DNA of 64,000 nt from Phreatobacter cathodiphilus (GTDB lineage Bacteria; Pseudomonadota; Alphaproteobacteria; Rhizobiales; Phreatobacteraceae): the NCBI RefSeq assembly GCF_003008515.1, contig NZ_CP027668.1, forward strand, positions 1,728,001-1,792,000, given 5' to 3'. This document shows positions 1 to 64,000 of the stretch, one piece after another. Positions within the stretch are counted from its first letter, which is position 1. Every line of letters begins with the position of its first letter. A model generated the notes under the pieces. It made no database searches and was not told where the DNA came from. It worked only from the letters and a program-made list of their open reading frames with translations. Made by a program: the position numbers and the translations under genes.

Positions 1-276
1 CTCTCCAACGACGAGGTCTACGCCCTCACCGCCTACATCATGTTCCTCAACGACCTGGTGCCGGAGAGCTTCGAGCTGACGCGGGAGAACTTCACCTCCA
101 TCCCCATGCCCAATGTCGGCGGCTTCTACGACGACGACCGCGAGACCAGCGAGCGCGCCTTCTGGAACCCCAATCCCTGCATGAGCGATTGCCGGCCGAC
201 GCCGCCGCGGGTCACCGGCCGCGCCCGTGTCATCGACGTGACGCCCGAAGGGCGGAGCGGGCCGAGGGTCGAATGA
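1..276 (+). CDS. soxD: SoxD-like cytochrome c, C-terminal end (partial)
   Basis: Only the last 91 codons are inside the window; the gene enters from the left edge and ends at TGA 274-276. The visible part starts in a cytochrome c helix (NDEVYALTAYIMFLND) and continues into a tail with MPN and a CMSDC pair near the end. These are features of the cytochrome subunit SoxD of the Sox sulfane dehydrogenase SoxCD, which works in the periplasm on protein-bound sulfur. The next gene overlaps its stop (ATGA), and a sulfide dehydrogenase flavoprotein follows, which supports a sulfur-oxidation role. The haem motif lies outside the window, so the assignment rests on the tail and the neighbours; a SorB-like sulfite dehydrogenase cytochrome is the main alternative. 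Confidence 0.62.
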   Translation, partial: LSNDEVYALTAYIMFLNDLVPESFELTRENFTSIPMPNVGGFYDDDRETSERAFWNPNPCMSDCRPTPPRVTGRARVIDVTPEGRSGPRVE

Positions 277-602
277 CGAGGCGCTGGCGATCCCCCGCGC
301 TGGCCTGGCTCGCCCTTGCGGCGGCCGCTGTCGGGACGGCGGGCCCGGCGCATGCGGGCGACCCCGCGCTCGGCGAATATCTGTCGGCCGAATGCGTCAC
401 CTGCCACCAGCTCTCGGGCCGGCAGGTCGGCGGCATCCCCGCCATCATCGGCCTGCCGGAAGACGCCTTCGTGGCGCTGATGGAGAGCTATCGGCGCCGC
501 GAGCGCGAGAACCAGGTCATGCAGGCCATGGCCTCGCGCCTCTCTCCCGAGGAGGTGGCGGCCCTCGCCGCCTATTTCGGCGGCCTCAAGCCGCAGAACT
601 GA
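273..602 (+). CDS. Small monohaem cytochrome c, probable cytochrome subunit of sulfide dehydrogenase (FccA/SoxE-like)
   Basis: The protein has 109 residues. It has a typical signal peptide (Arg-rich start, Ala-rich hydrophobic stretch, cleavage likely after AHA) and one haem-binding motif CVTCH, so it should be a periplasmic electron carrier. The distal part (PVMQ-like NQVMQAMASRLS, then EEVAALAAYF) resembles the single-haem cytochrome partners of flavocytochrome c sulfide dehydrogenase. The start ATG at 273 overlaps the upstream stop, so the two are translationally coupled. The flavoprotein partner is two genes downstream at 1194. It is seen to be a c-type cytochrome; the FccA role is inferred from context. 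Confidence 0.72.
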   Translation: MTRRWRSPALAWLALAAAAVGTAGPAHAGDPALGEYLSAECVTCHQLSGRQVGGIPAIIGLPEDAFVALMESYRRRERENQVMQAMASRLSPEEVAALAAYFGGLKPQN

Positions 603-628
603 CCCCAGCGAGCAAGGCGGAGGACGTG

Positions 629-1138
629 ATGCCCGACATCGACCGCAGGATCCTCATCGGCGGGGCGGCACTCGCCACCGCCGCGGCCACCGCGCCGGCG
701 GGCGCGACGCCCATGCTGCAGTTCTCCGATCTGAAGAAGGAGGCGGACGTCGCCTGCCTCTACCATTGCGATTTCGGCGACCCGCCGCGCTTCGTGCAGA
801 TGCTGACCAATATCGGCAACCACTTCTCCGCCTACGGCGCCGACCCCTTCGCCATCCAGCTCGTCGTCGTCGCCCACGGCGCCGGTGTGAAGTTCTTCCT
901 CGAGACCCTCGAGGGCACGAGCTGGCGGGACGAGGCCATGGTGCCGCAGATCTTCGACCGCGTGGCCCTGCAGGCCAAGAACGGCCTGAAGGTGCATCTG
1001 TGCGACATCACCTTCCAGCGCCTCAATCTCGACCGCTCCAAGGTGAGGAAGGCCGATTTCATCAGCTTCGTGCCTTCGGGCGTCGCCACCGTCGCGGCGC
1101 TGCAGGCGAAGGGCTTCGCCTATCTGAAAATCGGCTAG
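629..1138 (+). CDS. Exported DsrE-family sulfur-carrier-like protein
   Basis: The protein has 169 residues. The N-terminus (DRRILIGGAAL, then an Ala-rich stretch) looks like a Tat or Sec signal, so the protein is probably periplasmic, unlike the cytoplasmic DsrEFH proteins. The body has the DsrE/DsrF-like fold pattern: alternating beta strands such as FAIQLVVVAHGAGVKFFLE and a conserved cysteine in LCDITF, the usual position of the persulfide-carrying residue. It sits between the cytochrome and flavin subunits of sulfide dehydrogenase, which suggests it binds or relays the sulfane sulfur made by that enzyme. The family assignment is fairly firm; the relay role is inference. Confidence 0.7.
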   Translation: MPDIDRRILIGGAALATAAATAPAGATPMLQFSDLKKEADVACLYHCDFGDPPRFVQMLTNIGNHFSAYGADPFAIQLVVVAHGAGVKFFLETLEGTSWRDEAMVPQIFDRVALQAKNGLKVHLCDITFQRLNLDRSKVRKADFISFVPSGVATVAALQAKGFAYLKIG

Positions 1139-1193
1139 AGTTCCGCCGCAAGGCCGGGCCAACCGGCCGCGAACGATCACGGGAGGACGACCA

Positions 1194-2468
1194 ATGACGA
1201 TCCATCGCAGGCAATTCCTCGCAGCGGGCGGCGCCGCTGCGGCCGTGGCCCTCGGCGCTCCGGCCGTTCTCGGCCAGGCGCGGGCGCGCGTCGTCGTGGT
1301 GGGCGGTGGCCCCGGCGGCGTCACCGCGGCCAAATACATCGCCAAGGACGCCCGCAACGCCATCGACGTGGTTCTGGTTGAGCCGCAGCGCCAGTTCACC
1401 ACCTGCTTCCACTCCAACCTTTATCTCGGCGGCTATCGCAGCTTCGAATCCATCACCCACGGCTACGACAAGGTCTCGGCGGCCAACGGCTTCCGCATGA
1501 ACCATCAGATGGCGACGCGCGTGGACCGGGAGAAGAAGGAGGTCGTCCTCGCCGACGGTTCCCGCCTCGGCTATGAGCGGCTCGTCCTGTCGCCGGGTAT
1601 CGACCTGAAATACGACTCCGTCCCGGGCTGGGGCCGTGAGCACGAGGAGGCCATGCCCCATGCCTGGCGGGCGGGCCCCCAGACCCAGCTCCTCAAGGCG
1701 CGGCTCGACGCGGTGCCGGACGGTGGGGTCGTTGTCATGATCGCTCCGCCCAACCCCTATCGCTGCCCGCCGGGCCCCTACGAGCGCGTCTCGATGATGG
1801 CCCATGTGCTGAAGGCCTCGGGCCGGACACGGGCCAAGATCATCGTCCTCGACCCCAAGGAGAGCTTTTCCAAGCAGGGCCTCTTCCAGGAGGGCTGGGA
1901 GAAGCACTATCCCGGCATGGTCGAGTGGATCGGCCCGAAGGTCCACGACGGCATCAAGTCGGTGGATCCGAAGACCAACACCGTCGTCACCGGTTTCGAG
2001 ACCTACGAGAAGGTGGCTCTCGTCAACGTCATCCCGGCACAGATGGCGGGTGCCGTCGCCCGCGACGCCGGCCTCGCCAACGGCTCGGGCTTCTGCCCCA
2101 TCGACCCCGCCAGCATGAAGTCGGCGAACGATACCAGCATCTACATCCTCGGCGACGCCTGCATCGCCGGCGACATGCCGAAATCCGGCTTCTCCGCCAA
2201 CAGCCAGGCGAAGGTCGCGGCGCTGATGGTGCGCGGCGAGCTCGCCGGCGCACGGACCTTCCCGGCCCGCTACGCCAACACCTGCTGGAGCCTCATCGAG
2301 ACCGACGACACCGTGAAGGTCGGCGGCCGCTATGAAGCCAAGGACGGCAAGATCACCGCCGTGGAGACCTTCATCTCCAAGACCGGGGAGACTGCCGAAC
2401 TGCGCAAGCAGACCCAGGAGGAGAACATGGGTTGGTACGCCGGCATCACCGCCGACATGTTCACCTGA
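1194..2468 (+). CDS. fccB: Flavocytochrome c sulfide dehydrogenase, FAD subunit (SoxF/FccB)
   Basis: This 424-residue flavoprotein oxidises sulfide in the periplasm and passes electrons to a cytochrome c. The start carries a Tat signal (RRQFLAAGG). The FAD-binding Rossmann motif VVVGGGPGGVTAAKYI follows directly. Redox-active cysteines are visible in the family positions: FTTCFHSNLYLGG near the start and PYRCPPGPYERVSM in the middle. The second FAD motif is YILGDACIAGDMPKSGFSANSQ. The C-terminal dimerisation part ends ENMGWYAGITADMF, typical of the family. It lies in the same strand run as the SoxD-like cytochrome, so it belongs to a Sox locus. Confidence 0.9.
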   Translation: MTIHRRQFLAAGGAAAAVALGAPAVLGQARARVVVVGGGPGGVTAAKYIAKDARNAIDVVLVEPQRQFTTCFHSNLYLGGYRSFESITHGYDKVSAANGFRMNHQMATRVDREKKEVVLADGSRLGYERLVLSPGIDLKYDSVPGWGREHEEAMPHAWRAGPQTQLLKARLDAVPDGGVVVMIAPPNPYRCPPGPYERVSMMAHVLKASGRTRAKIIVLDPKESFSKQGLFQEGWEKHYPGMVEWIGPKVHDGIKSVDPKTNTVVTGFETYEKVALVNVIPAQMAGAVARDAGLANGSGFCPIDPASMKSANDTSIYILGDACIAGDMPKSGFSANSQAKVAALMVRGELAGARTFPARYANTCWSLIETDDTVKVGGRYEAKDGKITAVETFISKTGETAELRKQTQEENMGWYAGITADMFT

Positions 2469-2552
2469 ACCGGCCGGCCCTGCGCCGCGTTTCAAGCGAG
2501 CGGGTGGCGGTCGCCGCCATCCGCCGAGTTCCCACCCCGAAGGACCCCTGTC

Positions 2553-3026
2553 ATGCGCATCGCCATCGCCGCGCTCGTCGCCACGGCCTCCATGCTGTCT
2601 CCCCTCATGGCCCAGGCCCCCGCGCCGACGCCTCCCGCCACTGCCCCGGCCGCTCCCGCGGCGGCGGCTCCTGCGGCCGCTCCCGCGGCCGGCGACCCGG
2701 CGGCCGGCGAGCGGGTCTTCGCCCAGTGCCGCGCCTGCCACCAGGTCGGCCCGACGGCCCGCAACGTCGTCGGTCCGCAGCTCAACGGGCTGTTCGGTCG
2801 CAAGGCCGGCAGCGTGGCGGGCTTCAACTATTCCCCGGCCTACAAGACGCCGGCCGTCGCCGAGAAGGTCTGGTCACCCGAGAACTTCGCCGTCTATATC
2901 CGCAACCCCCGCGAGGTGACGCCGGGCACGCGCATGGTCTTCGCCGGCATCCGCAGCGAGAACCAGATCGCCGACCTCATCGCCTACCTCCGGCAGTTCG
3001 ACGCCGAGGGCAAGCGCGCCCAGTAA
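2553..3026 (+). CDS. Cytochrome c2-like class I cytochrome c
   Basis: The protein has 157 residues: a signal peptide, then an Ala/Pro-rich linker at about residues 21-47, then a class I cytochrome domain. The haem site is CRACH and the likely axial Met is in GTRMVFAG, within the conserved NPREVTPGTRM segment of mitochondrial/c2-type cytochromes. The low-complexity linker may tether the domain or let it reach across the periplasm. It closes the sulfur-oxidation run, 84 bases after the flavoprotein gene, and is a plausible electron acceptor for the sulfide dehydrogenase. Confidence 0.82.
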   Translation: MRIAIAALVATASMLSPLMAQAPAPTPPATAPAAPAAAAPAAAPAAGDPAAGERVFAQCRACHQVGPTARNVVGPQLNGLFGRKAGSVAGFNYSPAYKTPAVAEKVWSPENFAVYIRNPREVTPGTRMVFAGIRSENQIADLIAYLRQFDAEGKRAQ

Positions 3027-3061
3027 GCCGCAGCGGCCCGCACCCCGGCGGCGGAGTGTGG

Positions 3062-3081
3062 GCCGGCCGCGTCAGGCCGGC
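3062..3081. terminator. Possible bidirectional terminator between convergent genes
   Basis: Seven-base arms GCCGGCC (3062-3068) and GGCCGGC (3075-3081) are separated by six bases and lie between the stop of the cytochrome gene and the convergent RND gene, spanning the RND stop codon. There is no T-tract, so this is only a candidate. Confidence 0.3.
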
Positions 3082-6000
3082 TTCGCCGCATGGCCTCCCC
3101 GCAGCACCACATAGATGGCCGGGATCACCAGCACGGTCAGCAGCGTCGACGACGCCAGGCCGAACAGCAGCGAGATCGCCAGCCCCTGGAAGATCGGGTC
3201 GGTGAGGATCGTCACCGCACCGATCATCGCCGCCAGCGCCGTCAGCAGGATCGGCTTGAAGCGGATGGCTCCCGCCTCCAGCAGCACCTCCGTCAGCTGC
3301 CGGCCCGGTGTGCGGGCGTGGCGGATGAAGTCGACCAGCAGGATCGAGTTGCGCACGATGATGCCTGCGAGCGCGATGAAGCCGATCATCGATGTCGCCG
3401 AGAACGGCGCGCCGAACAGCCAGTGCCCGATCAGGATGCCGATGAAGGTCAGCGGGATCGGCGTCAGGATCACCAGCGGCAGCTTGAACGAGCCGAACTG
3501 CATCACGACGAGGATGTAGATGGCGAGCAGTGCCACCATGAAGGCGGCGCCCATGTCGCGGAAGGTCACCCAGGTCACCTCCCATTCGCCGTCCCACAGC
3601 AGGACCGGCTTCGTGGTGTCGACCGGCTGGCCGTTGAGCGCGACGGCAGGTTTCGGCACCGCCCCCCAGTCCGCCGCCTCGATGGCCCGCTGCACCGCAA
3701 TCATGCCGTAGAGCGGCGCCTCGAAGGCGCCCGCGAGCTCGGCCGTCACCATTTCGGCGGCGCGGCCGTTGCGGCGATAGACCGGCAGGGAGGTGGTCTC
3801 GCGGGTCATCCGCACCACGTCTCCGAGCTCCACAACCGACCGATCGCCGGGTAGGATGTTGGCCGGTACGGGCGTCGCCAGCGCCCGCTCGTCGACGACG
3901 AGGCCGCTCTTCGCCGGCGCGAGCCGGATCGGGATGGGCTGGCGGCCGCCGCCCCGATGCGAATAGCCGACCGTGGTGCCGCCATAGAGCATGCGGATGG
4001 TGGAGAAGACGTCGGACTGTTCGACGCGGTGGAAGTCGAGGGCGTCGTCGGCGACGGTGAGCCGCACGCGCTCGGCGGCCGTGCCGAAACTGTCGTCCAC
4101 GTCGACGATGAAGGGCACCGCGGCGAAGGCCTCCCGCACCTTGCGCGCCACCTGCCGGCGCGTCTCGGCGTCGGGCCCGTAGATCTCGGCGAGCAGCGTC
4201 GCCATGACCGGCGGTCCCGGCGGCGGCTCGACCACCTTCACCGCCGTCAGCGGCGGCACGGCGATCCCCCGCAGCCGCTCGCGCACCTCGAGGGCGATGG
4301 CGTGGCTGTCGCGCTTGCGCCTATCCTTCGCCACGAGGTTGAGCTGCAGGTCGCCCATCTGCGGCTCGCTGCGCAGGTAGGAATGGCGCACCAGCCCGTT
4401 GAAGTTGAACGGCGCGGCCGTGCCGGCATGGCTCTGGATCGAGGCGATCTCCGCCATGGGCGCGAGGCGCGCCGCCATCTCCTGCAGCAGCCGATCGGTC
4501 TCCTCCACCGATGCGCCGCGCGGCAGGTCGACGACCACGCCGAGCTCGGACTTGTTGTCGAAGGGCAGCAGCTTCACCGTGACGTGCTGGGTATAGAACA
4601 GCGCCATGGAACCGAGCGTCGCGACCCCGACGAGGACGAGGAACATCCAGGCGCGGGCCTTGGAGGCGAGAATGGGAGCCGCCGCCCGGCGGTAGGCCCG
4701 ACCCAACGGTCCGCCGTCATCCCCGCCATGGCCGCCATGGACGGTCTCGTGCCCGCCATGGGCCTTGCCGAACTTCAGCATCAGCCACGGCGTCACCATG
4801 ACGGCGACGAAGAAGGAGAAGACCATCGCCGCCGAGGCATTGGCGGGGATCGGGCTCATATAGGGCCCCATCATGCCCGAGACGAAGAGCATGGGCAGCA
4901 GCGCCGCCACCACGGTCAGCGTCGCGACGATGGTCGGATTGCCGACCTCGCCCACGGCGTCGATCGCCGCCTGCGCGCGCGAGCGGCCGTCCTTCATCGC
5001 CCAGTGGCGGGCGATGTTCTCGATGACGACGATGGCGTCGTCGACGAGGATGCCGATGGAGAAGATCAGCGCGAAGAGACTGACGCGGTTCAACGTGTAG
5101 CCCATGATCCGCGCGGCGAAGAGCGTCAGCAGGATCGTCACCGGAATGACGATCGCCACGACCAGCGCCTCGCGCCAGCCGATGGCGAGCCACACCAGCA
5201 GGACGATGGAGACGGTCGCCAGGGCGAGGTGGAACAGGAGCTCGTTCGCCTTCTCGTTGGCCGTCTCGCCGTAGTCGCGCGTCACATGCACGGCCAGGTC
5301 GCCCGGCACCACGGTGCCTTCGGCGCGCTTCACCGCGGCGAGGATGTCGTGGGCGACGGTGACGGCATTGGCGCCCGCCCGCTTGGCGATGGCGAGGGAG
5401 ACGGCGGGCGCCCGGTCGAAACCGCCCTCGCCGTTGCGCGACAGATGGGAGACGCGGGTCTCCGCCGTCTCGGTCGCCAGCGTGATGCGGGCGACGTCGC
5501 GCACATAGACCGCACGGCCGTCGCGGGTGGTGACGAGCAGATTGCCGATCTCCGGCAGGCCGCCGAGGGTCTGGCCGGCGACGAGGCCGATCTGCCGGTT
5601 TCCGTCTCGGATGGTCGCGGCCGAGAAGGCGCGGTTCGCCGCTTCCACCTTGGCCGCGAGGGCCTGCAGCGTCAGGCCGGCGCGGGCGAGCAGTTCGGGA
5701 TCGGGCTCGACGCGGATTTCCTCGGGCTGCTGTCCCACCAGATAGGTCAGGCCGATATTGTCGAGCCGGGAGATCGCCACCTGCAGCTCGCGGGCGACGC
5801 GGGTGAGGTCGTTGGCGCTCCAGCGGTCTACGGCTCCCGGCCTGGCGGCGAGCGTCAGCACCATGATGGCGACGTCGTCGATGCCGCGGCCGACGATCAG
5901 CGGCTCTGGAATGCCCGTCGGCAGCCTGTCGAGATTGGCGCGCACCTTCTCGTGGACGCGCAGGATCGCCGCATCCGACGAGGTTCCCACGAGGAAGCGC

Positions 6001-6305
6001 GCGGTGACCAGCGTGCCGTCGTCGCGGGTCGTCGAATAGACGTGCTCGACCCCGTTGATCGACTTGACCAACGTCTCCAGCGGCTCGGTGACGAGCTTGA
6101 CCGCATCCTCCGCCTTGAGGCCGTCGGCCCGCACGTGGATGTCGACCATGGGCACGGAGATCTGCGGCTCTTCCTCGCGCGGCAGCGTCACCAGCGCCAC
6201 CATCCCGAGCACCAGCGAGGCGAGCAGGAAGAGCGGCGTCAGCGGCGAAGTGATGAAGGCGCGGGTCAGCGCGCCGGCAATGCCCAGTTTCGGCGTCTCG
6301 GTCAC
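3072..6305 (-). CDS. RND-family efflux transporter permease (AcrB/HAE-type)
   Basis: This 1077-residue inner-membrane permease is driven by the proton gradient. It has the expected duplicated layout: an N-terminal membrane helix, a periplasmic porter loop, a group of helices with the proton-relay aspartate pair (VDDAIVVIEN, D422-D423), a second porter loop from about 570 to 900, and a second helix group ending at about 1070. It overlaps by four bases with the membrane-fusion gene upstream (6302). No outer-membrane channel gene is next to it. A His-rich cytoplasmic-side stretch (HGGHETVHGGH, about residues 516-526) is unusual and could bind a metal. The substrate is unknown; the neighbouring rhodanese and DUF2892 genes point to sulfur-stress responses. 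Confidence 0.9.
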   Translation of the reverse strand: MTETPKLGIAGALTRAFITSPLTPLFLLASLVLGMVALVTLPREEEPQISVPMVDIHVRADGLKAEDAVKLVTEPLETLVKSINGVEHVYSTTRDDGTLVTARFLVGTSSDAAILRVHEKVRANLDRLPTGIPEPLIVGRGIDDVAIMVLTLAARPGAVDRWSANDLTRVARELQVAISRLDNIGLTYLVGQQPEEIRVEPDPELLARAGLTLQALAAKVEAANRAFSAATIRDGNRQIGLVAGQTLGGLPEIGNLLVTTRDGRAVYVRDVARITLATETAETRVSHLSRNGEGGFDRAPAVSLAIAKRAGANAVTVAHDILAAVKRAEGTVVPGDLAVHVTRDYGETANEKANELLFHLALATVSIVLLVWLAIGWREALVVAIVIPVTILLTLFAARIMGYTLNRVSLFALIFSIGILVDDAIVVIENIARHWAMKDGRSRAQAAIDAVGEVGNPTIVATLTVVAALLPMLFVSGMMGPYMSPIPANASAAMVFSFFVAVMVTPWLMLKFGKAHGGHETVHGGHGGDDGGPLGRAYRRAAAPILASKARAWMFLVLVGVATLGSMALFYTQHVTVKLLPFDNKSELGVVVDLPRGASVEETDRLLQEMAARLAPMAEIASIQSHAGTAAPFNFNGLVRHSYLRSEPQMGDLQLNLVAKDRRKRDSHAIALEVRERLRGIAVPPLTAVKVVEPPPGPPVMATLLAEIYGPDAETRRQVARKVREAFAAVPFIVDVDDSFGTAAERVRLTVADDALDFHRVEQSDVFSTIRMLYGGTTVGYSHRGGGRQPIPIRLAPAKSGLVVDERALATPVPANILPGDRSVVELGDVVRMTRETTSLPVYRRNGRAAEMVTAELAGAFEAPLYGMIAVQRAIEAADWGAVPKPAVALNGQPVDTTKPVLLWDGEWEVTWVTFRDMGAAFMVALLAIYILVVMQFGSFKLPLVILTPIPLTFIGILIGHWLFGAPFSATSMIGFIALAGIIVRNSILLVDFIRHARTPGRQLTEVLLEAGAIRFKPILLTALAAMIGAVTILTDPIFQGLAISLLFGLASSTLLTVLVIPAIYVVLRGGHAAKPA

Positions 6306-7315
6306 GGCAGGATCACCCGGTCTCCGGGCCGCAGCCCGGTCAATATCTCGCGGCGGGTCCCGGTCGGAGTCTCGACGAGCGCGCCGATGACGACGGCGAC
6401 GTCGCGCTCCCCCTGAGACGTTGCGATGCGGACGAAATCGATGCCGGCGCGCAACGTCAGCGCCGCCTCCGGCACGGCGAGCACCTGCCGCGTGGCGACG
6501 GGCACGCGCACCAGCACGCGCTCGCCGACGAACCGGTCGGAAAGGCCCTCCACCGCGACATCGGCGATGACGCGGCCGGATTCGATCTGCGGATAGACCT
6601 TCTCGATCTTGCCGCGGGACGGACGGCCTGCTTGCGCCGCGCCTTCGCCGATCTCCACGACGGCGCCCACGGTGAGCAGCGGCGCATGGCGCTCGGGGAT
6701 GGCGAGGCGCAGGAACAGGCCGCCGCCGGCGATGGTGGCCACCTGCTCGCCCGCCAGCACTACCGAGCCACGGCGGATCGGAACCGTCAGCACCCGCCCG
6801 GCGGCCGGCGCGACGACGGTGCCTTCCGTCGCCTGCTGGAGGATGACGGCCTTCTCGGCCTCGGCCTGGTTCATCTGATTGGTCACCACGTCCACCTGCA
6901 TCCGCAACTGGTCGAGGCGTTGCTGGGTGGCGGCGCCACGGGCGAGCAGAGCCGCCGTGCGATCAAACTCGACCCGGGCGTTGTCCAACTGCGAGGCGGC
7001 GGCACGGATGCGCGCGTCGGCGGCGTTCATCTGCAGCACGAGCTTCTCGTCCGCGACGCGGGCGATCGGCCGCCCCGCCTCCACCACCGAACCCTCGGTG
7101 ACGTCGAGATCGACAAGGACGCCGCCGATGCGCGAGCGGGCCGGCACGACGAACCGGCTCTCGATCCGCCCGTAGACGGCCTTGCTGTCCACCACCGCCA
7201 CGGGCTGGACCACCTCTTCGGCGGCCTTCGCCCCGGGGGCGAGGGACAGGAGAACGGCCAGGCCCAGAAGGCCGGCAACAGCAGGTTGACGCGCGCGCAT
7301 CGTTCGCGACCTCAC
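6302..7315 (-). CDS. RND efflux periplasmic adaptor (membrane-fusion) protein
   Basis: The protein has 337 residues, with a signal sequence (AGLLGLAVLLSLAPGAKA). The biotinyl-lipoyl-like half motifs VVDLDVTEGSVVEAGRPIARV and APAAGRVLTVPIRRGSVV flank a short alpha-hairpin at about residues 85-150. A beta-barrel and membrane-proximal domain follow. These define the HlyD/AcrA-type adaptor that couples the RND pump to an outer-membrane channel. The stop overlaps the permease start, and its own start overlaps the stop of the DUF2892 gene, so the three genes form one operon. Confidence 0.88.
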   Translation of the reverse strand: MRSRTMRARQPAVAGLLGLAVLLSLAPGAKAAEEVVQPVAVVDSKAVYGRIESRFVVPARSRIGGVLVDLDVTEGSVVEAGRPIARVADEKLVLQMNAADARIRAAASQLDNARVEFDRTAALLARGAATQQRLDQLRMQVDVVTNQMNQAEAEKAVILQQATEGTVVAPAAGRVLTVPIRRGSVVLAGEQVATIAGGGLFLRLAIPERHAPLLTVGAVVEIGEGAAQAGRPSRGKIEKVYPQIESGRVIADVAVEGLSDRFVGERVLVRVPVATRQVLAVPEAALTLRAGIDFVRIATSQGERDVAVVIGALVETPTGTRREILTGLRPGDRVILP

Positions 7316-7515
7316 TTGAAGGCGCAGCCGGTCTTCAGGCCCATTGCCTTGAAGATCATGGCGGCAGGGCAGAAGCCAGTGAACCCAGCCTGCAGCATGT
7401 TGAGGCCCACGAAGGCGTTGAAGGCCAGGAACCAGGGCGAGACGAGATAGGCGAGGGCCAGCGAGACGAGGATCATAAGGCCGGCGAAACTGAGGACGGC
7501 GTTGTCGATGGTCAT
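7312..7515 (-). CDS. DUF2892 (YgaP-type inner-membrane) protein
   Basis: The protein has 67 residues, with two hydrophobic segments and the DUF2892 pattern: ALAYLVSPWFLAFNAFVGLNMLQAGFTGFCPAA with a cysteine before the PAA turn and a further cysteine (TGCAF) at the end. In YgaP this domain is fused to a rhodanese and anchors it in the membrane; here the rhodanese is a separate gene across the divergent promoter (7944). The ATG at 7515 was chosen because a purine-rich AAGGGGGAAG lies just upstream; an in-frame codon 33 bases further upstream is possible but poorer. Confidence 0.82.
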   Translation of the reverse strand: MTIDNAVLSFAGLMILVSLALAYLVSPWFLAFNAFVGLNMLQAGFTGFCPAAMIFKAMGLKTGCAFK

Positions 7516-7619
7516 GGGACTTCCCCCTTCCGGTTTAAGATGGATCACCGCGGGCGCGGCGTCGTTGCGGTAGCTGCTTGACGCCCCCCGGGGCGTTCCG
7601 GTATCAGCACCCCTGTAAT

Positions 7620-7639
7620 ATATTCGAATATGCGAATAT
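7620..7639. promoter_or_regulatory. 20-bp dyad matching the SqrR/BigR-type operator
   Basis: The sequence ATATTCGAATATGCGAATAT is an 18-of-20 palindrome and contains ATTC-N8-GAAT exactly (7622-7637). That spacing is the reported recognition pattern of the persulfide-sensing ArsR-family repressor SqrR, a relative of BigR. It is the only AT-rich island in a GC-rich intergenic region between the divergent efflux/DUF2892 operon and the rhodanese operon. The repressor gene itself is not in the window. The dyad is seen; the cognate regulator is inferred. Confidence 0.6.
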
Positions 7640-7746
7640 CAAGAGGCGACGTCGACATTGCGCAAGCGGTCCCCGATCCTTCGCAGCGCGGACCGCAACG
7701 CAGGGCCGACGCCCTGCGTTCGGCCACCACGTCTGGGGAGCCAGCC

Positions 7747-7920
7747 ATGACGACGCGAGAAGGCCATACGGCAGGCGCACCGGGGCGCCCTGACCGCCGC
7801 GACCCTCGACGGCGCCTCGTCGCCCTGATCACCGTCATCTGGACGGCCGGCGCCCTCGGCACTGCCGTCCTGGCCTATGTGGCGCTGAGCCCGGTCGGCG
7901 CCCCAGCGACCGCCCGTTAG
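7747..7920 (+). CDS. Small single-pass membrane protein, unknown
   Basis: This is a 57-residue ORF with a GGGGAG ribosome-binding site seven bases upstream. A charged, Arg-rich N-terminal half (about residues 1-24) is followed by one hydrophobic segment (LVALITVIWTAGALGTAVLAYVAL) and a short tail. I recognise no family. It lies between the dyad at 7620 and the rhodanese gene 23 bases downstream, so it is probably the first gene of the sulfide-responsive transcript. The positive-inside rule would put the Arg-rich part in the cytoplasm. Confidence 0.55.
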   Translation: MTTREGHTAGAPGRPDRRDPRRRLVALITVIWTAGALGTAVLAYVALSPVGAPATAR

Positions 7921-7943
7921 ACCGAAGCCGAAAGGACCTTTCC

Positions 7944-8282
7944 ATGTTTGGATGGCTCAGCCGCCGGTCCGCCGGCCGGGATCTCGCCCCCGAGGAGGCC
8001 AAGGCGCTCGCCGACAGCGGCGAGGCCGTGCTGGTCGACGTGCGAGAGGAGGGCGAATGGCAGTCCGGCCACATTCCAGGCGCCGTCCACCTGCCGCTCT
8101 CGCGCTTCGCCGCGGACAGCGGACGGCTGCCGAAGGGGCGCCGCCTGGTCCTCTACTGCCTGTCGGGAGCCCGCTCCGCGCGCGCCCTCGGTGAATGCGC
8201 GCGGCTCGGCCTGCCCGCCGACGGCCATGTCGCCGGCGGCATCTCCGCCTGGCGGCGGGCGGGACTGCCCGTCACCCGCTGA
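7944..8282 (+). CDS. Single-domain rhodanese (sulfurtransferase)
   Basis: The protein has 112 residues, a complete single rhodanese domain. It carries LVDVREEGEWQSGHIPGAVHLPL in the first half and the active-site loop YCLSGARSARA, in which the cysteine accepts sulfane sulfur and the following residues cradle the persulfide. A GGWLSRR-like basic start and lack of a signal peptide suggest a cytoplasmic or membrane-associated protein. Together with the separate DUF2892 gene it makes the two halves of a YgaP-like protein. It probably moves sulfane sulfur during sulfide or persulfide stress. Confidence 0.88.
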   Translation: MFGWLSRRSAGRDLAPEEAKALADSGEAVLVDVREEGEWQSGHIPGAVHLPLSRFAADSGRLPKGRRLVLYCLSGARSARALGECARLGLPADGHVAGGISAWRRAGLPVTR

Positions 8283-8295
8283 CCGTGCGCCCGCC

Positions 8296-8324
8296 TTGAA
8301 CAGCCCGGCGAAGTCCGGTCTACT
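8296..8324 (+). promoter_or_regulatory. Candidate sigma70-type promoter for tctC
   Basis: TTGAAC (8296-8301) and TCTACT (8319-8324) are 17 bases apart in the 116-base gap before tctC. A GTCCGG / CCGGAC inverted repeat (8313-8318 and 8343-8348) straddles the -10 region and may be an operator. The match is modest in GC-rich DNA. Confidence 0.33.
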
Positions 8325-8398
8325 GACTCTTGGAAGGACATGCCGGACCACCGAACAGCGCCGATAGAGCGCGACGGGGTCCCCCAGGAGGAAGACCC

Positions 8399-9388
8399 AT
8401 GACCAAGACGCTCTGGACGCCGTCGCGGCGCCGTTTCATCACGTCCTCGTCGGCCGCGGCTCTCGCGGGCCTCGCGGCGCCGGGCCTCGCCCAGACGCGC
8501 TTTCCGAACCGGCCGGTGACGCTCATCGTCCCCTGGACGGCCGGCGGCTCCACCGACATGGGCTTCCGCGCTCTCGCCGAAGCCACGCAGAAACACCTCG
8601 GCGAGCGCATCATCGTCGAGAACAAGCCCGGCGCCGGCGGCACGCTGGGCCCGGCCCAGATGGCGGCGGGCGCCCGCCCCGACGGCTACACGCTGGCGCA
8701 GATGCCGATCACCATGTTCCGCCTGCCGCACATGACGCGGGTGGCCTTCAACCCGCTGACCGACTTCAGCTACGTCGTCCACGTGGCCGGCTACTGCTTC
8801 GGCACGACGGTGCGCGCCGACAGCCCGCACAAGACGATGAAGGACCTCGTCGAGTTCGCCCGCGCCAATCCGGACAAGGTCACCTACGGCACGCCCGGCG
8901 CCGGCACCTCGCTGCACATCACCATGATGGACATCGCCGCGCGCGAGAACATCAAGTGGACGCACGTTCCCTTCCGCGGCGCCTCCGAGACCAATGCCGC
9001 GGTGCTCGGCGGCCACGTCACGGCCCAGGCCGATTCCAGCGGCTGGGCGCCGCTGGTCAATGCTGGCCAGCTCCGCCTCCTCGCCACCTGGGGCAAGAAG
9101 CGCACGAAGACCTGGTCGAGCGTGCCCACCCTGCAGGAGAGCGGCATCGACATCGTCTCCAACTCGCCCTTCGGCATCGCCGGCCCCAAGGGCATGGATC
9201 CCGGCATCGTCAAGGTGCTGCACGACGCCTTCAAGAAGGGCATCGAGGAGCCGGACCACATGCGGGTCATGGACCAGCTCGACCAGGAGGTCGACTACAT
9301 GGACACGGCCACCTACGAAGCCTTCGTCAAGACCATGTACGAGGACATGCGCCAGCAGGTGGAACGCCTCGGCCTGCGCCGCAGCTGA
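8399..9388 (+). CDS. tctC: Tripartite tricarboxylate transporter substrate-binding protein (Bug/TctC)
   Basis: This 329-residue periplasmic receptor starts at an ATG preceded by AGGAGGAAG. The start has a twin-arginine-like signal (RRRFITSSSAAALAG). It has the Bug-family hallmarks: FPNRPVTLIVPWTAGGSTDM near the mature start, NKPGAGGTLGPAQM, PDGYTLAQ, and a C-terminal helix. The family binds carboxylates and delivers them to the TctAB membrane complex encoded just downstream, so the three genes make a complete transporter. The ligand cannot be read from sequence. Confidence 0.9.
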   Translation: MTKTLWTPSRRRFITSSSAAALAGLAAPGLAQTRFPNRPVTLIVPWTAGGSTDMGFRALAEATQKHLGERIIVENKPGAGGTLGPAQMAAGARPDGYTLAQMPITMFRLPHMTRVAFNPLTDFSYVVHVAGYCFGTTVRADSPHKTMKDLVEFARANPDKVTYGTPGAGTSLHITMMDIAARENIKWTHVPFRGASETNAAVLGGHVTAQADSSGWAPLVNAGQLRLLATWGKKRTKTWSSVPTLQESGIDIVSNSPFGIAGPKGMDPGIVKVLHDAFKKGIEEPDHMRVMDQLDQEVDYMDTATYEAFVKTMYEDMRQQVERLGLRRS

Positions 9389-9407
9389 TCCCGCGAAAGC
9401 CACCGTC

Positions 9408-9881
9408 ATGCGCATTCCCGATCTCGTGGCCGCCGTGGCCATCGCCGGCCTCGGCGCCTTCCTCGTGCGGGAGGGCGGCGAGCTCGGCCTCGGCGAACCG
9501 ACGGAGCCGGGGTCCGGCTTCATGTTCTGGTGGATCGGCGCGGCGATGATCCTGGCGGGCGGCGCCCTCGGCGTCACCGGTCTCCTCGCCCCGGCGGGCC
9601 GCCAGCCGGCCGACATGCCGCCCGCGGGCGGTCCCCTCGCCCAGCCGCTCATGGGGATCGCCGCCCTCGTCGGCTATGCGCTGGCGCTCCAGCCGATCGG
9701 CTTCATTCCGACATCGGCGGCGCTGCTCGCCGGCCTCTTCGCCTTCGTCGGCGGCTATCGCTGGCAGGTCTCGCTCGGCATGGGCATTGCGGGGGCCTTC
9801 CTCTGCTGGTTCCTCTTCGCCCGGCTCCTCGGCAGCAACCTGCCCGCCGGCATCCTCGTCAACACCGTGTTCGGGAACTGA
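9408..9881 (+). CDS. tctB: Tripartite tricarboxylate transporter small membrane subunit (TctB)
   Basis: The protein has 157 residues with four predicted hydrophobic helices and a short hydrophilic loop between the first and second pairs, typical of the TctB subunit. The helix with LQPIGFIPTSAALLAGLFAFVGGY carries the GF-PTS pattern common in the family. It lies 19 bases after tctC and three bases before tctA. Its role is to assemble with TctA in the inner membrane; its exact mechanistic function in the family is poorly known. Confidence 0.85.
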   Translation: MRIPDLVAAVAIAGLGAFLVREGGELGLGEPTEPGSGFMFWWIGAAMILAGGALGVTGLLAPAGRQPADMPPAGGPLAQPLMGIAALVGYALALQPIGFIPTSAALLAGLFAFVGGYRWQVSLGMGIAGAFLCWFLFARLLGSNLPAGILVNTVFGN

Positions 9882-9884
9882 CCG

Positions 9885-11387
9885 ATGGAGCTTCTCGGTC
9901 AACTCGGAACCGGCTTCGTCGTCGCGCTGTCGCCGGACAACCTCTTCTACTGCTTCGTCGGCGTGCTGATCGGCACCCTGGTCGGCGTGCTCCCGGGCAT
10001 CGGGCCCATCGCCGCCATGTCGCTGCTGCTCCCCGCCACCTTCGCCATTCCGCCGACCGGCGCGGTCATCATGCTCGCCGGCATCTATTACGGCTCCATG
10101 TATGGCGGCTCGACCACCTCCATCCTGGTCCGCATCCCGGGCGAGGCCGCCTCCGTCGTCACCTGCCTCGACGGCCACGAGATGGCGAAACAGGGCCGCG
10201 CCGGCGCGGCGCTCTTCGTCGCCGCCATCGGCTCCTTTTTCGCCGGAACCGTCGCCCTCGTCGGCCTGATCCTGGTCGCGCCGCTGATGATCACCGTGGC
10301 GCTCGCCTTCGGCCCGGCCGAATATTGCGCGCTGATGCTCCTCGGTCTCTGCCTCATCGCCTATCTGTCCCAGGCCTCCGTCATCAAGTCGTTGGTCATG
10401 GCCGGCATCGGCCTGGTGCTGGGCCTCGTCGGCATCGATTCCATCAACGCCCTGCCCCGCCTCACTTTCGACCGGCTGGAACTGCTCGACGGCATCGGCC
10501 TCGTGCCCGTCGTCATGGGCCTGTTCGGCGTCGCGGAGATCTTCAAGAACCTCGAACAGGGCACAGACCGCACCGTGGTCGAGAGCAAGGTCGGACGGCT
10601 CTGGCTCACCTCGACCGACTGGATCCAGTCGCGCTGGGCCATCGTGCGCGGCACGGCCCTCGGCTTCGTGCTGGGCATCCTGCCGGGAGGCGGCGCCGTC
10701 ATCTCCTCCTTCGTCTCCTATGCGATGGAGCGGCGGCTCTCGAAGACGCCGGAGCGCTTCGGCAAGGGCGCCATCGAAGGGGTCGCGGGACCTGAAGCCG
10801 CCAACAACGCCGCCGCCGGCTCCGCCTTCATCCCGCTGATGACCCTCGGCATCCCGCCCAATGCCGTGCTCGCCCTGCTGCTCGGCGCACTCATCATCCA
10901 CAACGTGCCGGTCGGCCCGACCATGATCACCCAGCGGCCGGACCTCTTCTGGGGCGTCGTCGCCTCCATGTATGTCGGCAACGTCATGCTGCTGGTGCTG
11001 AACCTGCCGCTCATCGGGCTCTGGGTGAAATGCCTCCAGGTGCCCTACGGCATCCTCTTTCCCCTGATCCTGCTGTTCTGCTGCATCGGCGTCTATGCCA
11101 CCTCGGGCCAGATCTTCGACCTCTATGTGATGATCGCCTTCGGCGTCGGCGGCTGGCTGGTGGCGCGCTGGGGTTACGAGCCGGCCCCACTGGTCCTCGG
11201 CTTCGTCCTCGGCCCCATGTTCGAGAACAACCTGCGCAAGGCCCTGATCCTGTCGCGCGGCAGCTGGATGACCTTCATCGAGCGCCCGATCTCCGCCTTC
11301 TTCGTGCTGGCCTCGGCGATCATTCTGGCGACGGCGCTCGTCCCCTGGATCAACGCCAAGCGCAAGGAGATCGCCGTCGAGGGCTGA
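9885..11387 (+). CDS. tctA: Tripartite tricarboxylate transporter large permease (TctA)
   Basis: This 500-residue integral membrane permease has about twelve hydrophobic helices. Clear family motifs are visible: GTLVGVLPGIGPIAAMSLLLP in the first conserved repeat, YYGSMYGGSTTSILVRIPGEAAS, and the second repeat GFVLGILPGGGAVISSFVSYAMERR with PEAANNAAAGSAFIPLMTLGIP. It should move a carboxylate with sodium or protons, with substrate delivered by the TctC at 8399, or by the second Bug protein at 13133. It ends 14 bases before the convergent AraC gene. Confidence 0.93.
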   Translation: MELLGQLGTGFVVALSPDNLFYCFVGVLIGTLVGVLPGIGPIAAMSLLLPATFAIPPTGAVIMLAGIYYGSMYGGSTTSILVRIPGEAASVVTCLDGHEMAKQGRAGAALFVAAIGSFFAGTVALVGLILVAPLMITVALAFGPAEYCALMLLGLCLIAYLSQASVIKSLVMAGIGLVLGLVGIDSINALPRLTFDRLELLDGIGLVPVVMGLFGVAEIFKNLEQGTDRTVVESKVGRLWLTSTDWIQSRWAIVRGTALGFVLGILPGGGAVISSFVSYAMERRLSKTPERFGKGAIEGVAGPEAANNAAAGSAFIPLMTLGIPPNAVLALLLGALIIHNVPVGPTMITQRPDLFWGVVASMYVGNVMLLVLNLPLIGLWVKCLQVPYGILFPLILLFCCIGVYATSGQIFDLYVMIAFGVGGWLVARWGYEPAPLVLGFVLGPMFENNLRKALILSRGSWMTFIERPISAFFVLASAIILATALVPWINAKRKEIAVEG

Positions 11388-11401
11388 GGGGGCGACGAGC
11401 G

Positions 11402-12229
11402 TCAGGGGGCGCCTGCCACATGAGCCCCGCGCCGGTATTCGCGCGGCGTGAAACCGATCTTGTTTTTGAAGAACCGCGAGAAGTGACCCGGCGCCGAAAA
11501 GCCGAGGTCAAGCGCGATGTCGCCGGCCGGACGGTCGCTGGCGATGAGCTGCTCGATGGCATATTCCACCCTCAGCGTGTCGTTGTAGACCGCCGGTGTC
11601 ATTCCGGTGCTGGCAGTGAACTGCTCGAAGAATCGCGACCGCGAGAGGCCCACCGCCCGTGCCAGGACATCGATCGTCTGCGGCCTGGGGGGATCGGCGC
11701 GCATCAGCGCGATGGCCTTGCGGATGCGGTGGTCGACCGAGCGCGGCTCCGCCGGAGCGAGGCTGTCGGGCGAGTTTGCGGCGAGAATGCGGGTCAGAAG
11801 GGCGAGGATGTCGCCCTCCAGATCGTCCGCCGCCGCCGTCAGGGTGGGATCGGCGATGGTCGCCGCGATCCTTCCGACAAGGCGGCGCATGGCGTCGTCG
11901 ACGCGCGCCGACTGCCGGCTGAACGGTCGCCGCGACGTTCCGCCGCTGCCGCGAACCAGCCAGCCCGCCTCGATATAGAGCGCCAGGATGGTGATGGGCG
12001 GATCGGCGCTGGCGCGCCAATTGGCGTGCGGCACCCAGGGGTTGAGCAGCACCATCTCGCCGTCGGTGATCGGGCACCGCGTCCCCTCCACGTCATAGGC
12101 ACCGTCCTGCCCCTCCACCTTGATGAGCGCGTGGACATGAGGATGGGCATGGACGTGGACGGGCTGGTTGGTGCGGAACAGAGTCACGCGACCGAAGAGC
12201 CCCTGATGGACGCCGATGACGCCGGTCAT
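11402..12229 (-). CDS. AraC-family regulator with N-terminal cupin
   Basis: The protein has 275 residues. The first half is a cupin-type sensing domain (HVHAHPHVHALIKVEGQ, then GEMVLLNPWVPHANW). The C-terminal part has two helix-turn-helix motifs typical of AraC/XylS (IDVLARAVGLSRSRFFEQFTASTGMTP and DIALDLGFSAPGHFSRFFKNKIGFTPREYR). The ATG at 12229 is preferred over an in-frame codon 45 bases upstream because GGAGGAAG lies just before it. It is convergent with tctA and divergent from the cupin gene at 12382. Tandem 15-bp repeats in the shared promoter region are likely its binding site. Confidence 0.88.
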   Translation of the reverse strand: MTGVIGVHQGLFGRVTLFRTNQPVHVHAHPHVHALIKVEGQDGAYDVEGTRCPITDGEMVLLNPWVPHANWRASADPPITILALYIEAGWLVRGSGGTSRRPFSRQSARVDDAMRRLVGRIAATIADPTLTAAADDLEGDILALLTRILAANSPDSLAPAEPRSVDHRIRKAIALMRADPPRPQTIDVLARAVGLSRSRFFEQFTASTGMTPAVYNDTLRVEYAIEQLIASDRPAGDIALDLGFSAPGHFSRFFKNKIGFTPREYRRGAHVAGAP

Positions 12230-12284
12230 GCTTCCTCCAGCGCCCGCTCTGCCGGCGGGCTGCGGACTCAGCATCCACTAAACC

Positions 12285-12319
12285 GGACGAAAAGGTAAGT
12301 CACAGGACGCATCGGTAAG
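12285..12319. promoter_or_regulatory. Tandem direct-repeat operator, likely for the AraC regulator
   Basis: Two copies of GGACG-N4-GGTAAG, at 12285-12299 (GGACGAAAAGGTAAG) and 12305-12319 (GGACGCATCGGTAAG), repeat with a period of exactly 20 bases, close to two helical turns. AraC proteins contact two major-groove segments per half-site and usually bind tandem direct repeats of this size. The site lies in the divergent region between the araC-like gene and the cupin gene. Confidence 0.65.
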
Positions 12320-12381
12320 CCGCGCGGGCGAGACCCCTGTAGGGTTTTGCAGCATCCCGCCATCCGCTCCGAGGACGACGC

Positions 12382-13041
12382 ATGACCGCGCCCGCCATGG
12401 TTCTGAGACTCGTCGAGGACATCGTCGCCGCAGGCGCGCGTCTCTCCTTCCCCGACGACGGCGTCCGGCGGGTTCTCTACTGTGTCCACGGCGCCGTTGA
12501 GGCGGGAGGCGGACGAGTGGAAGACGACCAGGCCGTGCTTCTGACCGGACCGGCCCTCGCAGTTGCCGGTGCGGCGGGCGCAACCGTCTGGCGCTATGAA
12601 CTCGCGCCCGCAGGGGCGCCCGTCTTTCGCCTGCCGGCCGAAGCCGGCGTCACGCGCGACAAGCTGAGCGAGGCTCTCACCTGGCCTGTCGCCGACCGGA
12701 TTCTGATCCGCGCCGACAGCGTCTCCTTTCCGCCGGGCGGCTGCGCCTATCTGCATACGCACCAGGGGCCGGGCATCCGCTGCCTCATCGACGGCGGGAT
12801 TCGAATCGACGCCCTGGGCCATTCGGCAAGCTACGGCCCAGGCGCGGCCTGGTTCGAGAGCGGCCCGGATCCGGTCTTCGCCCAAGCCGCGGCCGACCGC
12901 CCCAGCCGCTTCGTCCGCGTGATGGTCCTGCCGGCTGCGCTCCACGGGCGGTCCTCGATCGCATACGTCAATGCCGAGGACCGCGAGAAGCCGAAATCCC
13001 AGACCTACAAGGGATATCTGGACCAGATCATCGACACCTGA
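12382..13041 (+). CDS. Bicupin-like protein of unknown function
   Basis: The protein has 219 residues and no signal peptide. The first half reads as a degenerate beta-barrel (VLYCVHGAVEAGGGRV), and the second as a better cupin with FPPGGCAYLHTHQGPGIRCLIDGGIRI, where the HTH pair and the downstream acidic residue could hold a metal. It is the first gene of the rightward transcript controlled from the AraC tandem repeats and precedes a Bug receptor. A role in handling the transported carboxylate, or in sensing it, is possible but not shown. Confidence 0.65.
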   Translation: MTAPAMVLRLVEDIVAAGARLSFPDDGVRRVLYCVHGAVEAGGGRVEDDQAVLLTGPALAVAGAAGATVWRYELAPAGAPVFRLPAEAGVTRDKLSEALTWPVADRILIRADSVSFPPGGCAYLHTHQGPGIRCLIDGGIRIDALGHSASYGPGAAWFESGPDPVFAQAAADRPSRFVRVMVLPAALHGRSSIAYVNAEDREKPKSQTYKGYLDQIIDT

Positions 13042-13132
13042 CGCCGTCGAGGCGACCAGTTGGGGCCCGTCGCCCCGCGTGAGGCGGCAGGAAGACCGCC
13101 TGAGCAGACAAGGCAAACGGAGGAACCGTACG

Positions 13133-14116
13133 ATGACGCTGACCCGCAGAACGGCCATGGCCGCCCTCGCCCTGACCGGCGCGGCGCTCGCGGCGCCCGC
13201 CGCTGGCGCCCAATCCGCCTATCCGGAGCGCCCGATCAAGGTGATCGTGCCCTTCGCCGCCGGCAGCGCCTCGGACATCGTCGGGCGCATCGTGCTGGAG
13301 GCCATGGCAAGCGATCTGGGACAGCGCTTCGTGGTGGAAAACCAGGCCGGCGCCAGCGGCAATCTCGGCACCGGTGCGGTCGCGCGCGCTGAACCCGACG
13401 GCTACACCATCCTCGTCTCCGCTTCCGGGCCCCTGGCCGTCAACCAGGCGCTGTTCCCCAATATCGGATACGATCCACTCGCCGATTTCGAGCCGATCTC
13501 TCTCATCGCGACACTGCCCAACGTCATCGTCGTCAACGCGGGGCTGCCGCTGAACTCCGTGGCGGATCTGATCGCTGCCGCGAAGAAGGATCCGGGCAAG
13601 CTCAACTACGGGAGCATCGGCAACGGCAGTTCCCAGCATCTGGCGGCCGCCTATTTCGAGCAGGTGACCGGGACGCGCATGACCCATGTCCCCTATCGCG
13701 TCACCGGCCAACTCGTCAGCGATTTGGTCGGAGGGCAGCTCCAAGTGTCCTTCCAGTTGATTCCCAACGTCCTCGGCCAGATCCAGGGCCGCCAGGTGCG
13801 GCCCCTCGCCATCACCGCAAACCGTCGGTCCGAAGTGCTGCCCGACGTACCGACGGTCGCAGAGGTGGGACTGCAGGGCTACGAGGCCTATGGCTGGTTC
13901 GCCATGCTCGCGCCGAGGAACACCCCGGCACCCGTCGTCACACGACTCCACGCCGCCTACATGAAGGCCATGGCCGACCCGGCGGTCCGCCGCCGCATCG
14001 TCGAGGTCGGTGCCGAGCCGGCAACCTCCACCCCGACCGAACTTCGGTCGTTCATGCAGGCCGAAGCCCGCAAATGGGGTGACATCATCCGCACCAACGG
14101 CATCAAGCCGAACTGA
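13133..14116 (+). CDS. Second Bug/TctC-family solute receptor
   Basis: The protein has 327 residues with a signal peptide (TRRTAMAALALTGAALAAPAAGA). The family signatures are YPERPIKVIVPFAAGSASDIVGR, NQAGASGNLGTGAVARAEPDGYT, and MTHVPYR. It lies 91 bases after the cupin gene. No TctAB genes follow it, so it probably shares the permease at 9408-11387 or another copy in the genome, as is usual for the expanded Bug families of proteobacteria. It differs enough from the tctC at 8399 to suggest a different ligand. Confidence 0.88.
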   Translation: MTLTRRTAMAALALTGAALAAPAAGAQSAYPERPIKVIVPFAAGSASDIVGRIVLEAMASDLGQRFVVENQAGASGNLGTGAVARAEPDGYTILVSASGPLAVNQALFPNIGYDPLADFEPISLIATLPNVIVVNAGLPLNSVADLIAAAKKDPGKLNYGSIGNGSSQHLAAAYFEQVTGTRMTHVPYRVTGQLVSDLVGGQLQVSFQLIPNVLGQIQGRQVRPLAITANRRSEVLPDVPTVAEVGLQGYEAYGWFAMLAPRNTPAPVVTRLHAAYMKAMADPAVRRRIVEVGAEPATSTPTELRSFMQAEARKWGDIIRTNGIKPN

Positions 14117-14227
14117 GCGCGGCATCGGCGGCCGCTGTGTCAGGTCAGGGCGGGTCTGCCGTCGGCACGAGCGCGGACCTCCCCGGCGCCGCGGGGCGCT
14201 TGCCAAGAGCGGGGATTATGCCCACAA

Positions 14228-14248
14228 GAGCCCCGTTGAGCGGGGCTC
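14228..14248 (+). terminator. Strong hairpin just before the histidine kinase start
   Basis: Eight-base arms GAGCCCCG (14228-14235) and CGGGGCTC (14241-14248) enclose a five-base loop and end two bases before the ATG of the kinase gene. It may terminate the upstream receptor transcript or, if transcribed with the kinase, hide its ribosome-binding region. A run of four T follows nine bases later. Confidence 0.45.
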
Positions 14249-14249
14249 C

Positions 14250-15743
14250 ATGGGTATTTTGAGAAGTTCTTTCGTCAGAACCACCGCTCTGATGCTGGCG
14301 GCCGGTATCACGGTCCTGATCCTGATCGTCGCGGCATCCCTCTGGCTCACCGCCCGCTCGCAGCAGCACTTCGGCGAGGTCGTCACCTCGCGCGCCATCC
14401 GCAGCGCCACCGCCGACCTGCTCTCGCTCATGCAGGACGCCGAGACCGGCCAGCGCGGCTTCCTCATCACCCGCGATCCCGTCTTCCTGCGTCCCTATCG
14501 CAGCGCCCTCGCCAATTTCGAGCAGCGGGTCGCCGCCTTCCGCGAGTCGATTGCGGCAGAGACCGAGCTTGCCAGCCTCGCCACCCGGCTGGACGAGCGC
14601 CTCCGGCGCAAGATGGAGGAACTGCGCAACCGCGTCGCGCTCGGCGAGTCGGGCCGGTTCGAGCAGGCAGTCGCCGAGGTCGGCACCGGATCGGGCATGC
14701 GCCTGATGGACGAGATCAGGGCCGATCTCGGCGAGGTCCTGGAGCGGGGCGAGCAGTCGCTCAACCGCGCCATCGCCGCACAGGACGCCACTACCGACCA
14801 GTTGCAGTTCGTCTCCATCGCCGGCGCAATCATCATCCTCGGTCTCGCCGCGGCGGCCGCCTGGCTTATCTCGGGTTATACCCGCGAGCTCGCCTATTCC
14901 CGTGCCGAGCTGGAGGTGCTCAATACCGGGCTGGAACAGCGGGTCAATGAACGCACCGAAGCGCTGACCAAGGCGAACGAGGAGATCCAGCGCTTCGCCT
15001 ATATCGTCACCCACGACCTCAGGGCGCCGCTGGTCAACATCATGGGCTTCACCAGCGAGCTGGAAGCCTCGATGAAACCCGTCGCCACCCTGCTCGGAGG
15101 CAAGGAGACGAGCCCCCACGATCGCGAGGAGGCCCGCCAGGCCATCGAGACCGACCTGCCGGAAGCCATCGGCTTCATCCGCTCGTCGACCCAGAAGATG
15201 GACAACCTCATCAACGCCATCCTGAAGATCTCGCGCGTCGGCACGCGCACCCTGAAGCCCGAGCCGATCGACCTGAAGGCTCTCGCCGAGGCGAGCGCCG
15301 CCGCCGTGCACCACCAGGCGTCGGACGATGAGGGCGATGCGGGCATCCGCATCGAGGTCCCGCGCCTCGAGATCGTCAGCGACAGGCTTTCGGTCGACCA
15401 GATCCTCGGCAACCTGCTCGACAACGCCATCAAGTACCGCGCCACCGACCGCCCCATCCGCATCGCGATCCGCGGCCGCCGCGACCGGCACTTCGCCTAT
15501 CTGGAGGTCGAGGACAACGGCCGCGGCATCGCCGCCTCCGACACCGAGCGCGTCTTCGAACTGTTCCGCCGCTCCGGCCCCCAGACGGTGGCGGGCGAAG
15601 GCATCGGCCTCGCCCATGTCCGCACCCTCGCCCGCAATCTCGGCGGCGACATCACCCTCACGTCGACCCTCGGCAGCGGAAGCACCTTCACCGTCAGGCT
15701 GCCCATCGATTTCAATGAGTTCAAGAGGAGAGCCGCGCTATGA
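14250..15743 (+). CDS. CHASE3-domain sensor histidine kinase
   Basis: The protein has 497 residues. Membrane helix 1 (about 11-34) and helix 2 (about 187-208) bracket an extracytoplasmic CHASE3 domain marked by QDAETGQRGFLITRDPVFL. A coiled-coil linker (about 215-248) leads to the HisKA domain with H255 in the motif IVTHDLRAPL. The ATPase domain follows, with LLDNAIKYR (N box), VEDNGRGI (G1) and GEGIGLAHV (G2). It overlaps by four bases with a response regulator. No clear Shine-Dalgarno precedes the ATG at 14250, where a hairpin is found instead, so the start is somewhat uncertain. Confidence 0.88.
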   Translation: MGILRSSFVRTTALMLAAGITVLILIVAASLWLTARSQQHFGEVVTSRAIRSATADLLSLMQDAETGQRGFLITRDPVFLRPYRSALANFEQRVAAFRESIAAETELASLATRLDERLRRKMEELRNRVALGESGRFEQAVAEVGTGSGMRLMDEIRADLGEVLERGEQSLNRAIAAQDATTDQLQFVSIAGAIIILGLAAAAAWLISGYTRELAYSRAELEVLNTGLEQRVNERTEALTKANEEIQRFAYIVTHDLRAPLVNIMGFTSELEASMKPVATLLGGKETSPHDREEARQAIETDLPEAIGFIRSSTQKMDNLINAILKISRVGTRTLKPEPIDLKALAEASAAAVHHQASDDEGDAGIRIEVPRLEIVSDRLSVDQILGNLLDNAIKYRATDRPIRIAIRGRRDRHFAYLEVEDNGRGIAASDTERVFELFRRSGPQTVAGEGIGLAHVRTLARNLGGDITLTSTLGSGSTFTVRLPIDFNEFKRRAAL

Positions 15744-16186
15744 ACCGGAGCGGAAACCCCGTCACCATCATCATGATCGAGGACGACGAGGGCCATGCGC
15801 GCCTCATCGAGAAGAACATCCGCCGCGCCGGTGTCTCCAACGAGATCGTCCCCTTCACCAACGGTACCGAGGCCCTCGCCCACCTGCTCGGCGCCGACGG
15901 CTCCGGCGAGGTGAGCATCGGCCGCCAGCTCCTCATCCTGCTCGACCTCAACCTGCCCGACATGGGCGGCGTCGACATCCTGGAGAAGGTGAAGTCGAAC
16001 CCCCACACCAAGCGCGCGCCCGTCGTCGTCCTGACGACGACCGACGACCAGCGCGAGATCCAGCGCTGCTACGACCTCGGCGCCAACGTCTACATCACCA
16101 AGCCGGTGGACTATGACGGCTTCGCTCAGGCGATCCGCCAACTCGGCCTGTTTTTTGCGGTGATGCAGGTGCCGGAAGCCGACTGA
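15740..16186 (+). CDS. Single-domain response regulator (Rcp1-like)
   Basis: The protein has 148 residues, a receiver domain without an output domain. The acidic pocket is EDD near the start, the phosphoacceptor is D69 in LLDLNLPD, and T/K residues are at VLTTTDD and YITKPVDY. It matches the Rcp1-type regulators paired with CHASE3 or phytochrome kinases. It overlaps the kinase stop and lies 16 bases before a hybrid receiver-kinase, so it could carry phosphate from the first kinase to another target or act as a phosphate sink. Confidence 0.88.
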   Translation: MNRSGNPVTIIMIEDDEGHARLIEKNIRRAGVSNEIVPFTNGTEALAHLLGADGSGEVSIGRQLLILLDLNLPDMGGVDILEKVKSNPHTKRAPVVVLTTTDDQREIQRCYDLGANVYITKPVDYDGFAQAIRQLGLFFAVMQVPEAD

Positions 16187-16202
16187 GCGGTAAAACCTGA
16201 CC

Positions 16203-17252
16203 ATGTCCGACGCGCAGAAGCGGATTCTCTATGTCGACGACGACGCCGCCCTCGGGCGGCTCGTCCAGCGACGGCTGGCGCGCCATGGCTTCGCCGTGGT
16301 CCATGCGGGCGATGCCGCCGCCGGGCTGGAGGCCCTCGCCGGGGACGCCTTCGACGTGGTCATCCTCGACCACGACCTCGGCACCTCGACCGGCCTCGAC
16401 CTCCTGCCGCGGATCAGGGAACAGGCGCCCTCGCTGCCGGTCATCTACGTCACCGCCTCCACGGAACTCGCCATCGCGGTCGAGGCGCTGAAGGCCGGCG
16501 CCTTCGACTATGTGGTGAAGACGGTCGGCGAGGATTTCGACACCTTGCTGCTCTCCGCCATCACCCAGGCGGTCGAGAAGGGCATCCTTCTGCGGCTGAA
16601 GGAAAAGGCCGAACGCGAGGTGGCCGAGGCGCGCGACCACGCCCTGGTCCTGCTGGCCGAGGTCAATCACCGCGTCAGCAACAGCCTCGCCCTCGTCTCC
16701 TCGCTGATCCGCATGCAGGCCGCGGCCTCGAAGGACCCGGAGACCAAGGCCGCGCTGGTCACCACCCAGGCCCGCATCGCCGCCGTCGGGGACCTGCACC
16801 GCAACCTCTACACCTCCGACGACGTGCGCTCGGTGGATCTCGGCGCCTACCTCACGTCCGTGCTCGACGCGGTGCGCCTGTCGGTCGCCGATACCGGCTC
16901 GGCGGCGACGGTGAGCTTCACGCCCGCCGCCGTGCTGTGCCGCACTGACAAGGCGGTCTCGGTGGGCATGATCGTCACCGAACTCGTCACCAATGCCCTG
17001 AAATATGCCTATCCCGACGGGGCCGGAGAGGTCCGGGTCACGCTGGCCGCCGAACCTGACGGCATTGTCCTCACCGTCGCCGACGACGGAGTCGGCTGGC
17101 GCGGCGCCGGGCCGGCGCGGGGCTCGGGCCTCGGCAGCCGCATCATCGCCTCCATGGCCAAGACCCTCGACAGCCAGGTCGACTATCTCGACGTCCCCGC
17201 CGGCACCTGCGCCCGGCTTCAGGTGCCCGCCGCGGTTCTGGAGCGGCGCTGA
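16203..17252 (+). CDS. Receiver-HisKA_2 hybrid kinase (HWE/HisKA_2 group)
   Basis: The protein has 349 residues. The N-terminal receiver domain (about 1-120) has DDD at 12-14 and the phosphoacceptor D56 in VILDHDLG. The following HisKA_2 segment holds the histidine H156 in LLAEVNHRVSNSL. The ATPase domain carries TELVTNALKYAY and VADDGVGW. There is no membrane segment, so it is a cytosolic kinase whose activity is probably set by phosphorylation of its own receiver. In alphaproteobacteria such kinases often feed the PhyR general stress pathway; no PhyR gene is in the window, so that link is only a suggestion. Confidence 0.85.
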   Translation: MSDAQKRILYVDDDAALGRLVQRRLARHGFAVVHAGDAAAGLEALAGDAFDVVILDHDLGTSTGLDLLPRIREQAPSLPVIYVTASTELAIAVEALKAGAFDYVVKTVGEDFDTLLLSAITQAVEKGILLRLKEKAEREVAEARDHALVLLAEVNHRVSNSLALVSSLIRMQAAASKDPETKAALVTTQARIAAVGDLHRNLYTSDDVRSVDLGAYLTSVLDAVRLSVADTGSAATVSFTPAAVLCRTDKAVSVGMIVTELVTNALKYAYPDGAGEVRVTLAAEPDGIVLTVADDGVGWRGAGPARGSGLGSRIIASMAKTLDSQVDYLDVPAGTCARLQVPAAVLERR

Positions 17253-17345
17253 GCGCGGCGTCGGCCCGTTTCCTCGCCGCGGCCGGTGCAGCATGCTAAT
17301 TGCTTGAGGGCATCCGCCCTACTCCTGCCCGCGGGTGGAACGCCC

Positions 17346-18245
17346 TTGAATCTGCGCCAGCTCGAACTCCTCCGCGCCGTGATCCGCTGCGAGACCACCG
17401 TCGGCGCAGCGCGTGAACTCGGCCTGTCCCAGCCCGCCGTGTCCAACGCCGTCAAGCATCTGGAGGACCAGCTCGGCTTTGCCCTGTTCGAGCGCATCAA
17501 CAACCGTCTCTTCCCCACCCAGGAGGCGCGGACGCTCTACCAGGATTCCGAGCCCATCTTCGCCATGCACACGGCGCTGGAAGCCCGCGTGCAGGACTTG
17601 CGGGAAAACCGGGCGGGCCGCATCCGCATCATCGCCACCCCGCCGCTCGGCTACGGCCCGATCCCCGTCGCGCTGCAGCGCTTCCTCGCCCGCCGGCCGA
17701 AGGTGCGCATCTCCTTCGACGTGCTGCGCCTCGAGGACGTGGCGGAGAAGGTCGAGCTCGGCGTCTCCGAACTCGGCTTCGTCCTCGGCATCGGCGACCA
17801 TCCCGCCCTGAAGGTCGAGCCGGTCTACGAGGGCCGCATGGTCTGCGCCCTGCACCGCAGTCATCCCCTCGCGGGTCGCGACGTCATCACCCCCGCAGAC
17901 CTCCGCGACCTCCCCTTCATCGCCCTCGAGCGCGGCACCCGTCTCGGGACCGCCGTCCGCCAGGCCTTCGAGGCGGCCGGAGAGCCCTTCCGCCACGCCG
18001 TCGAAGTCCGCTACTGCCACACCGCCTGCGTGCTGGCGGCGAGCGGCATCGGCGTCGCGGTCGTCGATCCCTTTTCGCCCGCGGGCAGCGGCCGGCCTGA
18101 CCTCGCCGTCGTGCCCTTCGAGCCGGCGACGCCGGTCAGCGCCTATGTGGTCGCCTCGCGCAGCCGGCCGCTCTCCCGCCTCGCCGGCGATTTCCTCAAG
18201 GAGGTGCGGATGGCCCTCGACGAGGCCACCGCACGGCTGCCGTGA
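17346..18245 (+). CDS. LysR-family transcriptional regulator
   Basis: The protein has 299 residues. The N-terminal winged helix-turn-helix is LRQLELLRAVIRCETTVGAARELGLSQPAVSNAVKHLEDQLG. The rest is the two-lobed inducer-binding domain. I chose TTG at 17346 because homologues start NLRQLE and a GGTGGA lies seven bases upstream; an ATG at 17286 would add 20 unusual residues and has no ribosome-binding site. It is followed by the N-carbamoylase/transport genes on the same strand across a 169-base gap with a palindrome, so it probably controls them. Confidence 0.87.
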   Translation: MNLRQLELLRAVIRCETTVGAARELGLSQPAVSNAVKHLEDQLGFALFERINNRLFPTQEARTLYQDSEPIFAMHTALEARVQDLRENRAGRIRIIATPPLGYGPIPVALQRFLARRPKVRISFDVLRLEDVAEKVELGVSELGFVLGIGDHPALKVEPVYEGRMVCALHRSHPLAGRDVITPADLRDLPFIALERGTRLGTAVRQAFEAAGEPFRHAVEVRYCHTACVLAASGIGVAVVDPFSPAGSGRPDLAVVPFEPATPVSAYVVASRSRPLSRLAGDFLKEVRMALDEATARLP

Positions 18246-18290
18246 TCGACGGCGGCAAGCGGTAAGCCTGAGGCGTCAGCGCAGGTATTT

Positions 18291-18305
18291 GCCTAGCGAA
18301 TAGGC
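18291..18305. promoter_or_regulatory. Palindrome GCCTA-N5-TAGGC before the N-carbamoylase operon
   Basis: Perfect five-base arms at 18291-18295 and 18301-18305 lie inside a wider GGCAAGC (18254-18260) / GCTTGCC (18304-18310) inverted repeat, 110 bases before the next start codon. Position and symmetry suit a LysR-type operator. It could also be the end of the lysR transcript. Confidence 0.4.
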
Positions 18306-18414
18306 TTGCCCAAAAAATCATAGTCTGCAGGATTGTCCCACGCCCGGGCGCCGTCGCAGTCTGGCCGCGGCACGCCGCCAGCGGATGTGCCGACGTCCCG
18401 AGACAGAGGTCTTC

Positions 18415-19383
18415 ATGTCCCGCATCCTGCGCGTCGCAGCCGCCCAGATGGGCCCCAACCAGCGTGCCGACGCCCGTTCCGCCATCCTCGCGCGTATGGT
18501 CGCGCTGCTCGACCAGGCCGCCGACCGCGGCGCCGACCTCGTCGTCTTCCCGGAACTCGCCTTCACCACCTTCTTTCCGCGATGGCTGCTGGAGACCGGC
18601 GAGGTCGACGCCTATTTCGAGGCGGCGATGCCCAACCCCGAGGTCGCCGCGCTGTTCGACCGGGCGCGGGAGCGACGGGTCGGTTTCTATGTCGGTTACG
18701 CCGAGCTGGCAGGGGACCGCCACTTCAACAGCGCCATCACGGTCGGCCCCGACGGCACGATCCTCGGCAAGTACCGCAAGGTGCATCTGCCGGGCTCGGT
18801 GGAACCGCGGCCCGGAGACCGCTTCCAGCAGCTCGAAAAGCGCTATTTCGACTATGGCGACCTCGGCTTCCCCGCCTTCTGGGGCCCGAAGGCCTGGCAG
18901 GAGCCGGTGCTCGGCATGCTCGTCTGCAACGACCGGCGCTGGCCCGAGGCCTGGCGCTGCTACGGCCTGCAAGGCGTCGAGCTCATGCTCATCGGCTACA
19001 ACTCGGCGGCCTACGACCCCAATGGCGGCACCACCGAGAGCGAGGGCCTGCGCACCTTCCACTCGACCCTCGCCGTCCAGGCCAACGCCTACATGAACGC
19101 CACCTGGGCGGTCTCGGTGGCCAAGGCCGGCAACGAGGACGGCTCCGGCCTCATCGGCGGCTCCTGCATCGTCGATCCCAACGGCGTCGTGGTGGCGCAG
19201 GCCGAGACCCTGGGCGACGAGGTCCTGGTGGCGGAGGTCGACCTCGACGCCTGCCGGCAGGGGAAGGAGAAGATGTTCAACTTCGCCGCCCACCGCCGGC
19301 CGCAGCACTACGGCGCCATCGTCGATCAGGTCGGGGCGGTGCTGCCGCCGAAGCCGGCTGCCGCGGAAAGGCTCAGCGCATGA
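18415..19383 (+). CDS. N-carbamoyl-D-amino-acid hydrolase (nitrilase superfamily)
   Basis: This 322-residue cytoplasmic enzyme hydrolyses N-carbamoyl amino acids to the amino acid, carbon dioxide and ammonia. The Glu-Lys-Cys catalytic triad is visible at E47 ([14 protein letters not shown]), K122 ([10 protein letters not shown]) and C171 ([13 protein letters not shown]). The sequence around the cysteine is the signature of D-carbamoylases of the Agrobacterium type rather than of beta-ureidopropionases or nitrilases. It overlaps by four bases with an amino-acid ABC permease, which suggests uptake of the substrate or its product. Stereospecificity cannot be proved from sequence. Confidence 0.85.
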
Positions 19384-20234
19384 CACCGCCCGCCGCCACC
19401 CATCCGAGCCTGCCGGACATTTCCGGCCACAGCATCGTCGCCGAGCGCTACTGGGGCCGCTGGGTCGCCGTGGCGATCATCGTCCTGCTCATCGCCGCTC
19501 TCGCCCGCGCCTTCGCCGTCGGCCAGATCGAGTGGACCTATGTCGGCCAGTTCCTCACGGCGAAGTCCATCCTCGACGGCCTCGCCAACACCATCCTGAT
19601 GACCATCGGCGCCATGACGCTCGGCATCGTCCTCGGCGTCGTTGCGGCGGTCATGCGCATGTCGCCCAATCCGGTGCTGAAGGGTGTCGCCATGGGCTAC
19701 GCCTGGCTGTTCCGCGGCACGCCGGTGATCCTCCAGTTGCTGCTCTGGTTCAACCTCGCGCTGATCTTCCCGACCCTCGGCATTCCCGGCCTGTTCTCCT
19801 TCCGCACGGTGGACGTGATGACCCCAGCGGTGGCGGCGCTCCTCGGCCTCGGCATCAACCAGGGCGCCTACACCTCCGAGGTGATGCGCGCCGGCATGCT
19901 CTCCGTCGATGTCGGCCAGTACGAGGCGGCGAAATCCATCGGCATGACGCGGCTCAAGGCGCTGCGCCGCATCGTCTTCCCCCAGGCCATGCGGGTCATC
20001 ATCCCGCCGCTCGGCAACGAGTTCATCGGAATGGTGAAGCTGACCTCGCTCGCCAGCGTCATCCAGTATTCGGAGATCCTGCACAACGCGCAGAACATCT
20101 ACTACGCCAACTCGCGGGTCATCGAGCTGCTGATCGTCGCCGCCATCTGGTATCTCGTGGTGGTCTCGGTCCTGACCCCCGCCCAGATGCTGCTGGAGCG
20201 CCATTACGGCCGCGGCGCGGGGGTCGGCCGATGA
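19380..20234 (+). CDS. Polar amino-acid ABC transporter permease (HisM/ArtQ type)
   Basis: The protein has 284 residues and about five membrane helices. The family start [23 protein letters not shown] is clear, and the EAA loop reads [31 protein letters not shown]. Only one permease gene is present, so it may form a homodimer. Coupled by ATGA overlaps to the carbamoylase upstream and the ATPase downstream. Confidence 0.9.
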
Positions 20235-21052
20235 CCGCCACGACCGCTCCCGCCATGGCCTCTGCGATCATGACCCCTCCCCCGGGCCAGCCGCCCATCG
20301 TCTCCATCGTCGGCGTCCACAAGAGCTTCGGCACCTTCAAGGCGGTCGACGGCGTCTCGCTCGACGTCGCCCCCGGAGAGGTCATCTGCATCATCGGCGC
20401 CTCGGGTTCGGGCAAGACGACGCTGCTGCGCTGCATCAACCAACTCGTGCAGATCGACCGCGGCGCCATCTGGGTCGACGGCGAACTCGCCGGTCTCAGG
20501 ATCGACGGCGACAAGCTCCATCACCTGCCGGAGAAGGAGATCGCCCGCCAGCGCCTCGCCACCGGCATGGTGTTCCAGCGCTTCAACCTCTTTCCGCACC
20601 TGACCGCGCTCGAGAACATCATCGAGGGTCCGGTCCAGGTGCTGGGCAAGCCGAAGCGCGAGGCGGTCGAGGAGGCCCACGCCCTGCTGAAGCGGGTCGG
20701 CCTGTCGGAAAAGGCGGACGCCTATCCGACCAATCTCTCCGGCGGCCAGCAGCAGCGCGTCGCCATCGCCCGCGCGCTCGCCATGAAGCCGAAGCTGATG
20801 CTGTTCGACGAGCCGACCTCGGCCCTCGACCCCGAGCTCGTCGGCGAGGTGCTCGCCGTCATGCGCGAACTCGCGGCGTCCGGCATGACCATGATCGTCG
20901 TCACCCACGAACTGGGCTTTGCCCGCGAGGTCGCCGACCGCGTCGTCTTCATGGACCACGGCGCCATCGTCGAGATGGGGCCCGCCAGCCAGGTGCTGGG
21001 ATCGCCCCGGGAAGCGCGCACCAGCGCCTTCATCGCCGCGGTGCTGGCATGA
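20231..21052 (+). CDS. Polar amino-acid ABC transporter ATPase
   Basis: The protein has 273 residues. Walker A is GASGSGKTT, the signature motif is [15 protein letters not shown] and Walker B is [14 protein letters not shown], with the switch histidine in VVTHELGFA. The N-terminus is about 25 residues longer than usual, but an overlap with the permease stop favours the ATG at 20231. It belongs to the HisP/GlnQ group and energises the permease at 19380. Confidence 0.92.
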
Positions 21053-21113
21053 CGCCCCTTTCAAGCGACCAGAGCCGGAGCCACCGGCCGCCCTTCCAGA
21101 CCGGAGCCACCCC

Positions 21114-21938
21114 ATGCTGAAACGACTGATGCTCTCCGCCGCCCTCTGTGTCACCGCCTTCGCGGCCGGCGCCCAGGAGCTTCCCGCCGCCATCAAGCAG
21201 CGCGGCGCGATCATCGCCGCGGTCATCCCCAACTACCCGCCGCTGGAGATGAAGAACCCCCAGACCGGCGAACTCACCGGTTTCGACATCGAGCTCGGCA
21301 ACGCCATCGCCGCCAAGCTCGGCGTGCGCATGCAGTGGCAGGAGACGAGCTTCGAGCAGATGCTCGCCGCCGTGCGCACCGGCCGCGTCGACATCATCCT
21401 CTCCGGCATGAGCGACCTGCCGGCCCGCCAGGAGACCGCGACCTTCATCAACTACATCCGCTCCGGCACGCAGTTCTTCACCCAGCACTCCCGCGCCGCC
21501 GAGTTCCCCAACCGCGAAGCGCTCTGCGGCAAGACCGTGGGCGCCTCGCGCCGCACCTCTCTGCCGGCGGAGATCAAGGCCTTCTCCGATGCCAATTGCG
21601 TCGCCCACGGCCGCCCCGAGATCCGCTATGTCGGCACGGAAGGGTCGGCCGACGCCCGCACCCAGCTTCGCCAGGGGCGCATCGACGCCGCCATGCAGGG
21701 CTCGGAAACGCTGCCCTACATCATGGGTCTCGAGCCCAACACCTTCGCCCTCGTCGGCGAGCCGACGCGCTACACCCTGATGGGCATCGCCACCGCCAAG
21801 GAGGCGGAAGAGCTTCGCCAGGCCATTGTCGGCGCGCTCAAGGCCCTCATCGCCGACGGCACCTACAAGCAGCTTCTCGTCAAGTGGCAGCTGCAGCCGT
21901 CCGAACTCACGGAGATCACCATCAATGCCGGTCGCTAG
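21114..21938 (+). CDS. Amino-acid-type ABC substrate-binding protein 1
   Basis: This 274-residue periplasmic receptor of the HisJ/GlnH family has a signal peptide ending FAAGAQ. Ligand-lobe signatures are GAIIAAVIPNYPPLEMKNP, GELTGFDIELGNAIAAKLG and ILSGMSDLPARQETATFINYI. Compared with the second receptor at 22903 it shares the unusual SDLPAR segment, so the two are paralogues. It overlaps the start of the deacetylase gene by 14 bases. Confidence 0.9.
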   Translation: MLKRLMLSAALCVTAFAAGAQELPAAIKQRGAIIAAVIPNYPPLEMKNPQTGELTGFDIELGNAIAAKLGVRMQWQETSFEQMLAAVRTGRVDIILSGMSDLPARQETATFINYIRSGTQFFTQHSRAAEFPNREALCGKTVGASRRTSLPAEIKAFSDANCVAHGRPEIRYVGTEGSADARTQLRQGRIDAAMQGSETLPYIMGLEPNTFALVGEPTRYTLMGIATAKEAEELRQAIVGALKALIADGTYKQLLVKWQLQPSELTEITINAGR

Positions 21939-22815
21939 TCTCGACGCCCTGCCGCTGCTGCCCGCCAACCGGGCGCCGCTCTCCCCCGTCTATCCCTGGC
22001 CGAAGGGGAACAAGGCGGCGGTGTTCCTCTCCTTCGACGTCGATGCGGAATCCGCGTGGACGGCGAAGGACCCGAACCACTACGAGCGGCTCGTCACCAT
22101 GTCATATGGCGGCTTCGAGGCCCGCGTCGGCATCCCCAAGCTCTTGGAGATGCTGCGCGAGCAGGAGCTGAAGGCGACCTTCTTCATCACCGGCTGGGCC
22201 ATCGAGGCGCATACCGCGGCCTGCGAGGCGATCCTCAAGGACGGCCACGAGATCGGCCATCACGGTTTCCACCACCTGATGCCGGATCCGGGCGCGCCGC
22301 ACATCGTCGAGGAGATGGACAAGGGCCTCGACAGCCTGAAGCGGCGGCTCGGCGTGGTGCCGGTCGGATACCGCGCCCCCCTCGGCGAGAGCTGCGAGGA
22401 GCTGCGCGTGCTCCTGAAGAAGCACGGCTTCCTCTACTCGTCGTCGTGGCGCGACGACGTCCGCCCCTACCGGCAGGTCCTCGCCGACGGCACGCCCGGC
22501 GTCGTCGAGCTTCCGGCCACCATGACCTTCGACGACTGGATGTACGGTCTCACCCACCGCTACTCGCCCCGTCCGCTCTTTCCCCGCGAGCATGTGCTCT
22601 CGATCTGGAACGACGAACTGGCCGAGACGCGCGACTGGGGCGGGCTCATCACCACCGTCCTGCACCCGCAGGTCTCCGGCCGGCCCATGCGCCTCAAGCT
22701 GCTGCGCGAGTTCCTCGAGCACGTGAAGAGCTACGGCGACGTGTGGATCGCCACCGGTGCCGAGATCGCCGGCCACTTCGCGGCTTGCGAGGCGGCAGAC
22801 ACCAAGGCGGCGTGA
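21925..22815 (+). CDS. Polysaccharide-deacetylase-family hydrolase
   Basis: The protein has 296 residues in a NodB-type fold. The first metal motif is FLSFDVDAES; the second is GHEIGHHGFHHL, with the histidine pair that binds zinc; the RAPLGESCEEL segment corresponds to the substrate motif. There is no signal peptide, so a cell-wall role is unlikely. The neighbourhood (N-carbamoylase, amidohydrolase, a second PuuE-like enzyme at 25198) suggests hydrolysis of an amide or ureide. The actual substrate is unknown. Confidence 0.8.
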   Translation: MPVASLDALPLLPANRAPLSPVYPWPKGNKAAVFLSFDVDAESAWTAKDPNHYERLVTMSYGGFEARVGIPKLLEMLREQELKATFFITGWAIEAHTAACEAILKDGHEIGHHGFHHLMPDPGAPHIVEEMDKGLDSLKRRLGVVPVGYRAPLGESCEELRVLLKKHGFLYSSSWRDDVRPYRQVLADGTPGVVELPATMTFDDWMYGLTHRYSPRPLFPREHVLSIWNDELAETRDWGGLITTVLHPQVSGRPMRLKLLREFLEHVKSYGDVWIATGAEIAGHFAACEAADTKAA

Positions 22816-22828
22816 ACGGAACACGACG

Positions 22829-22859
22829 GCAGGCCGCTCGCTTCGACCGGGCGGCCTGC
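22829..22859 (+). terminator. Intergenic hairpin before the second receptor gene
   Basis: Perfect nine-base arms GCAGGCCGC (22829-22837) and GCGGCCTGC (22851-22859) surround a 13-base loop in the 87-base gap. There is no T-tract. It may cause partial termination or protect the mRNA end. Confidence 0.45.
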
Positions 22860-22902
22860 GACTCCTAACGGAAGCTGCCAACAATCAACGGGGACGACAG
22901 CC

Positions 22903-23745
22903 ATGACCTTCCGCACGATCGCTTTCGCCGCCGGCCTCGCCGCGCTGGTCTCCACCGCGGCCTCGGCCCAGCAGCCCATCCCCCTCCCCGACGCCATCAG
23001 GACGGCGGGCGTTGTGCGCATCGGCATCGAGGCTACCTATCCGCCCATGGCCTACAAGGACCCGGCCACCAACGAGCGCCGCGGCTTCAACGTCGACCTC
23101 GTCACCGAGATCGCCAAGGTGCTGGGACTGCGCATCCAGTGGGAGGAAATGGCCTTCGCCCAGCTCATCCCGGCGCTGACCACCAACCGCATCGACTTCT
23201 CCGGCTCGTCCATGACCGACCTGCCGGCGCGCCGCGAGCGCCTCTCCTTCGTCGACTATATCTCCACCGGACCGCAGATCTTCGCCATGACGGCGCAGGC
23301 GGCCGACATCAACCAGCCGACGGACCTCTGCGGCAAGTCCATCGCCACGCCGCGCACGACCGCCTATTTCCCGACCCTGCAGGCCTGGAGCCAGGCGAAC
23401 TGCGTCGCGCAGGGCCGTCCCGCCGTGAACGTGGTGGGAACCGAGGGCGCCGCCGCCACCCGCACCGACCTCCGGCAGGCGCGCGTCAACGCCGCCGTCC
23501 TCGGCGCGGAATATGTCGTCTTCCTCGCCCAGCAGGAGCCGGGCGCCATCAAGCCCATCGGCACGCCCATCGGCCGCAACATGTCGGGCCTCGCCTTCCC
23601 GAAGGAGTCGACGGTGCTGCGCGACGCCGTCGCCGCCGCCCTCAACCGTCTCATCGAGAACGGCACCTACATGACGCTCCTGAAGAAGCACGGGCTGGAG
23701 GCGCAGGCCCTCGCCCGCGCCGAGATCGACGCCGGCCAGCCCTGA
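22903..23745 (+). CDS. Amino-acid-type ABC substrate-binding protein 2
   Basis: The protein has 280 residues with a signal peptide ending ASAQQ. Family motifs are GVVRIGIEATYPPMAYKDP, GFNVDLVTEIAKVLGLRIQW and SSMTDLPARRERLSFVDYI. It is a paralogue of the receptor at 21114, and only one permease/ATPase pair is present upstream, so both probably deliver different ligands to the same membrane complex. It is followed after 57 bases by the amidohydrolase. Confidence 0.88.
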   Translation: MTFRTIAFAAGLAALVSTAASAQQPIPLPDAIRTAGVVRIGIEATYPPMAYKDPATNERRGFNVDLVTEIAKVLGLRIQWEEMAFAQLIPALTTNRIDFSGSSMTDLPARRERLSFVDYISTGPQIFAMTAQAADINQPTDLCGKSIATPRTTAYFPTLQAWSQANCVAQGRPAVNVVGTEGAAATRTDLRQARVNAAVLGAEYVVFLAQQEPGAIKPIGTPIGRNMSGLAFPKESTVLRDAVAAALNRLIENGTYMTLLKKHGLEAQALARAEIDAGQP

Positions 23746-23802
23746 TCCTTGAACCCGAGCGGACCGGCCCGCCGGTCCGCGCGCTCGCCGCAGGCCACAG
23801 CC

Positions 23803-25194
23803 ATGGACATTCTCATCACCGACGCCGTGGTCGTGACCTGCGACGATCACCGGACGATCCACGCCGAATCTGCCGTCGCCATCACCGGCAACCGCATCGT
23901 CGCGGTGGGCCCGACGGCCGATCTCGAGCGCGACTATCCGCGCCATGAACGCTTCGACGGCCGCGGCCTCGCCGTCTTCCCCGGCTTCGTCAACGCCCAC
24001 ACCCACACCGTGCTGCTGACGCTCCGCGGCACCATCGAGGACTGGCCGGGCGAAGCCATCTACCGCTACATGACGCCGATCTCCTACGCGATGAGCGGCG
24101 AGGAGCGCTCGGTCATCGCCCAGCTCGGCTGCCTGGAGGCCATCCGCTCCGGCACCACCACCCTCGTCGATCCGTTCCGGCACGTCACCACCTATGCCTC
24201 CGCCATGGCGCAGACCGGCATGCGCCTCTGGCTGACCGAGAGCTGCGCCGACATCGACACCCGCCGCATCCGCCACGGGGACTACAGCGTCGACGAGGCT
24301 TTCGGCGCCGCCTTTCTCGACCGCGCCACGGCGCTGATCGAGGGTTTCCACGGCTCCCATGGCGATCGCGTCCGCTGTCAGGCCGCCGCCCACGCGCCCG
24401 ACAACTGCTCGCCGGCCATGCTGCGCGCCGTCCGCGACATGGCGGAACGCCATGGCCTCACCCGCACCGTCCACCTGTCGCAGAGCCCCGGCGAGGTCGC
24501 GGCGGTGAAGGCGGCCCATGGCCTGACCTCGGCGGAATATCTCGACCGCGAGGACTTCCTCGGTCCCGACCTCGTCGCCGCCCACTGGACCTTCTGCACG
24601 GAAGGCGACATCCGCCTGCTGGCGTCGAAGGGCGTGCAGATGGCCCATACTCCGGCCAGCATCTCCCGGCGCAACTTCCACAGGGTCCGCATCGGCCAAA
24701 TCCGCGACGCCGGCGTGAAAGTCGTCTTCGGCACCGACAACATGAGCGAGGACATGTTCCAGGCCATGGCCTTCGGCTCCATCGTCCACCGCACCGGGCG
24801 AGGCCGGGAGGTGGAGGGCGGCGTCGACCCCTCGCCCGAACAGATCCTCGACAGCGTCACGCGTCTCGCGGCGGGATCTGTCGCGGCCGGCGACGAGATC
24901 GGGTCCATCGAGGTGGGCAAGAAGGCCGACCTCACGATCATCGACCTCTCCGCCCCGGCGCTGCGGCCCCTCATCCGCCTCGTCTCCAACGTGGTGCACT
25001 ACGGCCACCCCGGCACCGTCCATTCGGTAATGGCCGACGGCGCGTTCCTGATGCGGGACCGCAAGGTCCTGACCATCGACGAGCCGGCGCTGATCCGGGA
25101 GGCGGAGGTCGTGACCCGGCGCGTCTGGGAGCGGATGATCGCCGACAACCCCGACATCGCACCGCCGCCCGGCGAATTGCGCTGGCTCGGCTGA
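23803..25194 (+). CDS. TRZ/ATZ-type metal-dependent amidohydrolase
   Basis: This 463-residue cytosolic enzyme has the amidohydrolase TIM barrel. The metal site is NAHTHTVLL (HxH), with further histidines in TVHLSQSPG and VAAHWTFC, and the aspartate in FGTDNMSED. The C-terminal beta sandwich (GSIEVGKKADLTIIDL) is typical of the TRZ/ATZ deaminase and chlorohydrolase group, which acts on cyclic C-N compounds such as oxidised purines, melamine derivatives and hydroxyatrazine. The ATG at 23803 is preferred to a TTG 54 bases upstream. It sits next to two ureide-type hydrolases, so a cyclic-amide substrate fits. Confidence 0.85.
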   Translation: MDILITDAVVVTCDDHRTIHAESAVAITGNRIVAVGPTADLERDYPRHERFDGRGLAVFPGFVNAHTHTVLLTLRGTIEDWPGEAIYRYMTPISYAMSGEERSVIAQLGCLEAIRSGTTTLVDPFRHVTTYASAMAQTGMRLWLTESCADIDTRRIRHGDYSVDEAFGAAFLDRATALIEGFHGSHGDRVRCQAAAHAPDNCSPAMLRAVRDMAERHGLTRTVHLSQSPGEVAAVKAAHGLTSAEYLDREDFLGPDLVAAHWTFCTEGDIRLLASKGVQMAHTPASISRRNFHRVRIGQIRDAGVKVVFGTDNMSEDMFQAMAFGSIVHRTGRGREVEGGVDPSPEQILDSVTRLAAGSVAAGDEIGSIEVGKKADLTIIDLSAPALRPLIRLVSNVVHYGHPGTVHSVMADGAFLMRDRKVLTIDEPALIREAEVVTRRVWERMIADNPDIAPPPGELRWLG

Positions 25195-25197
25195 GGC

Positions 25198-26142
25198 TCA
25201 GCGCCGGGCCGGCGGACGCGGCTGCCAGGGGTCGAGCCCGACGCCCGCGCGCCAATGATGGGCGATGGCGTCGCGCCGCGCGAACCAGACGCCGGGAGTC
25301 GCCGCCATGTGGTCGAGCAAGCGTTCGAGCCCGCCGATGCGCGCCGGACGGCCGATGATCCTCAGGTGCAGGCCGATGGAGAGCATGCGCGGCTCGCTCG
25401 CCCCCTCCGCCAGCAGCCGGTCGAAAGCGCCGATGCAGTAGCGCGCGAAGTCGTCGGCCTGGACGAAGCCGCCGCCCGGCTGGAACCGCATGTCGTTGGT
25501 GTCGAAGGCATAGGGCAGGATCACGAGGTCGCGCCCACCTTCTTCATGTAGAAAGGGAAGATCGTCGTTGTACGCATTGGAATCGTACAAAAAGCCGCCG
25601 TGATCAAGAAGCAGGCGCCGGGTGTTCACCGAGGTCGCGGAGCGGGTGTGCCAGCCGACCGGAGGGGTACCGCCAGCGGCCGCGATGGCCCCGACGGTCT
25701 TGGCGATCACATCGCGCTCGGCCTCCTCGGCCATGTGGACGTGCTTCTCCCAGCGCCAGCCGTGGCAGGAGATCTCGTGGCCGTCGGCCACCGCCTCCTC
25801 GGCGAGCCACGGCGACAGGGCGACGGCGCGGCCGCAGGCGTTCAGCGTCGCCGCGATGCCGCGGTTCGCGAGCGCCTTGCGGATACGCGGCCAGCCCCGC
25901 CGGGTGCCGTATTCATAGTGGCTCTCCATGCACAGGTCGCGGGCACCCTCGATGCGCTCCACCGCCTCGTAGATGAACTCGTTGGCCTCGTCCCCGGCGC
26001 CGAGGGAAAGCTCGGCCCCCTCCTCCACGTTGACGACGATCGAGACGGCCAGACGCGCATCGTTCGGCCAGCGGACGACGGGTGGAGAGGCCCCATAGCC
26101 GCGGAAGTCGCGGTCGGAGGTCGGCACGGGGAACAAGGGCAT
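25198..26142 (-). CDS. PuuE-like (allantoinase-type) polysaccharide-deacetylase-fold hydrolase
   Basis: The protein has 314 residues. It follows the PuuE pattern from the N-terminus: FRGYGASPPVVRWPNDARLAVS, NVEEGAE, MESHYEYGTRRGW, and GHEISCHGWRWEKH, with the C-terminal HLRIIGRPARI. In Pseudomonas PuuE is a cofactor-independent allantoinase. It lies at the end of an ABC transporter operon of the PotABCD type, and a convergent amidohydrolase ends three bases away. A ureide substrate is the best guess; allantoin itself is not proven. Confidence 0.78.
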   Translation of the reverse strand: MPLFPVPTSDRDFRGYGASPPVVRWPNDARLAVSIVVNVEEGAELSLGAGDEANEFIYEAVERIEGARDLCMESHYEYGTRRGWPRIRKALANRGIAATLNACGRAVALSPWLAEEAVADGHEISCHGWRWEKHVHMAEEAERDVIAKTVGAIAAAGGTPPVGWHTRSATSVNTRRLLLDHGGFLYDSNAYNDDLPFLHEEGGRDLVILPYAFDTNDMRFQPGGGFVQADDFARYCIGAFDRLLAEGASEPRMLSIGLHLRIIGRPARIGGLERLLDHMAATPGVWFARRDAIAHHWRAGVGLDPWQPRPPARR

Positions 26143-26942
26143 CAGAAATCCGCGAGGCGCCTCAGACCCACCAGCCTGTCGCCGATGATGAGCGCGATCA
26201 CCGCCAGCAGGATGAGACCCGTCGAGATCGCGGCGATGACCGGATCCGGGCGCTCTTCGACGAACTGTAGCATCTGGATCGGCAGCGTCTTGGTCCAGGC
26301 GTCGGTGAAGAAGATGGAGATCGGGTAATTGTCCATCGAGGCGAGGAAGGCGAACATGGCAGAGGTGAGGAAGGCAGGCGCGAGCGCCGGCACCATCACC
26401 TTGCGCAGCGCTTTGCCGTAGGAACAGCCCAGCGTCCGCGCCGCGTCGATCAGCGTGAAGTCGAAGAGGCTGAGGGCGGCCAGCACCGTGCGCACCACAT
26501 AGGGCATGGTGATCACCACATGGGCGACGAGCAGGCTCGGCCAGGCCTCGCGCAGCCCCACCGCCTTGAACCCCTGCAGCATGGCGATGCCGACGACGAG
26601 GCCGGGCAGCATCAGCGGCGAGACGAGGAAGGTGGCGATGGCGTCGCGCCCGGAAAAGCGTCCGCGCACCAGCGCGATGGCGCAGAGCGTGCCGAGCACC
26701 AGCGACACCAGCGTCGAGAGCGTGGCGATCTGCAGCGACGTCGCGAGCGAGGGCCACAGGCCCCGCGTCGCCGGCAGCTGGTTGTACCAGCGCATCGACC
26801 AGCCCGGCGGCGGCAGGGTGAAGACCGCCGAGGAGCCGAAGGAGACCGCAACCGTCACCACCAGCGGCGTCAGCAGGAACACGATGGCGAAGAGGGCGAC
26901 GGCCCAGACCAGCGCCGAGGCGACACGTTCGATCGCCGTCAT
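26142..26942 (-). CDS. ABC transporter permease (PotC-like)
   Basis: The protein has 266 residues, six membrane helices. The conserved cytoplasmic loop is IDAARTLGCSYGKALRKVMVPALAPAFL. It shares one base with the deacetylase start and overlaps the other permease gene by four bases. It belongs to the spermidine/putrescine/iron class of ABC permeases, which also includes transporters for opines and amino acid derivatives. Confidence 0.9.
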   Translation of the reverse strand: MTAIERVASALVWAVALFAIVFLLTPLVVTVAVSFGSSAVFTLPPPGWSMRWYNQLPATRGLWPSLATSLQIATLSTLVSLVLGTLCAIALVRGRFSGRDAIATFLVSPLMLPGLVVGIAMLQGFKAVGLREAWPSLLVAHVVITMPYVVRTVLAALSLFDFTLIDAARTLGCSYGKALRKVMVPALAPAFLTSAMFAFLASMDNYPISIFFTDAWTKTLPIQMLQFVEERPDPVIAAISTGLILLAVIALIIGDRLVGLRRLADF

Positions 26943-27775
26943 TGCGAGCCCCCGAGGCGTTTGGCGAGCCAGGACGAGGCGACGACGATGGAGACGGCGA
27001 GCACCAGCAGCACCACGGCCGTCGTCGATCCCAGCGCCTCGTTGCGCATCAGCAGGAACGACCGGCCTGTCAGCGTCGCCAGCATCTGGAAGCGGTCGCC
27101 GATGAGCAGGCTCGGGATGACGAACATCGACACCGACATGGAGAAGACGAAGGCGATGCCCGAGACGAGCCCGGGCAGCGTCAGCGGCAGGAAGATGCGG
27201 CGGAAGCGGTAGAGCGGGCTCGCCCCCAGCGTCGCCCCCGCTTCCGACAGGCGTGGGTCGATCAGCTTCACCACCGAATAGATCGGCAGGATCATGAAGG
27301 GCAGGAAGACGTTGGCGGCGCCCATGACGAGGCCCGTTTCGGTGAAGAGCAGCCGCTGCGGCTCGCTCCAGATGCCGGTGCCGACGAGGAACTGCGACAC
27401 CACGCCGTCACGCCGCAGCACGATCTGCCAGGCGAAGGCCTTCACCACCACGCCGATGGAGAGCGGCAGGATGATCGCCACCAGCAGCGCCACCTGCATC
27501 AGGCCCTTGGCCCGCGCCATGGCGATGGCGACGGGAAAGCCGATGAGGAGGCAGACCAGCGTCGTCAGCAAGGCGATGCGCAACGTGTTCCAGATCACCC
27601 GCCAGGAATAGGGATCGGCGAAGAACTGCCCGAAGAGCTGGAGCGTGAAGCCCTCCGGCCCGGTGACGCTGCGCGCCAGCAGGAAGACCAGCGGCAGGGC
27701 ATAGACCAGGCCGAGATAGGCGACGGCCGGCAGGGCGAGCCAGCCGATGGGATCCCTCTGCGCGGCGCCGCTCAT
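26939..27775 (-). CDS. ABC transporter permease (PotB-like)
   Basis: The protein has 278 residues, six membrane helices, with the EAA loop LSEAGATLGASPLYRFRRIFLPLTLPGL. The ATG at 27775 overlaps the ATPase stop by four bases and is much better than the long upstream in-frame extension, which is a shadow of the ATPase gene. It pairs with the permease at 26142. Confidence 0.9.
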   Translation of the reverse strand: MSGAAQRDPIGWLALPAVAYLGLVYALPLVFLLARSVTGPEGFTLQLFGQFFADPYSWRVIWNTLRIALLTTLVCLLIGFPVAIAMARAKGLMQVALLVAIILPLSIGVVVKAFAWQIVLRRDGVVSQFLVGTGIWSEPQRLLFTETGLVMGAANVFLPFMILPIYSVVKLIDPRLSEAGATLGASPLYRFRRIFLPLTLPGLVSGIAFVFSMSVSMFVIPSLLIGDRFQMLATLTGRSFLLMRNEALGSTTAVVLLVLAVSIVVASSWLAKRLGGSQ

Positions 27776-28857
27776 GAGGCCCGGTCCGGCATGGGATAGA
27801 GCAGGGTGTCGGCGACGCGCCACGACAGGGCCAGCGTGGCGCCGGGGGTGGTGCCCGCGGGAAGGCCGGCGACGCTCTCGATCTGGATCGGCATGTCTGC
27901 CGGCGCGTCGAAATGCGCCTGGACGCGCGAGCCCTGGAAGACGACGTCGGTCAGCCGCGCGCGGATGGTGTTCTCGGCCGCGTTCTCGCCGAAGGCCATG
28001 AGTTCGGGTCGAACCGCGACGAGGACAGGGCTCCCCGCCACGAAGCGGCCGGGCGCGCGGATGCGCCCCGCGGCGGTGTCGACCGCCACCTCGCCCTCCC
28101 CCGTCGTCTCCGCCACCGTGCCGGGAATGCGCGTCGACAGGCCGACGAATTCGAGCGCGAAGGGCGTCGCCGGCTTCTTGTAGATCGTGTCGGGATCGGC
28201 GAGCTGCTCGATCCGCCCGCGGTTCATCACCGCGATGCGATCGGACATCATCAGCGCCTCGTCCTGGTCGTGGGTGACGAAGATCGCGGTGGTGCCGACC
28301 TCGCGCAGCAGCCGCTTCAGCTCGATCTGCATGGTCTCGCGCAGCTTGCGGTCGAGCGCCGAGAAGGGTTCGTCCAGCAGCATCAGCTTCGGCTTGACCG
28401 CCAGGGCCCGGGCCACCGCCACGCGCTGCTGCTGGCCGCCCGAGAGCGCCCGCACCGACCGGTCCGAGAGGTGGCTCATATGGATGAGGTCGAGGAAACG
28501 CGAGACGGTGGCGCGGATCTCCTCGCGGGACGCGCCGCGCGCCTCCAGCCCGAAGGCGACGTTCTCCGCCACGGTCAGATGCGGAAACAGGGCGTAGCTC
28601 TGAAACACCACGCCGACGTCGCGATGGTGCGGGGGCTTGGCGGAGATGTCCTCGCCGTCGAGGACGATCGAACCGGAATCGGCGGCGAGCAGGCCGGCGA
28701 CGATGCGCAGGAGCGTGGTCTTGCCGCAGCCGGAGGGGCCGAGCAGGGACACGAATTCGCCCGGTGCGACCCCGAGGTCGACACCGTCGAGCACCATGGT
28801 TCCGCCGAAGGCCTTGGCGGCGCGGCGGACATCGAGGAAAGCGGGGGTCTGGGCCAT
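27772..28857 (-). CDS. ABC transporter ATPase (PotA-like)
   Basis: The protein has 361 residues. Walker A is GPSGCGKTT, the signature motif is [15 protein letters not shown], Walker B is LMLLDEPFSALDRK and the switch histidine is in FVTHDQDEAL. A TOBE domain fills the C-terminal 120 residues (IRAPGRFVAGSPVLVAVRPE), as in PotA and FbpC. It is the energising subunit of the operon 28903-26142. Confidence 0.92.
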   Translation of the reverse strand: MAQTPAFLDVRRAAKAFGGTMVLDGVDLGVAPGEFVSLLGPSGCGKTTLLRIVAGLLAADSGSIVLDGEDISAKPPHHRDVGVVFQSYALFPHLTVAENVAFGLEARGASREEIRATVSRFLDLIHMSHLSDRSVRALSGGQQQRVAVARALAVKPKLMLLDEPFSALDRKLRETMQIELKRLLREVGTTAIFVTHDQDEALMMSDRIAVMNRGRIEQLADPDTIYKKPATPFALEFVGLSTRIPGTVAETTGEGEVAVDTAAGRIRAPGRFVAGSPVLVAVRPELMAFGENAAENTIRARLTDVVFQGSRVQAHFDAPADMPIQIESVAGLPAGTTPGATLALSWRVADTLLYPMPDRAS

Positions 28858-28902
28858 CGGATGGGCGGAGGGGCGGCGGCGGGCGCCGCCCCTCCTTGCG
28901 CC

Positions 28903-29955
28903 TTACATGGACATCTCGCGATCCCAGCGCTTCACCCAGTCGTTGCGGTTGTCCGCGACGAAGGCCCAGTCGATGGTGTGGACGGCGACGCCGGTGGGCA
29001 TGCCGGGCGGCGGCGGAACGTCCACGTTGGTCGGCAAGGCGAAGGTGGGCGGGGCGATCTTGGCCTGCACCTCGGCGCCGAGGAGCTCGTTCACATAGGC
29101 GAAGGCGAGGTCCTGGTTCGGTCCGCCCTTCACCACCGCGATTCCCGAGGGCACCGGGAAGATGCCCTCCTTCGGCGCGGCGAGCGCGATGGGGGCGCCG
29201 TCCTGCCGGCGCGCCAGGGCGAAGGAGGAGAGCGCACCGACGATCATGTGCGCCTCGCCCTGCTCCAGCAAGCTGAAGGCCTGCGGCATCTGATTGTAGA
29301 CGGTGAGCAGGTTCGGTTTGAGCGAAATGAGCTTCTTGAAGCCCGATTCCGTGTCCCGCGTCGCTTCCGCCATCGGCTTGCCGGTGGCCAGGTGCGAGGC
29401 CATGAACAGATTGGGCAGGCCTTCCGTGTTCTGCAGCGACGGAATGATGATGCGGCCCTTGTATTTCGGGTCGTAGGCCTCGGCCCAGGAGGCCGGCGGC
29501 GTCTTGATGACGTTGGTGTTGTAGGCGATGCCCTGCCAGGGCTGCAGGTAGTTCGCCCACTGCCCCTCCATGTGGACGGTGCCCGGCTTCAGCTTGGCGA
29601 GGTTCGACGCCTTGGCGGCCGTGATCGGCTCCAGCAGCTGCTCCTTCACCGCGAGGATCATCACCGGATCGTCCATCTGCACGACGGAGAGGTACGGCCG
29701 GTCCTTGTTCTTCTGCATCTTCTCGAGGTTCACCAGCGAGCGGGTGCCCTCGAAGGTCAGCTTGGCGTTGTATTTCCGCTCGAACAGCGGCGCCACATGG
29801 GCCTCGACCCAGGGCTTGTGGCTGGCAGCGCCGCCGACCACGATCTCGCGCGTCTGCGCCCGCAGCACAGAAGGCGCGGCGACCAACGCGCCGCTGACCC
29901 CGAGGCTTGCCAGCAGGCTGCGCCGATCGATCCCGTTACGGTTGAAGACTGCCAT
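28903..29955 (-). CDS. ABC substrate-binding protein (PotD/Fbp-like)
   Basis: The protein has 350 residues and a twin-arginine-type signal (DRRSLLASLGVSG). The mature protein begins REIVVGGAASHKPWVEAHVAPLFERKYNAKL and contains NVIKTPPASWAEAYDPKYKGRI, both typical of the spermidine/putrescine receptor family. A purine-rich GGAGGAGTTT-like run lies before the ATG. It is the first gene of the four-gene transport operon that ends with the PuuE-like gene. Confidence 0.88.
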   Translation of the reverse strand: MAVFNRNGIDRRSLLASLGVSGALVAAPSVLRAQTREIVVGGAASHKPWVEAHVAPLFERKYNAKLTFEGTRSLVNLEKMQKNKDRPYLSVVQMDDPVMILAVKEQLLEPITAAKASNLAKLKPGTVHMEGQWANYLQPWQGIAYNTNVIKTPPASWAEAYDPKYKGRIIIPSLQNTEGLPNLFMASHLATGKPMAEATRDTESGFKKLISLKPNLLTVYNQMPQAFSLLEQGEAHMIVGALSSFALARRQDGAPIALAAPKEGIFPVPSGIAVVKGGPNQDLAFAYVNELLGAEVQAKIAPPTFALPTNVDVPPPPGMPTGVAVHTIDWAFVADNRNDWVKRWDREMSM

Positions 29956-30117
29956 GTCGAAACTCCTCTCGCCGCGCTGTCGCCGATCCAGCCCGCGACC
30001 TCACCAACGGTCAGCAAGAGCCATGCCGTCGGGGTGATTGCCGCTCCGGCCCGCCGACCAGGGCTCTCCCGCCTGATTTTTAGGCAGCCATCGACCTGAC
30101 ACCGGGCACTCGATGCG

Positions 30118-31518
30118 TCAGCCGGCGAGGATCGCCTCCAGCGCCGCCGCCACCCTGAGCAGCTCGCGGTCGCGCCCGCGCGGCATGACGATCTGCAGGC
30201 CGAGCGGCAGACCCGCCCCGTCGAGCCCGCAGGGAATGGAGATCGCCGGCTGGCGCGTGTGGTTGAACAGCGGCGTGAACACGGCATGGCCGCGCGGTCC
30301 TACCGGCATTCCCGCGATGGTGGCGGGGCCCAGGTGCTCCACCGGCCAAGCGGCGCAGGGCGTGGTCGGTCCGATGGCGGCGTCGATCCCGCCTTCCCGG
30401 AAGAAGGCGGCGCCGGCGATCGCCACCTCCTCCGAGAGCAGCAGTGCGCGGGCGACGTCTGCACCGGAGAGCGTGAGACCGGCCGCGATTTGCGCCCCGA
30501 GGTCGGGGTCGATCAGGTCCGGCCGCTGCCGCCACGCCTCGCCGTGCAAGGCAGCGAGCCCGCTCTGCTGGATGGCACCGAGCCCCGTCTCCGCCGCGCC
30601 CGCAGGCCAGCGCGGATCGGCGTCGACGATGGCCAGGCCGGCTGCGCGCAGACTGGCGACGCAGGCATCGACGCGGGCGGCGACCTCCGGCTCCACCGGC
30701 ACATCGAGGCCCCAGCGCGGCGTGTAGGCGATCCGCATCCGGTCCGGCCGCAGGCCGCCGTCCGGCGGCAGCGGCGCCGAATGGGGATCGACGAGGCTCG
30801 TTCCCGCCATGACCTCGAAGGCGAGGGCCGTGTCCGCCACGGTGCGGGCGATGGGGCAGATGCAGGAAATGCCGAAGAAGGGCTCGGGGAAGCCGGGGCC
30901 ATAAGGAATGGCGCCGAAGGAGGGCTTCAGGCCGACGAGGCCGGTATGGGCGGGAGGACGCCGACTCGACCCGCCCGCATCGGTGCCGATCGCCAGCGGC
31001 ACCATGCCGCTCGCCACCGCCGCCACCGGTCCGCCGGAGGACCCGCCGGGCGTCATGGCGGTGTTCCAGGGATTGCGCGTCGCGCCGTGGAGAAGATTGG
31101 TGGTCTGGCCCTTGGCGGCGAATTCCGACGTGTTGGCGATGCCGACGATCACCGCCCCCGCCGCAACCAGCCTCGCCACGGCCTCGGCGTCCTCCGGCGC
31201 GATGAACGCGCGGAAAAGCATCGAACCCTGGGTGATTGGGTGACCCTTCACCCAGATATTGTCCTTGATCGCGACGGGAACCCCGGCGAGCGGTAGCCGT
31301 TCTCCCGCCGCGATGCGGGCGTCGACCGCCGCCGCGCGGCGCGCCGCGTCAGCCTCGTCGACGGAGGTGAAGGCGCCGATTTCGCCATCGAGCTCGCGAA
31401 TTCGGGCGAGCGCCCGCGCCGTCTCCGCGCCGGCCGTGCTCCGCCCCGCGTTCACCGCCGCGGCGATGGCGGCGACGGGCGGCCAGAAGGCGAAGGCGGC
31501 GGTCATGTCGATGGGCAC
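30118..31518 (-). CDS. Amidase-signature family amidase
   Basis: The protein has 466 residues. The Ser-cisSer-Lys triad of the family is visible: lysine in VAIKDNIWVKG, the Gly/Ser-rich GGSSGGPVAAVASG, and serine in TDAGGSSRRPPAHTG. The GTG start at 31518 was chosen because GGAGAG lies six bases upstream; an ATG 12 bases inside is the alternative. It lies 162 bases upstream of the PotD-like gene on the same strand and probably processes the same class of amide compounds. It is divergent from the arsR gene. Confidence 0.87.
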   Translation of the reverse strand: MPIDMTAAFAFWPPVAAIAAAVNAGRSTAGAETARALARIRELDGEIGAFTSVDEADAARRAAAVDARIAAGERLPLAGVPVAIKDNIWVKGHPITQGSMLFRAFIAPEDAEAVARLVAAGAVIVGIANTSEFAAKGQTTNLLHGATRNPWNTAMTPGGSSGGPVAAVASGMVPLAIGTDAGGSSRRPPAHTGLVGLKPSFGAIPYGPGFPEPFFGISCICPIARTVADTALAFEVMAGTSLVDPHSAPLPPDGGLRPDRMRIAYTPRWGLDVPVEPEVAARVDACVASLRAAGLAIVDADPRWPAGAAETGLGAIQQSGLAALHGEAWRQRPDLIDPDLGAQIAAGLTLSGADVARALLLSEEVAIAGAAFFREGGIDAAIGPTTPCAAWPVEHLGPATIAGMPVGPRGHAVFTPLFNHTRQPAISIPCGLDGAGLPLGLQIVMPRGRDRELLRVAAALEAILAG

Positions 31519-31604
31519 GGCGAACTCTCCGGTTGGGCCTGCCAGCAAAGCAAGTCTCGAGCCGTGCCCGCAACGCCACATTCCCCGTATCCGCGCCACA
31601 GCCC

Positions 31605-31633
31605 TTGACGCGGCGTCGCTTCACGACGATACT
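31605..31633 (+). promoter_or_regulatory. arsR promoter with leaderless start and overlapping palindrome
   Basis: TTGACG (31605-31610) and GATACT (31628-31633) are 17 bases apart. The ATG of arsR begins at 31641, eight bases after the -10, so transcription should start at or next to the A of the ATG; no Shine-Dalgarno is present. The palindrome ACTTAAGT (31631-31638) overlaps the -10 and is a natural autorepressor site. A GATACT / AGTATC pair (31628-31633, 31648-31653) frames the start codon. Confidence 0.62.
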
Positions 31634-31640
31634 TAAGTGA

Positions 31641-31988
31641 ATGCTACAGTATCAAGTCCAGCCACTCGACCGCGCCTTCCAAGCCCTCGGCGATCCCGCC
31701 CGGCGGGCCATGGTGGAGCGTCTGAGCGTTGGTCCCGCTTCGGTCAGCGACCTCGCAAGGCCGTTGCCCATGACCCTGTCGGCGGTCGTCCAGCACCTGA
31801 AGATCCTGGAGGAGGCCGGCCTCGTGAAGAGCGCGAAGGTCGGCCGCGTCCGGACCTGTTCACTCGACATCGGCGCGATGGATCGCGTCGAGAGCTGGCT
31901 CGCCGAGCGCAAGCGGTTCTGGAGCCAGCAATACGACCAGCTCGAAGCCTATCTCGCCAGGACCGCACCGGAGAACAGCGACCCATGA
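31641..31988 (+). CDS. ArsR-family transcriptional repressor
   Basis: The protein has 115 residues with the ArsR winged helix: FQALGDPARRAMVERLSVGPASVSDLARPLPMTLSAVVQHLKILEEAGLV. Only one cysteine is present (RTCSLD), so the classic metal or persulfide sensing pairs are absent. ArsR proteins followed by an SRPBCC gene are a common pair, usually autoregulated. Translation is coupled to the SRPBCC gene by ATGA overlap. Confidence 0.88.
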   Translation: MLQYQVQPLDRAFQALGDPARRAMVERLSVGPASVSDLARPLPMTLSAVVQHLKILEEAGLVKSAKVGRVRTCSLDIGAMDRVESWLAERKRFWSQQYDQLEAYLARTAPENSDP

Positions 31989-32458
31989 CCGTCACCAACG
32001 CCAGTTTCACCATCGAACGGGTGCTGAATGCGTCGCCGGCCCGCGTCTTTGCGGCCTACACGACGATCGAGGCCAAGAGCCAATGGTTCAGGGCGCCCGC
32101 CGAGATCGAGACGCTCGACCGCCACCTCGACTTTCGGCCCGGAGGCGAAGAGCGCTTCCGCGCGCGCTGGCCAGGCGGATTGGAGACCGATTTTCAGGCG
32201 ACCTACCACGACATCGTCGAGAACGAGCGGATCATCCTCGTCTACGACCTGTTCCACAACCGCGACAAGCTGTCCGTCTCGCTCCTGACGCTGGAGTTCA
32301 GGGCCGAGGGCAGCAAGACGCGCCTCCTGCACACCGAACAGGGTTCCTACCTCGTCGGTGGCGCGGAAGCCGTGCAGGGTCGTCAGCACGGAACGACCTG
32401 GCACATCGACAATCTGGTCGCGCTCATCGAAGGGCACGAACCCCGGGCCTTCTCATGA
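31985..32458 (+). CDS. SRPBCC/AHSA1-domain protein
   Basis: The protein has 157 residues, one START-like fold of the AHSA1/CalC group: FTIERVLNASPARVFAAYT at the start, DFRPGGEERFRARW in the middle and a C-terminal helix HGTTWHIDNLVALIEGHE. It forms a deep hydrophobic pocket in known members, but the ligand is unknown. It is coupled to the ArsR gene and to the GST gene by four-base overlaps, so all three are made together. Confidence 0.85.
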   Translation: MTVTNASFTIERVLNASPARVFAAYTTIEAKSQWFRAPAEIETLDRHLDFRPGGEERFRARWPGGLETDFQATYHDIVENERIILVYDLFHNRDKLSVSLLTLEFRAEGSKTRLLHTEQGSYLVGGAEAVQGRQHGTTWHIDNLVALIEGHEPRAFS

Positions 32459-33108
32459 CCATCGAACTCTTCGCCCATCCCTTCTCGTCCTACTGCCAGA
32501 AGGTGCTCATCGCCTTCTACGAGAACGACGTGCCGTTCACCTACCGCATGCTGGAGGATGAGGGCGTCGGCGACGAACTCTCCGCACTCTGGCCGATGAA
32601 GCGCTTTCCCATCTTGCGGGACGATGGCCGGGTCGTGCTGGAGGCCTCCATCGTGATCGAGCATCTCCAGAACCATCACCCGGGACCGGTGCGCCTGATC
32701 CCGGACGATCCGGATCTCGCGCTCGAGGCGCGCATGCTCGACCGCGTCTTCGACAACTACGTCATGACCCCGCAGGGCAGGTTCGTCTTCGACGCCCTGC
32801 GGCCGGCGGAGCACCGCGATCCCTTCGGCGTCGACGAGGCCCGCAGGATGCTCGACACCAGCTACGCCTGGCTCGACCGCCGCATGGCAGGCCGGACATG
32901 GGCGGTCGGAGAAAGCTTCACGCTGGCCGACTGCGCGGCGGCCCCCTCGCTGTTCTATGCCGACTGGACTCACCCGATTCCCGCCCGTTTCGAGAGCCTG
33001 CACGCCTATCGCGCGCGCTTGCTTCAGCGACCGTCCTTCGCCCGGGCGGTCGAGGAGGCGCGTCCGTTCCGGCATTATTTCCCGCTCGGCGCGCCGGACA
33101 GGGACTAG
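32455..33108 (+). CDS. Glutathione S-transferase family protein
   Basis: The protein has 217 residues. The thioredoxin-fold N-terminal domain has FAHPFSSYCQKVLIAFYEN with Ser/Cys near the GSH site and MKRFPILRDDGRVVLEASIVIEHL with the cis-Pro and Glu-Ala-Ser GSH-binding motifs. The C-terminal helical domain contains FTLADCAAAPSL. It probably conjugates or reduces an electrophile under ArsR control. Confidence 0.87.
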   Translation: MTIELFAHPFSSYCQKVLIAFYENDVPFTYRMLEDEGVGDELSALWPMKRFPILRDDGRVVLEASIVIEHLQNHHPGPVRLIPDDPDLALEARMLDRVFDNYVMTPQGRFVFDALRPAEHRDPFGVDEARRMLDTSYAWLDRRMAGRTWAVGESFTLADCAAAPSLFYADWTHPIPARFESLHAYRARLLQRPSFARAVEEARPFRHYFPLGAPDRD

Positions 33109-33142
33109 CCTACCCGCGGCGGCTCCCGGGCCTCGTCCGAGG

Positions 33143-35230
33143 TCAGCGCCACATGCCGCGCATCCTCGCCTTCAGGTCAACCTGCACGTCGGGCCGAGGC
33201 GCCCGCCCGCCCGCTTCCCCCGACGGGGGCGGCCACGACAGGCGGGCGAAGCGGTCGAGCATGTCGGCACTGATGAAGCGGCTGCGCGAGGCATAGACGT
33301 GCCGGTCGCCGCGCGCCGCCTGACCGTGCACGAAGAATCGCTGCGGCGTCACGACGTGGAGACTGTCCCGGGCGCGGGTCATGGCGACGTAGAGCAGCCG
33401 CCTCTCCTCCTCGACCTCCTCCTTCGTGCCGACGGCGAGATCGGATGGGATACAGCCGTCGACGGCGTTGAGGATGAACACCTTCGTCCATTCCTGGCCC
33501 TTGGCTGAATGGATGGTCGAGAGAATGAGATAGTCCTCGTCGAGATGCGGTGGGCCCGCCTCGTCGCTGGTCGCGTCCGGCGGGTCGAGCGTCAGTTCGG
33601 TGAGGAAGCGCTCGCGCGAGGCGTAGCCGGAGGCGATCTGCTCGAGCTGCACGAGGTCCGCATGGCGCGAGGTCGCGTCCTCATGGCGGCGCTCCAGATG
33701 GGGCTCGTACCAGAGCCGGACGCGTTCCAGGTCGGACGGCCATGCCCGCTTCGAGCGCAGCTCGGCGAAGAGATCGACGAAGGCCGGCCAGTGCTCCTGC
33801 GCCCGCGCCGGGGCCCGATAGACCTGGAGGCCCAGCACCGGGTCGAGCGCCATGGCCATGGCCCCCATCGCGGCGGCGGCCGCGCTCGGCCCGATCCCCG
33901 GCATGAGCTGCATGACGCGGAAGGCGGCCACCCGGTCCTTCGGATTCTCGGCGAAGCGCAGGACGGCGAGCACGTCCTTCACATGGGCGCTGTCGAGGAA
34001 CTTCAACCCGCCGAACTTGACGAAGGGGATGTTGCGCCGGGTCAGCTCGACCTCCAGCGGTCCGGAATGGTGGGCGGCGCGAATCAGCACGGCCTGCGAT
34101 TTCAGCGCGATGCCCTCCTCACGCGCGGCGAGCACGCTCGCGGCGACGAATTGGGCCTGGTCGGCCTCGTCGCGGACGCTGACGAGTTCCGGCTTCTCGT
34201 GGGATCGCCGCTCGGTCCACAGATCCTTGGTGAAACGTTCGGCCGCCTCGCCGATCACGCGGTTGGCGGCATCGAGGATGGTGTCGGTCGAGCGGTAGTT
34301 CCGGTCCAGGGTGACGATACGGGCGGGCACGGGAAAGGACCGGGGGAAATCGAGGATGTTGCGCACCTCGGCGGCCCGGAACGAATAGATGGACTGCGCG
34401 TCGTCGCCGACGACCGTGAGCCCCCGGCCCTCCGGCTTGAGCGCCAGCAGGATCGCCGCCTGGAGGCGGTTCGTGTCCTGGTACTCGTCAACGAGGATAT
34501 GGTCGAAGCGCGAGCCGAGATGGGCGGCCATCGAGGGCTCGGCACACATCTGCGCCCACCACAGGAGCAGGTCGTCGTAGTCGAGGACGTTCTGCGCCTG
34601 CTTGGCCTCGACATAGGCGGCGAAGAGCCGCTTGAGCTCCTCGGCCCAGCCGGCGCACCAGGGAAAATGTCTGGCGAGGACGGGCGCGATGTCGGCCTGC
34701 ATGTTCACGGCCCGCGAATAGATGGCCAGGCACGTGCCCTTCGTCGGGAACCGACTGTCGGCGCCGGAGAGGCCGAGCTCGTGGCGCACGAGGTTCATCA
34801 GATCGGCCGAATCCTCCCGGTCGTGGATGGTGAAGGCGGGGTCGAGGCCGATCTCGAGGGCATAGTCGCGCAGGACCCTCGCCCCGATGGCGTGGAAGGT
34901 CCCCGCCCAGGTCAGCCCCTCGGTCAGCGTCGCGGCCTTCTCCCCCATCACCCGGCGCGCGATGCGCTCGACGCGGTTCTTCATCTCCGCCGCCGCCCGA
35001 CGGGAGAAGGTCATGAGCAGGATGCGTCGGGGATCGGCCCCCTTCACGATGAGATGGGCGACACGATGGGCGAGCGTGTCGGTCTTGCCCGATCCGGCGC
35101 CGGCGATGACCAGAAGCGGCTCGGCAATGCCGCCCTCGCCGTGCTCGACCGCCGCCCGCTGGGCCGGATTGAGCCGGTCGAGGTGGTCGACGGCCTCGCT
35201 GCCGGGCGGCGAATCGATGATCTCGGACAT
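33143..35230 (-). CDS. UvrD/Rep-family (superfamily 1) DNA helicase
   Basis: The protein has 695 residues and the SF1A helicase motifs: LNPAQRAAVEHG (Q motif), GAGSGKT (Walker A), MTFSRRAAAEMKNR (Ia), VDEYQDTN (II), VVGDDAQSIYSFRAAEV (III), LDRNYRST (IV), STIHSAKGQEW (V) and YVAMTRARDSLHV (VI). It should unwind DNA 3'-5' in repair or recombination. It is slightly shorter than canonical UvrD and lacks its C-terminal extension. It stands alone, convergent with the GST gene. Confidence 0.9.
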   Translation of the reverse strand: MSEIIDSPPGSEAVDHLDRLNPAQRAAVEHGEGGIAEPLLVIAGAGSGKTDTLAHRVAHLIVKGADPRRILLMTFSRRAAAEMKNRVERIARRVMGEKAATLTEGLTWAGTFHAIGARVLRDYALEIGLDPAFTIHDREDSADLMNLVRHELGLSGADSRFPTKGTCLAIYSRAVNMQADIAPVLARHFPWCAGWAEELKRLFAAYVEAKQAQNVLDYDDLLLWWAQMCAEPSMAAHLGSRFDHILVDEYQDTNRLQAAILLALKPEGRGLTVVGDDAQSIYSFRAAEVRNILDFPRSFPVPARIVTLDRNYRSTDTILDAANRVIGEAAERFTKDLWTERRSHEKPELVSVRDEADQAQFVAASVLAAREEGIALKSQAVLIRAAHHSGPLEVELTRRNIPFVKFGGLKFLDSAHVKDVLAVLRFAENPKDRVAAFRVMQLMPGIGPSAAAAAMGAMAMALDPVLGLQVYRAPARAQEHWPAFVDLFAELRSKRAWPSDLERVRLWYEPHLERRHEDATSRHADLVQLEQIASGYASRERFLTELTLDPPDATSDEAGPPHLDEDYLILSTIHSAKGQEWTKVFILNAVDGCIPSDLAVGTKEEVEEERRLLYVAMTRARDSLHVVTPQRFFVHGQAARGDRHVYASRSRFISADMLDRFARLSWPPPSGEAGGRAPRPDVQVDLKARMRGMWR

Positions 35231-35302
35231 GGCCGACTGAACGATGTTTCCGCTTCGTTCGCAATCGGCGGCGTCGGGCCGCGGGGAACGACGGCGCGTC
35301 GA

Positions 35303-36622
35303 TCAGGCCGCGAGGCTCCGCATCCACGCGCTGTCGCGCGGCGAGGGTCGCCGGTGCAGGCGTTGGTCGAGCAGCCTGCGGGCCTTCTCGGTCTCTCCGC
35401 TGCGCATCAGCGCGACGAGCAGCGTGTCGTGGAAGACCTCGCGCTGCGCGCCGCTGCCGCCGATGCGCAACACCTCCGACGCCAGTGGTTCTAGAATGGC
35501 GACGCAGGTCGCGTAGCGCTCCTCCGCGAAGGCCAAGGCGGCCCGGCACATGCCGGGCACGACGGGGCCGGCTGCCAGCGTGCCGGCCTCGACCAGCCTC
35601 GTCGTGTCGTCGATGCGCTGCTGCAACAGCCCTGTTCGGCCCGTCGCCGCCTGGGCGAGCCCCAGATGCACGTCGATGAAGGCCTGGCCGGGCGTCGGGA
35701 ACTTCTCCTCGGCATAATCCGCCGCCTGCCGCCACAGCTCGGCGGGAACGCCGTGCCCGTAGGCCGCCATTCGCCAGAGGAACGACACCGTGTCGGTGAC
35801 GATGTTGATCGGCAGGCCGGTCGATGCCGCCGGCTGGACGTACCCGTCATAGATGGACAGAGCCCTCGCGGCATCGCCCCGCTCCAGCGCCGCCAGCGCC
35901 TGGTGCCAGGCGATATGGCCGTGCAGGACCCCCGACCGGTCATAGCTCGGCAGCCAGTCCTCGATGAACGCCTCCGCCGCGGCTCCCGACCCTTCCTCGA
36001 ACATGGCGTGCGAGACGGCATGGGCGCCGTTGGCATTGGCCGGCCGCAGCGCGAACCCTCTTTCCGCGAGATCGCGACCGAGCGCGACCGCGCCGTTTTC
36101 CGCCTGCGACCAGCCACGATAGGTCAGGAACCACCAGTCCTCGTCGGAGAACTGGGCCGCGTGGCGCTCGCACAGGTCGACGCGGGCCTGGTCGTGCCCG
36201 GCCATGCCGGAAAAGGCGAAGAGGCCGAAGGCACCGAGCGGCAGCCCGAAGATGACGACGTCGCGCGGCCAGGTGTCGAGATGGGTGAGGACGCGGTCGA
36301 GGGCCCGCGCGCCCTGCCCGCCGATGGCAAGGGACAGCGCCTCCACGTGGCTCCGCTCCCGCTCGGTGCCGTTCACCTGGGCGAGTTCCACCGCCTGGGC
36401 GATGTGTCTGCGCGCATCCTGCGGTTCCGCCCGGACGGCATGGGCCCGCGCCAGCGCCGCATGGGCGAGGGCGAAGCCCGGATCGGCCTCCACCGCCCGG
36501 CGCAGCGTCTCCACCGCACCCGGCCAGGCCGAAAGCAGCAGGTCGACGCCCTCGCGGTACAGCGCCGCCGCCTCGCCGGAGCTGGTGGTGATGGGCAGGC
36601 CGCGGCCATCGATAGGGGCCAT
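35303..36622 (-). CDS. TTC38-like tetratricopeptide repeat protein
   Basis: The protein has 439 residues built from helical repeats: ALYREGVDLLLSAWPGAVETLRRAVEADPGFALAHAALARAHA is a clear TPR-like start, and later parts include AHAVSHAMFEEG and HGHIAWHQALAALERGD, which match the TTC38 family. The start ATG at 36622 has GGAG eight bases upstream; the in-frame extension to 36748 has no support. Function unknown; no signal peptide. It sits upstream of and divergent from the acyl-CoA operon. Confidence 0.78.
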   Translation of the reverse strand: MAPIDGRGLPITTSSGEAAALYREGVDLLLSAWPGAVETLRRAVEADPGFALAHAALARAHAVRAEPQDARRHIAQAVELAQVNGTERERSHVEALSLAIGGQGARALDRVLTHLDTWPRDVVIFGLPLGAFGLFAFSGMAGHDQARVDLCERHAAQFSDEDWWFLTYRGWSQAENGAVALGRDLAERGFALRPANANGAHAVSHAMFEEGSGAAAEAFIEDWLPSYDRSGVLHGHIAWHQALAALERGDAARALSIYDGYVQPAASTGLPINIVTDTVSFLWRMAAYGHGVPAELWRQAADYAEEKFPTPGQAFIDVHLGLAQAATGRTGLLQQRIDDTTRLVEAGTLAAGPVVPGMCRAALAFAEERYATCVAILEPLASEVLRIGGSGAQREVFHDTLLVALMRSGETEKARRLLDQRLHRRPSPRDSAWMRSLAA

Positions 36623-36816
36623 GATCGAACTCCGGAGGCAGGCGTCGCGCGAGAACGCAATGGATGCACCATTCCGCGGTCCGCACCAGCGGCAATGGAG
36701 CCGGCCGGCCATGGCGCTGGCGCCGCAGAGCGCTGCCGCGACGCCCACCCGGCGCTCGCGGGGGCCACGTCGCCTCTGCTGAGTGATCTATCCCGCTTGG
36801 GGGATGCATCACGCCG

Positions 36817-36856
36817 TTGTCACCCGGCTCGATAAAAGTATGATCAGTGGATCATA
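36817..36856 (+). promoter_or_regulatory. Promoter and overlapping dyad of the acyl-CoA operon
   Basis: TTGTCA (36817-36822) and TATGAT (36839-36844) are separated by 16 bases. A perfect inverted repeat TATGATC-AGTG-GATCATA (36839-36856) begins on the -10 element. Binding there would block RNA polymerase. The TetR protein encoded at the far end of this operon (46395) is the obvious candidate ligand-responsive repressor. Confidence 0.6.
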
Positions 36857-36870
36857 ATTCATAACTTCGG

Positions 36871-38067
36871 GTGGAAACGACGGTGCAGGCTGAACTCAGG
36901 GCATTCCGCGAGGAGGTGCGGGCCTTCTGCCGCCAGGCCCTGCCTGCGGACATCCGCCGCAAGGTCGAGGAGAACCTGTCCCTCGAGCGGGCGGACCACC
37001 AGCGCTGGCAGAACATCCTGTTCCAGCGGGGCTGGATGGGCGGCCACTGGCCCCGCGAGTGGGGAGGCCGCGGCTGGAAGCCGCTGCAGCGCTGGCTGTT
37101 CGAGCAGACCCTGGCCGAAGAGGGCGCACCCTGGCTGATCCCCATGGGCGTCGCCTATGTGGGACCGGTCATCTACACCTTCGGCAGCGACGCGCAGAAG
37201 CGCCGCTTCCTGCCGCCCATCCTCAGCGCCGATCACTTCTGGGCCCAGGGCTATTCGGAGCCGAATGCCGGCTCGGACCTCGCGGGCCTGAAGACCCGTG
37301 CCGACCTGCAGGGCGACCATTACGTCCTCAACGGGCAGAAGACCTGGACCACCTATGCCAACTGGGCGGACTGGATGTTCTGCCTGGCGCGGACGCAGTC
37401 GGGCGAGCGTCCCCAGGACGGTGTCTCCTTCCTGCTGGTGGACATGACATCCCCCGGCGTCACGGTCCGCCCCATCGCCACCATGGACGGCAAGCATCAC
37501 GTCAACGAGGTCTTCTTCGACGACGTCCGCGTGCCGGCCGAGAACCTGGTCGGCGAGGAGGGCAAGGCCTGGCGTTACGCCAAGTTCCTGCTGGTCCAGG
37601 AGCGCCTGATCGCCGCCGAGACCGGACGCATCCGCCATCTTCTCGCCGGTCTGCGGGCGACCGCCGCAGCGCTGACCGAGGGCGGCCGGCCGCTGGCCGA
37701 GACCCCTGCCTTCGCCGCACGGATCGCCGACATCGCCATCGACCTCGCCGCGCTGGAAGCGGTCTGCGCCCGGCTGCTGGCGCGGGCGGACGGCGACGCT
37801 CCCGGCGGCGTCGAGGTCAACATGCTGAAGATCCGCTCCTCCGAACTGCAGCAGCGGGTCACCGAGGAGATGATGCGCGCCCTCGGCAGGCTCGGCATTC
37901 CCTTCGATCCCGCCTCGCTCGACCCGGGCGCAGACGTGCCGCCGGCCTGGCCGACGGGAGCCGTGGGCATGGCCAGCGAATTCATGCACCTGCGGGCGGC
38001 GACGATCTACGGCGGATCGAACGAGATCCAGCGCGGCATCATCGCGAAACAGGGGCTGGGCCTGTGA
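36871..38067 (+). CDS. Acyl-CoA dehydrogenase (PimC-like large subunit)
   Basis: The protein has 398 residues and the acyl-CoA dehydrogenase fold: helical N-terminal domain, beta domain with WAQGYSEPNAGSDLAGLKTRA and GQKTWTTYANWADWMFCLART, and C-terminal helical domain ending IYGGSNEIQRGIIAKQGLGL. The start is a GTG at 36871; a second GTG at 36883 has a better-placed GGTGGA and may be the real one. It resembles the larger of the paired dehydrogenases of pimeloyl-CoA and alicyclic acid degradation. It probably forms a heteromer with the product of the next gene, which starts at the last base of its stop codon. Confidence 0.87.
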   Translation: METTVQAELRAFREEVRAFCRQALPADIRRKVEENLSLERADHQRWQNILFQRGWMGGHWPREWGGRGWKPLQRWLFEQTLAEEGAPWLIPMGVAYVGPVIYTFGSDAQKRRFLPPILSADHFWAQGYSEPNAGSDLAGLKTRADLQGDHYVLNGQKTWTTYANWADWMFCLARTQSGERPQDGVSFLLVDMTSPGVTVRPIATMDGKHHVNEVFFDDVRVPAENLVGEEGKAWRYAKFLLVQERLIAAETGRIRHLLAGLRATAAALTEGGRPLAETPAFAARIADIAIDLAALEAVCARLLARADGDAPGGVEVNMLKIRSSELQQRVTEEMMRALGRLGIPFDPASLDPGADVPPAWPTGAVGMASEFMHLRAATIYGGSNEIQRGIIAKQGLGL

Positions 38068-39173
38068 TGACGACGTCGGTGCCCTCCCCGCAGGACGACA
38101 TGCGCCGGGCTCTCGGCGACAGCGCCGCGCGGCTTCTCGCTGCCGGCGGCCAGGTCCCGGGCGTCTATGCAGCCATGGTGGACGCCGGATGGCTCGCCGT
38201 GGGCCTGGCAGAGGAGGCCGGCGGTCTCGGGCTCGGCCTCGGCGACCTCGCGGAACTCGCGCGAGCGGTCGGCGAGGCGCGTTGCACCGTCCCCGTCATG
38301 GCGGTTGCAGGCGTCGGCCTGCCGCTGCTGGCCGAAGCGGGCGGCCCCTTCGTTGACACTCTGGTGGCGGCGACCCTCGCCGGCACGGCCGTGCCGGTTC
38401 TGGCTCACCAGGGCGCCGATGCCGGCTATGCCAGGGGCCACGGTGCGGCGACGCTCGAGCCGGGCTCCGACGGGTGGCGTCTCCGCGGCCGCCTGGTCGC
38501 CGTCGAGGGCGCCGCCCTCGCCGACCATCTTCTCGTTCCCGCCCGGCGAGCGGACGGGACATGCACGGTTGCGGTTGTCGCCACGGCGGAGGGCGGCGTC
38601 GAGCGCCGCTGCTATGCGGCCCTCGACGGCCGCCTCCTCATGGACGTCACGCTCGACGCGGTCGTTCCGGAGGACCGCTTGCTGCCGCTGGCGGATGCGG
38701 ATGCAGCCGTTGACGCGGCGCTCGACCGCGGCGCCCTCCTCGCCATGGCCGAGGCGGTGGGTTCGATGCGCGTGCTCATGTCCGACACCCTCGCCTATCT
38801 CAAGACGCGCCAGCAGTTCGGCCAGCCGATCGGCCGCTTCCAGGCCCTGCAGCACCGGGCCGTCGACATGACCATCGCGCTCGAGGAAGCCGAGGCGGTC
38901 GTCGACGCCGCCTGCGCGGCCGGACCGGGCGCGGAATTCAGCCGCGCCGTCGCCGTCGCCAAGGTCGTGGCCTGTCGTGCGGCCCGCCTCATCGGCCGGG
39001 AGGCCGTCCAGATGCACGGCGGCATCGGCATCACCGAGGACCTGCGGGTCAGCCACCACTTCCGCGCGCTCGTCGCGGCCGAGGGCCGCTACGGCGACGA
39101 CGACGCCTATCGCGCCCGCTTCGCCGCGCTCGACGCCGGCCACCCCCTCCCTGCCCAGGAGCATCGCCCGTGA
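38067..39173 (+). CDS. Acyl-CoA dehydrogenase (PimD-like small subunit)
   Basis: The protein has 368 residues. The N-terminal part is degenerate, but the C-terminal part is typical: YLKTRQQFGQPIGRFQALQHRAVDM and QMHGGIGITEDLRVSHHFRAL. It is best read as the partner of the preceding dehydrogenase in a heterotetramer. The ATG at 38067 shares its first base with the upstream stop (TGATG), so the two subunits should be made in fixed ratio. Confidence 0.85.
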   Translation: MTTSVPSPQDDMRRALGDSAARLLAAGGQVPGVYAAMVDAGWLAVGLAEEAGGLGLGLGDLAELARAVGEARCTVPVMAVAGVGLPLLAEAGGPFVDTLVAATLAGTAVPVLAHQGADAGYARGHGAATLEPGSDGWRLRGRLVAVEGAALADHLLVPARRADGTCTVAVVATAEGGVERRCYAALDGRLLMDVTLDAVVPEDRLLPLADADAAVDAALDRGALLAMAEAVGSMRVLMSDTLAYLKTRQQFGQPIGRFQALQHRAVDMTIALEEAEAVVDAACAAGPGAEFSRAVAVAKVVACRAARLIGREAVQMHGGIGITEDLRVSHHFRALVAAEGRYGDDDAYRARFAALDAGHPLPAQEHRP

Positions 39174-39967
39174 GCCGTTACGACAGCTACCAGACCATCA
39201 AGGCCGAGCGACGGGGCCGGATCCTGACGATCTCCCTCAATCGGCCGGACGAGCTGAACGCCGTCAATGCGCAGCTCCATCGCGAACTGTCGCGGATCTT
39301 CGTCGACGTCCGGAACGACCCGGACGCCGACATCGTCGTGCTCACCGGCGAGGGCCGTGCCTTCTGCGCCGGCGGCGACATCGACTGGATGCAGTCGACC
39401 ATCGACCGCCCGGAGGAGTTCGAGGCGACGGGCCGCGAGGCGAAGGACATCGTCTTCAGCCAGCTCGATCTGGACAAACCGCTCATCTGCCGCCTGAACG
39501 GCCATGCGACCGGGCTCGGCGCCTCCCTCGCCCTGCTCTGCGACGTCATCGTCGCCTCGGACAAGGCCAAGATCGGTGACCCCCACGTCTCCGTCGGCCT
39601 CGTCGCCGGCGACGGCGGCGCCTTCATATGGCCGCAGCTCGTCGGCTACGCAAAGGCGAAGCACTACCTCCTGACCGGCGACCTGATGAGCGCGGCGGAA
39701 GCCGAGCGCATCGGACTCGTCACCAAGGTGGTCGCCCCCGAAAACCTCGACGCGGAGGTCTACGGCCTCGCCGAGCGGCTGGCCGGGGGCGCTCTGAAGG
39801 CGATCAACTGGACCAAGATCACCACGAACCTCCCGCTGAAGGCCCTGTTCCACGCCCATTTCGACGCCGGCCTCGCCTACGAGACCATGTCGAACCTGAC
39901 CGCCGACCACCAGGAAGCGGTCAACGCCTTCCGGGAAAAGCGCAAGCCGGTCTTCACCGGTCGCTGA
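39170..39967 (+). CDS. Enoyl-CoA hydratase/isomerase (crotonase) family protein
   Basis: The protein has 265 residues. The oxyanion-hole segments are visible (AFCAGGDIDWM and NGHATGLGASLALLCD). The two glutamates that hydrate the double bond in classic enoyl-CoA hydratase are not: the usual PE is PH (H139) and the second Glu position is H165 in AKAKHYLLTG, while an Asp appears in VAGDGG (D148). It may be an isomerase, hydrolase or altered hydratase. It starts with GTG overlapping the upstream stop and follows the two dehydrogenases. Confidence 0.85.
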   Translation: MSRYDSYQTIKAERRGRILTISLNRPDELNAVNAQLHRELSRIFVDVRNDPDADIVVLTGEGRAFCAGGDIDWMQSTIDRPEEFEATGREAKDIVFSQLDLDKPLICRLNGHATGLGASLALLCDVIVASDKAKIGDPHVSVGLVAGDGGAFIWPQLVGYAKAKHYLLTGDLMSAAEAERIGLVTKVVAPENLDAEVYGLAERLAGGALKAINWTKITTNLPLKALFHAHFDAGLAYETMSNLTADHQEAVNAFREKRKPVFTGR

Positions 39968-40019
39968 GCGCCGCACTGCCCCAACAAGAACAACACAGAC
40001 CACCCACGAGGAAACCACC

Positions 40020-41276
40020 ATGACCAAGCTGACCCGCCGTGCATTGCTGGCCTCGGGCGCCGGCACCGCCCTTGCCCTCTCCGCCGATCCGCGGATCGGC
40101 GTTGGCCAGACCAACGAGCCGATCCGCCTCGGCGTGGTGACGCCGCTCTCGGGGCCGCAGGAGTTCATCGGCAGCTTCGTGAAGAACGGCGCCGAGGTGG
40201 CGGTCGACCTGATCAACAAGGCCGGCGGTGTCCGTGGCCGGCCTCTCGCCCTGGAATTCCGCGACGAGAAGGCCAATCCGGCCGCCGCCACCACCGTGGC
40301 GCGCGAACTCCTCGGCATGGGCATCAACCTGCAGTTCGGCACCATCGCCTCGACCGTCGCCCTCGCCTACGGCCCGCTCATGCAGGCCGAGAACGGCGTC
40401 AATCTCACCTGCGGCGCGGGGTCCGAGAAGATCAACCACGAGAACTACAGCCCGCATGTCTTCCGCATCGGCGACGGCACCTACCGCATGCGCGCCCAGG
40501 CCCGCATGATGGCCGAGAAGTTCCCGGACGTGACGAGCTGGACCGGCATCATCCCCGACCACGAATACGGCCGCACGGTCTGGGCGATCTATGTCGACGG
40601 ACTGCTCGAGTTCTATCCGAAGATCACCGGCAAGCAGCCGCAGATCGTCGATCCCATCATCGTGCCCTACGGCAGCGGCGACTATCGCAACTTCATCACC
40701 CAGGCGGCGCGCACCCCGGCCCGCGGCATCGTCAACGCCACCTATGGCGGCGACGCGGCGACGTTCTTCCAGCAGGCCCGCCCCTTTGGCCTGTTCAACA
40801 ACCGCATCCTCATGGACGCCGCCAACGAGTTCATCGTCGCCAACGCTCTGAAGACGCAGGTGCCGAAGCACTGGACCGGCACCCACTGGTACTACGCCGC
40901 CAACTCCTCGCCCGTGAGCAAGACCTTCTACGAGGCCTATGTCGCCAAGACCGGCCAGAAGATGCCGATGGGCTGGGCGGGCGAGGCGCAGGCGGCTGTC
41001 GCGGCCTATGCGGCGGCGATCGCCAAGACCGGCTCGACGGAGACCAAGGCGATCATCGAGGCCCTCAAGGGCCTGACCTTCGACACGGTCACCGGCTCCC
41101 GCACCATCCGCGCCGAGGACAACCAGGCCATCAAGGACCTGGAGATGATCCAGATCGAGCCCGATGCGGGCTCCGACGTCGGCTTCAAGGTTTCGGACTA
41201 CGTCAAGATCCCGGGCGCCGGCGTCATCGAGCCGGCGACACCGGGCAAGGCCATGGTCCTCCGCAAACCCTCCTGA
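40020..41276 (+). CDS. Liv-type ABC substrate-binding protein
   Basis: This 418-residue periplasmic receptor has a signal with a twin-arginine-like start (LTRRALLASGAGTALAL). LivJ/K-family features are IRLGVVTPLSGPQEFIGSFVKNGAEVAVDLIN and GVRGRPLALEFRDEKANPAAATTVARELL. In catabolic operons such receptors usually bind aromatic or alicyclic acids rather than branched-chain amino acids. A very strong hairpin follows it, separating its level from the permease genes. Confidence 0.88.
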   Translation: MTKLTRRALLASGAGTALALSADPRIGVGQTNEPIRLGVVTPLSGPQEFIGSFVKNGAEVAVDLINKAGGVRGRPLALEFRDEKANPAAATTVARELLGMGINLQFGTIASTVALAYGPLMQAENGVNLTCGAGSEKINHENYSPHVFRIGDGTYRMRAQARMMAEKFPDVTSWTGIIPDHEYGRTVWAIYVDGLLEFYPKITGKQPQIVDPIIVPYGSGDYRNFITQAARTPARGIVNATYGGDAATFFQQARPFGLFNNRILMDAANEFIVANALKTQVPKHWTGTHWYYAANSSPVSKTFYEAYVAKTGQKMPMGWAGEAQAAVAAYAAAIAKTGSTETKAIIEALKGLTFDTVTGSRTIRAEDNQAIKDLEMIQIEPDAGSDVGFKVSDYVKIPGAGVIEPATPGKAMVLRKPS

Positions 41277-41292
41277 GGGTCCCTCTGGAACT

Positions 41293-41318
41293 GGGGAAGG
41301 CGGTTCGCCGCCTTCCCC
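41293..41318 (+). terminator. Strong UUCG hairpin after the receptor gene
   Basis: A perfect 11-bp stem (GGGGAAGGCGG at 41293-41303, CCGCCTTCCCC at 41308-41318) closes a TTCG tetraloop, in the 70-base gap between receptor and permease genes; CTTTTCCT follows. Such hairpins stop exonucleases or give partial termination, so that receptor mRNA is more abundant than permease mRNA. Confidence 0.72.
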
Positions 41319-41346
41319 ACCTTTTCCTCGAAGGGGATGCCGTCCC

Positions 41347-42234
41347 ATGGTCGCGGACCTGCCCACGCTGCTCTTCAACGCCCTCGTCTGGGGCATGGCG
41401 ACCTTTCTCGTCGCCGCCGGCCTCACCATGATCTTCGGCATCCTGCACGTGCTGAACTTCTCGCACGGCGGCTTCTTCATGATCGGCGCCTATGTGGCCC
41501 ATTCGCTGACCAACTGGTCGGCGGCCATGGCGAACATCTGGGGCTTCCTCGCCGCCAGCGTCCTCGCCGGCGCGGTGATCGGCATCGTCGGGCTCGTCGT
41601 CGACCGCGCGGTCTTCAGACGGCTCGCCCATGTGGACGGCGCCTATGTCCTGGTCGCGACCTATGCCCTGCTTCTCGTCTGCAATGGTTTCGTGAAGCTC
41701 GTCTGGGGCCTCAACGTGGTCAGCGCCTCGCCTCCGCCCGAGCTCTTCGAGGTGTCCTTCCTCGGCAACCTCGTCCTGCCGCACTATTCGATCTTCGTCG
41801 TGGTCGCCGGCGTCGTCGTCTTCCTCGCGCTCGAATGGCTGATCAACATGACCTCGGTCGGCCGCCTGATCCAGGCCATCGCCATCGACCCGTGGATGGC
41901 GCGCCTCCTCGGCGTCAATGTCGGGCTCATCTATTCGGCGACGGTCGTCATCGGCTTCGCGCTCGCGGGCCTCGCCGGCGGCCTGCTCGTCGCCAACCAG
42001 AGCCTGTCGCCCGACCTCGCGGGCATCTTCATCATCCAGGCCTTCGGCGTCGTCATCGTCGGCGGCATGGGCTCGATCCGCGGCGCCTTCCTCGCGGCCA
42101 TCCTGCTCGGCCTCGTCGACAGTTTCGGCACGGCGCTGCTGCCGCAGATGCCGGGCGTCCTGTTCTTCGTCGCCCTGGCCGCCATCCTGCTCATCCGGCC
42201 GCGCGGCCTGATCGCCTCGGGGAGGCTGTCGTGA
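41347..42234 (+). CDS. livH: Liv-type ABC permease (LivH-like)
   Basis: The protein has 295 residues, eight membrane helices. The start WGMATFLVAAGLTMIFGILHVLNFSHGGFFMIGAY is the family signature, and the C-terminal GGMGSIRGAFLAAILLGLVDSFG is the coupling region. The start ATG was chosen by homology; the upstream in-frame extension lies in the hairpin region. GTGA overlap with livM. Confidence 0.92.
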   Translation: MVADLPTLLFNALVWGMATFLVAAGLTMIFGILHVLNFSHGGFFMIGAYVAHSLTNWSAAMANIWGFLAASVLAGAVIGIVGLVVDRAVFRRLAHVDGAYVLVATYALLLVCNGFVKLVWGLNVVSASPPPELFEVSFLGNLVLPHYSIFVVVAGVVVFLALEWLINMTSVGRLIQAIAIDPWMARLLGVNVGLIYSATVVIGFALAGLAGGLLVANQSLSPDLAGIFIIQAFGVVIVGGMGSIRGAFLAAILLGLVDSFGTALLPQMPGVLFFVALAAILLIRPRGLIASGRLS

Positions 42235-43232
42235 CGAGGTCCCCGGCCCTGCGCTTCCTCCTCGTCCTCGGCCTGCTGACCGGCGCCGCCCTGCTGCTGC
42301 CGCTGGTCGCCAACCGCGGCATCGTCTTCCTCGCCGGCGTCGTGGCGATCAACGTCGTCCTCGGCCTCGCCTTCAACCTCCTGTTCTCGACCGCCGGTCT
42401 CCTGAGCTTCGGTCAGGCGACCTTCTCGGCGGCGGGCGCCTATGCCGTCGCCCTCCTGCTGCTCCGCGTTCCCGAGATTCCGTTCCTCGTCGCGCTGGGA
42501 GCGGCGGCCGCCACGGGCGCCGCCATCGCCACGGCGATTGGCCTGGTGGCTCTGCGCCGCACCGAGGGCGTCTATTTCGCGGTGCTGACGCTCGCCTTCG
42601 CCGAGCTCGTCCATGTCGTCATCGCCAAGACCTCGTTCTTCGGCCGCAACGACGGCCTCACCGGCATTCCCCGGCCGCGCATCGGTCCCATCGACCTCGC
42701 CGACGGGCAGGCCTACTACGTCTTCGTCATCCTGGTGACGGCGCTGCTGATCGCCTGTCTCTGGTGGGTCACCCATTCCCGCCTCGGCCGCTCCTTCCGC
42801 GCCATCCGGCTCGACCCGATGCGGGCCGCCTTCCTCGGCATCGATGTGCGCCGGCGCCGGCTCGAGGCCTTCGCCGTTTCCGGGGCCTGCGCGGCGGCAG
42901 CCGGCGGCCTGATGGGCCCCCTCACCTCCATCGTCAGCCCGGATCTCGCGCATTGGGGCGAATCCACCAAACCCATCCTCTTCACACTGCTCGGCGGCGC
43001 CGGGCACTTCTGGGGGCCGCTGGTGGGCGCCGTCGTCTTCTCCGGCGTCGAATACGCCACGCGGAGCCTCGCCGGCGCCTCCGATCTCATCACCGGCGGC
43101 CTGCTGCTGGCGGTAGTGCTCGCCATTCCCGGCGGACTGCTCGGCCTCGCAGCCCTCGTCGTGCGACGGCTCCGGCGGCGTGAGCGACCCGCCACGGTGA
43201 CCGATGCCGCCGCCGAAGGAGCCCGGCCATGA
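42231..43232 (+). CDS. livM: Liv-type ABC permease (LivM-like)
   Basis: The protein has 333 residues and nine or ten membrane helices. The family core is LAFNLLFSTAGLLSFGQATFSAAGAYAVALLL, with FRAIRLDPMRAAFLGIDVRRRRLEAF as the coupling loop and an Arg-rich C-terminal tail. It starts with GTG inside the stop of livH and ends four bases into livG. Confidence 0.92.
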   Translation: MTRSPALRFLLVLGLLTGAALLLPLVANRGIVFLAGVVAINVVLGLAFNLLFSTAGLLSFGQATFSAAGAYAVALLLLRVPEIPFLVALGAAAATGAAIATAIGLVALRRTEGVYFAVLTLAFAELVHVVIAKTSFFGRNDGLTGIPRPRIGPIDLADGQAYYVFVILVTALLIACLWWVTHSRLGRSFRAIRLDPMRAAFLGIDVRRRRLEAFAVSGACAAAAGGLMGPLTSIVSPDLAHWGESTKPILFTLLGGAGHFWGPLVGAVVFSGVEYATRSLAGASDLITGGLLLAVVLAIPGGLLGLAALVVRRLRRRERPATVTDAAAEGARP

Positions 43233-43999
43233 CCGACGCCCCTCTCCTCGTGGAGGGCCTGTTCGCCGGCTACGGCCGAGCGCCCATCCTCAAGGACGTC
43301 TCGCTCACCGTTGCGGCCGGCGAGCGCCATGTGGTGATCGGCCCGAACGGCGCCGGCAAGACGACCTTCTTCCGCGCCCTCTGCGGCGAACTCATCCCCT
43401 CCGCCGGCAGGATCCTGTTCGAGGGCCGCGATGTCACCAGGCTCGGCGGCTTCCGGCGCGTGCGCGCCGGCATGGGCCGTTCGTTCCAGGTGGCCCGCAT
43501 CTTCGCCGACATGACCCCGGCGGAGAACGTCGTGGTGGCGCTCGAGGCCGGCGAGGTGTCGAACGGCACGGCGGGATGGCGCTTCGCCACCGCGCCGAAA
43601 CCGGCCCTGCGGCTCGAGGCCGAGAGAATCCTGACCGATCTCGGCCTCGCGGCGCGCGGCGACGAGCCGGCCTCCATCCTCAGCCACGGCGACAAGAAGC
43701 GCCTCGAACTGGCGATGATGCTGGCGCTGAAGCCCCGCCTGCTGTTGCTCGACGAGCCGACGGCCGGAATGGCCTCGGCCGACCGCATGTCGGCCGTCCG
43801 TCTCGTCGACCGCATCGTGCGGGAGACCGGGGCGACGCTCATCCTCACCGAGCACGACATGGACGTGGTGTTCCACCTCGGCACCCGGATCAGCGTCCTC
43901 CACTATGGCGAGATCGTCGCGACCGACACGCCCGAAGGCGTCAGGAACAACAGCTTCGTCAAGGAGATCTATCTCGGGCGCGGAGGCCATCATGCTTGA
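43229..43999 (+). CDS. livG: Liv-type ABC ATPase (LivG-like)
   Basis: The protein has 256 residues. Walker A is GPNGAGKTT; a GRSFQVARIF Q-loop follows; Walker B is LLLLDEPTAGM and the switch is LTEHDMDVVF. The ABC signature is degenerate (LSHGDKKRLELAMML), which is normal for LivG. Overlaps livF by eight bases. Confidence 0.92.
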   Translation: MTDAPLLVEGLFAGYGRAPILKDVSLTVAAGERHVVIGPNGAGKTTFFRALCGELIPSAGRILFEGRDVTRLGGFRRVRAGMGRSFQVARIFADMTPAENVVVALEAGEVSNGTAGWRFATAPKPALRLEAERILTDLGLAARGDEPASILSHGDKKRLELAMMLALKPRLLLLDEPTAGMASADRMSAVRLVDRIVRETGATLILTEHDMDVVFHLGTRISVLHYGEIVATDTPEGVRNNSFVKEIYLGRGGHHA

Positions 44000-44696
44000 G
44001 ATCGACAAGCTCGACGCCTTCTACGGCGACAGCCACATCCTCCATGCGGTGAGCCTGACCATCGCGGCGGGCGAAGGCGTGGCGCTGCTGGGCCGCAACG
44101 GCGCCGGCAAGTCGACCCTGCTGAAGGCGCTCATGGATGCCGGCCCGCGCACCAGGGGCACCATCCGCTTCGACGGCGTCGACCTGACCGGGGAGCCGAC
44201 CCATCGCCGCGCCCGCCGGGGCATCGCCCTCGTCCCGGAGGACCGGCGGATCTTTCCCCATGTCTCGGTCCTGGAGAACCTGGAACTGGCGCGCCATGCC
44301 TGTCCGCCGGGCGTCACGCCGCCGACCCCTCAGGAGGTCGCGGCGCAATTCTCCCTGCTTCCGCCGATCCTGGAGCGGCGCGGCGACCGCCTGTCCGGCG
44401 GCCAGCAGCAGATGGTGGCCGTGGGCCGGGGCCTGATGGCCCGCCCCAGGCTCCTGATGCTGGACGAGCCGGCCGAAGGCCTGGCGCCGGTCATCGTCGA
44501 GGACATGGCGCGCGAGATTTCGGCCGTGCGGCGGCGGGAGAACCTGGCGCTTCTCGTCACCGAACAGAACATCGATTTCGCTCGCGCCTGCACCGACCGC
44601 CTGCTCATCATCGATTCCGGCGCCATCGTCTTCTCCGGCGACTGGCGGACCTTCGATGCGACGCCCGATCTCGAAGCCCGCTATCTCGCGGTATAG
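43992..44696 (+). CDS. livF: Liv-type ABC ATPase (LivF-like)
   Basis: The protein has 234 residues. Walker A is GRNGAGKST, the signature is LSGGQQQMVAVGRGLM and Walker B is LLMLDEPAEGL, with LVTEQNIDFA as the switch. It completes a five-gene transporter (40020-44696) placed between fatty-acid-like oxidation genes and an acyl-CoA ligase, so the transported compound is probably the acid activated by that ligase. Confidence 0.92.
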   Translation: MLEIDKLDAFYGDSHILHAVSLTIAAGEGVALLGRNGAGKSTLLKALMDAGPRTRGTIRFDGVDLTGEPTHRRARRGIALVPEDRRIFPHVSVLENLELARHACPPGVTPPTPQEVAAQFSLLPPILERRGDRLSGGQQQMVAVGRGLMARPRLLMLDEPAEGLAPVIVEDMAREISAVRRRENLALLVTEQNIDFARACTDRLLIIDSGAIVFSGDWRTFDATPDLEARYLAV

Positions 44697-44728
44697 AGCG
44701 GGACGAGAGAAGCCTTGCGAGGTTGACG

Positions 44729-46402
44729 ATGAACGCTCCCCTTCCCTGGCGCGACCCCAGCGGCTGGTCTTCGCGCCTCGATGCGGCCCTTGTCGGCCGG
44801 CACCGGTCGACGGGTGCCTGGCGCAACCGCACCATCGCCGACGACGCGCGCGAGCGCGCCGCCGCGACACCCGACACGGTCTGCCTGCAACTCGGCGAGG
44901 CGACGCTCACCTTCGCCGAGGCGCTGGTCCGGGCCGAGCGGCTGGCGGCGGGGCTCTGGGAGCTCGGGCTGCGCCCCGGCGACGTTCTCTCCTTCGCCCT
45001 GCCGAACTGGCTGGAGGCGCTGTCGGTTGATCTCGCCGCGGCGCTCATCGGCCTCGTGGTCAATCCGATCGTGCCGATCTACCGCGATGCCGAATTCGGG
45101 CTGATCCTGCGCCACTGCAGGGCGAAGGCAATCATCATCCCGGCGACCTTCCGCGGTTTCGACTATGCCGCGATGGTGGAGCGCCTGCGGCCGCACCTGC
45201 CCTATCTCCGCCATGTCGTCGTCGCGAAGGCTCCGGCCGCCCTCCCCGGCACGATCGCCTTCGAGGCGCTGGCCGAGAGCGGCGGACCGGTTCCCTGGCC
45301 GCGCCAGGTGCCGGAAGCGATCAAGATGGTGATGTACACCTCCGGCACCACCGGCATGCCGAAGGGCGTCCTGCACACCCACGAGACCATGGCGCATTCG
45401 ATGGCGTCCTGCGTCGACCACTGGCGGCTCGCCGAAGGCGACGTGGTGCTGATGCCCTCTCCCGTCACCCATGTGACCGGCTTCGCCTGGGGCCTCGAAC
45501 AGCCGTTCCAGCACGGACTCACATCCGTGCTGATGGAACGCTGGAACGCCGAGGAGGCCGTCGGGCTGATAGACCGCCACGCCGTCGCCGTGACCGTCGG
45601 CGCCACGCCCTTCCTGCAGGAACTCGTCGACGCCGCCGACAGGGCGGGATCGCGGCTGCCCTCGCTCAAGGTCTTCGCCTGCGGCGGCGCGGCGGTGCCA
45701 CCCGACCTCGTCGCCCGCGCCAACGCGCTCTTCGCCAGGGGCCGCGCGACGCGGGTCTACGGCTCCACCGAGGCGCCGATGATCACGCTCGGCTTCGTCT
45801 CGCCCGACAGCGCCTCGCTGGCCGCCCAGACCGACGGCCAGATCATCGACTACGAGGTCCGGATCGTCGATGAGCGGGAGCGCGACGTCGCGCCGGGCGC
45901 GGAGGGCGAAATCCTCGCCCGGGGGCCCGCCATGTTCGTCGGCTATGCCGATCCGGCTGAGACGGCGGCGGCCTTCACCGCCGACGGCTTCTTCCGCATG
46001 GGCGACATCGGCCTCGTCGGGACCGACAACTCCATCCTGATCACCGGGCGGAAGAAGGACCTGATCATTCGCGGCGGCGAGAACATTTCCGCCAAGGAGA
46101 TCGAGGACGCCCTCCACCGCCATCCCGCCGTCCGCGAGGCGGTGGCCGTGTCCATGCCCCATGCCCGCCTCGGCGAAACCGTCTGTGCCTATGTCGTCCC
46201 GAAGGACGGTCATGCGCCCGACCTCGCCGAACTCGTCCGCCATCTCGAGGCCGCGGGGCTTGCCAAGCAGAAGTTTCCCGAGCATCTGGAACTGGTCGAC
46301 GACCTGCCCCGAACCGCATCGGGCAAAGTCAAGAAGGACATGCTCCGGCGCATGATCGCTGATAGGATCGCCGCCACCTCTACGGGATCTCCACTTGTCT
46401 GA
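44729..46402 (+). CDS. AMP-forming acyl-CoA ligase
   Basis: This 557-residue enzyme activates a carboxylic acid to its CoA thioester. The P-loop-like A3 motif is YTSGTTGMPKGVLHTH, the A5 motif is RVYGSTEAPM, A7-like is FFRMGDIGLV and the C-terminal catalytic lysine lies in ASGKVKKDML. The ATG at 44729 has GAGG eight bases upstream. It shows likeness to cyclohexanecarboxylate/aryl-CoA ligases rather than to acetyl-CoA synthetase, but the exact acid is unknown. It gives the entry reaction for the two dehydrogenases and the crotonase upstream. Confidence 0.88.
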   Translation: MNAPLPWRDPSGWSSRLDAALVGRHRSTGAWRNRTIADDARERAAATPDTVCLQLGEATLTFAEALVRAERLAAGLWELGLRPGDVLSFALPNWLEALSVDLAAALIGLVVNPIVPIYRDAEFGLILRHCRAKAIIIPATFRGFDYAAMVERLRPHLPYLRHVVVAKAPAALPGTIAFEALAESGGPVPWPRQVPEAIKMVMYTSGTTGMPKGVLHTHETMAHSMASCVDHWRLAEGDVVLMPSPVTHVTGFAWGLEQPFQHGLTSVLMERWNAEEAVGLIDRHAVAVTVGATPFLQELVDAADRAGSRLPSLKVFACGGAAVPPDLVARANALFARGRATRVYGSTEAPMITLGFVSPDSASLAAQTDGQIIDYEVRIVDERERDVAPGAEGEILARGPAMFVGYADPAETAAAFTADGFFRMGDIGLVGTDNSILITGRKKDLIIRGGENISAKEIEDALHRHPAVREAVAVSMPHARLGETVCAYVVPKDGHAPDLAELVRHLEAAGLAKQKFPEHLELVDDLPRTASGKVKKDMLRRMIADRIAATSTGSPLV

Positions 46403-47123
46403 CGTGACCTCCCGAACGGACCGGGTCTCGCTCCATCGGCCCGAACCCCGCCGCTCGGCGCGCCGGCCTCCGAGCGCGCGCCAGGCCGCCAAGAACGCGG
46501 AGACGCGGCGGCGGCTGATCGAGGCCGCCGGCGTCGTCGTCGGCCGGCACGGCTATGCCGGCGCCTCCATCGCCAGGATCACGGCCGAGGCCGGCGTCGC
46601 CCACGGCGCGTTCTATCTGCATTTCGCCAATCAGCAGGCGCTCTTCGACGTGCTCCTGCCCGAGCTCGGCGGCGCCATGCTCGACAGCCTCACCTCCGCC
46701 ATCCGCGACAGCCGGTCGCTGGAGGAGATCGAGCGGCGCGGCCTGACGGCCAATTTCGAGTACCTGGGTTCTCATCCGGAGATTTACCGGGTGATGAACG
46801 AGGCCGAGCTCTATGCGCCCGCCGCCTTCCAGCAATATCTGAAGGAGATCCAGGCGCGCTACGTGAGGTCCCTGAAGCGGAGCAAGGAACGCGGTGAGTT
46901 GCGCCAGTTCGCCGACGAGGATCTGGAGACCGTGGCGGCCCTCCTGACCGGGGCGAGGTCCTATCTGCTGATGATGTTCTGCAAGGACGGCAATGCCGTG
47001 CGGCCCCTCGATCCGGCCCGGCTCGAGATCTATCTCGACGTCTTCCTCGACGGGCTGCGCCACACGGAGCCCGGAAGACTCCGGCCTCAACCAGCCGGGC
47101 CCCTCCCGAAGGAACCCCTCTAG
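46395..47123 (+). CDS. TetR-family transcriptional regulator
   Basis: The protein has 242 residues. The helix-turn-helix is RRRLIEAAGVVVGRHGYAGASIARITAEAGVAHGAFYLHFANQQALFDVLL. The larger C-terminal part should bind an inducer, probably an acyl- or aryl-CoA. The start is a TTG at 46395, overlapping the ligase by eight bases, with GGGA seven bases upstream; GTG at 46404 is an alternative. It ends the ten-gene operon and probably represses it at the dyad 36839-36856. Confidence 0.87.
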   Translation: MSDVTSRTDRVSLHRPEPRRSARRPPSARQAAKNAETRRRLIEAAGVVVGRHGYAGASIARITAEAGVAHGAFYLHFANQQALFDVLLPELGGAMLDSLTSAIRDSRSLEEIERRGLTANFEYLGSHPEIYRVMNEAELYAPAAFQQYLKEIQARYVRSLKRSKERGELRQFADEDLETVAALLTGARSYLLMMFCKDGNAVRPLDPARLEIYLDVFLDGLRHTEPGRLRPQPAGPLPKEPL

Positions 47124-47192
47124 GCCCGCTGCCGTCGCTCTGGCGAGCGCATGCGCGCCGGCAACTCCAGAGAGGCAGGCGGGCGGGACTGT

Positions 47193-47221
47193 TTGACACC
47201 CACGGAGCCCGACCGCATAAT
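47193..47221 (+). promoter_or_regulatory. Consensus-like promoter of the MOSC/reductase genes
   Basis: TTGACA (47193-47198) and CATAAT (47216-47221) are exactly 17 bases apart, the best sigma70-type match in the window. Transcription should start near 47228, right before the 14-bp element at 47230. Confidence 0.72.
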
Positions 47222-47229
47222 TGCCCCTT

Positions 47230-47243
47230 GGACAACAAGTTGC
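47230..47243. promoter_or_regulatory. Shared 14-bp element, copy 1 (likely XRE repressor operator)
   Basis: GGACAACAAGTTGC sits just downstream of the expected transcription start of the MOSC gene, a typical roadblock position. Its core CAAC-AA-GTTG is a dyad. The same sequence with one change is found at 49359-49372 in the promoter of the TRAP receptor and next to the XRE regulator gene. Confidence 0.6.
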
Positions 47244-47250
47244 ATGGATC

Positions 47251-47715
47251 ATGTGGGCTGGAAAAGTCGAACATCTCCACAGTTGCCCACGGGCCTTCCT
47301 GCCCATGGGCGCCTTCGAGGCCCTGACCCTGATCAAGGGCGAGGGAATCGAGGGTGATCGTTACCGCGCCGGCACCGGATTCTATTCCGACCGTCCCGAG
47401 GAAGGCCGGCAGGTCACGCTCTTCGAGATCGAGACCCTGGTGGCGCTGGAGCGCGACTACGGAATCCGCATGGCGCCGGCCGATCACCGCCGCAACATCA
47501 CGACCCGCGGCGCGCCCCTCAACCACCTCGTCGGCAAGGTCTTCCGGGTCGGCGACGTGGTGCTGGAGGGTACCCGGCTCAGCACGCCCTGCCGCCACAT
47601 CGAGCAGATCACCGGCCAGGAGGTCTTCACCCCGATGCTGCATCGCTCGGGCCTTCACGCCCGCATCCTGACCGGCGGGGTCGTGCGGGTCGGCGACGTG
47701 ATGACGGGCGAGTGA
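47251..47715 (+). CDS. MOSC-domain protein (molybdenum cofactor, YiiM-like)
   Basis: This 154-residue protein is one MOSC domain. The conserved cysteine that ligands the molybdenum cofactor is C114 in STPCRHIEQ, and RRNITTRGAPLNHLVGKVFRVGDVVLEG is the family core. Members such as YiiM and YcbX reduce N-hydroxylated bases, with electrons supplied by a flavin/iron-sulfur partner. Here a reductase gene starts three bases after the stop, which makes a self-contained pair. The start ATG at 47251 follows the operator and gives the family length. Confidence 0.85.
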   Translation: MWAGKVEHLHSCPRAFLPMGAFEALTLIKGEGIEGDRYRAGTGFYSDRPEEGRQVTLFEIETLVALERDYGIRMAPADHRRNITTRGAPLNHLVGKVFRVGDVVLEGTRLSTPCRHIEQITGQEVFTPMLHRSGLHARILTGGVVRVGDVMTGE

Positions 47716-47717
47716 CC

Positions 47718-48674
47718 ATGGTCCGCCCCAATCATCGGGTGACCACGGTCGTCACCGACATCACGCGCGAAAACAGCGCCATCTCCACCTTCACGCTGAT
47801 GGACCCCGACGGCTGGCCGCTGCCGCCCTTCGAGGCGGGAGCCCATATCGACGTCCACCTGCCCGGCGGACCCGTCCGCCAATATTCCCTCTGCGGTGAT
47901 CCTGCCGACGGGGTGCGCTACCGCCTGGCTGTGCAGCGGGAGGCCGGCGGTCGCGGCGGCTCGGCCCTCATGCACGATGCGATCCGGACCGGCGACAGGC
48001 TGCTCGTGTCGCTGCCGCGCAACCACTTCCCCCTCGCCGCCTCCGGCCGACGCCACGTCCTCATCGGCGGCGGCATCGGCCTGACCCCGCTCATGGCCAT
48101 GGTGGAAACCCTGCGCCGGCGTGGAGAGGCGTTCGAGCTGCACGCCTGCATCAGGTCGCGGGCGGACATGCCCTTCCGCGACTGGCTGGAGACGCTCGAG
48201 CGCCGAGGGCTCGCCCATATCCATGCGAGCCGCGATGGCGCCGGCAACCGCATCGACCTCGCCGGCCTGCTGAGAAGCCTGCCCGACGACACCCATGTCT
48301 ATTGCTGCGGTCCAGCGAGGATGATCGAGGCCGTGGTCGCGGCGGGCGCCGGCCGACCGGAGGACACGGTCCACGTCGAGCATTTCGGCAGCGCTCGCAT
48401 TCCGCCCGGCGGCGAGGCCTTCACCGTCGAGCTCGCCCGGTCGAAGCGAAGCGTCCCCGTCGCCGCCGGCATGACCATCGTCGAGGCGCTGCGCGAGGCA
48501 GGCGTCGAGATCGACGCCTCCTGCGAGGGCGGCGCCTGCCTGACCTGCAAGACCCGCTATCTCGAGGGCGTCCCCATCCACCGGGACCTCGTGATGAAGC
48601 CGGCGGAACGGCTGACGTACATGACGCCCTGCGTCTCCGGCTGCGCCAGCGAGCGGCTGGTCCTCGACCTCTGA
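47718..48674 (+). CDS. Phthalate-dioxygenase-reductase-like flavin/2Fe-2S reductase
   Basis: This 318-residue protein has three domains: flavin binding (about 1-105, RQYSLCG), NAD binding (about 110-220, LIGGGIGLTPLMAM and VYCCGPARM) and a C-terminal plant-type ferredoxin domain with cysteines C269-X4-C274-X2-C277-X27-C305. It takes electrons from NAD(P)H and hands them to an oxygenase or, here, probably to the MOSC protein upstream, since no oxygenase gene is nearby. ATG 47718 was chosen; a GTG at 47712 that overlaps the previous stop is possible. Confidence 0.87.
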   Translation: MVRPNHRVTTVVTDITRENSAISTFTLMDPDGWPLPPFEAGAHIDVHLPGGPVRQYSLCGDPADGVRYRLAVQREAGGRGGSALMHDAIRTGDRLLVSLPRNHFPLAASGRRHVLIGGGIGLTPLMAMVETLRRRGEAFELHACIRSRADMPFRDWLETLERRGLAHIHASRDGAGNRIDLAGLLRSLPDDTHVYCCGPARMIEAVVAAGAGRPEDTVHVEHFGSARIPPGGEAFTVELARSKRSVPVAAGMTIVEALREAGVEIDASCEGGACLTCKTRYLEGVPIHRDLVMKPAERLTYMTPCVSGCASERLVLDL

Positions 48675-48677
48675 GGC

Positions 48678-49331
48678 CTAGCGCTCTTTCGCCACGCCGT
48701 CCCGCGCGATGACGATGAGGACCTCGGAGCGCGCGGGGCCGAGGCGCCGCAGCCGGTGCTTGAGGTGGCCCTCGAAGCGCATGCTGTCGCCCGCCTCCAG
48801 GACGATCGTATGGTCGGCGAAGGCCACCTCGACCATGCCGTTGAGCACATAGATCATCTCGTCGCCGGCATGTTCGCCGATGTCGCGGTCGCCGTGGTCC
48901 CCCGGCTCCATGACGAAGGCGGAGAGATGATGCTGCCCGTCATCCTGGAACAGGGCCTGGTAGGCATGCTCGTCGCCCCCGGCACCATAGGGCATGCGCT
49001 CCGCCTGCCGGACCACGGTGATCGCCGAGCGCTCCACCGTGTCGCCGAAGAGCCGGCTGAGGTCCACCGCGAAGGCGTCCGCGAGCTTCATCAGCGTGGT
49101 GATCGACGGCGTCTTTGCCTGGCGTTCCAGCCGCGACAGATAGCCCTTGTCGAGGCCGGTGGCGGCCGCCAGCTGGTCGAGCGTCATGCCGGCGCGGGTG
49201 CGCAGCGAACGGATCCGCGCCGCGATGCCCTGAATGCGTGCGGCGGTGTCCTGCCGGTCCGTCGCACGGGCCGAGGCGGGGACGTCGGTCGCCGTCGCGC
49301 TCCCCGGCTTTTTCTTCGCTGTCGATGCCAC
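48678..49331 (-). CDS. XRE-family regulator with C-terminal cupin
   Basis: The protein has 217 residues. A basic, low-complexity N-terminus is followed by the helix-turn-helix IRSLRTRAGMTLDQLAAATGLDKGYLSRLERQAKTPS and a cupin domain (EHAGDEMIYVLNGMVEVAF). Such proteins often sense a small ligand in the cupin. The GTG at 49331 is preferred; a TTG at 49367 would place the start inside the shared 14-bp element. It lies between the MOSC/reductase pair (tail to tail) and the TRAP receptor (divergent), and is the likely repressor of both. Confidence 0.85.
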   Translation of the reverse strand: MASTAKKKPGSATATDVPASARATDRQDTAARIQGIAARIRSLRTRAGMTLDQLAAATGLDKGYLSRLERQAKTPSITTLMKLADAFAVDLSRLFGDTVERSAITVVRQAERMPYGAGGDEHAYQALFQDDGQHHLSAFVMEPGDHGDRDIGEHAGDEMIYVLNGMVEVAFADHTIVLEAGDSMRFEGHLKHRLRRLGPARSEVLIVIARDGVAKER

Positions 49332-49349
49332 GGTTTTCGGATGCCCCTG

Positions 49350-49379
49350 TTGCTCTCTGGACAACAATTTGCCTACACT
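49350..49379 (+). promoter_or_regulatory. Candidate promoter of the TRAP receptor gene
   Basis: TTGCTC (49350-49355) and TACACT (49374-49379) are 18 bases apart, with the 14-bp element copy 2 filling the spacer. The match is moderate; the overlap with the repeated element is the main support. Confidence 0.42.
49359..49372. promoter_or_regulatory. Shared 14-bp element, copy 2
   Basis: GGACAACAATTTGC differs from copy 1 (47230-47243) at one base. It lies between the -35 and -10 of the receptor promoter and 28 bases from the GTG of the divergent XRE gene, so it could give both repression of the receptor and autoregulation. Confidence 0.6.
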
Positions 49380-49404
49380 CGTCTACCAGACTGAGGAGGG
49401 CTTA

Positions 49405-50484
49405 ATGAAGCGTCGCGACATGCTCAAGTTCGGAGTTGCCGGAGGAGCCGCGGCGGTCGCCGCTCCGGCACTCGCCCAAAGCCAGCCGACCATCCGCTGG
49501 CGCATGCAGTCGAGTTTCCCGAAGTCCCTCGACACGGTCTTCGGCGGCGCCACGACCATCGCCCAGAAGGTCTCGAAACTCACCGACGGCAAGTTCGAGA
49601 TCCAGGTCTTCTCGGCCGGCGAGATCGTCGGCCCTCTCCAGGTCCTCGACGCGGTGCAGATCGGCACGATCGAGGCCGGCCACACCGCCGGCTTCTACTA
49701 TATCGGCAAGATGCCGGCCCTCGTCTTCGACACCGGCGTGCCCTTCGGCATGACGCCGCGCCAGCACAATGCCTGGATGCGCTATGGCGGCGGGCTGGAC
49801 CTGATGCGTGACCTCTACAAGCAGTTCAACGTCGTCCAGATCCCCTGCGGCAATACGGGCGCGCAGATGGGCGGCTGGTTCCGCAAGGAGATCAAGACCG
49901 TCGACGACCTGAAGGGCCTGCGCATGCGCGCCGCCGGCTTCCTCGGCTCCGTCTTCTCCAAGCTCGGCGTCGTCGTCCAGCAGATTCCCGCTGGCGACGT
50001 CTATCCGGCGCTGGAGCGCGGCACGCTCGACGCCGTCGAGTGGGTCGGTCCCTATGACGACGAGAAGCTCGGTCTCCACAAGGTCGCCAACAACTACTAC
50101 GCCCCCGGGGTCATGGAGCTCGGCGCCTCTCTCTGCTTCATCGGCAACGAGGCGAAGATGCGCGAACTGCCGGCGCAATATCGCGAGGCGCTGGAGGCCG
50201 CCTGTGCCGAGGCCAATCTCGACATGCTGGCCAAGTACGACGCCTACAACATCCAGGCGCTGCGCCGGCTTCTGGCCGCCAACGTCCAGCTGCGCTTCTG
50301 GTCGAACGACATCATGAAGGCGCTGCAGACGGCGACGGCCGAGGCGATGCAGGACTTCGCGGCGAAGGACGCCACCTTCGCCAAGGTGCATCAGCACTGG
50401 AAGGCCTTCCGCGACGATCAGGTGCTGTGGAGCGCGGTGAACGACGGCGCGGCAGAGCGCTTCCTCGCGGCCAATCGCGGCTGA
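49405..50484 (+). CDS. TRAP transporter substrate-binding protein (DctP/TakP type)
   Basis: The protein has 359 residues, preceded by a strong GAGGAGGG. It has a signal peptide (RRDMLKFGVAGGAAAVAAPALAQ). The sequence PTIRWRMQSSFPKSLDTVFGGA and the segment DAVEWVGPYDDEKLGL are typical of the TakP/monocarboxylate branch. No DctQ or DctM membrane genes are adjacent, so it depends on components encoded elsewhere. Its promoter carries the XRE element, linking uptake to the MOSC/reductase pair. Confidence 0.9.
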   Translation: MKRRDMLKFGVAGGAAAVAAPALAQSQPTIRWRMQSSFPKSLDTVFGGATTIAQKVSKLTDGKFEIQVFSAGEIVGPLQVLDAVQIGTIEAGHTAGFYYIGKMPALVFDTGVPFGMTPRQHNAWMRYGGGLDLMRDLYKQFNVVQIPCGNTGAQMGGWFRKEIKTVDDLKGLRMRAAGFLGSVFSKLGVVVQQIPAGDVYPALERGTLDAVEWVGPYDDEKLGLHKVANNYYAPGVMELGASLCFIGNEAKMRELPAQYREALEAACAEANLDMLAKYDAYNIQALRRLLAANVQLRFWSNDIMKALQTATAEAMQDFAAKDATFAKVHQHWKAFRDDQVLWSAVNDGAAERFLAANRG

Positions 50485-50494
50485 GCGCCCGCGC

Positions 50495-51112
50495 ATGATC
50501 CGTCTTCACGACCATCCCCTGTCGGGGAACGGCCACAAGGTCCGCATGCTCCTGTCCATGCTGGGGCTCGCCCATGAGCACGTCTTCCGGGACGTGCCCA
50601 GCGGCCGCCCGCAGCAGGAGGAGGAATTCGCGGCACTCAATCCCCTCCTGCAGATTCCGATCCTCGAGGACGGCGGGACGGTGATCTGGGACAGCCAGGC
50701 CATCCTGGTCTATCTCGCCCGACGCTACGGGCCGGACTGGTTTCCACTGGAACCGGAGCCGGCCGCGCGCGTCGTGCAGTGGCTGTCCTTCGCCACCAAC
50801 GAGATCAACAACAGCCTCCAGCAGGCGCGACTCTATTACCTGCTCGGCGAGCACATCGACATCGAACTGATGACGCGCCGGGGCCTGCGCGTCCTCACCA
50901 TCCTCGACCGCGAACTGGCGGGGCGCTCCTGGCTGGCGGCCGACCGGGCGACCATCGCCGACCTCGCCTGCTACCCCTATGTCGGGCTCTCCCGACAGGG
51001 AAAGCTGCCGCTCGACGACTTCCGCCATGTCATCGACTGGATGGAACGGATCGAAGCCATGCCCGGCTATGTCCCCATGCCCGGGCTGCTCGGCACGCCG
51101 CCGATTCCCTGA
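50495..51112 (+). CDS. Glutathione S-transferase family protein
   Basis: The protein has 205 residues: thioredoxin-like N-domain (HDHPLSGNGHKVRMLLSMLGL, NPLLQIPILEDGG with cis-Pro, and WDSQAILVYLARRYG) and all-helical C-domain (RATIADLACYPYV). It is ten bases after the TRAP receptor gene and so probably in its transcript. It may detoxify an electrophile linked to the imported compound. Confidence 0.86.
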   Translation: MIRLHDHPLSGNGHKVRMLLSMLGLAHEHVFRDVPSGRPQQEEEFAALNPLLQIPILEDGGTVIWDSQAILVYLARRYGPDWFPLEPEPAARVVQWLSFATNEINNSLQQARLYYLLGEHIDIELMTRRGLRVLTILDRELAGRSWLAADRATIADLACYPYVGLSRQGKLPLDDFRHVIDWMERIEAMPGYVPMPGLLGTPPIP

Positions 51113-51135
51113 CCTCGCCTGGCCGACGGCGTCGC

Positions 51136-51170
51136 GGGATGCGGAGCGAGCCGAGGCCCCTCCGCGTCCC
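51136..51170. terminator. Hairpin between convergent genes
   Basis: GGGATGCGGAG (51136-51146) pairs with CTCCGCGTCCC (51160-51170), 11 pairs with one G-T wobble, loop of 13 bases. It lies between the GST stop and the end of the molybdenum hydroxylase gene and could end both transcripts, though no T-run is present. Confidence 0.5.
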
Positions 51171-51172
51171 CG

Positions 51173-53383
51173 TCAGACGGGCGGCAATCGATCGAGATAC
51201 TTGTCCATGGTGATCGGATAGTCGCGCACCCGCACGCCCGTGGCGTTGTAGAGCGCGTTGGCGACCGCGGCGCCGACCCCGCAGAGGCCGAGTTCGCCGA
51301 CGCCCTTGGCCTTCATCGGATTGGCCTTGTCGTCGGCCTCGTCGAGGAACACCACGTCCTGATGGGGAATGTCGGCATGGACCGGCACCTCGTAACCCGC
51401 GAGGTCGTGATTGACGAAGAACCCGTACCGCGTGTCCACGACCAGCTCTTCCATCAGGGCGCCGCCGACCCCCATCGTCATGGCGCCGATCACCTGGCTG
51501 CGCGCCGACACGGGATTGAGGATGCGGCCGGCGGCGCAGACCGCCAGCATGCGCCGGACGCGGGCGACGCCCGTATAGGCATCGACGCCGACCTCGACGA
51601 AATGGGCCCCGAAGGTCGAGAGCTGGTGGGTCTCGTCGAGGTCGCCGTATTCGATGCGATCCTCGCCCGAGAGGTCACCGCCGGCGGCCGCCTCGGCGAG
51701 CGCCGCCGACCGGTTGCCGCTGGTGACGCGGCCACCCGCGAACACCGCCTCCGCCGAGTTGAAGCCGAGCGCCTGCGCGACCGCCTCCCGCAGCTTCACG
51801 CAGGCCGCATAGACGCCGGAGGTGGCGTTGGCCGCGCCGAACTGCCCGCCCGAGCCGGCGGAGACCGGATAGGCGGAATCGCCGAGACGCACGGTGACGG
51901 CCCCCACGGGAACGCCCATCATCTCGGCGGCCGTCTGGGCGAGGATCGTGTAGCTGCCGGTGCCGATGTCGGTCATGTCGGTCTCGACCACCACGCCGCC
52001 GCCCCGGGTGAGCCTCACGCGCGCGCCCGATTTCATGGCGATGTGGTTGCGGAAGGCCGCGGCGACGCCCATTCCCACGAGCCATCGCCCCTCGCGCACC
52101 GAGGCCGGTTGCGGCACGCGCCGCCACCAGCCGAAGCGCCGGGCGCCGTCCTCGAGACAGCGGACGAGCTGCCGCTGCGAGAAAGGCCGCTCCGGCTTCT
52201 CGGGGTCCACCTGTGTGTCGTTGGCGATGCGGAAGGCCACCGGGTCCATGCCGAGCTTCTCGGCCATCTCGTCGACGGCGATTTCGAGGGCCATCATGCC
52301 CGGCGCCTCGCCCGGTGCGCGCATCGAATTGCCCTCCGGCAGGTCGAGGATGGCCAGCCGCAGCGCCGTCAGACGGTTGGCCCCGGCATAGAGCAGCCGC
52401 GTCTGGCTCACCGCCGCCTCGGGACCACCGTCCGGCTGGTCGCCCGAGCCGCTTTCATGGGCGATGGCGACGATCCGGCCATTCGGCTCGCAACCGATCC
52501 GGATGCGCTGGCGGGTGGCGGGACGGTGTGTCGTGTTGTTGGGGATGAGTGGCCGCGGCATGGTGACCTTCACCGGACGGCCCGCGGCCTTTGCGCCCAG
52601 CGCCGCCATCACCGCATCCGCCCTGAGAAAAAGCTTGCCGCCGAAACCGCCGCCCACATAGGGCGACCGGAAGCGGATCTTCTCCTTCGGCATTTTCAAC
52701 GTGGCCGCGAGATCGCGCCGCCCCCATGCCACCATCTGGCTCGACGTCCAGAGGGCCAGCTCGTCCCCGTCCCAGGAGGCGATGGAAGCGAAGGGCTCCA
52801 TCATCGCGTGGCTCTGGTCGGGCGTGGCGTATTGCGCGTCGAGCGTGACGGCCGCAGCCGCGAAGGCCTCCTCGAAGCGGCCGACGCGCTGCTCCTCGTC
52901 GGCCGGCGCGGCGTTGGCATCGGTGCAGGGCTCGGCCTCGGCGAGTGCCTCGGCGAGGTCGAAGTGCCCCTCGTCGGTGGCATAGTCCACCCGGACGAGC
53001 CGGGCGGCGTGTCGCGCCTCTTCAAACGTCTCGGCCACCACCACGGCGATCGCCTGATGGTAGTGGTCGATCTCGGGCCCGCCCATCAGCTTGACGGTAT
53101 TGGTCTTCCCCTTGCCGAGCTCGCCCGCCTCGCCGGCCGATACGACTGCGAGCACGCCCGGCGCGGCGCGGGCCGCGTCGAGATCGATCCGCAGGATCCG
53201 GCCCTTGGCGATGGTGGCGGGCACGATCTCGCCATAGGCGAGGTCGTCGAGGCCCTCATGGTGTTCGGCGGCATAGGGCGCGCGGCCCGTCACCTTCAGG
53301 GGGCCTTCGACGCGGGTGTGCGGCCGGCCCACCACCGTCATGGCGTCGATCGGATTGTGGGTGGCGGGCTCCGAGAACTTCAT
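51173..53383 (-). CDS. paoC: Molybdopterin-binding subunit of a PaoC-type aldehyde oxidoreductase (set 1)
   Basis: The protein has 736 residues, the molybdenum cofactor subunit of the xanthine oxidase family. Cofactor segments are [29 protein letters not shown] and [14 protein letters not shown]. The general-base glutamate is E697 in [10 protein letters not shown]. The gene is the last of the long leftward operon and overlaps the FAD subunit gene by four bases. Together with the next two genes it makes an alpha-beta-gamma enzyme like E. coli PaoABC, which oxidises aromatic aldehydes. Substrate here is unproven. Confidence 0.87.
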
Positions 53384-54336
53384 GCGTCACCCCTGGTCTG
53401 CGCGATGATGGAAGCCAGTGCCCGGGTCGCGAGCGGGATCTTGAAGGCGTTCTCCGCGGTGGGCGTCGCTCCGGCGAAGGCGCGCGCCGTCACCGCTGCG
53501 GCGCCTTGCGGCAGCAGGGCCTCGGCCTCTTCGACCCGCCAGGGTTTCGACGCGACGCCGCCGAACGCGACCCGGCCCGTGCCGTCCGGCTGGATCACCG
53601 CCGCGACCGAAACGAGGGCGAAGGCATAGGACGCGCGGTCGCGGACTTTTTCATAGGCATGGCGGCCACCGAGAGGCGGCGGCAGGACGACGGCGGTGAT
53701 GAGCTCGCCCGGTCGCAGCGTCGTTTCCACATGCGGCGTCTCGCCCCAGGCGCGGTGGAATTCGGCGATGGGGATGGCGCGGCGCTCTCCCGACCCGGCG
53801 ACGGTCTCGACCACGGCGTCGAGGAGCCGCAGGGCGATGGGCATGTCGCCGGGAAATGTCGCAATGCATGCGTCCGAGACCGCGATGACCCCGAGCTGGC
53901 GCGAGGCGCCGCCGATGGCGGCACAGCCGGCGCCCGGCCGGCGTTTGTTGCAGGGCATGGCCGTGTCGTAGAAATAGCCGCAGCGCGTCCGCTGCAGGAG
54001 GTTGCCCGCCGTGGTCGCCTTGTTGCGGAGCTGGCCGGAGGCACCGGCCAGGATGGCGCGGGCGAGGACGGCGTAATCGCGCCGAACGCGCCGGTCGGCG
54101 GCGAGCGCCGTGTTGGTGACCAGCGCACCGATGCGAAGGCCCCCCTCGCCCGTCGGCTCGATCGCATCAAGGCCGAGATCCTGGACGTCGACGAGATGGG
54201 TCGGGGTCTCGATCTCCAGCTTCATGAGATCGAGAAGATTGGTGCCCCCGGCGAGGAAGCGGGCACCGGGCCTATCCGCCACCGCCCGGGCGGCGGACAC
54301 GAGGTCGGTGGGGCGTTCGTAGGTGAAGGACCTCAT
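53380..54336 (-). CDS. paoB: FAD subunit with extra [4Fe-4S] site (PaoB-like, set 1)
   Basis: The protein has 318 residues. The FAD contacts are in [15 protein letters not shown] and [18 protein letters not shown]. It has the cysteine insertion of PaoB-type subunits (C119, C129, C138, C157: [20 protein letters not shown]), which in PaoB holds a [4Fe-4S] cluster. The C-terminal CO-dehydrogenase-like domain follows. ATG at 54336 was chosen by homology ([12 protein letters not shown]); the upstream extension overlaps the iron-sulfur gene. Confidence 0.87.
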
Positions 54337-54854
54337 CGCCCGCCCCCGGCCACCGCGGCCATGGCCTCGGCGAGGTTGGAATAGGCGCCGCACCGGCAGA
54401 TGTTGCCGCTCATCCGCTCCCGCAGCTCATCCGGCGTCGCCTCGGCCGCGCGCGACAGGTCCGATTGAACGTGGCTGGGGATGTCCGAGGCGATCTCGTC
54501 GAGAACGGCAACGGCCGAGCAGATCTGCCCCGGCGTACAATAGCCGCACTGGTAGGCGTCATGCGCCACGAAGGCGGCCTGCATGGGGTGGAGGGCCTCC
54601 GGCGTGCCCAACCCCTCGATGGTGGTGACGATGTCGCCCTCGTGCTGGAGGGCCAGGCTGAGGCAGGCATTGATGCGAGCACCATTGACGATGACCGTGC
54701 AGGCGCCGCACTGGCCGTGGTCGCAGCCCTTCTTGGTGCCGGTGAGGTGCAAGTGCTCGCGCAGGGCGTCCAGCAGGGTCGTGCGAGGATCGAGGCTCAG
54801 CTCGACCGGTGAGCCGTTCACCATGAACCGCACAGGCATCGTCGTTGAAGCCAC
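54333..54854 (-). CDS. paoA: [2Fe-2S] subunit without signal peptide (PaoA-like, set 1)
   Basis: The protein has 173 residues. The first cluster motif is [24 protein letters not shown] (C44, C49, C52, C64), split here by only conserved residues; the second is QCGYCTPGQ with ICRCGAY. From [21 protein letters not shown] on, it is very close to E. coli PaoA, but the Tat signal of PaoA is missing, so the enzyme should stay in the cytoplasm. The GTG at 54854 is favoured by GGAGG seven bases upstream; ATG at 54839 is also possible. Confidence 0.87.
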
Positions 54855-55055
54855 GTCGTCGCCTCCTCGGCGGGTCGAGAGTTGGACATCGAGCGCCGCC
54901 GGTGAGAGGCGCGAAGGACCAGCGATGAACGTGTGAAGCCGCGGAAGGTTGCGAAGATCGCACCGGCATGTCGCGCGGGCCGGCACGGACATCGGCCGCC
55001 GGACAGGGGCTGCGGGCCGGCCGGACCCGGTCTCGACGAGGGAGCCCGGCGGGCA

Positions 55056-55071
55056 CGGCCGCCGACGGCCG
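55056..55071 (-). terminator. Small hairpin downstream of the OsmC-like gene
   Basis: CGGCCG (55056-55061) and CGGCCG (55066-55071) flank a four-base loop in the 228-base gap between the OsmC-like gene and set 1. It may give partial termination, so set 1 could be expressed less than set 2. I see no clear second promoter in this gap. Confidence 0.35.
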
Positions 55072-55082
55072 CACCGCGGGCG

Positions 55083-55493
55083 TCAATCCCCGCCGTGGAA
55101 CGCGACCGGTACGCCCCGGGCGATCGAGTTGCTGACGGTCGATGTCGCCCGCGCCCGCGCCACCAGACCGGCGACATCCGCGCCGGGATCCGCCGGAGTG
55201 ACCTTCACATCGACCGTCACCGCAGACACCAGCAGCGGTTCCCCGTCGAAAACGGCCGTCACCTCCACGTCCACCGAGGCGATCTCGATCCCCATCTCCG
55301 CGGCGACATAGTGCAGATCGTTGCAGAAGCAACCGCCGATGGCCATGGCGAGCAGTTGCCCGCCGTTGAAGCCGAGCCCGAGCCCGCCGGCCTTGCCCGG
55401 GGGGCGATCGACGACGACCGTATGGGTGCCCGCAACGCCGATGGCGGCTTGCGTCCCGGGAATGCTGCGAAACGTCACCGACATCTCAGCCAT
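55083..55493 (-). CDS. OsmC-family protein lacking the second redox cysteine
   Basis: The protein has 136 residues of the OsmC/Ohr fold: LGLGFNGGQLLAMAIGGCFCNDLHYVAAEMGIEI is the central-helix region with C55 and C57. The second, peroxide-resolving cysteine of OsmC and Ohr, normally near the start of the C-terminal helix, is replaced in TSTVSNSI, so a normal two-cysteine peroxidase cycle is unlikely. ATG at 55493 has GGAGG six bases before it. It lies between two molybdenum hydroxylases that can make hydrogen peroxide or reactive aldehydes, which may explain its place. Confidence 0.8.
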   Translation of the reverse strand: MAEMSVTFRSIPGTQAAIGVAGTHTVVVDRPPGKAGGLGLGFNGGQLLAMAIGGCFCNDLHYVAAEMGIEIASVDVEVTAVFDGEPLLVSAVTVDVKVTPADPGADVAGLVARARATSTVSNSIARGVPVAFHGGD

Positions 55494-55594
55494 GGCCGCC
55501 TCCAGGGCGACAGTGTCGACGCCAGGAGGAGCCGGGGCAATCGGAAACTGCGGCGGGGCAGAGGCCGAGGACGCGCCTGTGAGGTGTCGCCCCG

Positions 55595-57790
55595 CTAAAC
55601 CGAGACGATCCTGGCCGGGGTGATCGGCAGATCGCGAAAACGCTGGCCCGTCGCGTTGAAGGCGGCATTGGCGACGGCGGCGGCGAGGCCCGGCACGCCG
55701 ATCTCGCCGAGGCCTCGGGCGCCGAACTGATTGAGGTCCGGATCCGGGCTGTCGATGAAGATCACGTCGATCGGGGGAATGTCCGCATGCACGGGCACGG
55801 CATAGTCGGCGAGGTTGTCGCCGATGACGCGGTGGCGGGTCGGATGAAATTCGGCGGCCTCCATGAGCGCCATGCCGAGGCCGAAGATGATGCCGCCCCT
55901 GATCTGGCTCGTCGCGGTGGTCGGATTGATGATCTTGCCGCAATCGAGCGCGCTGACGACGCGGGAGACACGCAGGCGCCCGAGCCGCTCGTCGATGCGC
56001 ACCTCGACGAAATGGGCGCCGAAGGAATAGTAGCTACGGTCCTTGCGGGTCTCGGCCATGCCCGTCGACGTGCCTTCGGCCGTCAACTCGGCCAGTCCGG
56101 CGGCCTGAAGCACAGCCATCGGCGAGCGGTTCGATGCGGCGGGCAGGTCATTGTCGAGAGCCAGGCGGGACAGTGTCTCACGCAGGACCTCGCAGGCCTT
56201 CGCCGCCGCCGGCAGGAGGCTCGCCGTGGATTTGGAACGGCCGGCCGTCGGTGCCGCCGGCAGACTGGAATCGCCGAGGCGCACCGTGATGTCTTCGACG
56301 GGATGGCCGAACTGGTCCGCCACCGTCTGCGCCAGGATGGTGCGCATGCCGGTGCCGATGTCGGTGGCCGACGTCTCGACCACGAGGGGGCCCTCCCCGC
56401 TCAGGCGCAGCCTGACGGTGGCCGGCAGGGCCGGCGCGGGATAGGCGGTGGTCGCCATGCCGTAGCCGACCAGCACGTCCCCGTCGCGCATCGTGCGGGG
56501 TTCCGGCAGATCGGCCGGCCAGCCGAAAGCCGCGGCGCCCTGCGCGTAGCAGGCGAGCAGGTGGTTCGATGACCAGTCGCGGTGGTGATGGGGATCGCGG
56601 GCCGCGAAGTTGCGGCGGCGCAACTCCAGCGGATTGATGCCGAGCTGGAAGGCGAGTTCGTCCAGCGCGCATTCCACGGCGAAGGAGCCGGGCGTCTCCC
56701 CCGGCGCCCGGAAGGGCGTCGGGCTCGCAATGGCCTTGCGGGCGACGTGGTGGGTCACCTCCAGCGCCGGCGTGTCGTAGAGGAGCAGCGTATTGAGGCC
56801 GCAGGGCTCGAAGAAATGACCCCGCATGGAGGTGGGCACATAGGAGACGTGACGCAGGCCCTGCAGCCGCCCCTCGCCGTCGCTCGCCAGCTCGATCGCC
56901 TGCTCCGTCTCGGAGCGATGGCCGGAGGCGACCGCCATGTCGGCGCGCGTCAGCTGCAGGCGAACGGGCCGGCCGAGGTGGCGGGCGATATGGGCGGCGA
57001 GCGCCTGGTGCGGCCACATCTGGTTCTTGCCGCCGAAACCGCCGCCGACATAGGCCGCATCGACCCGCACCGTGTCGGGCGGGACCTCGAGCGACGCAGC
57101 GATATAGTCCCGCGCGGCCATCGCCCCTTGCGTCGAATCGTGGACGGTCACCGTGTCGCCGCCCCAGACGGCGACCGTCGCCGAGGGCTCCATCGGATGA
57201 TGCAGATGCATCGGCGTGCGGAAGGTCTCGGCGAGAGCCGCGCCCGGATGCTCCGGCCAGTCGCCGCGGCGGACCTGCATCTCCGCGGCGAAGAAGAATC
57301 CGGGTTCGAGAAAGACGTCGCTGGCGGGCACGGGATGGACGGACGACCCGGCCTGCCGCACCTGCGGCCGGATGAGGAGCGTCGCCTGCCTGGCCGCTTC
57401 GAGCGATGCGGCGGCGACGACGGCGATCCACTGGCCGGCGAAGACGATTTCCGGCCCGCCGAGGGGCCAGTAAGGCGGCGGTGGGAGAGGTTCGACGGCG
57501 GCCAGGGCGGTGCGCCCCAGCGCCTCGCCGCTCATCGCCATGACCTCGGGGCTTGGCCGCCAGTCCAGGAGTTCGGCCGCGTTCTCGTGGGTATAGACCG
57601 CCACGACGCCGGGAACGGCCAGGGCCTCGCCGATGTCGATGGCGGTGATCGTCCCGGCGGCGACGGGGCTGCGCACCGCGAAAGCATAGAGCTGGCCATC
57701 GGGCCTGCGATCGGCGGCATAGGCCGCCCGGCCCGTCACCTTGTCGACGCCGTCGATGCGACTGCGGGGCGTGCCGATCTGCTTCAGCAT
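55595..57790 (-). CDS. Molybdopterin-binding subunit of xanthine-oxidase-family enzyme (set 2)
   Basis: The protein has 731 residues and is a paralogue of the subunit at 51173. Cofactor segments are GGGFGGKNQMWPHQALAA, FRAPGETPGSFAVE and the glutamate E696 in RGLGEIGVPG. The middle differs clearly from set 1 and lacks long stretches of identity, so the two are not a recent duplication. It overlaps the FAD gene upstream by seven bases. Confidence 0.86.
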   Translation of the reverse strand: MLKQIGTPRSRIDGVDKVTGRAAYAADRRPDGQLYAFAVRSPVAAGTITAIDIGEALAVPGVVAVYTHENAAELLDWRPSPEVMAMSGEALGRTALAAVEPLPPPPYWPLGGPEIVFAGQWIAVVAAASLEAARQATLLIRPQVRQAGSSVHPVPASDVFLEPGFFFAAEMQVRRGDWPEHPGAALAETFRTPMHLHHPMEPSATVAVWGGDTVTVHDSTQGAMAARDYIAASLEVPPDTVRVDAAYVGGGFGGKNQMWPHQALAAHIARHLGRPVRLQLTRADMAVASGHRSETEQAIELASDGEGRLQGLRHVSYVPTSMRGHFFEPCGLNTLLLYDTPALEVTHHVARKAIASPTPFRAPGETPGSFAVECALDELAFQLGINPLELRRRNFAARDPHHHRDWSSNHLLACYAQGAAAFGWPADLPEPRTMRDGDVLVGYGMATTAYPAPALPATVRLRLSGEGPLVVETSATDIGTGMRTILAQTVADQFGHPVEDITVRLGDSSLPAAPTAGRSKSTASLLPAAAKACEVLRETLSRLALDNDLPAASNRSPMAVLQAAGLAELTAEGTSTGMAETRKDRSYYSFGAHFVEVRIDERLGRLRVSRVVSALDCGKIINPTTATSQIRGGIIFGLGMALMEAAEFHPTRHRVIGDNLADYAVPVHADIPPIDVIFIDSPDPDLNQFGARGLGEIGVPGLAAAVANAAFNATGQRFRDLPITPARIVSV

Positions 57791-58761
57791 GGCAGGCTCC
57801 GCGTCAGCATGTGATGGACGGCGCCGCGTGCCAGATCGAGCTTGTAGCGATTGTCCGCCGTCGGGCGTGCGGGCGCGAGGAGCGCGTCGCAGAAGCGGTC
57901 GATGGACGCCTCTCCCAGAGCCTGGCCGAGGAGCAGCCTCTCCGCCCGGCGGTCGCGCCAGGGCACCGTGCCGAGCCCGCCGAGGGCGATCGCCACCTCC
58001 GCCACCACGCCGCCCTCCAGCCTGACCGCGCCGGCCACCGAGGCGCTGGCGAATTCATAGGACGCGCGGCCGCGCAGCTTCAGATAGGCCGAGCGGGCCG
58101 CGAGCGCGGTCGCCGGGACATCGAGGTGGATGATCAGTTCACCCGGCTGCACGACGGTCTCGATGGCGGGCGTGTCGCCGGGAAGGCGGTAGAATGCGGC
58201 GATCGGCACGTGCCGGACGCCCTGCGGGCTCGCGATGGCGACGGTCGCGTCGAGGGCGAGCAGCGCCACGGCGACGTCGGAGGGGCTGACCGCGATGCAG
58301 TGGTCACTGGTGCCCAGCACGGCATGGTGGGCGTTCGCCCCCTCGTGGGCCGGACATCCGGAGCCCGGGACGCGCTTGTTGCAGGGCCAGTCGTGGGAGC
58401 GGAAGTAGGCGCAGCGGGTGCGTTGCATGAGGTTGCCGCCCATGGAGGCGGCGTTGCGGATCTGCCCGGAGGCGCCCGAGAGCAGAGCCTCGGAGAGCGC
58501 CGGACACTGTCCCTGCACGATGGGATCGCGGGCCACGGCGCTGTTGCTGGCGAGGGCGCCGATGCGCAGGGTCGCCGCCTCCAGCGCGATGCCGTCGAGG
58601 GGCAGCGTGCCGATGTCGACGAGCAGACCCGGTGCCTCCACGCCGAGCTTCATCAGGTCGACGAGCGTAGTGCCGCCGGCGAGCGCGCGCGCGTCGGGAC
58701 GGGCCAGCAGCGCAAGGGCTTCGTCCATCGAGGCGGCGCGGTGGAACTCAAACGGGCGCAT
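57784..58761 (-). CDS. FAD subunit with extra [4Fe-4S] site (set 2)
   Basis: The protein has 325 residues with ALAGGTTLVDLMKLG and IRNAASMGGNLMQRTRC as FAD segments, and cysteines C117, C127, C136 and C155 with the same spacing as in set 1 (RCAYFRSHDWPCNKRVPGSGC, DHC). It pairs with the iron-sulfur subunit at 58748 (14-base overlap) and the large subunit at 55595. Confidence 0.87.
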   Translation of the reverse strand: MRPFEFHRAASMDEALALLARPDARALAGGTTLVDLMKLGVEAPGLLVDIGTLPLDGIALEAATLRIGALASNSAVARDPIVQGQCPALSEALLSGASGQIRNAASMGGNLMQRTRCAYFRSHDWPCNKRVPGSGCPAHEGANAHHAVLGTSDHCIAVSPSDVAVALLALDATVAIASPQGVRHVPIAAFYRLPGDTPAIETVVQPGELIIHLDVPATALAARSAYLKLRGRASYEFASASVAGAVRLEGGVVAEVAIALGGLGTVPWRDRRAERLLLGQALGEASIDRFCDALLAPARPTADNRYKLDLARGAVHHMLTRSLPC

Positions 58762-59251
58762 GGGCCCTCGCGTCCAGCTCGGCCTTCACGTCCATGATCG
58801 CCTCGACGATGCCGTGGTAGGCGCCGCAGCGGCAGAGATTGCCGCTCATCTGCTCGCGGACCGCCTCGCGCGTGGTCACCGTCGAATCGGCGATCAACTC
58901 CAGCGCGGACATGATCTGGCCCGGCGTGCAGTAGCCGCACTGCAGCGCGTCGTGGCGGATGAAGGCCTCCTGCAGCGGATGCAGCGCGCCGGGCGCGCCG
59001 ACACCCTCGATGGTCAGGATGGAGCGGCCTTCGGTCGTTGCCGCCAGGGTGAGACAGGAGAGGATGCGTCGGCCGTCGACGAGCACCGTGCAGGCACCGC
59101 ACTGGCCGTGGTCGCATCCCTTCTTGGTGCCGGTGAGGAGCAGGTCTTCGCGCAGCAGGTCGAGGAGCGTGCGGCGGATGTCGGCCGTGACCGTCACGGA
59201 CCGTCCGTTGACGACGGCGGTCACGGTCATCGTCGGGCTGGCGCTGTCCAT
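58748..59251 (-). CDS. [2Fe-2S] subunit (set 2)
   Basis: The protein has 167 residues with the two cluster motifs [24 protein letters not shown] and [17 protein letters not shown]. No signal peptide. The ATG at 59251 is preceded by GAGG six bases upstream. It starts the first hydroxylase of the operon, 83 bases after the 84-residue protein gene. Confidence 0.87.
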   Translation of the reverse strand: MDSASPTMTVTAVVNGRSVTVTADIRRTLLDLLREDLLLTGTKKGCDHGQCGACTVLVDGRRILSCLTLAATTEGRSILTIEGVGAPGALHPLQEAFIRHDALQCGYCTPGQIMSALELIADSTVTTREAVREQMSGNLCRCGAYHGIVEAIMDVKAELDARAHAPV

Positions 59252-59334
59252 CGGAAACCTCGCGGGTGTCGGGCGCAGGGCCCGGGTCGGCGAAGGGAAT
59301 GCGGAAGGCGCGGGGGGCGCCCTCCGCGGGTCGA

Positions 59335-59589
59335 TCAGTCGATCAGCATGCCGGCGCTGCGCAGGCGCGTCTTCATGTCTTCGAGGCTGCCTTCGTATTC
59401 CCAGGTCTGGACCGTCTCGTGCGGGCATTCGATGAAGATGTAGGTCTCCGTGAAGGAGAGGATCCGGTCGATGCGGATGACCTTCTCGACGAACTCGGTG
59501 TTCGGCATCTTCTCGGTGACGATCTTGTTGTCGTCGTCATAGCCCAGATAGACCTTCTCGGGCCGAACCCGGGCGGTGAGGTATTTCAT
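59335..59589 (-). CDS. Unknown 84-residue protein
   Basis: I recognise no family. The protein is soluble-looking and acidic-basic mixed, begins MKYLTARVRPEKVYLGYDDD and contains a beta-rich middle (IRIDRILSFTETYIFIECPH) with one cysteine, ending in a short helix (SLEDMKTRLRSAGMLID). An AAAGGA lies eight bases before the ATG. It sits between the ABC permeases and the hydroxylase subunits in the place where ATPase genes would be expected, and it probably belongs with the enzyme or its substrate. Confidence 0.65.
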   Translation of the reverse strand: MKYLTARVRPEKVYLGYDDDNKIVTEKMPNTEFVEKVIRIDRILSFTETYIFIECPHETVQTWEYEGSLEDMKTRLRSAGMLID

Positions 59590-59663
59590 CGTCTTTCCTT
59601 TCAGGGATATCTCGCGATGCGGGATGAGGGCAAAGGCGGATGTCATGCCCGCCGGGGAGGTGA

Positions 59664-60509
59664 TCAGCGGTCGAGGCGCGGATTGAGGGCCTCGTTCAGC
59701 GCGTCGCCGAGCAGGTTGATGGCCAGCACGGTCAGCAGAACCGCGAGCCCGGGCAGGGTCACCATCCACCACGCCGTGCGGATGGCCGACCGTCCCGCGC
59801 CGATCATGAAGCCCCAGGTCATGATGTTGGGATCGCCGAGACCGAGGAAGGACAGGCCGGACTCGAAGAGGATCGAGGTCGCCACCATCAGCGAGCCGGC
59901 GACGACGATGGTCGACAGCACGTTGGGCAGGATCTGGACCAGCATGATCCGCAGATCGCTGAGCCCGATTGCCACGCTGGCGGCCACGAACTCCCGGCTC
60001 TTGACGCTGATCACCTCGGCCCGGACGAGGCGCGCAAGAGGCGCCCAGGACACGATGGCGATGGCACCGATCACGTTCGGCAGGGTGGCGCCGAGAATGG
60101 CGACGATGACGATGGCGCCGATGAAGGTCGGGATGGTCTGGAAGAACTCGGTGACGCGCATGACGGCGGAATCGATCCGCCCGCCGTAATAGCCGGCGAG
60201 GCCACCCACGACCGTGCCCAGAATGACGATGCAGAGGGTGGCGACGAAACCGACGAGCAGCGAGATACGCGCCCCGTAGGCAATGCCCGCCGCGATGTCG
60301 CGGCCGAGCATGTCGGTGCCGAGGATGTACTCCTGGAACGGCGGACTGAAGGGCATGCCGACCATCTCGAAGGGGCCGTCCGGGTAGAGGACGGGCGCGA
60401 GGACCGCCAGCGCCACGATACAGGCGATGAGAGTGAGCCCGATGGCGCCGGCTGGGTTCGCGGCGACGCGGACGAGGACACTCCTGCGGGGCGCAAAGGT
60501 CTCAGCCAT
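59664..60509 (-). CDS. Oligopeptide-type ABC permease (DppC-like)
   Basis: The protein has 281 residues, six membrane helices. The EAA-type loop is FVAASVAIGLSDLRIMLVQILPNVLSTIVV, and EYILGTDMLGRDIAAGIAYGARISLLVGF is the family marker. Overlaps the DppB-like gene by eight bases. No DppD/DppF ATPase gene follows. Confidence 0.9.
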   Translation of the reverse strand: MAETFAPRRSVLVRVAANPAGAIGLTLIACIVALAVLAPVLYPDGPFEMVGMPFSPPFQEYILGTDMLGRDIAAGIAYGARISLLVGFVATLCIVILGTVVGGLAGYYGGRIDSAVMRVTEFFQTIPTFIGAIVIVAILGATLPNVIGAIAIVSWAPLARLVRAEVISVKSREFVAASVAIGLSDLRIMLVQILPNVLSTIVVAGSLMVATSILFESGLSFLGLGDPNIMTWGFMIGAGRSAIRTAWWMVTLPGLAVLLTVLAINLLGDALNEALNPRLDR

Positions 60510-61500
60510 GGGTCCGCCCCGTGTTCAGCGCGATCCGCGGGTCGATGATCGTGTAGATCACGTCGACCACGGCGTTGGTCACGACCACCAGGATCGAGGA
60601 GAGAAAGAAGATCCCGAGCAGCAGGTTGATGTCGCGGGCGAACAGGGATTCGAAGGCCAGCAGGCCGAGGCCCGGCCAACCGAAGACCGATTCCACGATC
60701 ACGGAGCCGCCGAGCATGCCGGAGACCTGGACGCCGGCCATGGTGAGAACCGGCAGCACGGCATTGCGGAGGGCATGGGTCGCCATGATCGTGCGATCGC
60801 TCAACCCCTTCGCCCTGGCCGTGCGGATGTAGTCCTGCCCCAGCGTCTCGAGCATCGACGAGCGCATCAGGCGGGCATACAGCGCCATGTAGAAACACGA
60901 GAGTGCGACGGCCGGCAGGACGAGATGGTGCAGCACGTCGACCACGGCGCGCAGGCCCGTATAGTCGGCGCCCACCGTGATGATGCCGCTCGTGGGGAAC
61001 CAGCCGAGCTGGATGGAGAAGACGATGATCAGCATCAGGCCGACCCAGAACAGCGGCGTGGCATAGGACACGACCGCGAAGATCACGATGACATGGCTGA
61101 CGATGGTGCGGTCGCGCATGGCGGCGATGGCGCCCAGCAGCGTCCCCAGCGTGACCGAGATCACCATCGCCGCGCCCATCAGGATCGCGGTGGCACCCAG
61201 CCTGTCGAAAATGAGCGACGAAACCTCGCGGCCATGGCGGAACGAGAAGCCGAGGTCGAAGGTGACGATGTTCTTCATGTAGCTGAGGAACTGGATATAG
61301 AGCGGCTGATCCAGGCCGAACTGGCGGCGGATCTGCGCCATGTATTCCTCGCTCGCGGCGCCCGCCTCCCCGGCGATCACCTGCGCGGCGTCACCCGGCG
61401 CGAGCCGGATGAGGAAGAAGTTCACCACGACGATGGCGAGGATGATCGGCAGACCTCGAACCAGCCGCTCGAGAATATATCTGCCACGGGCGAACCACAT
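60502..61500 (-). CDS. Oligopeptide-type ABC permease (DppB-like)
   Basis: The protein has 332 residues. ILERLVRGLPIILAIVVVNFFLIRLAPGDAA is the DppB start; ARLMRSSMLETLGQDYIRTARAKGLSDRTIM is the coupling loop. The ATG at 61500 gives the family length. It forms the heterodimer with the permease at 59664. Confidence 0.9.
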   Translation of the reverse strand: MWFARGRYILERLVRGLPIILAIVVVNFFLIRLAPGDAAQVIAGEAGAASEEYMAQIRRQFGLDQPLYIQFLSYMKNIVTFDLGFSFRHGREVSSLIFDRLGATAILMGAAMVISVTLGTLLGAIAAMRDRTIVSHVIVIFAVVSYATPLFWVGLMLIIVFSIQLGWFPTSGIITVGADYTGLRAVVDVLHHLVLPAVALSCFYMALYARLMRSSMLETLGQDYIRTARAKGLSDRTIMATHALRNAVLPVLTMAGVQVSGMLGGSVIVESVFGWPGLGLLAFESLFARDINLLLGIFFLSSILVVVTNAVVDVIYTIIDPRIALNTGRTHG

Positions 61501-61563
61501 GCCTTGAGACCTCTGGGGGAAAGGGCGGGAGCCAGCCGGCACGGCCGGCTCCCGTGGGCATCG

Positions 61564-63183
61564 TCAGCGCTGGATCCAGGTCTCGTAAAGCCCGCCGCGC
61601 AGGCCGAGCGGCGAGGTGATCAGGTCCTTGACCCGCTTGTTCTGCACCGCAACCAGATCCATCTCCATCAGCCAGATGATCGGGCTGTCGGCGACCAGAA
61701 GCTCCTGGAGCTTGTGGAAGATCTGGTTGCGCTTGGCGGGGTCGATCTCCGTCTGCGCCGCCTCCCAGAGCTTGTCGACCTCCGGGTTCGAATACTGCGA
61801 GACGTTGCCGAAGGGCACCGCGCGGTTGATGGTCTTCGACCAGGTCTGCCTCTGCACGCCGAGGGTCGGGTCGGCCATGCCGATCGACCAGGTCGAGGTC
61901 ATGTTGAAGTCGTACTCGTTGTGGACCAGCCGCACGAAGGACGGGTAATCCCGGTTGCGCAGTTCCACCTCGATGCCGACGCGGGCCAGCGCCTGCTTGA
62001 TGTACTCGCCCATGCGCCGCCAATCCTCGCCGAACGGGGCGGGATCGTGGAAAATCTTCACGCGCATGCCGTTGGCGCCTCGCTTCAGGCCGGCCTCGTC
62101 AAGCAGGCGGTTGGCGATCTCCAGGCGGTCACGCACGTCGAAGCGCAGGATGTTCTGGTCGGTGAAGGCGCCGTTGCCCTTCATGAAGGAGGAGATGGGA
62201 CCGACGGCCGGCTTGCCGAAACCGTGCCAGATCGCCCGCGTGATGAAGTTGCGGTCAAGGGCGTAGGCGACGGCGAGGCGCACGCGCTTGTCGTCGAACG
62301 GGGGCTTCTGGACGTTGAGCTCCAGCATCATGACGGGCGCGATGGCCTCGTAACCGCCCTTGGCGATGGCGATGTGCGGCAGCGTCTCCAGCCGCCGCAT
62401 CTCCACCGGGTTGATGGTGCCGAAGGTCGCGACGTCGATCTCGCCGCGCTCGACGCCGGCGGCGCGGGTGGCCGAGTCCGCGATGAAGCGGATGATGAGG
62501 CGGTCGAGATAGGGGCGGCCGGGGCGCCAGTAGTTCTCGTTCTTGTCGAGCTGGATGAAGTTGCCCTTCTCCCAGCGGGCGAACTTGAAGGGGCCGGTGC
62601 CGATCGGGGCGTTCACCGCGGGATTGTTGCGGAAGTCGGTGCCCTCGTAGATGTGCCGCGGCACGATCGGGGATTCGAGGCTCGACAGGCCCATCATCAG
62701 CGGCGGATAGGGATGGGCGAGGTTGAACACCGCGGTATGGGCGTCCGGCGTGTCGATGGACTGGACCGGGCCGAGATTGCCCTGGCCGCGCGGGTGGAAC
62801 TTCTTGACCACCTCCATCAGCGCGAACTGCACGTCGGCCGAGGTGAAGGGCTTGCCGTCGTGCCAGGTGACGCCCTGGCGCAGCTTGAAGGTGATGATCT
62901 TGCCGTCCGGGCTGATCGTCCAGCTCTCGGCGAGCGAGGGCTTCGGCTTCAGCTCGAGATCATATTCCAGCAGGCCGTCGAAGATCTTGGTGGCGAGCTC
63001 GGCGGTGGTCGGCGCCGAACTCAGCGCGTTGGTGATGATCGCCGGCTCGGGCGTGGTGGTGATCGTCAGCGTGCCGCCCGACTGCGGATTGGCGAGGGAC
63101 TGCGACGCGGGAAGCAGGGCGCCGAACGCGGTGCCGAGAAGGAGGCCGTTGAAGAGCCTGCGCGACGTGACGAGATGATCCAT
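61564..63183 (-). CDS. Oligopeptide/nickel-type ABC substrate-binding protein (DppA-like)
   Basis: This 539-residue receptor has a signal with an RR pair (TSRRLFNGLLLGTAFGALLPAS). Family motifs are GGTLTITTTPEPAIITNAL, PSLAESWTISPDGKIITFKLRQGVTWHDGKPFTSADV and DKRVRLAVAYALDRNFI. Such receptors bind peptides but also many other amphiphilic molecules. It is the first gene of the leftward operon; GGGGA lies six bases before the ATG at 63183. Confidence 0.9.
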   Translation of the reverse strand: MDHLVTSRRLFNGLLLGTAFGALLPASQSLANPQSGGTLTITTTPEPAIITNALSSAPTTAELATKIFDGLLEYDLELKPKPSLAESWTISPDGKIITFKLRQGVTWHDGKPFTSADVQFALMEVVKKFHPRGQGNLGPVQSIDTPDAHTAVFNLAHPYPPLMMGLSSLESPIVPRHIYEGTDFRNNPAVNAPIGTGPFKFARWEKGNFIQLDKNENYWRPGRPYLDRLIIRFIADSATRAAGVERGEIDVATFGTINPVEMRRLETLPHIAIAKGGYEAIAPVMMLELNVQKPPFDDKRVRLAVAYALDRNFITRAIWHGFGKPAVGPISSFMKGNGAFTDQNILRFDVRDRLEIANRLLDEAGLKRGANGMRVKIFHDPAPFGEDWRRMGEYIKQALARVGIEVELRNRDYPSFVRLVHNEYDFNMTSTWSIGMADPTLGVQRQTWSKTINRAVPFGNVSQYSNPEVDKLWEAAQTEIDPAKRNQIFHKLQELLVADSPIIWLMEMDLVAVQNKRVKDLITSPLGLRGGLYETWIQR

Positions 63184-63511
63184 GGCCGTTCCCCGGTCGT
63201 GAGCAGCCCTTGCGGGCACGACCTGAGCGTTTCATCATGATTGAAAATTTCGAAGTGCTTTTTTCAATGGGCAGCAATGCAGCTCAACTTCGAGAGCTCG
63301 GTCGACTGAGTGTTTTTCGGGCGATTTCCGCAAAAGGCCGCCAATTCGCCCGATTATGGAGGGAAATCGCATAAAAACATTCTGAACGCGGGAGCCCGGC
63401 CGTTATCACAGCAGTATAAGTTGGGTGCGCCTCACGCGCAGGGCCTCGCCTAGATTTTTCAACCGGCATATAAGGCGATCATCGCCCCCTGCCCTTTCCG
63501 ATGGCCCTGGA
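63184..63511. promoter_or_regulatory. 328-base divergent control region with inverted repeats
   Basis: No gene is seen here. The base composition drops towards AT near both ends. Inverted repeats are ATTGAAAA (63240-63247) / TTTTCAAT (63261-63268), CGGGCGA (63318-63324) / TCGCCCG (63346-63352) and GCGATTTCC (63321-63329) / GGAAATCGC (63362-63370). TTTTTCAA recurs at 63455-63462 near the XRE gene. The region should hold the promoters of the hydroxylase operon and of the divergent XRE-cupin gene. Confidence 0.5.
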
Positions 63512-64000
63512 ATGTCCGACGGCACCGACGAACTCGACAGCAACACGCTGGTTGGCCTCGGCGAGCGGATTCGCAATCTGCGCGTGGAGCGCGACCTCAC
63601 TCTGGCGACGCTGTCGACGCGCAGCCAGATCTCCGTCGGCATGCTCAGCCACATCGAGCGGGGCAAGACGTCTCCGTCGCTGAAGCTGCTCGACCGCCTG
63701 CGTGTTGCGCTGGGGGTGCCCCTCGCGAGCTTCTTCGAAGCCCAGACGGATCGCTCGGTCGAGGAAGGCACCGTCACCCGCGCGGGTCAGCGCTCCACCC
63801 TGGCCTTCAGCAAGACAGGGCTCACCAAGGAATTGCTCTCGCCTCCGGGGCATTCGGAGATGGAGATGCTGATGCTGACCATCGCGCCCGGCGGCGGCTC
63901 GGGGACGGACCCCTGGCGCCGGAACGGCCAGAAGGGCGGCTATGTCCTCCAGGGTCGTTTCGAACTGAAGATCGACGACCAGGTCCACATCCTGCATCCG
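63512..64000 (+). CDS. XRE-family regulator with C-terminal cupin (partial, runs off the edge)
   Basis: 163 codons are visible without a stop. The helix-turn-helix is GERIRNLRVERDLTLATLSTRSQISVGMLSHIERGKTSPSLKLLDRLRVALG. The cupin domain starts at MLMLTIAPGGGSG and GQKGGYVLQGRFELKI. This type often controls a neighbouring transport or amine-use operon. It is divergent from the dppA-like gene at 63183, so it is the likely regulator of the long hydroxylase operon. Confidence 0.86.
   Translation, partial: MSDGTDELDSNTLVGLGERIRNLRVERDLTLATLSTRSQISVGMLSHIERGKTSPSLKLLDRLRVALGVPLASFFEAQTDRSVEEGTVTRAGQRSTLAFSKTGLTKELLSPPGHSEMEMLMLTIAPGGGSGTDPWRRNGQKGGYVLQGRFELKIDDQVHILHP

Follow-up and report, generated by a model that had tools for sequence, protein, structure and literature searches.

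A conserved MOSC–reductase gene pair with a predicted role in the reduction of N-hydroxylated organic acids

A molybdenum-cofactor protein of the MOSC family, encoded together with its own electron-supplying partner, is a widely conserved bacterial gene pair. We analysed it in a 64,000-nucleotide stretch of the Phreatobacter cathodiphilus genome (the window), in which the core of the locus is formed by the MOSC gene, a phthalate dioxygenase reductase (PDR)-type gene and an XRE-cupin regulator gene, and the TRAP receptor and glutathione S-transferase (GST) genes are variable accessories. The pair probably takes oxygen off oxime-like (N-OH) organic acids. Because some relatives keep it near the gene for pyruvic oxime dioxygenase (POD), the pair may constitute the reductive arm of a nitrogen pathway about which little is known.

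The MOSC protein and its reductase partner

Family profiles matched all five members of the gene set that the initial annotation had proposed (Table 1). The MOSC and PDR-like genes follow each other as it had described, with 2 bp between the MOSC stop and the reductase ATG; an alternative GTG at 47712 would give a 4-bp overlap.

Table 1. Features of the MOSC–reductase locus (window coordinates)
Feature	Position	Strand	Evidence
Sigma-70-type candidate promoter TTGACA-17-CATAAT, ahead of MOSC	47193..47221	+	11/12 consensus matches
Operator 1, predicted (TGGACAACAAGTTGC)	47229..47243	+	One of two perfect genome-wide matches
Compact MOSC molybdenum-cofactor protein, 154 aa, Cys114	47251..47715	+	ATG start; PF03473 over cut-off; predicted fold
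PDR/VanB-type reductase, 318 aa, flavin/NAD domains and C-terminal 2Fe-2S	47718..48674	+	ATG start; Fer2 and NAD_binding_1 over cut-off
XRE-family regulator with C-terminal cupin	48678..49334	-	HTH_3 and Cupin_2 over cut-off
Operator 2, predicted (TGGACAACAATTTGC), between XRE-cupin and DctP	49358..49372	+	Other perfect genome-wide match; imperfect palindrome copy
TRAP receptor DctP, TakP (2-oxo-acid) type by similarity	49405..50484	+	PF03480; TakP 2hzk similarity
Glutathione S-transferase-like protein	50495..51112	+	GST_N and GST_C over cut-off
PaoABC aldehyde oxidoreductase, directly 3′ of the locus	51173-54992	-	Annotation of neighbouring genes

The MOSC protein scored 44.9 bits against PF03473 (cut-off, 22.7), and C114, the putative Mo-binding residue by analogy with the MOSC family, was invariant in alignments of 12 and of 30 sequences that included the window's own. 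A sequence search of solved structures with the MOSC profile gave no match; the fold search with the predicted model did, matching YuaD (Z 17.4), YiiM (16.1) and mARC1 (16.1), with 1oru as the top match over 151 residues. Length and fold place the protein with the compact, YuaD-like prokaryotic proteins that consist of a single MOSC domain. It ends in a strand of the MOSC fold, and the model has no C-terminal three-helix bundle of the 3-alpha type found in YiiM. The YcbX arrangement of MOSC_N and a fused ferredoxin is also absent, PF03473 being the sole domain found and the ferredoxin domain lying in a separate gene.

That separate gene encodes a PDR/VanB-type protein, with FNR-like flavin and NAD domains and a C-terminal 2Fe-2S domain (CX4CX2C...C) whose four cysteines (C269, C274, C277 and C305) were invariant among 12 sequences, in line with the intact 2Fe-2S domain claimed earlier. 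Annotated relatives bear the name PDR/VanB family oxidoreductase. The family profile matched phthalate dioxygenase reductase 2pia (E 8.8e-90) and, slightly better, the PDR-type domains of two P450 fusions. We found no second PDR-type reductase in the genome.

The pairing is strongly conserved. The reductase gene lies directly 3′ of the MOSC gene in 102 of 105 related loci, a set combining 12 loci from the order sample, 80 from genome contigs and 13 chosen from 134 plasmid records, and not dereplicated (two loci, L031 and L044, are identical DNA). Among the loci from genome contigs alone the fraction is 77/80; in kin-sampled searches, some of which kept 1.5 kb flanks only, the two genes adjoin in 16 of 20 genomes, the other four having the MOSC subfamily without an adjacent reductase. 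The adjacency is thus not peculiar to this genome. In 28 loci dereplicated from 91, the MOSC and PDR distance matrices correlated at r 0.77; pairing XRE with MOSC gave 0.33 and with PDR 0.54. Shared ancestry contributes to all three values. Conservation and context therefore support the earlier view of the reductase as a dedicated donor.

The arrangement differs from known MOSC systems. With mARC, YcbX and YiiM it has in common the MOSC fold, the Moco cysteine and the need for a flavin plus Fe-S or cytochrome b5 donor, but here the MOSC protein is compact and stands alone, the donor is a separate adjacent gene, and the pair is operonic with uptake genes and a regulator of its own. Fused YiiM-like MOSC-3alpha-flavin-[2Fe-2S] proteins (for example UniProt Q89NR8), as the available text of PMC10637980 describes them, hold the same activities in one chain; by that description they are set apart from the present locus, which has two genes, no 3-alpha domain and an XRE-cupin regulon.

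Regulator, operators and accessory genes

The promoter pattern matched once in the region (shuffle mean, 0.1). It is a candidate by consensus match only, which does not in itself prove function, and it sits just upstream of operator 1, which is expected to overlap the transcription start. The proposal of a shared operator held up: a search of the 4.49 Mb genome for TGGACAACAADTTGC gave two perfect matches, each of them at this locus. No site had a single mismatch, and six had two. These last are noise, because a backwards control of the pattern gave 12 sites at ≤2 mismatches. A related palindrome occurs upstream of MOSC in other genera (control, mononucleotide shuffle), and an XRE homologue lies ≤6 kb from MOSC in 92/105 loci. 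Conservation and context support a regulated operon. We infer repression, rather than activation, by the XRE-cupin protein, and likewise its ligand. In the Bradyrhizobium clade, a different, apparently conserved intergenic pattern was also seen.

By sequence, the receptor is specifically of the TakP (2-oxo-acid) type. DctP matched TakP (2hzk) at E 1.8e-108, and its Y98, Q154, R175, E212, W213 and E238 correspond to Tyr100, Gln156, Arg177, Glu214, Trp215 and Glu240, all six ligand and cation residues, which bind Na+-pyruvate in TakP. These residues were taken by hand from the alignment and then compared across receptors; the Gln, Arg and two Glu are retained in 11 of 13 aligned receptors. Whereas TakP (2hzk/2hzl) goes with TakQM, this member of the same family is an orphan beside the MOSC–PDR pair: DctQM membrane genes were not found in the locus, and the closest DctM-like gene is ~1 Mb away.

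Relatives of the locus rely on widely differing transporters, and their additional genes include those for RidA, POD, a gamma-lyase, or an acyl-CoA dehydrogenase with a CoA-transferase. The pair is therefore a portable module rather than part of one fixed TRAP system; the carboxylate uptake proposed earlier is supported by conservation and context, and is sharpened to a TakP-type receptor. (For amino-acid ABC transporters the query was the ATPase, which also matches other ABC ATPases.) GST genes lie ≤6 kb from MOSC in 15/105 loci and RidA genes in 14/105, with none of the latter in the window's locus; GST/HCCA, MHS or Tct genes also occur near the pair in relatives.

Predicted reaction and alternatives

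According to the available parts of PMC10637980, all MOSC proteins studied in vitro showed N-reductive activity in assays, and mARC substrates include oximes, N-hydroxyguanidines and hydroxamic acids. By this family analogy, the pair would carry out N–O chemistry, and gene context points to an oxime. With a confidence that falls just short of even, we favour an NADH-dependent two-component molybdenum N–O reductase under substrate control, acting most likely on a 2-oxo-acid oxime such as pyruvic oxime. Oximes of 2-oxo acids are the most specific substrate clue, and one that the initial annotation did not have. Its proposal of N–O reduction by MOSC and donor gains support from conservation and context, with the reaction itself still a prediction.

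In the mechanism we propose, the TakP-type receptor would capture a 2-oxo-acid-like compound, and the XRE-cupin protein would bind this compound or its product and then release the operator. NADH would reduce the PDR-type flavoprotein, whose 2Fe-2S domain would pass electrons to Moco held by Cys114; both the cofactor loading and this electron path are predicted. The Mo centre would then take oxygen from an N-hydroxylated carboxylate, the likeliest being a 2-oxo-acid oxime, and the resulting 2-imino acid would hydrolyse to 2-oxo acid and ammonium, aided by RidA in some relatives.

The same two-component reductase could instead act on a non-oxime N-hydroxy compound, for example hydroxyguanidine or hydroxylamine derived from canavanine or canaline through a linked gamma-lyase, or hydroxamic acids. 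Such a substrate seems rather unlikely to us, although several relatives point to it. A methionine-gamma-lyase-like PLP enzyme is encoded ≤6 kb away in 6/105 loci and directly 3′ of the reductase in Bosea from an Astragalus nodule; in two Bradyrhizobium the palindromic operator lies ~140-160 bp upstream of a homologous lyase; and the marine L118 locus has an amidase. Canavanine-gamma-lyase releases hydroxyguanidine, an N-OH product (PMC10018355, in the text available), and an enzyme of its family is linked to the pair in some rhizobial relatives. By contrast, the window has no gamma-lyase, homologues in its own genome being ≤43% identical and located elsewhere; most loci are without one. A TakP-type receptor is not suggestive of guanidine compounds, and our literature search found no paper with both 'MOSC domain' and 'canavanine'. 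We rejected the full canavanine pathway as a general explanation, the gamma-lyase being present in few loci and absent here. Other relatives have modules that are not oxime-specific (acyl-CoA dehydrogenase with CoA-transferase, gamma-lyase, amidase, ornithine-cyclodeaminase and dehydratase), so the true substrate could vary from clade to clade, or could be a different N–O compound.

A housekeeping role in detoxifying N-hydroxylated nucleobases, like that of YiiM or YcbX but with its own donor, appears very improbable. The fold is common to YiiM, and the chemistry of YiiM and YcbX is known (PMC10637980, available parts), but the distribution is patchy, with two of seven genomes from the genus, this one among them, having the close form and a more distant MOSC homologue elsewhere in the P. 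cathodiphilus genome, and the linked uptake genes and dedicated regulator suggest an external substrate.

We regard it as very improbable that the PDR-like protein serves, in the usual way, an oxygenase encoded elsewhere and that the MOSC gene is an unrelated neighbour. The profile matches to phthalate dioxygenase reductase and P450 fusions, two P450 matches in the genome, and a Rieske oxygenase ~3.5 kb beyond the reductase in L049 would fit it. However, the pair is kept across the loci and its distances are correlated, as described above. No oxygenase was found among the ten proteins annotated by family at 44.7–54.9 kb of the window, in keeping with the earlier statement that none is nearby, and the genome yielded no apparent partner Rieske oxygenase, its single Rieske domain lying in a 240-aa frame. 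A non-exhaustive scan for the Rieske motif in the first 200 residues of frames ≥250 aa found it near only one of the 105 loci, L049. On these searches, an oxygenase partner was rejected as the main reading.

It is extremely improbable that the MOSC protein sulfurates or delivers Moco for the adjacent PaoABC, and we rejected this link as not conserved. Moco sulfurases also contain MOSC domains (PMC10637980, available parts), but Pao subunit homologues are near only 1/92 loci (L038, ~9 kb away), apart from a match at 29% next to L158, where MOSC occurs without the reductase, and the reductase partner has no evident sulfuration role. Nine loci have acyl-CoA dehydrogenase, CoA-transferase and acrylyl-CoA reductase genes, which suggested chemistry of the sulfoxide or 3-sulfinopropionate-like type. 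We do not favour this reading, since many of the other accessory genes act in nitrogen metabolism (RidA, ornithine cyclodeaminase family, amidase, PLP enzymes and POD).

Linkage to pyruvic oxime dioxygenase

POD is a key enzyme of heterotrophic nitrification. It is physically linked to the MOSC–PDR pair in several relatives, with homologues ≤6 kb from MOSC in 6/105 loci that are 45-77% identical to the Pusillimonas query, itself among the six. The Castellaniella protein (L082), encoded in one gene row with the pair, matched solved POD structures, with PDB codes as in PMC11841055, at E 3.4e-116 or better. In a survey for which 48 of 80 loci were picked for diversity, with many Bradyrhizobium dropped, POD was found in 11 of the 47 genomes searched (E ≤1.7e-72), and in 8 of the 11 it lies no more than 14 kb from MOSC; five more genomes, whose class II aldolase matches were weaker (33-35% identity), were not counted. 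At E 1e-45, none of 199 genomes of the order had POD, including 13 with the MOSC subfamily and the P. cathodiphilus genome. The 47-genome sample also includes beta- and gammaproteobacteria, and the comparison is unmatched. POD therefore accompanies only a minority of MOSC loci. Of the six POD-adjacent loci, five (L055, L082, L090, L095 and L125) lacked the palindromic operator, and the one copy in L046 lies away from any recognised start; regulation thus does not link POD and the pair in these loci.

The gene content nevertheless overlaps. Known pod/podh operons, such as those of Alcaligenes faecalis, contain MHS transporter, HCCA isomerase, TctC and GST genes (PMC8629993 and PMC11841055, available parts), accessories that we also found near MOSC–PDR loci. 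POD oxidises pyruvic oxime to nitrite and pyruvate, whereas the MOSC–PDR pair would reduce it. In the available text of PMC8629993, the authors of the POD work call for re-examination of its function, and the word MOSC is absent from the parts of the POD literature covered, these two papers included.

A broader proposal, possible but doubtful, is that the pair forms a reductive branch of oxime and hydroxylamine metabolism. As an NADH:2-oxo-acid oxime reductase, it would convert hydroxylamine-derived oximes to imino acids and on to ammonium and 2-oxo acid, opposed to POD, which converts these oximes to nitrite by oxidation. The two would draw on a common set of transporters and GST/HCCA-type isomerases, the isomerases perhaps interconverting E/Z oxime isomers, and in rhizobia the pair would receive the N–O compound that a gamma-lyase releases from plant N–O amino acids.

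The locus is thus predicted to provide a compact two-gene N–O reductase that includes its donor, alongside a likely receptor for import, a defined operator and a concrete class of substrate. Were this true, the pair would be the reductive counterpart of POD, and it would become possible to test what happens to hydroxylamine-derived oximes in soil, root and marine bacteria.

A compact MOSC protein and its adjoining reductase

Coordinates confirmed all five genes placed here by the initial annotation (see table). In alignments made for this analysis, Cys114 of the MOSC protein and all four cluster cysteines of the reductase (PDR, phthalate-dioxygenase-reductase-like) are invariant. The MOSC protein is compact, without 3-alpha, MOSC_N or fused ferredoxin domains, and its predicted model (pLDDT 86.9) matches the folds of YuaD (Z 17.4; 151 residues, r.m.s.d. 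2.4), YiiM (Z 16.1) and human mARC1 (Z 16.1), with matches to other folds starting at Z 8.2. A 2023 review states that every MOSC protein studied in vitro has shown N-reductive activity in assays, and that mARC substrates include oximes, N-hydroxyguanidines, hydroxamic acids and hydroxylamines (PMC10637980). It also describes YiiM-like fusions joining MOSC to flavin and 2Fe-2S domains in one chain, of which the MOSC–PDR pair looks like a two-gene version. The pair is very probably a two-component N–O reductase of some kind.

Features of the MOSC locus and its surroundings (window positions)
Feature	Position	Strand	Remarks
Promoter match	ends 47221	+	near-perfect; just before operator copy 1
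Operator copy 1	47229–47243		perfect match; directly after promoter match
MOSC protein	47251 (ATG)–47715	+	PF03473-type MOSC domain above Pfam cut-off
PDR-like reductase	starts 47718	+	two bases past MOSC end; 2Fe-2S and NAD domains above Pfam cut-off
XRE-cupin regulator	48678–49334	−	opposite strand
Operator copy 2	49358–49372		between XRE-cupin and DctP; imperfect copy of palindrome RCAACAWGTTGY
DctP (TRAP receptor)	49405–50484	+	
GST	50495–51112	+	
PaoABC-type periplasmic aldehyde oxidoreductase operon	51173–54992	−	directly downstream of GST; PaoC and PaoA models above cut-off
Second molybdenum-hydroxylase-like large subunit	55595–57790	−	judged by appearance of translation

The reductase is the sole PDR-type match in its genome, where we also found two P450 matches and a single Rieske domain, in a 240-aa frame that is presumably the bc1 subunit. 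A dedicated donor with no oxygenase partner had been proposed; a motif scan placed a Rieske oxygenase near only 1 of 105 loci of relatives (L049), which for nearly all loci removes the objection that such a partner lies just outside. With the PaoABC operon and, by appearance, the second large subunit beside the MOSC locus, the window is rich in molybdenum enzymes.

Conservation of the pair and its regulation

The MOSC subfamily (E ≤ 1e-39) occurred in 13 of 199 genomes of the order, the window's own included, and the reductase adjoined it in all 13. Adding phylum and class samples gave 16 of 20; in G455, G496, G647 and G832 no reductase lay inside the 1.5-kb flanks, which were all the DNA covered there. 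Among the best 80 of 389 relatives in the genome-contig collection, PDR was directly downstream of MOSC in 77, divergent and a few kb away in one (L052) and absent in two (L084 and L106). Overall, 102 of 105 loci share the adjacency, which is therefore not peculiar to this genome.

An XRE homologue lay within 6 kb of MOSC in 92 of 105 loci and a transporter of the queried types (MHS-type MFS, TRAP, Tct or ABC) in 94, a tally made by hand from the locus listing that becomes 89 when the unspecific ABC-ATPase query is left out. Distances across 28 dereplicated loci correlated best for MOSC–PDR (r = 0.77), followed by PDR–XRE (0.54) and MOSC–XRE (0.33). Together, these counts and correlations indicate a core of MOSC, PDR and XRE-cupin with an exchangeable transporter; of the two companions in the initial annotation, XRE-cupin co-occurs with the pair and DctP is not a fixed partner. 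Horizontal movement is suggested by the presence of MHS–MOSC–PDR–XRE on an Escherichia coli plasmid from cattle-farm sediment (L124, 7638–11117).

The window operator resembles the palindrome RCAACAWGTTGY. Apart from its two copies here, no site in the 4.49-Mb genome matches it perfectly or with a single mismatch, and six match with two; the operator control gave 12 sites when up to two mismatches were allowed. The palindrome occurred 19 times in the 1.69 Mb of DNA from the loci (one genome entering twice, as L031 and L044), compared with 0.75 times in shuffled sequence. Of these sites, 17 are found 12–144 bp upstream of the nearest MOSC, DctP, MHS or XRE start. Carriers include Phreatobacter, Roseomonas and relatives, Oceanicella, Chachezhania, Methylobacterium, Sulfitobacter and Bosea, among others; the scan did not find it in most Bradyrhizobium loci.

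Candidate substrates

In the likeliest mechanism, electrons would pass from NADH through the PDR flavin and 2Fe-2S cluster to the MOSC molybdenum, which would cleave the N–O bond in the oxime of a 2-oxo acid or in a closely related compound; the resulting imino acid would hydrolyse to a 2-oxo acid and ammonium. Gene context makes such an oxime a plausible, still tentative, choice of substrate. The window receptor belongs to the TakP group of 2-oxo-acid receptors (E 1.8e-108 to 2hzk) and has all six residues by which TakP holds sodium-pyruvate (PMC1839085). Of 13 linked receptors, 11 keep the Gln, Arg, Glu, Glu set, and both exceptions (L033 and L128) adjoin RidA, an imine hydrolase. RidA, assigned by testing one representative, lies within 6 kb of MOSC in 14 of 105 loci.

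Six of the 105 loci encode a class II aldolase-like protein, 45–77% identical to that of Pusillimonas, itself among the six. The Castellaniella and Pusillimonas proteins match solved structures of pyruvic oxime dioxygenase (POD; PDB codes confirmed in PMC11841055) at E 3.4e-116 or better and E 2e-74, respectively. POD (E 1.7e-72 or better) was found in 11 of 47 genomes with a MOSC locus; in eight of these, including Bradyrhizobium WSM3983, source of one solved POD, coordinate comparison puts it no more than 14 kb from MOSC, and in G927, G932 and G964 it is far away or on another contig. With this search as positive control, no POD match at E 1e-45 appeared in the 199 order genomes, a sample of different taxonomy. 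In Alcaligenes faecalis, the pod and podh operons include MHS transporter, HCCA isomerase, TctC and GST genes (PMC8629993), kinds also found repeatedly around MOSC–PDR (MHS 57/105, TctC 20/105, GST 15/105, HCCA 6/105). The same kinds surround POD in five of six fetched POD regions (L193–L196 and L198); the sixth, L197, holds the MOSC–PDR genes themselves with TctC nearby.

Against an oxime count the lack of POD at the cut-off in the window's own genome and 12 other MOSC carriers of the order sample, the absence of RidA and TRAP membrane genes from the window locus, the lack of the palindrome in five of six POD-adjacent loci, and the POD authors' view that its enzymatic function should be re-examined (PMC8629993). 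Nor is an oxime demanded by the acyl-CoA dehydrogenase, CoA-transferase and acrylyl-CoA reductase genes of some relatives or by the amidase, ornithine-cyclodeaminase and dehydratase genes of others.

Reduction of other N-hydroxy compounds seems less likely than that of an oxime, with a methionine-gamma-lyase-like enzyme linked in rhizobial relatives in its favour. In two Bradyrhizobium loci the palindrome lies about 140–160 bp upstream of the lyase-like gene (L198, 6453, +; L193, 17942, −). One idea is that this lyase fits release of an N–O product from plant amino acids, canavanine or canaline for example; co-occurrence of 'MOSC domain' and 'canavanine' was not found in the searched, largely open literature. 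Nucleobases are a very improbable substrate class.

Other surroundings were seen. In marine Rhodobacteraceae MAGs (L118, gene families tested; L061, judged by appearance), the genes in a row with MOSC–PDR encode Liv-like ABC transport and an amidase of the indoleacetamide-hydrolase type, along with a member of the ornithine cyclodeaminase family and a protein resembling threonine/serine dehydratase. Mesorhizobium amorphae (L131, 1–2622) has a SidA/IucD/PvdA-family monooxygenase and a methionyl-tRNA-synthetase-like protein nearby, a combination resembling that of N–N bond forming pathways. In Neorhizobium alkalisoli (L056, from 9569), acyl-CoA carboxylase subunit-like and mutase-like genes, by appearance, follow the pair, hinting at propionyl-CoA formation downstream.

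In the same literature, 'oxime reductase' occurred in a single paper, which deals with an Old Yellow Enzyme, and the word MOSC was absent from the checked work on POD or Alcaligenes nitrification. No description of the MOSC–PDR pair was among the matches listed. The new elements here would be a MOSC N-reductase that brings both a two-gene electron chain and a regulon of its own, and a specific, as yet unproven, link to oxime metabolism.
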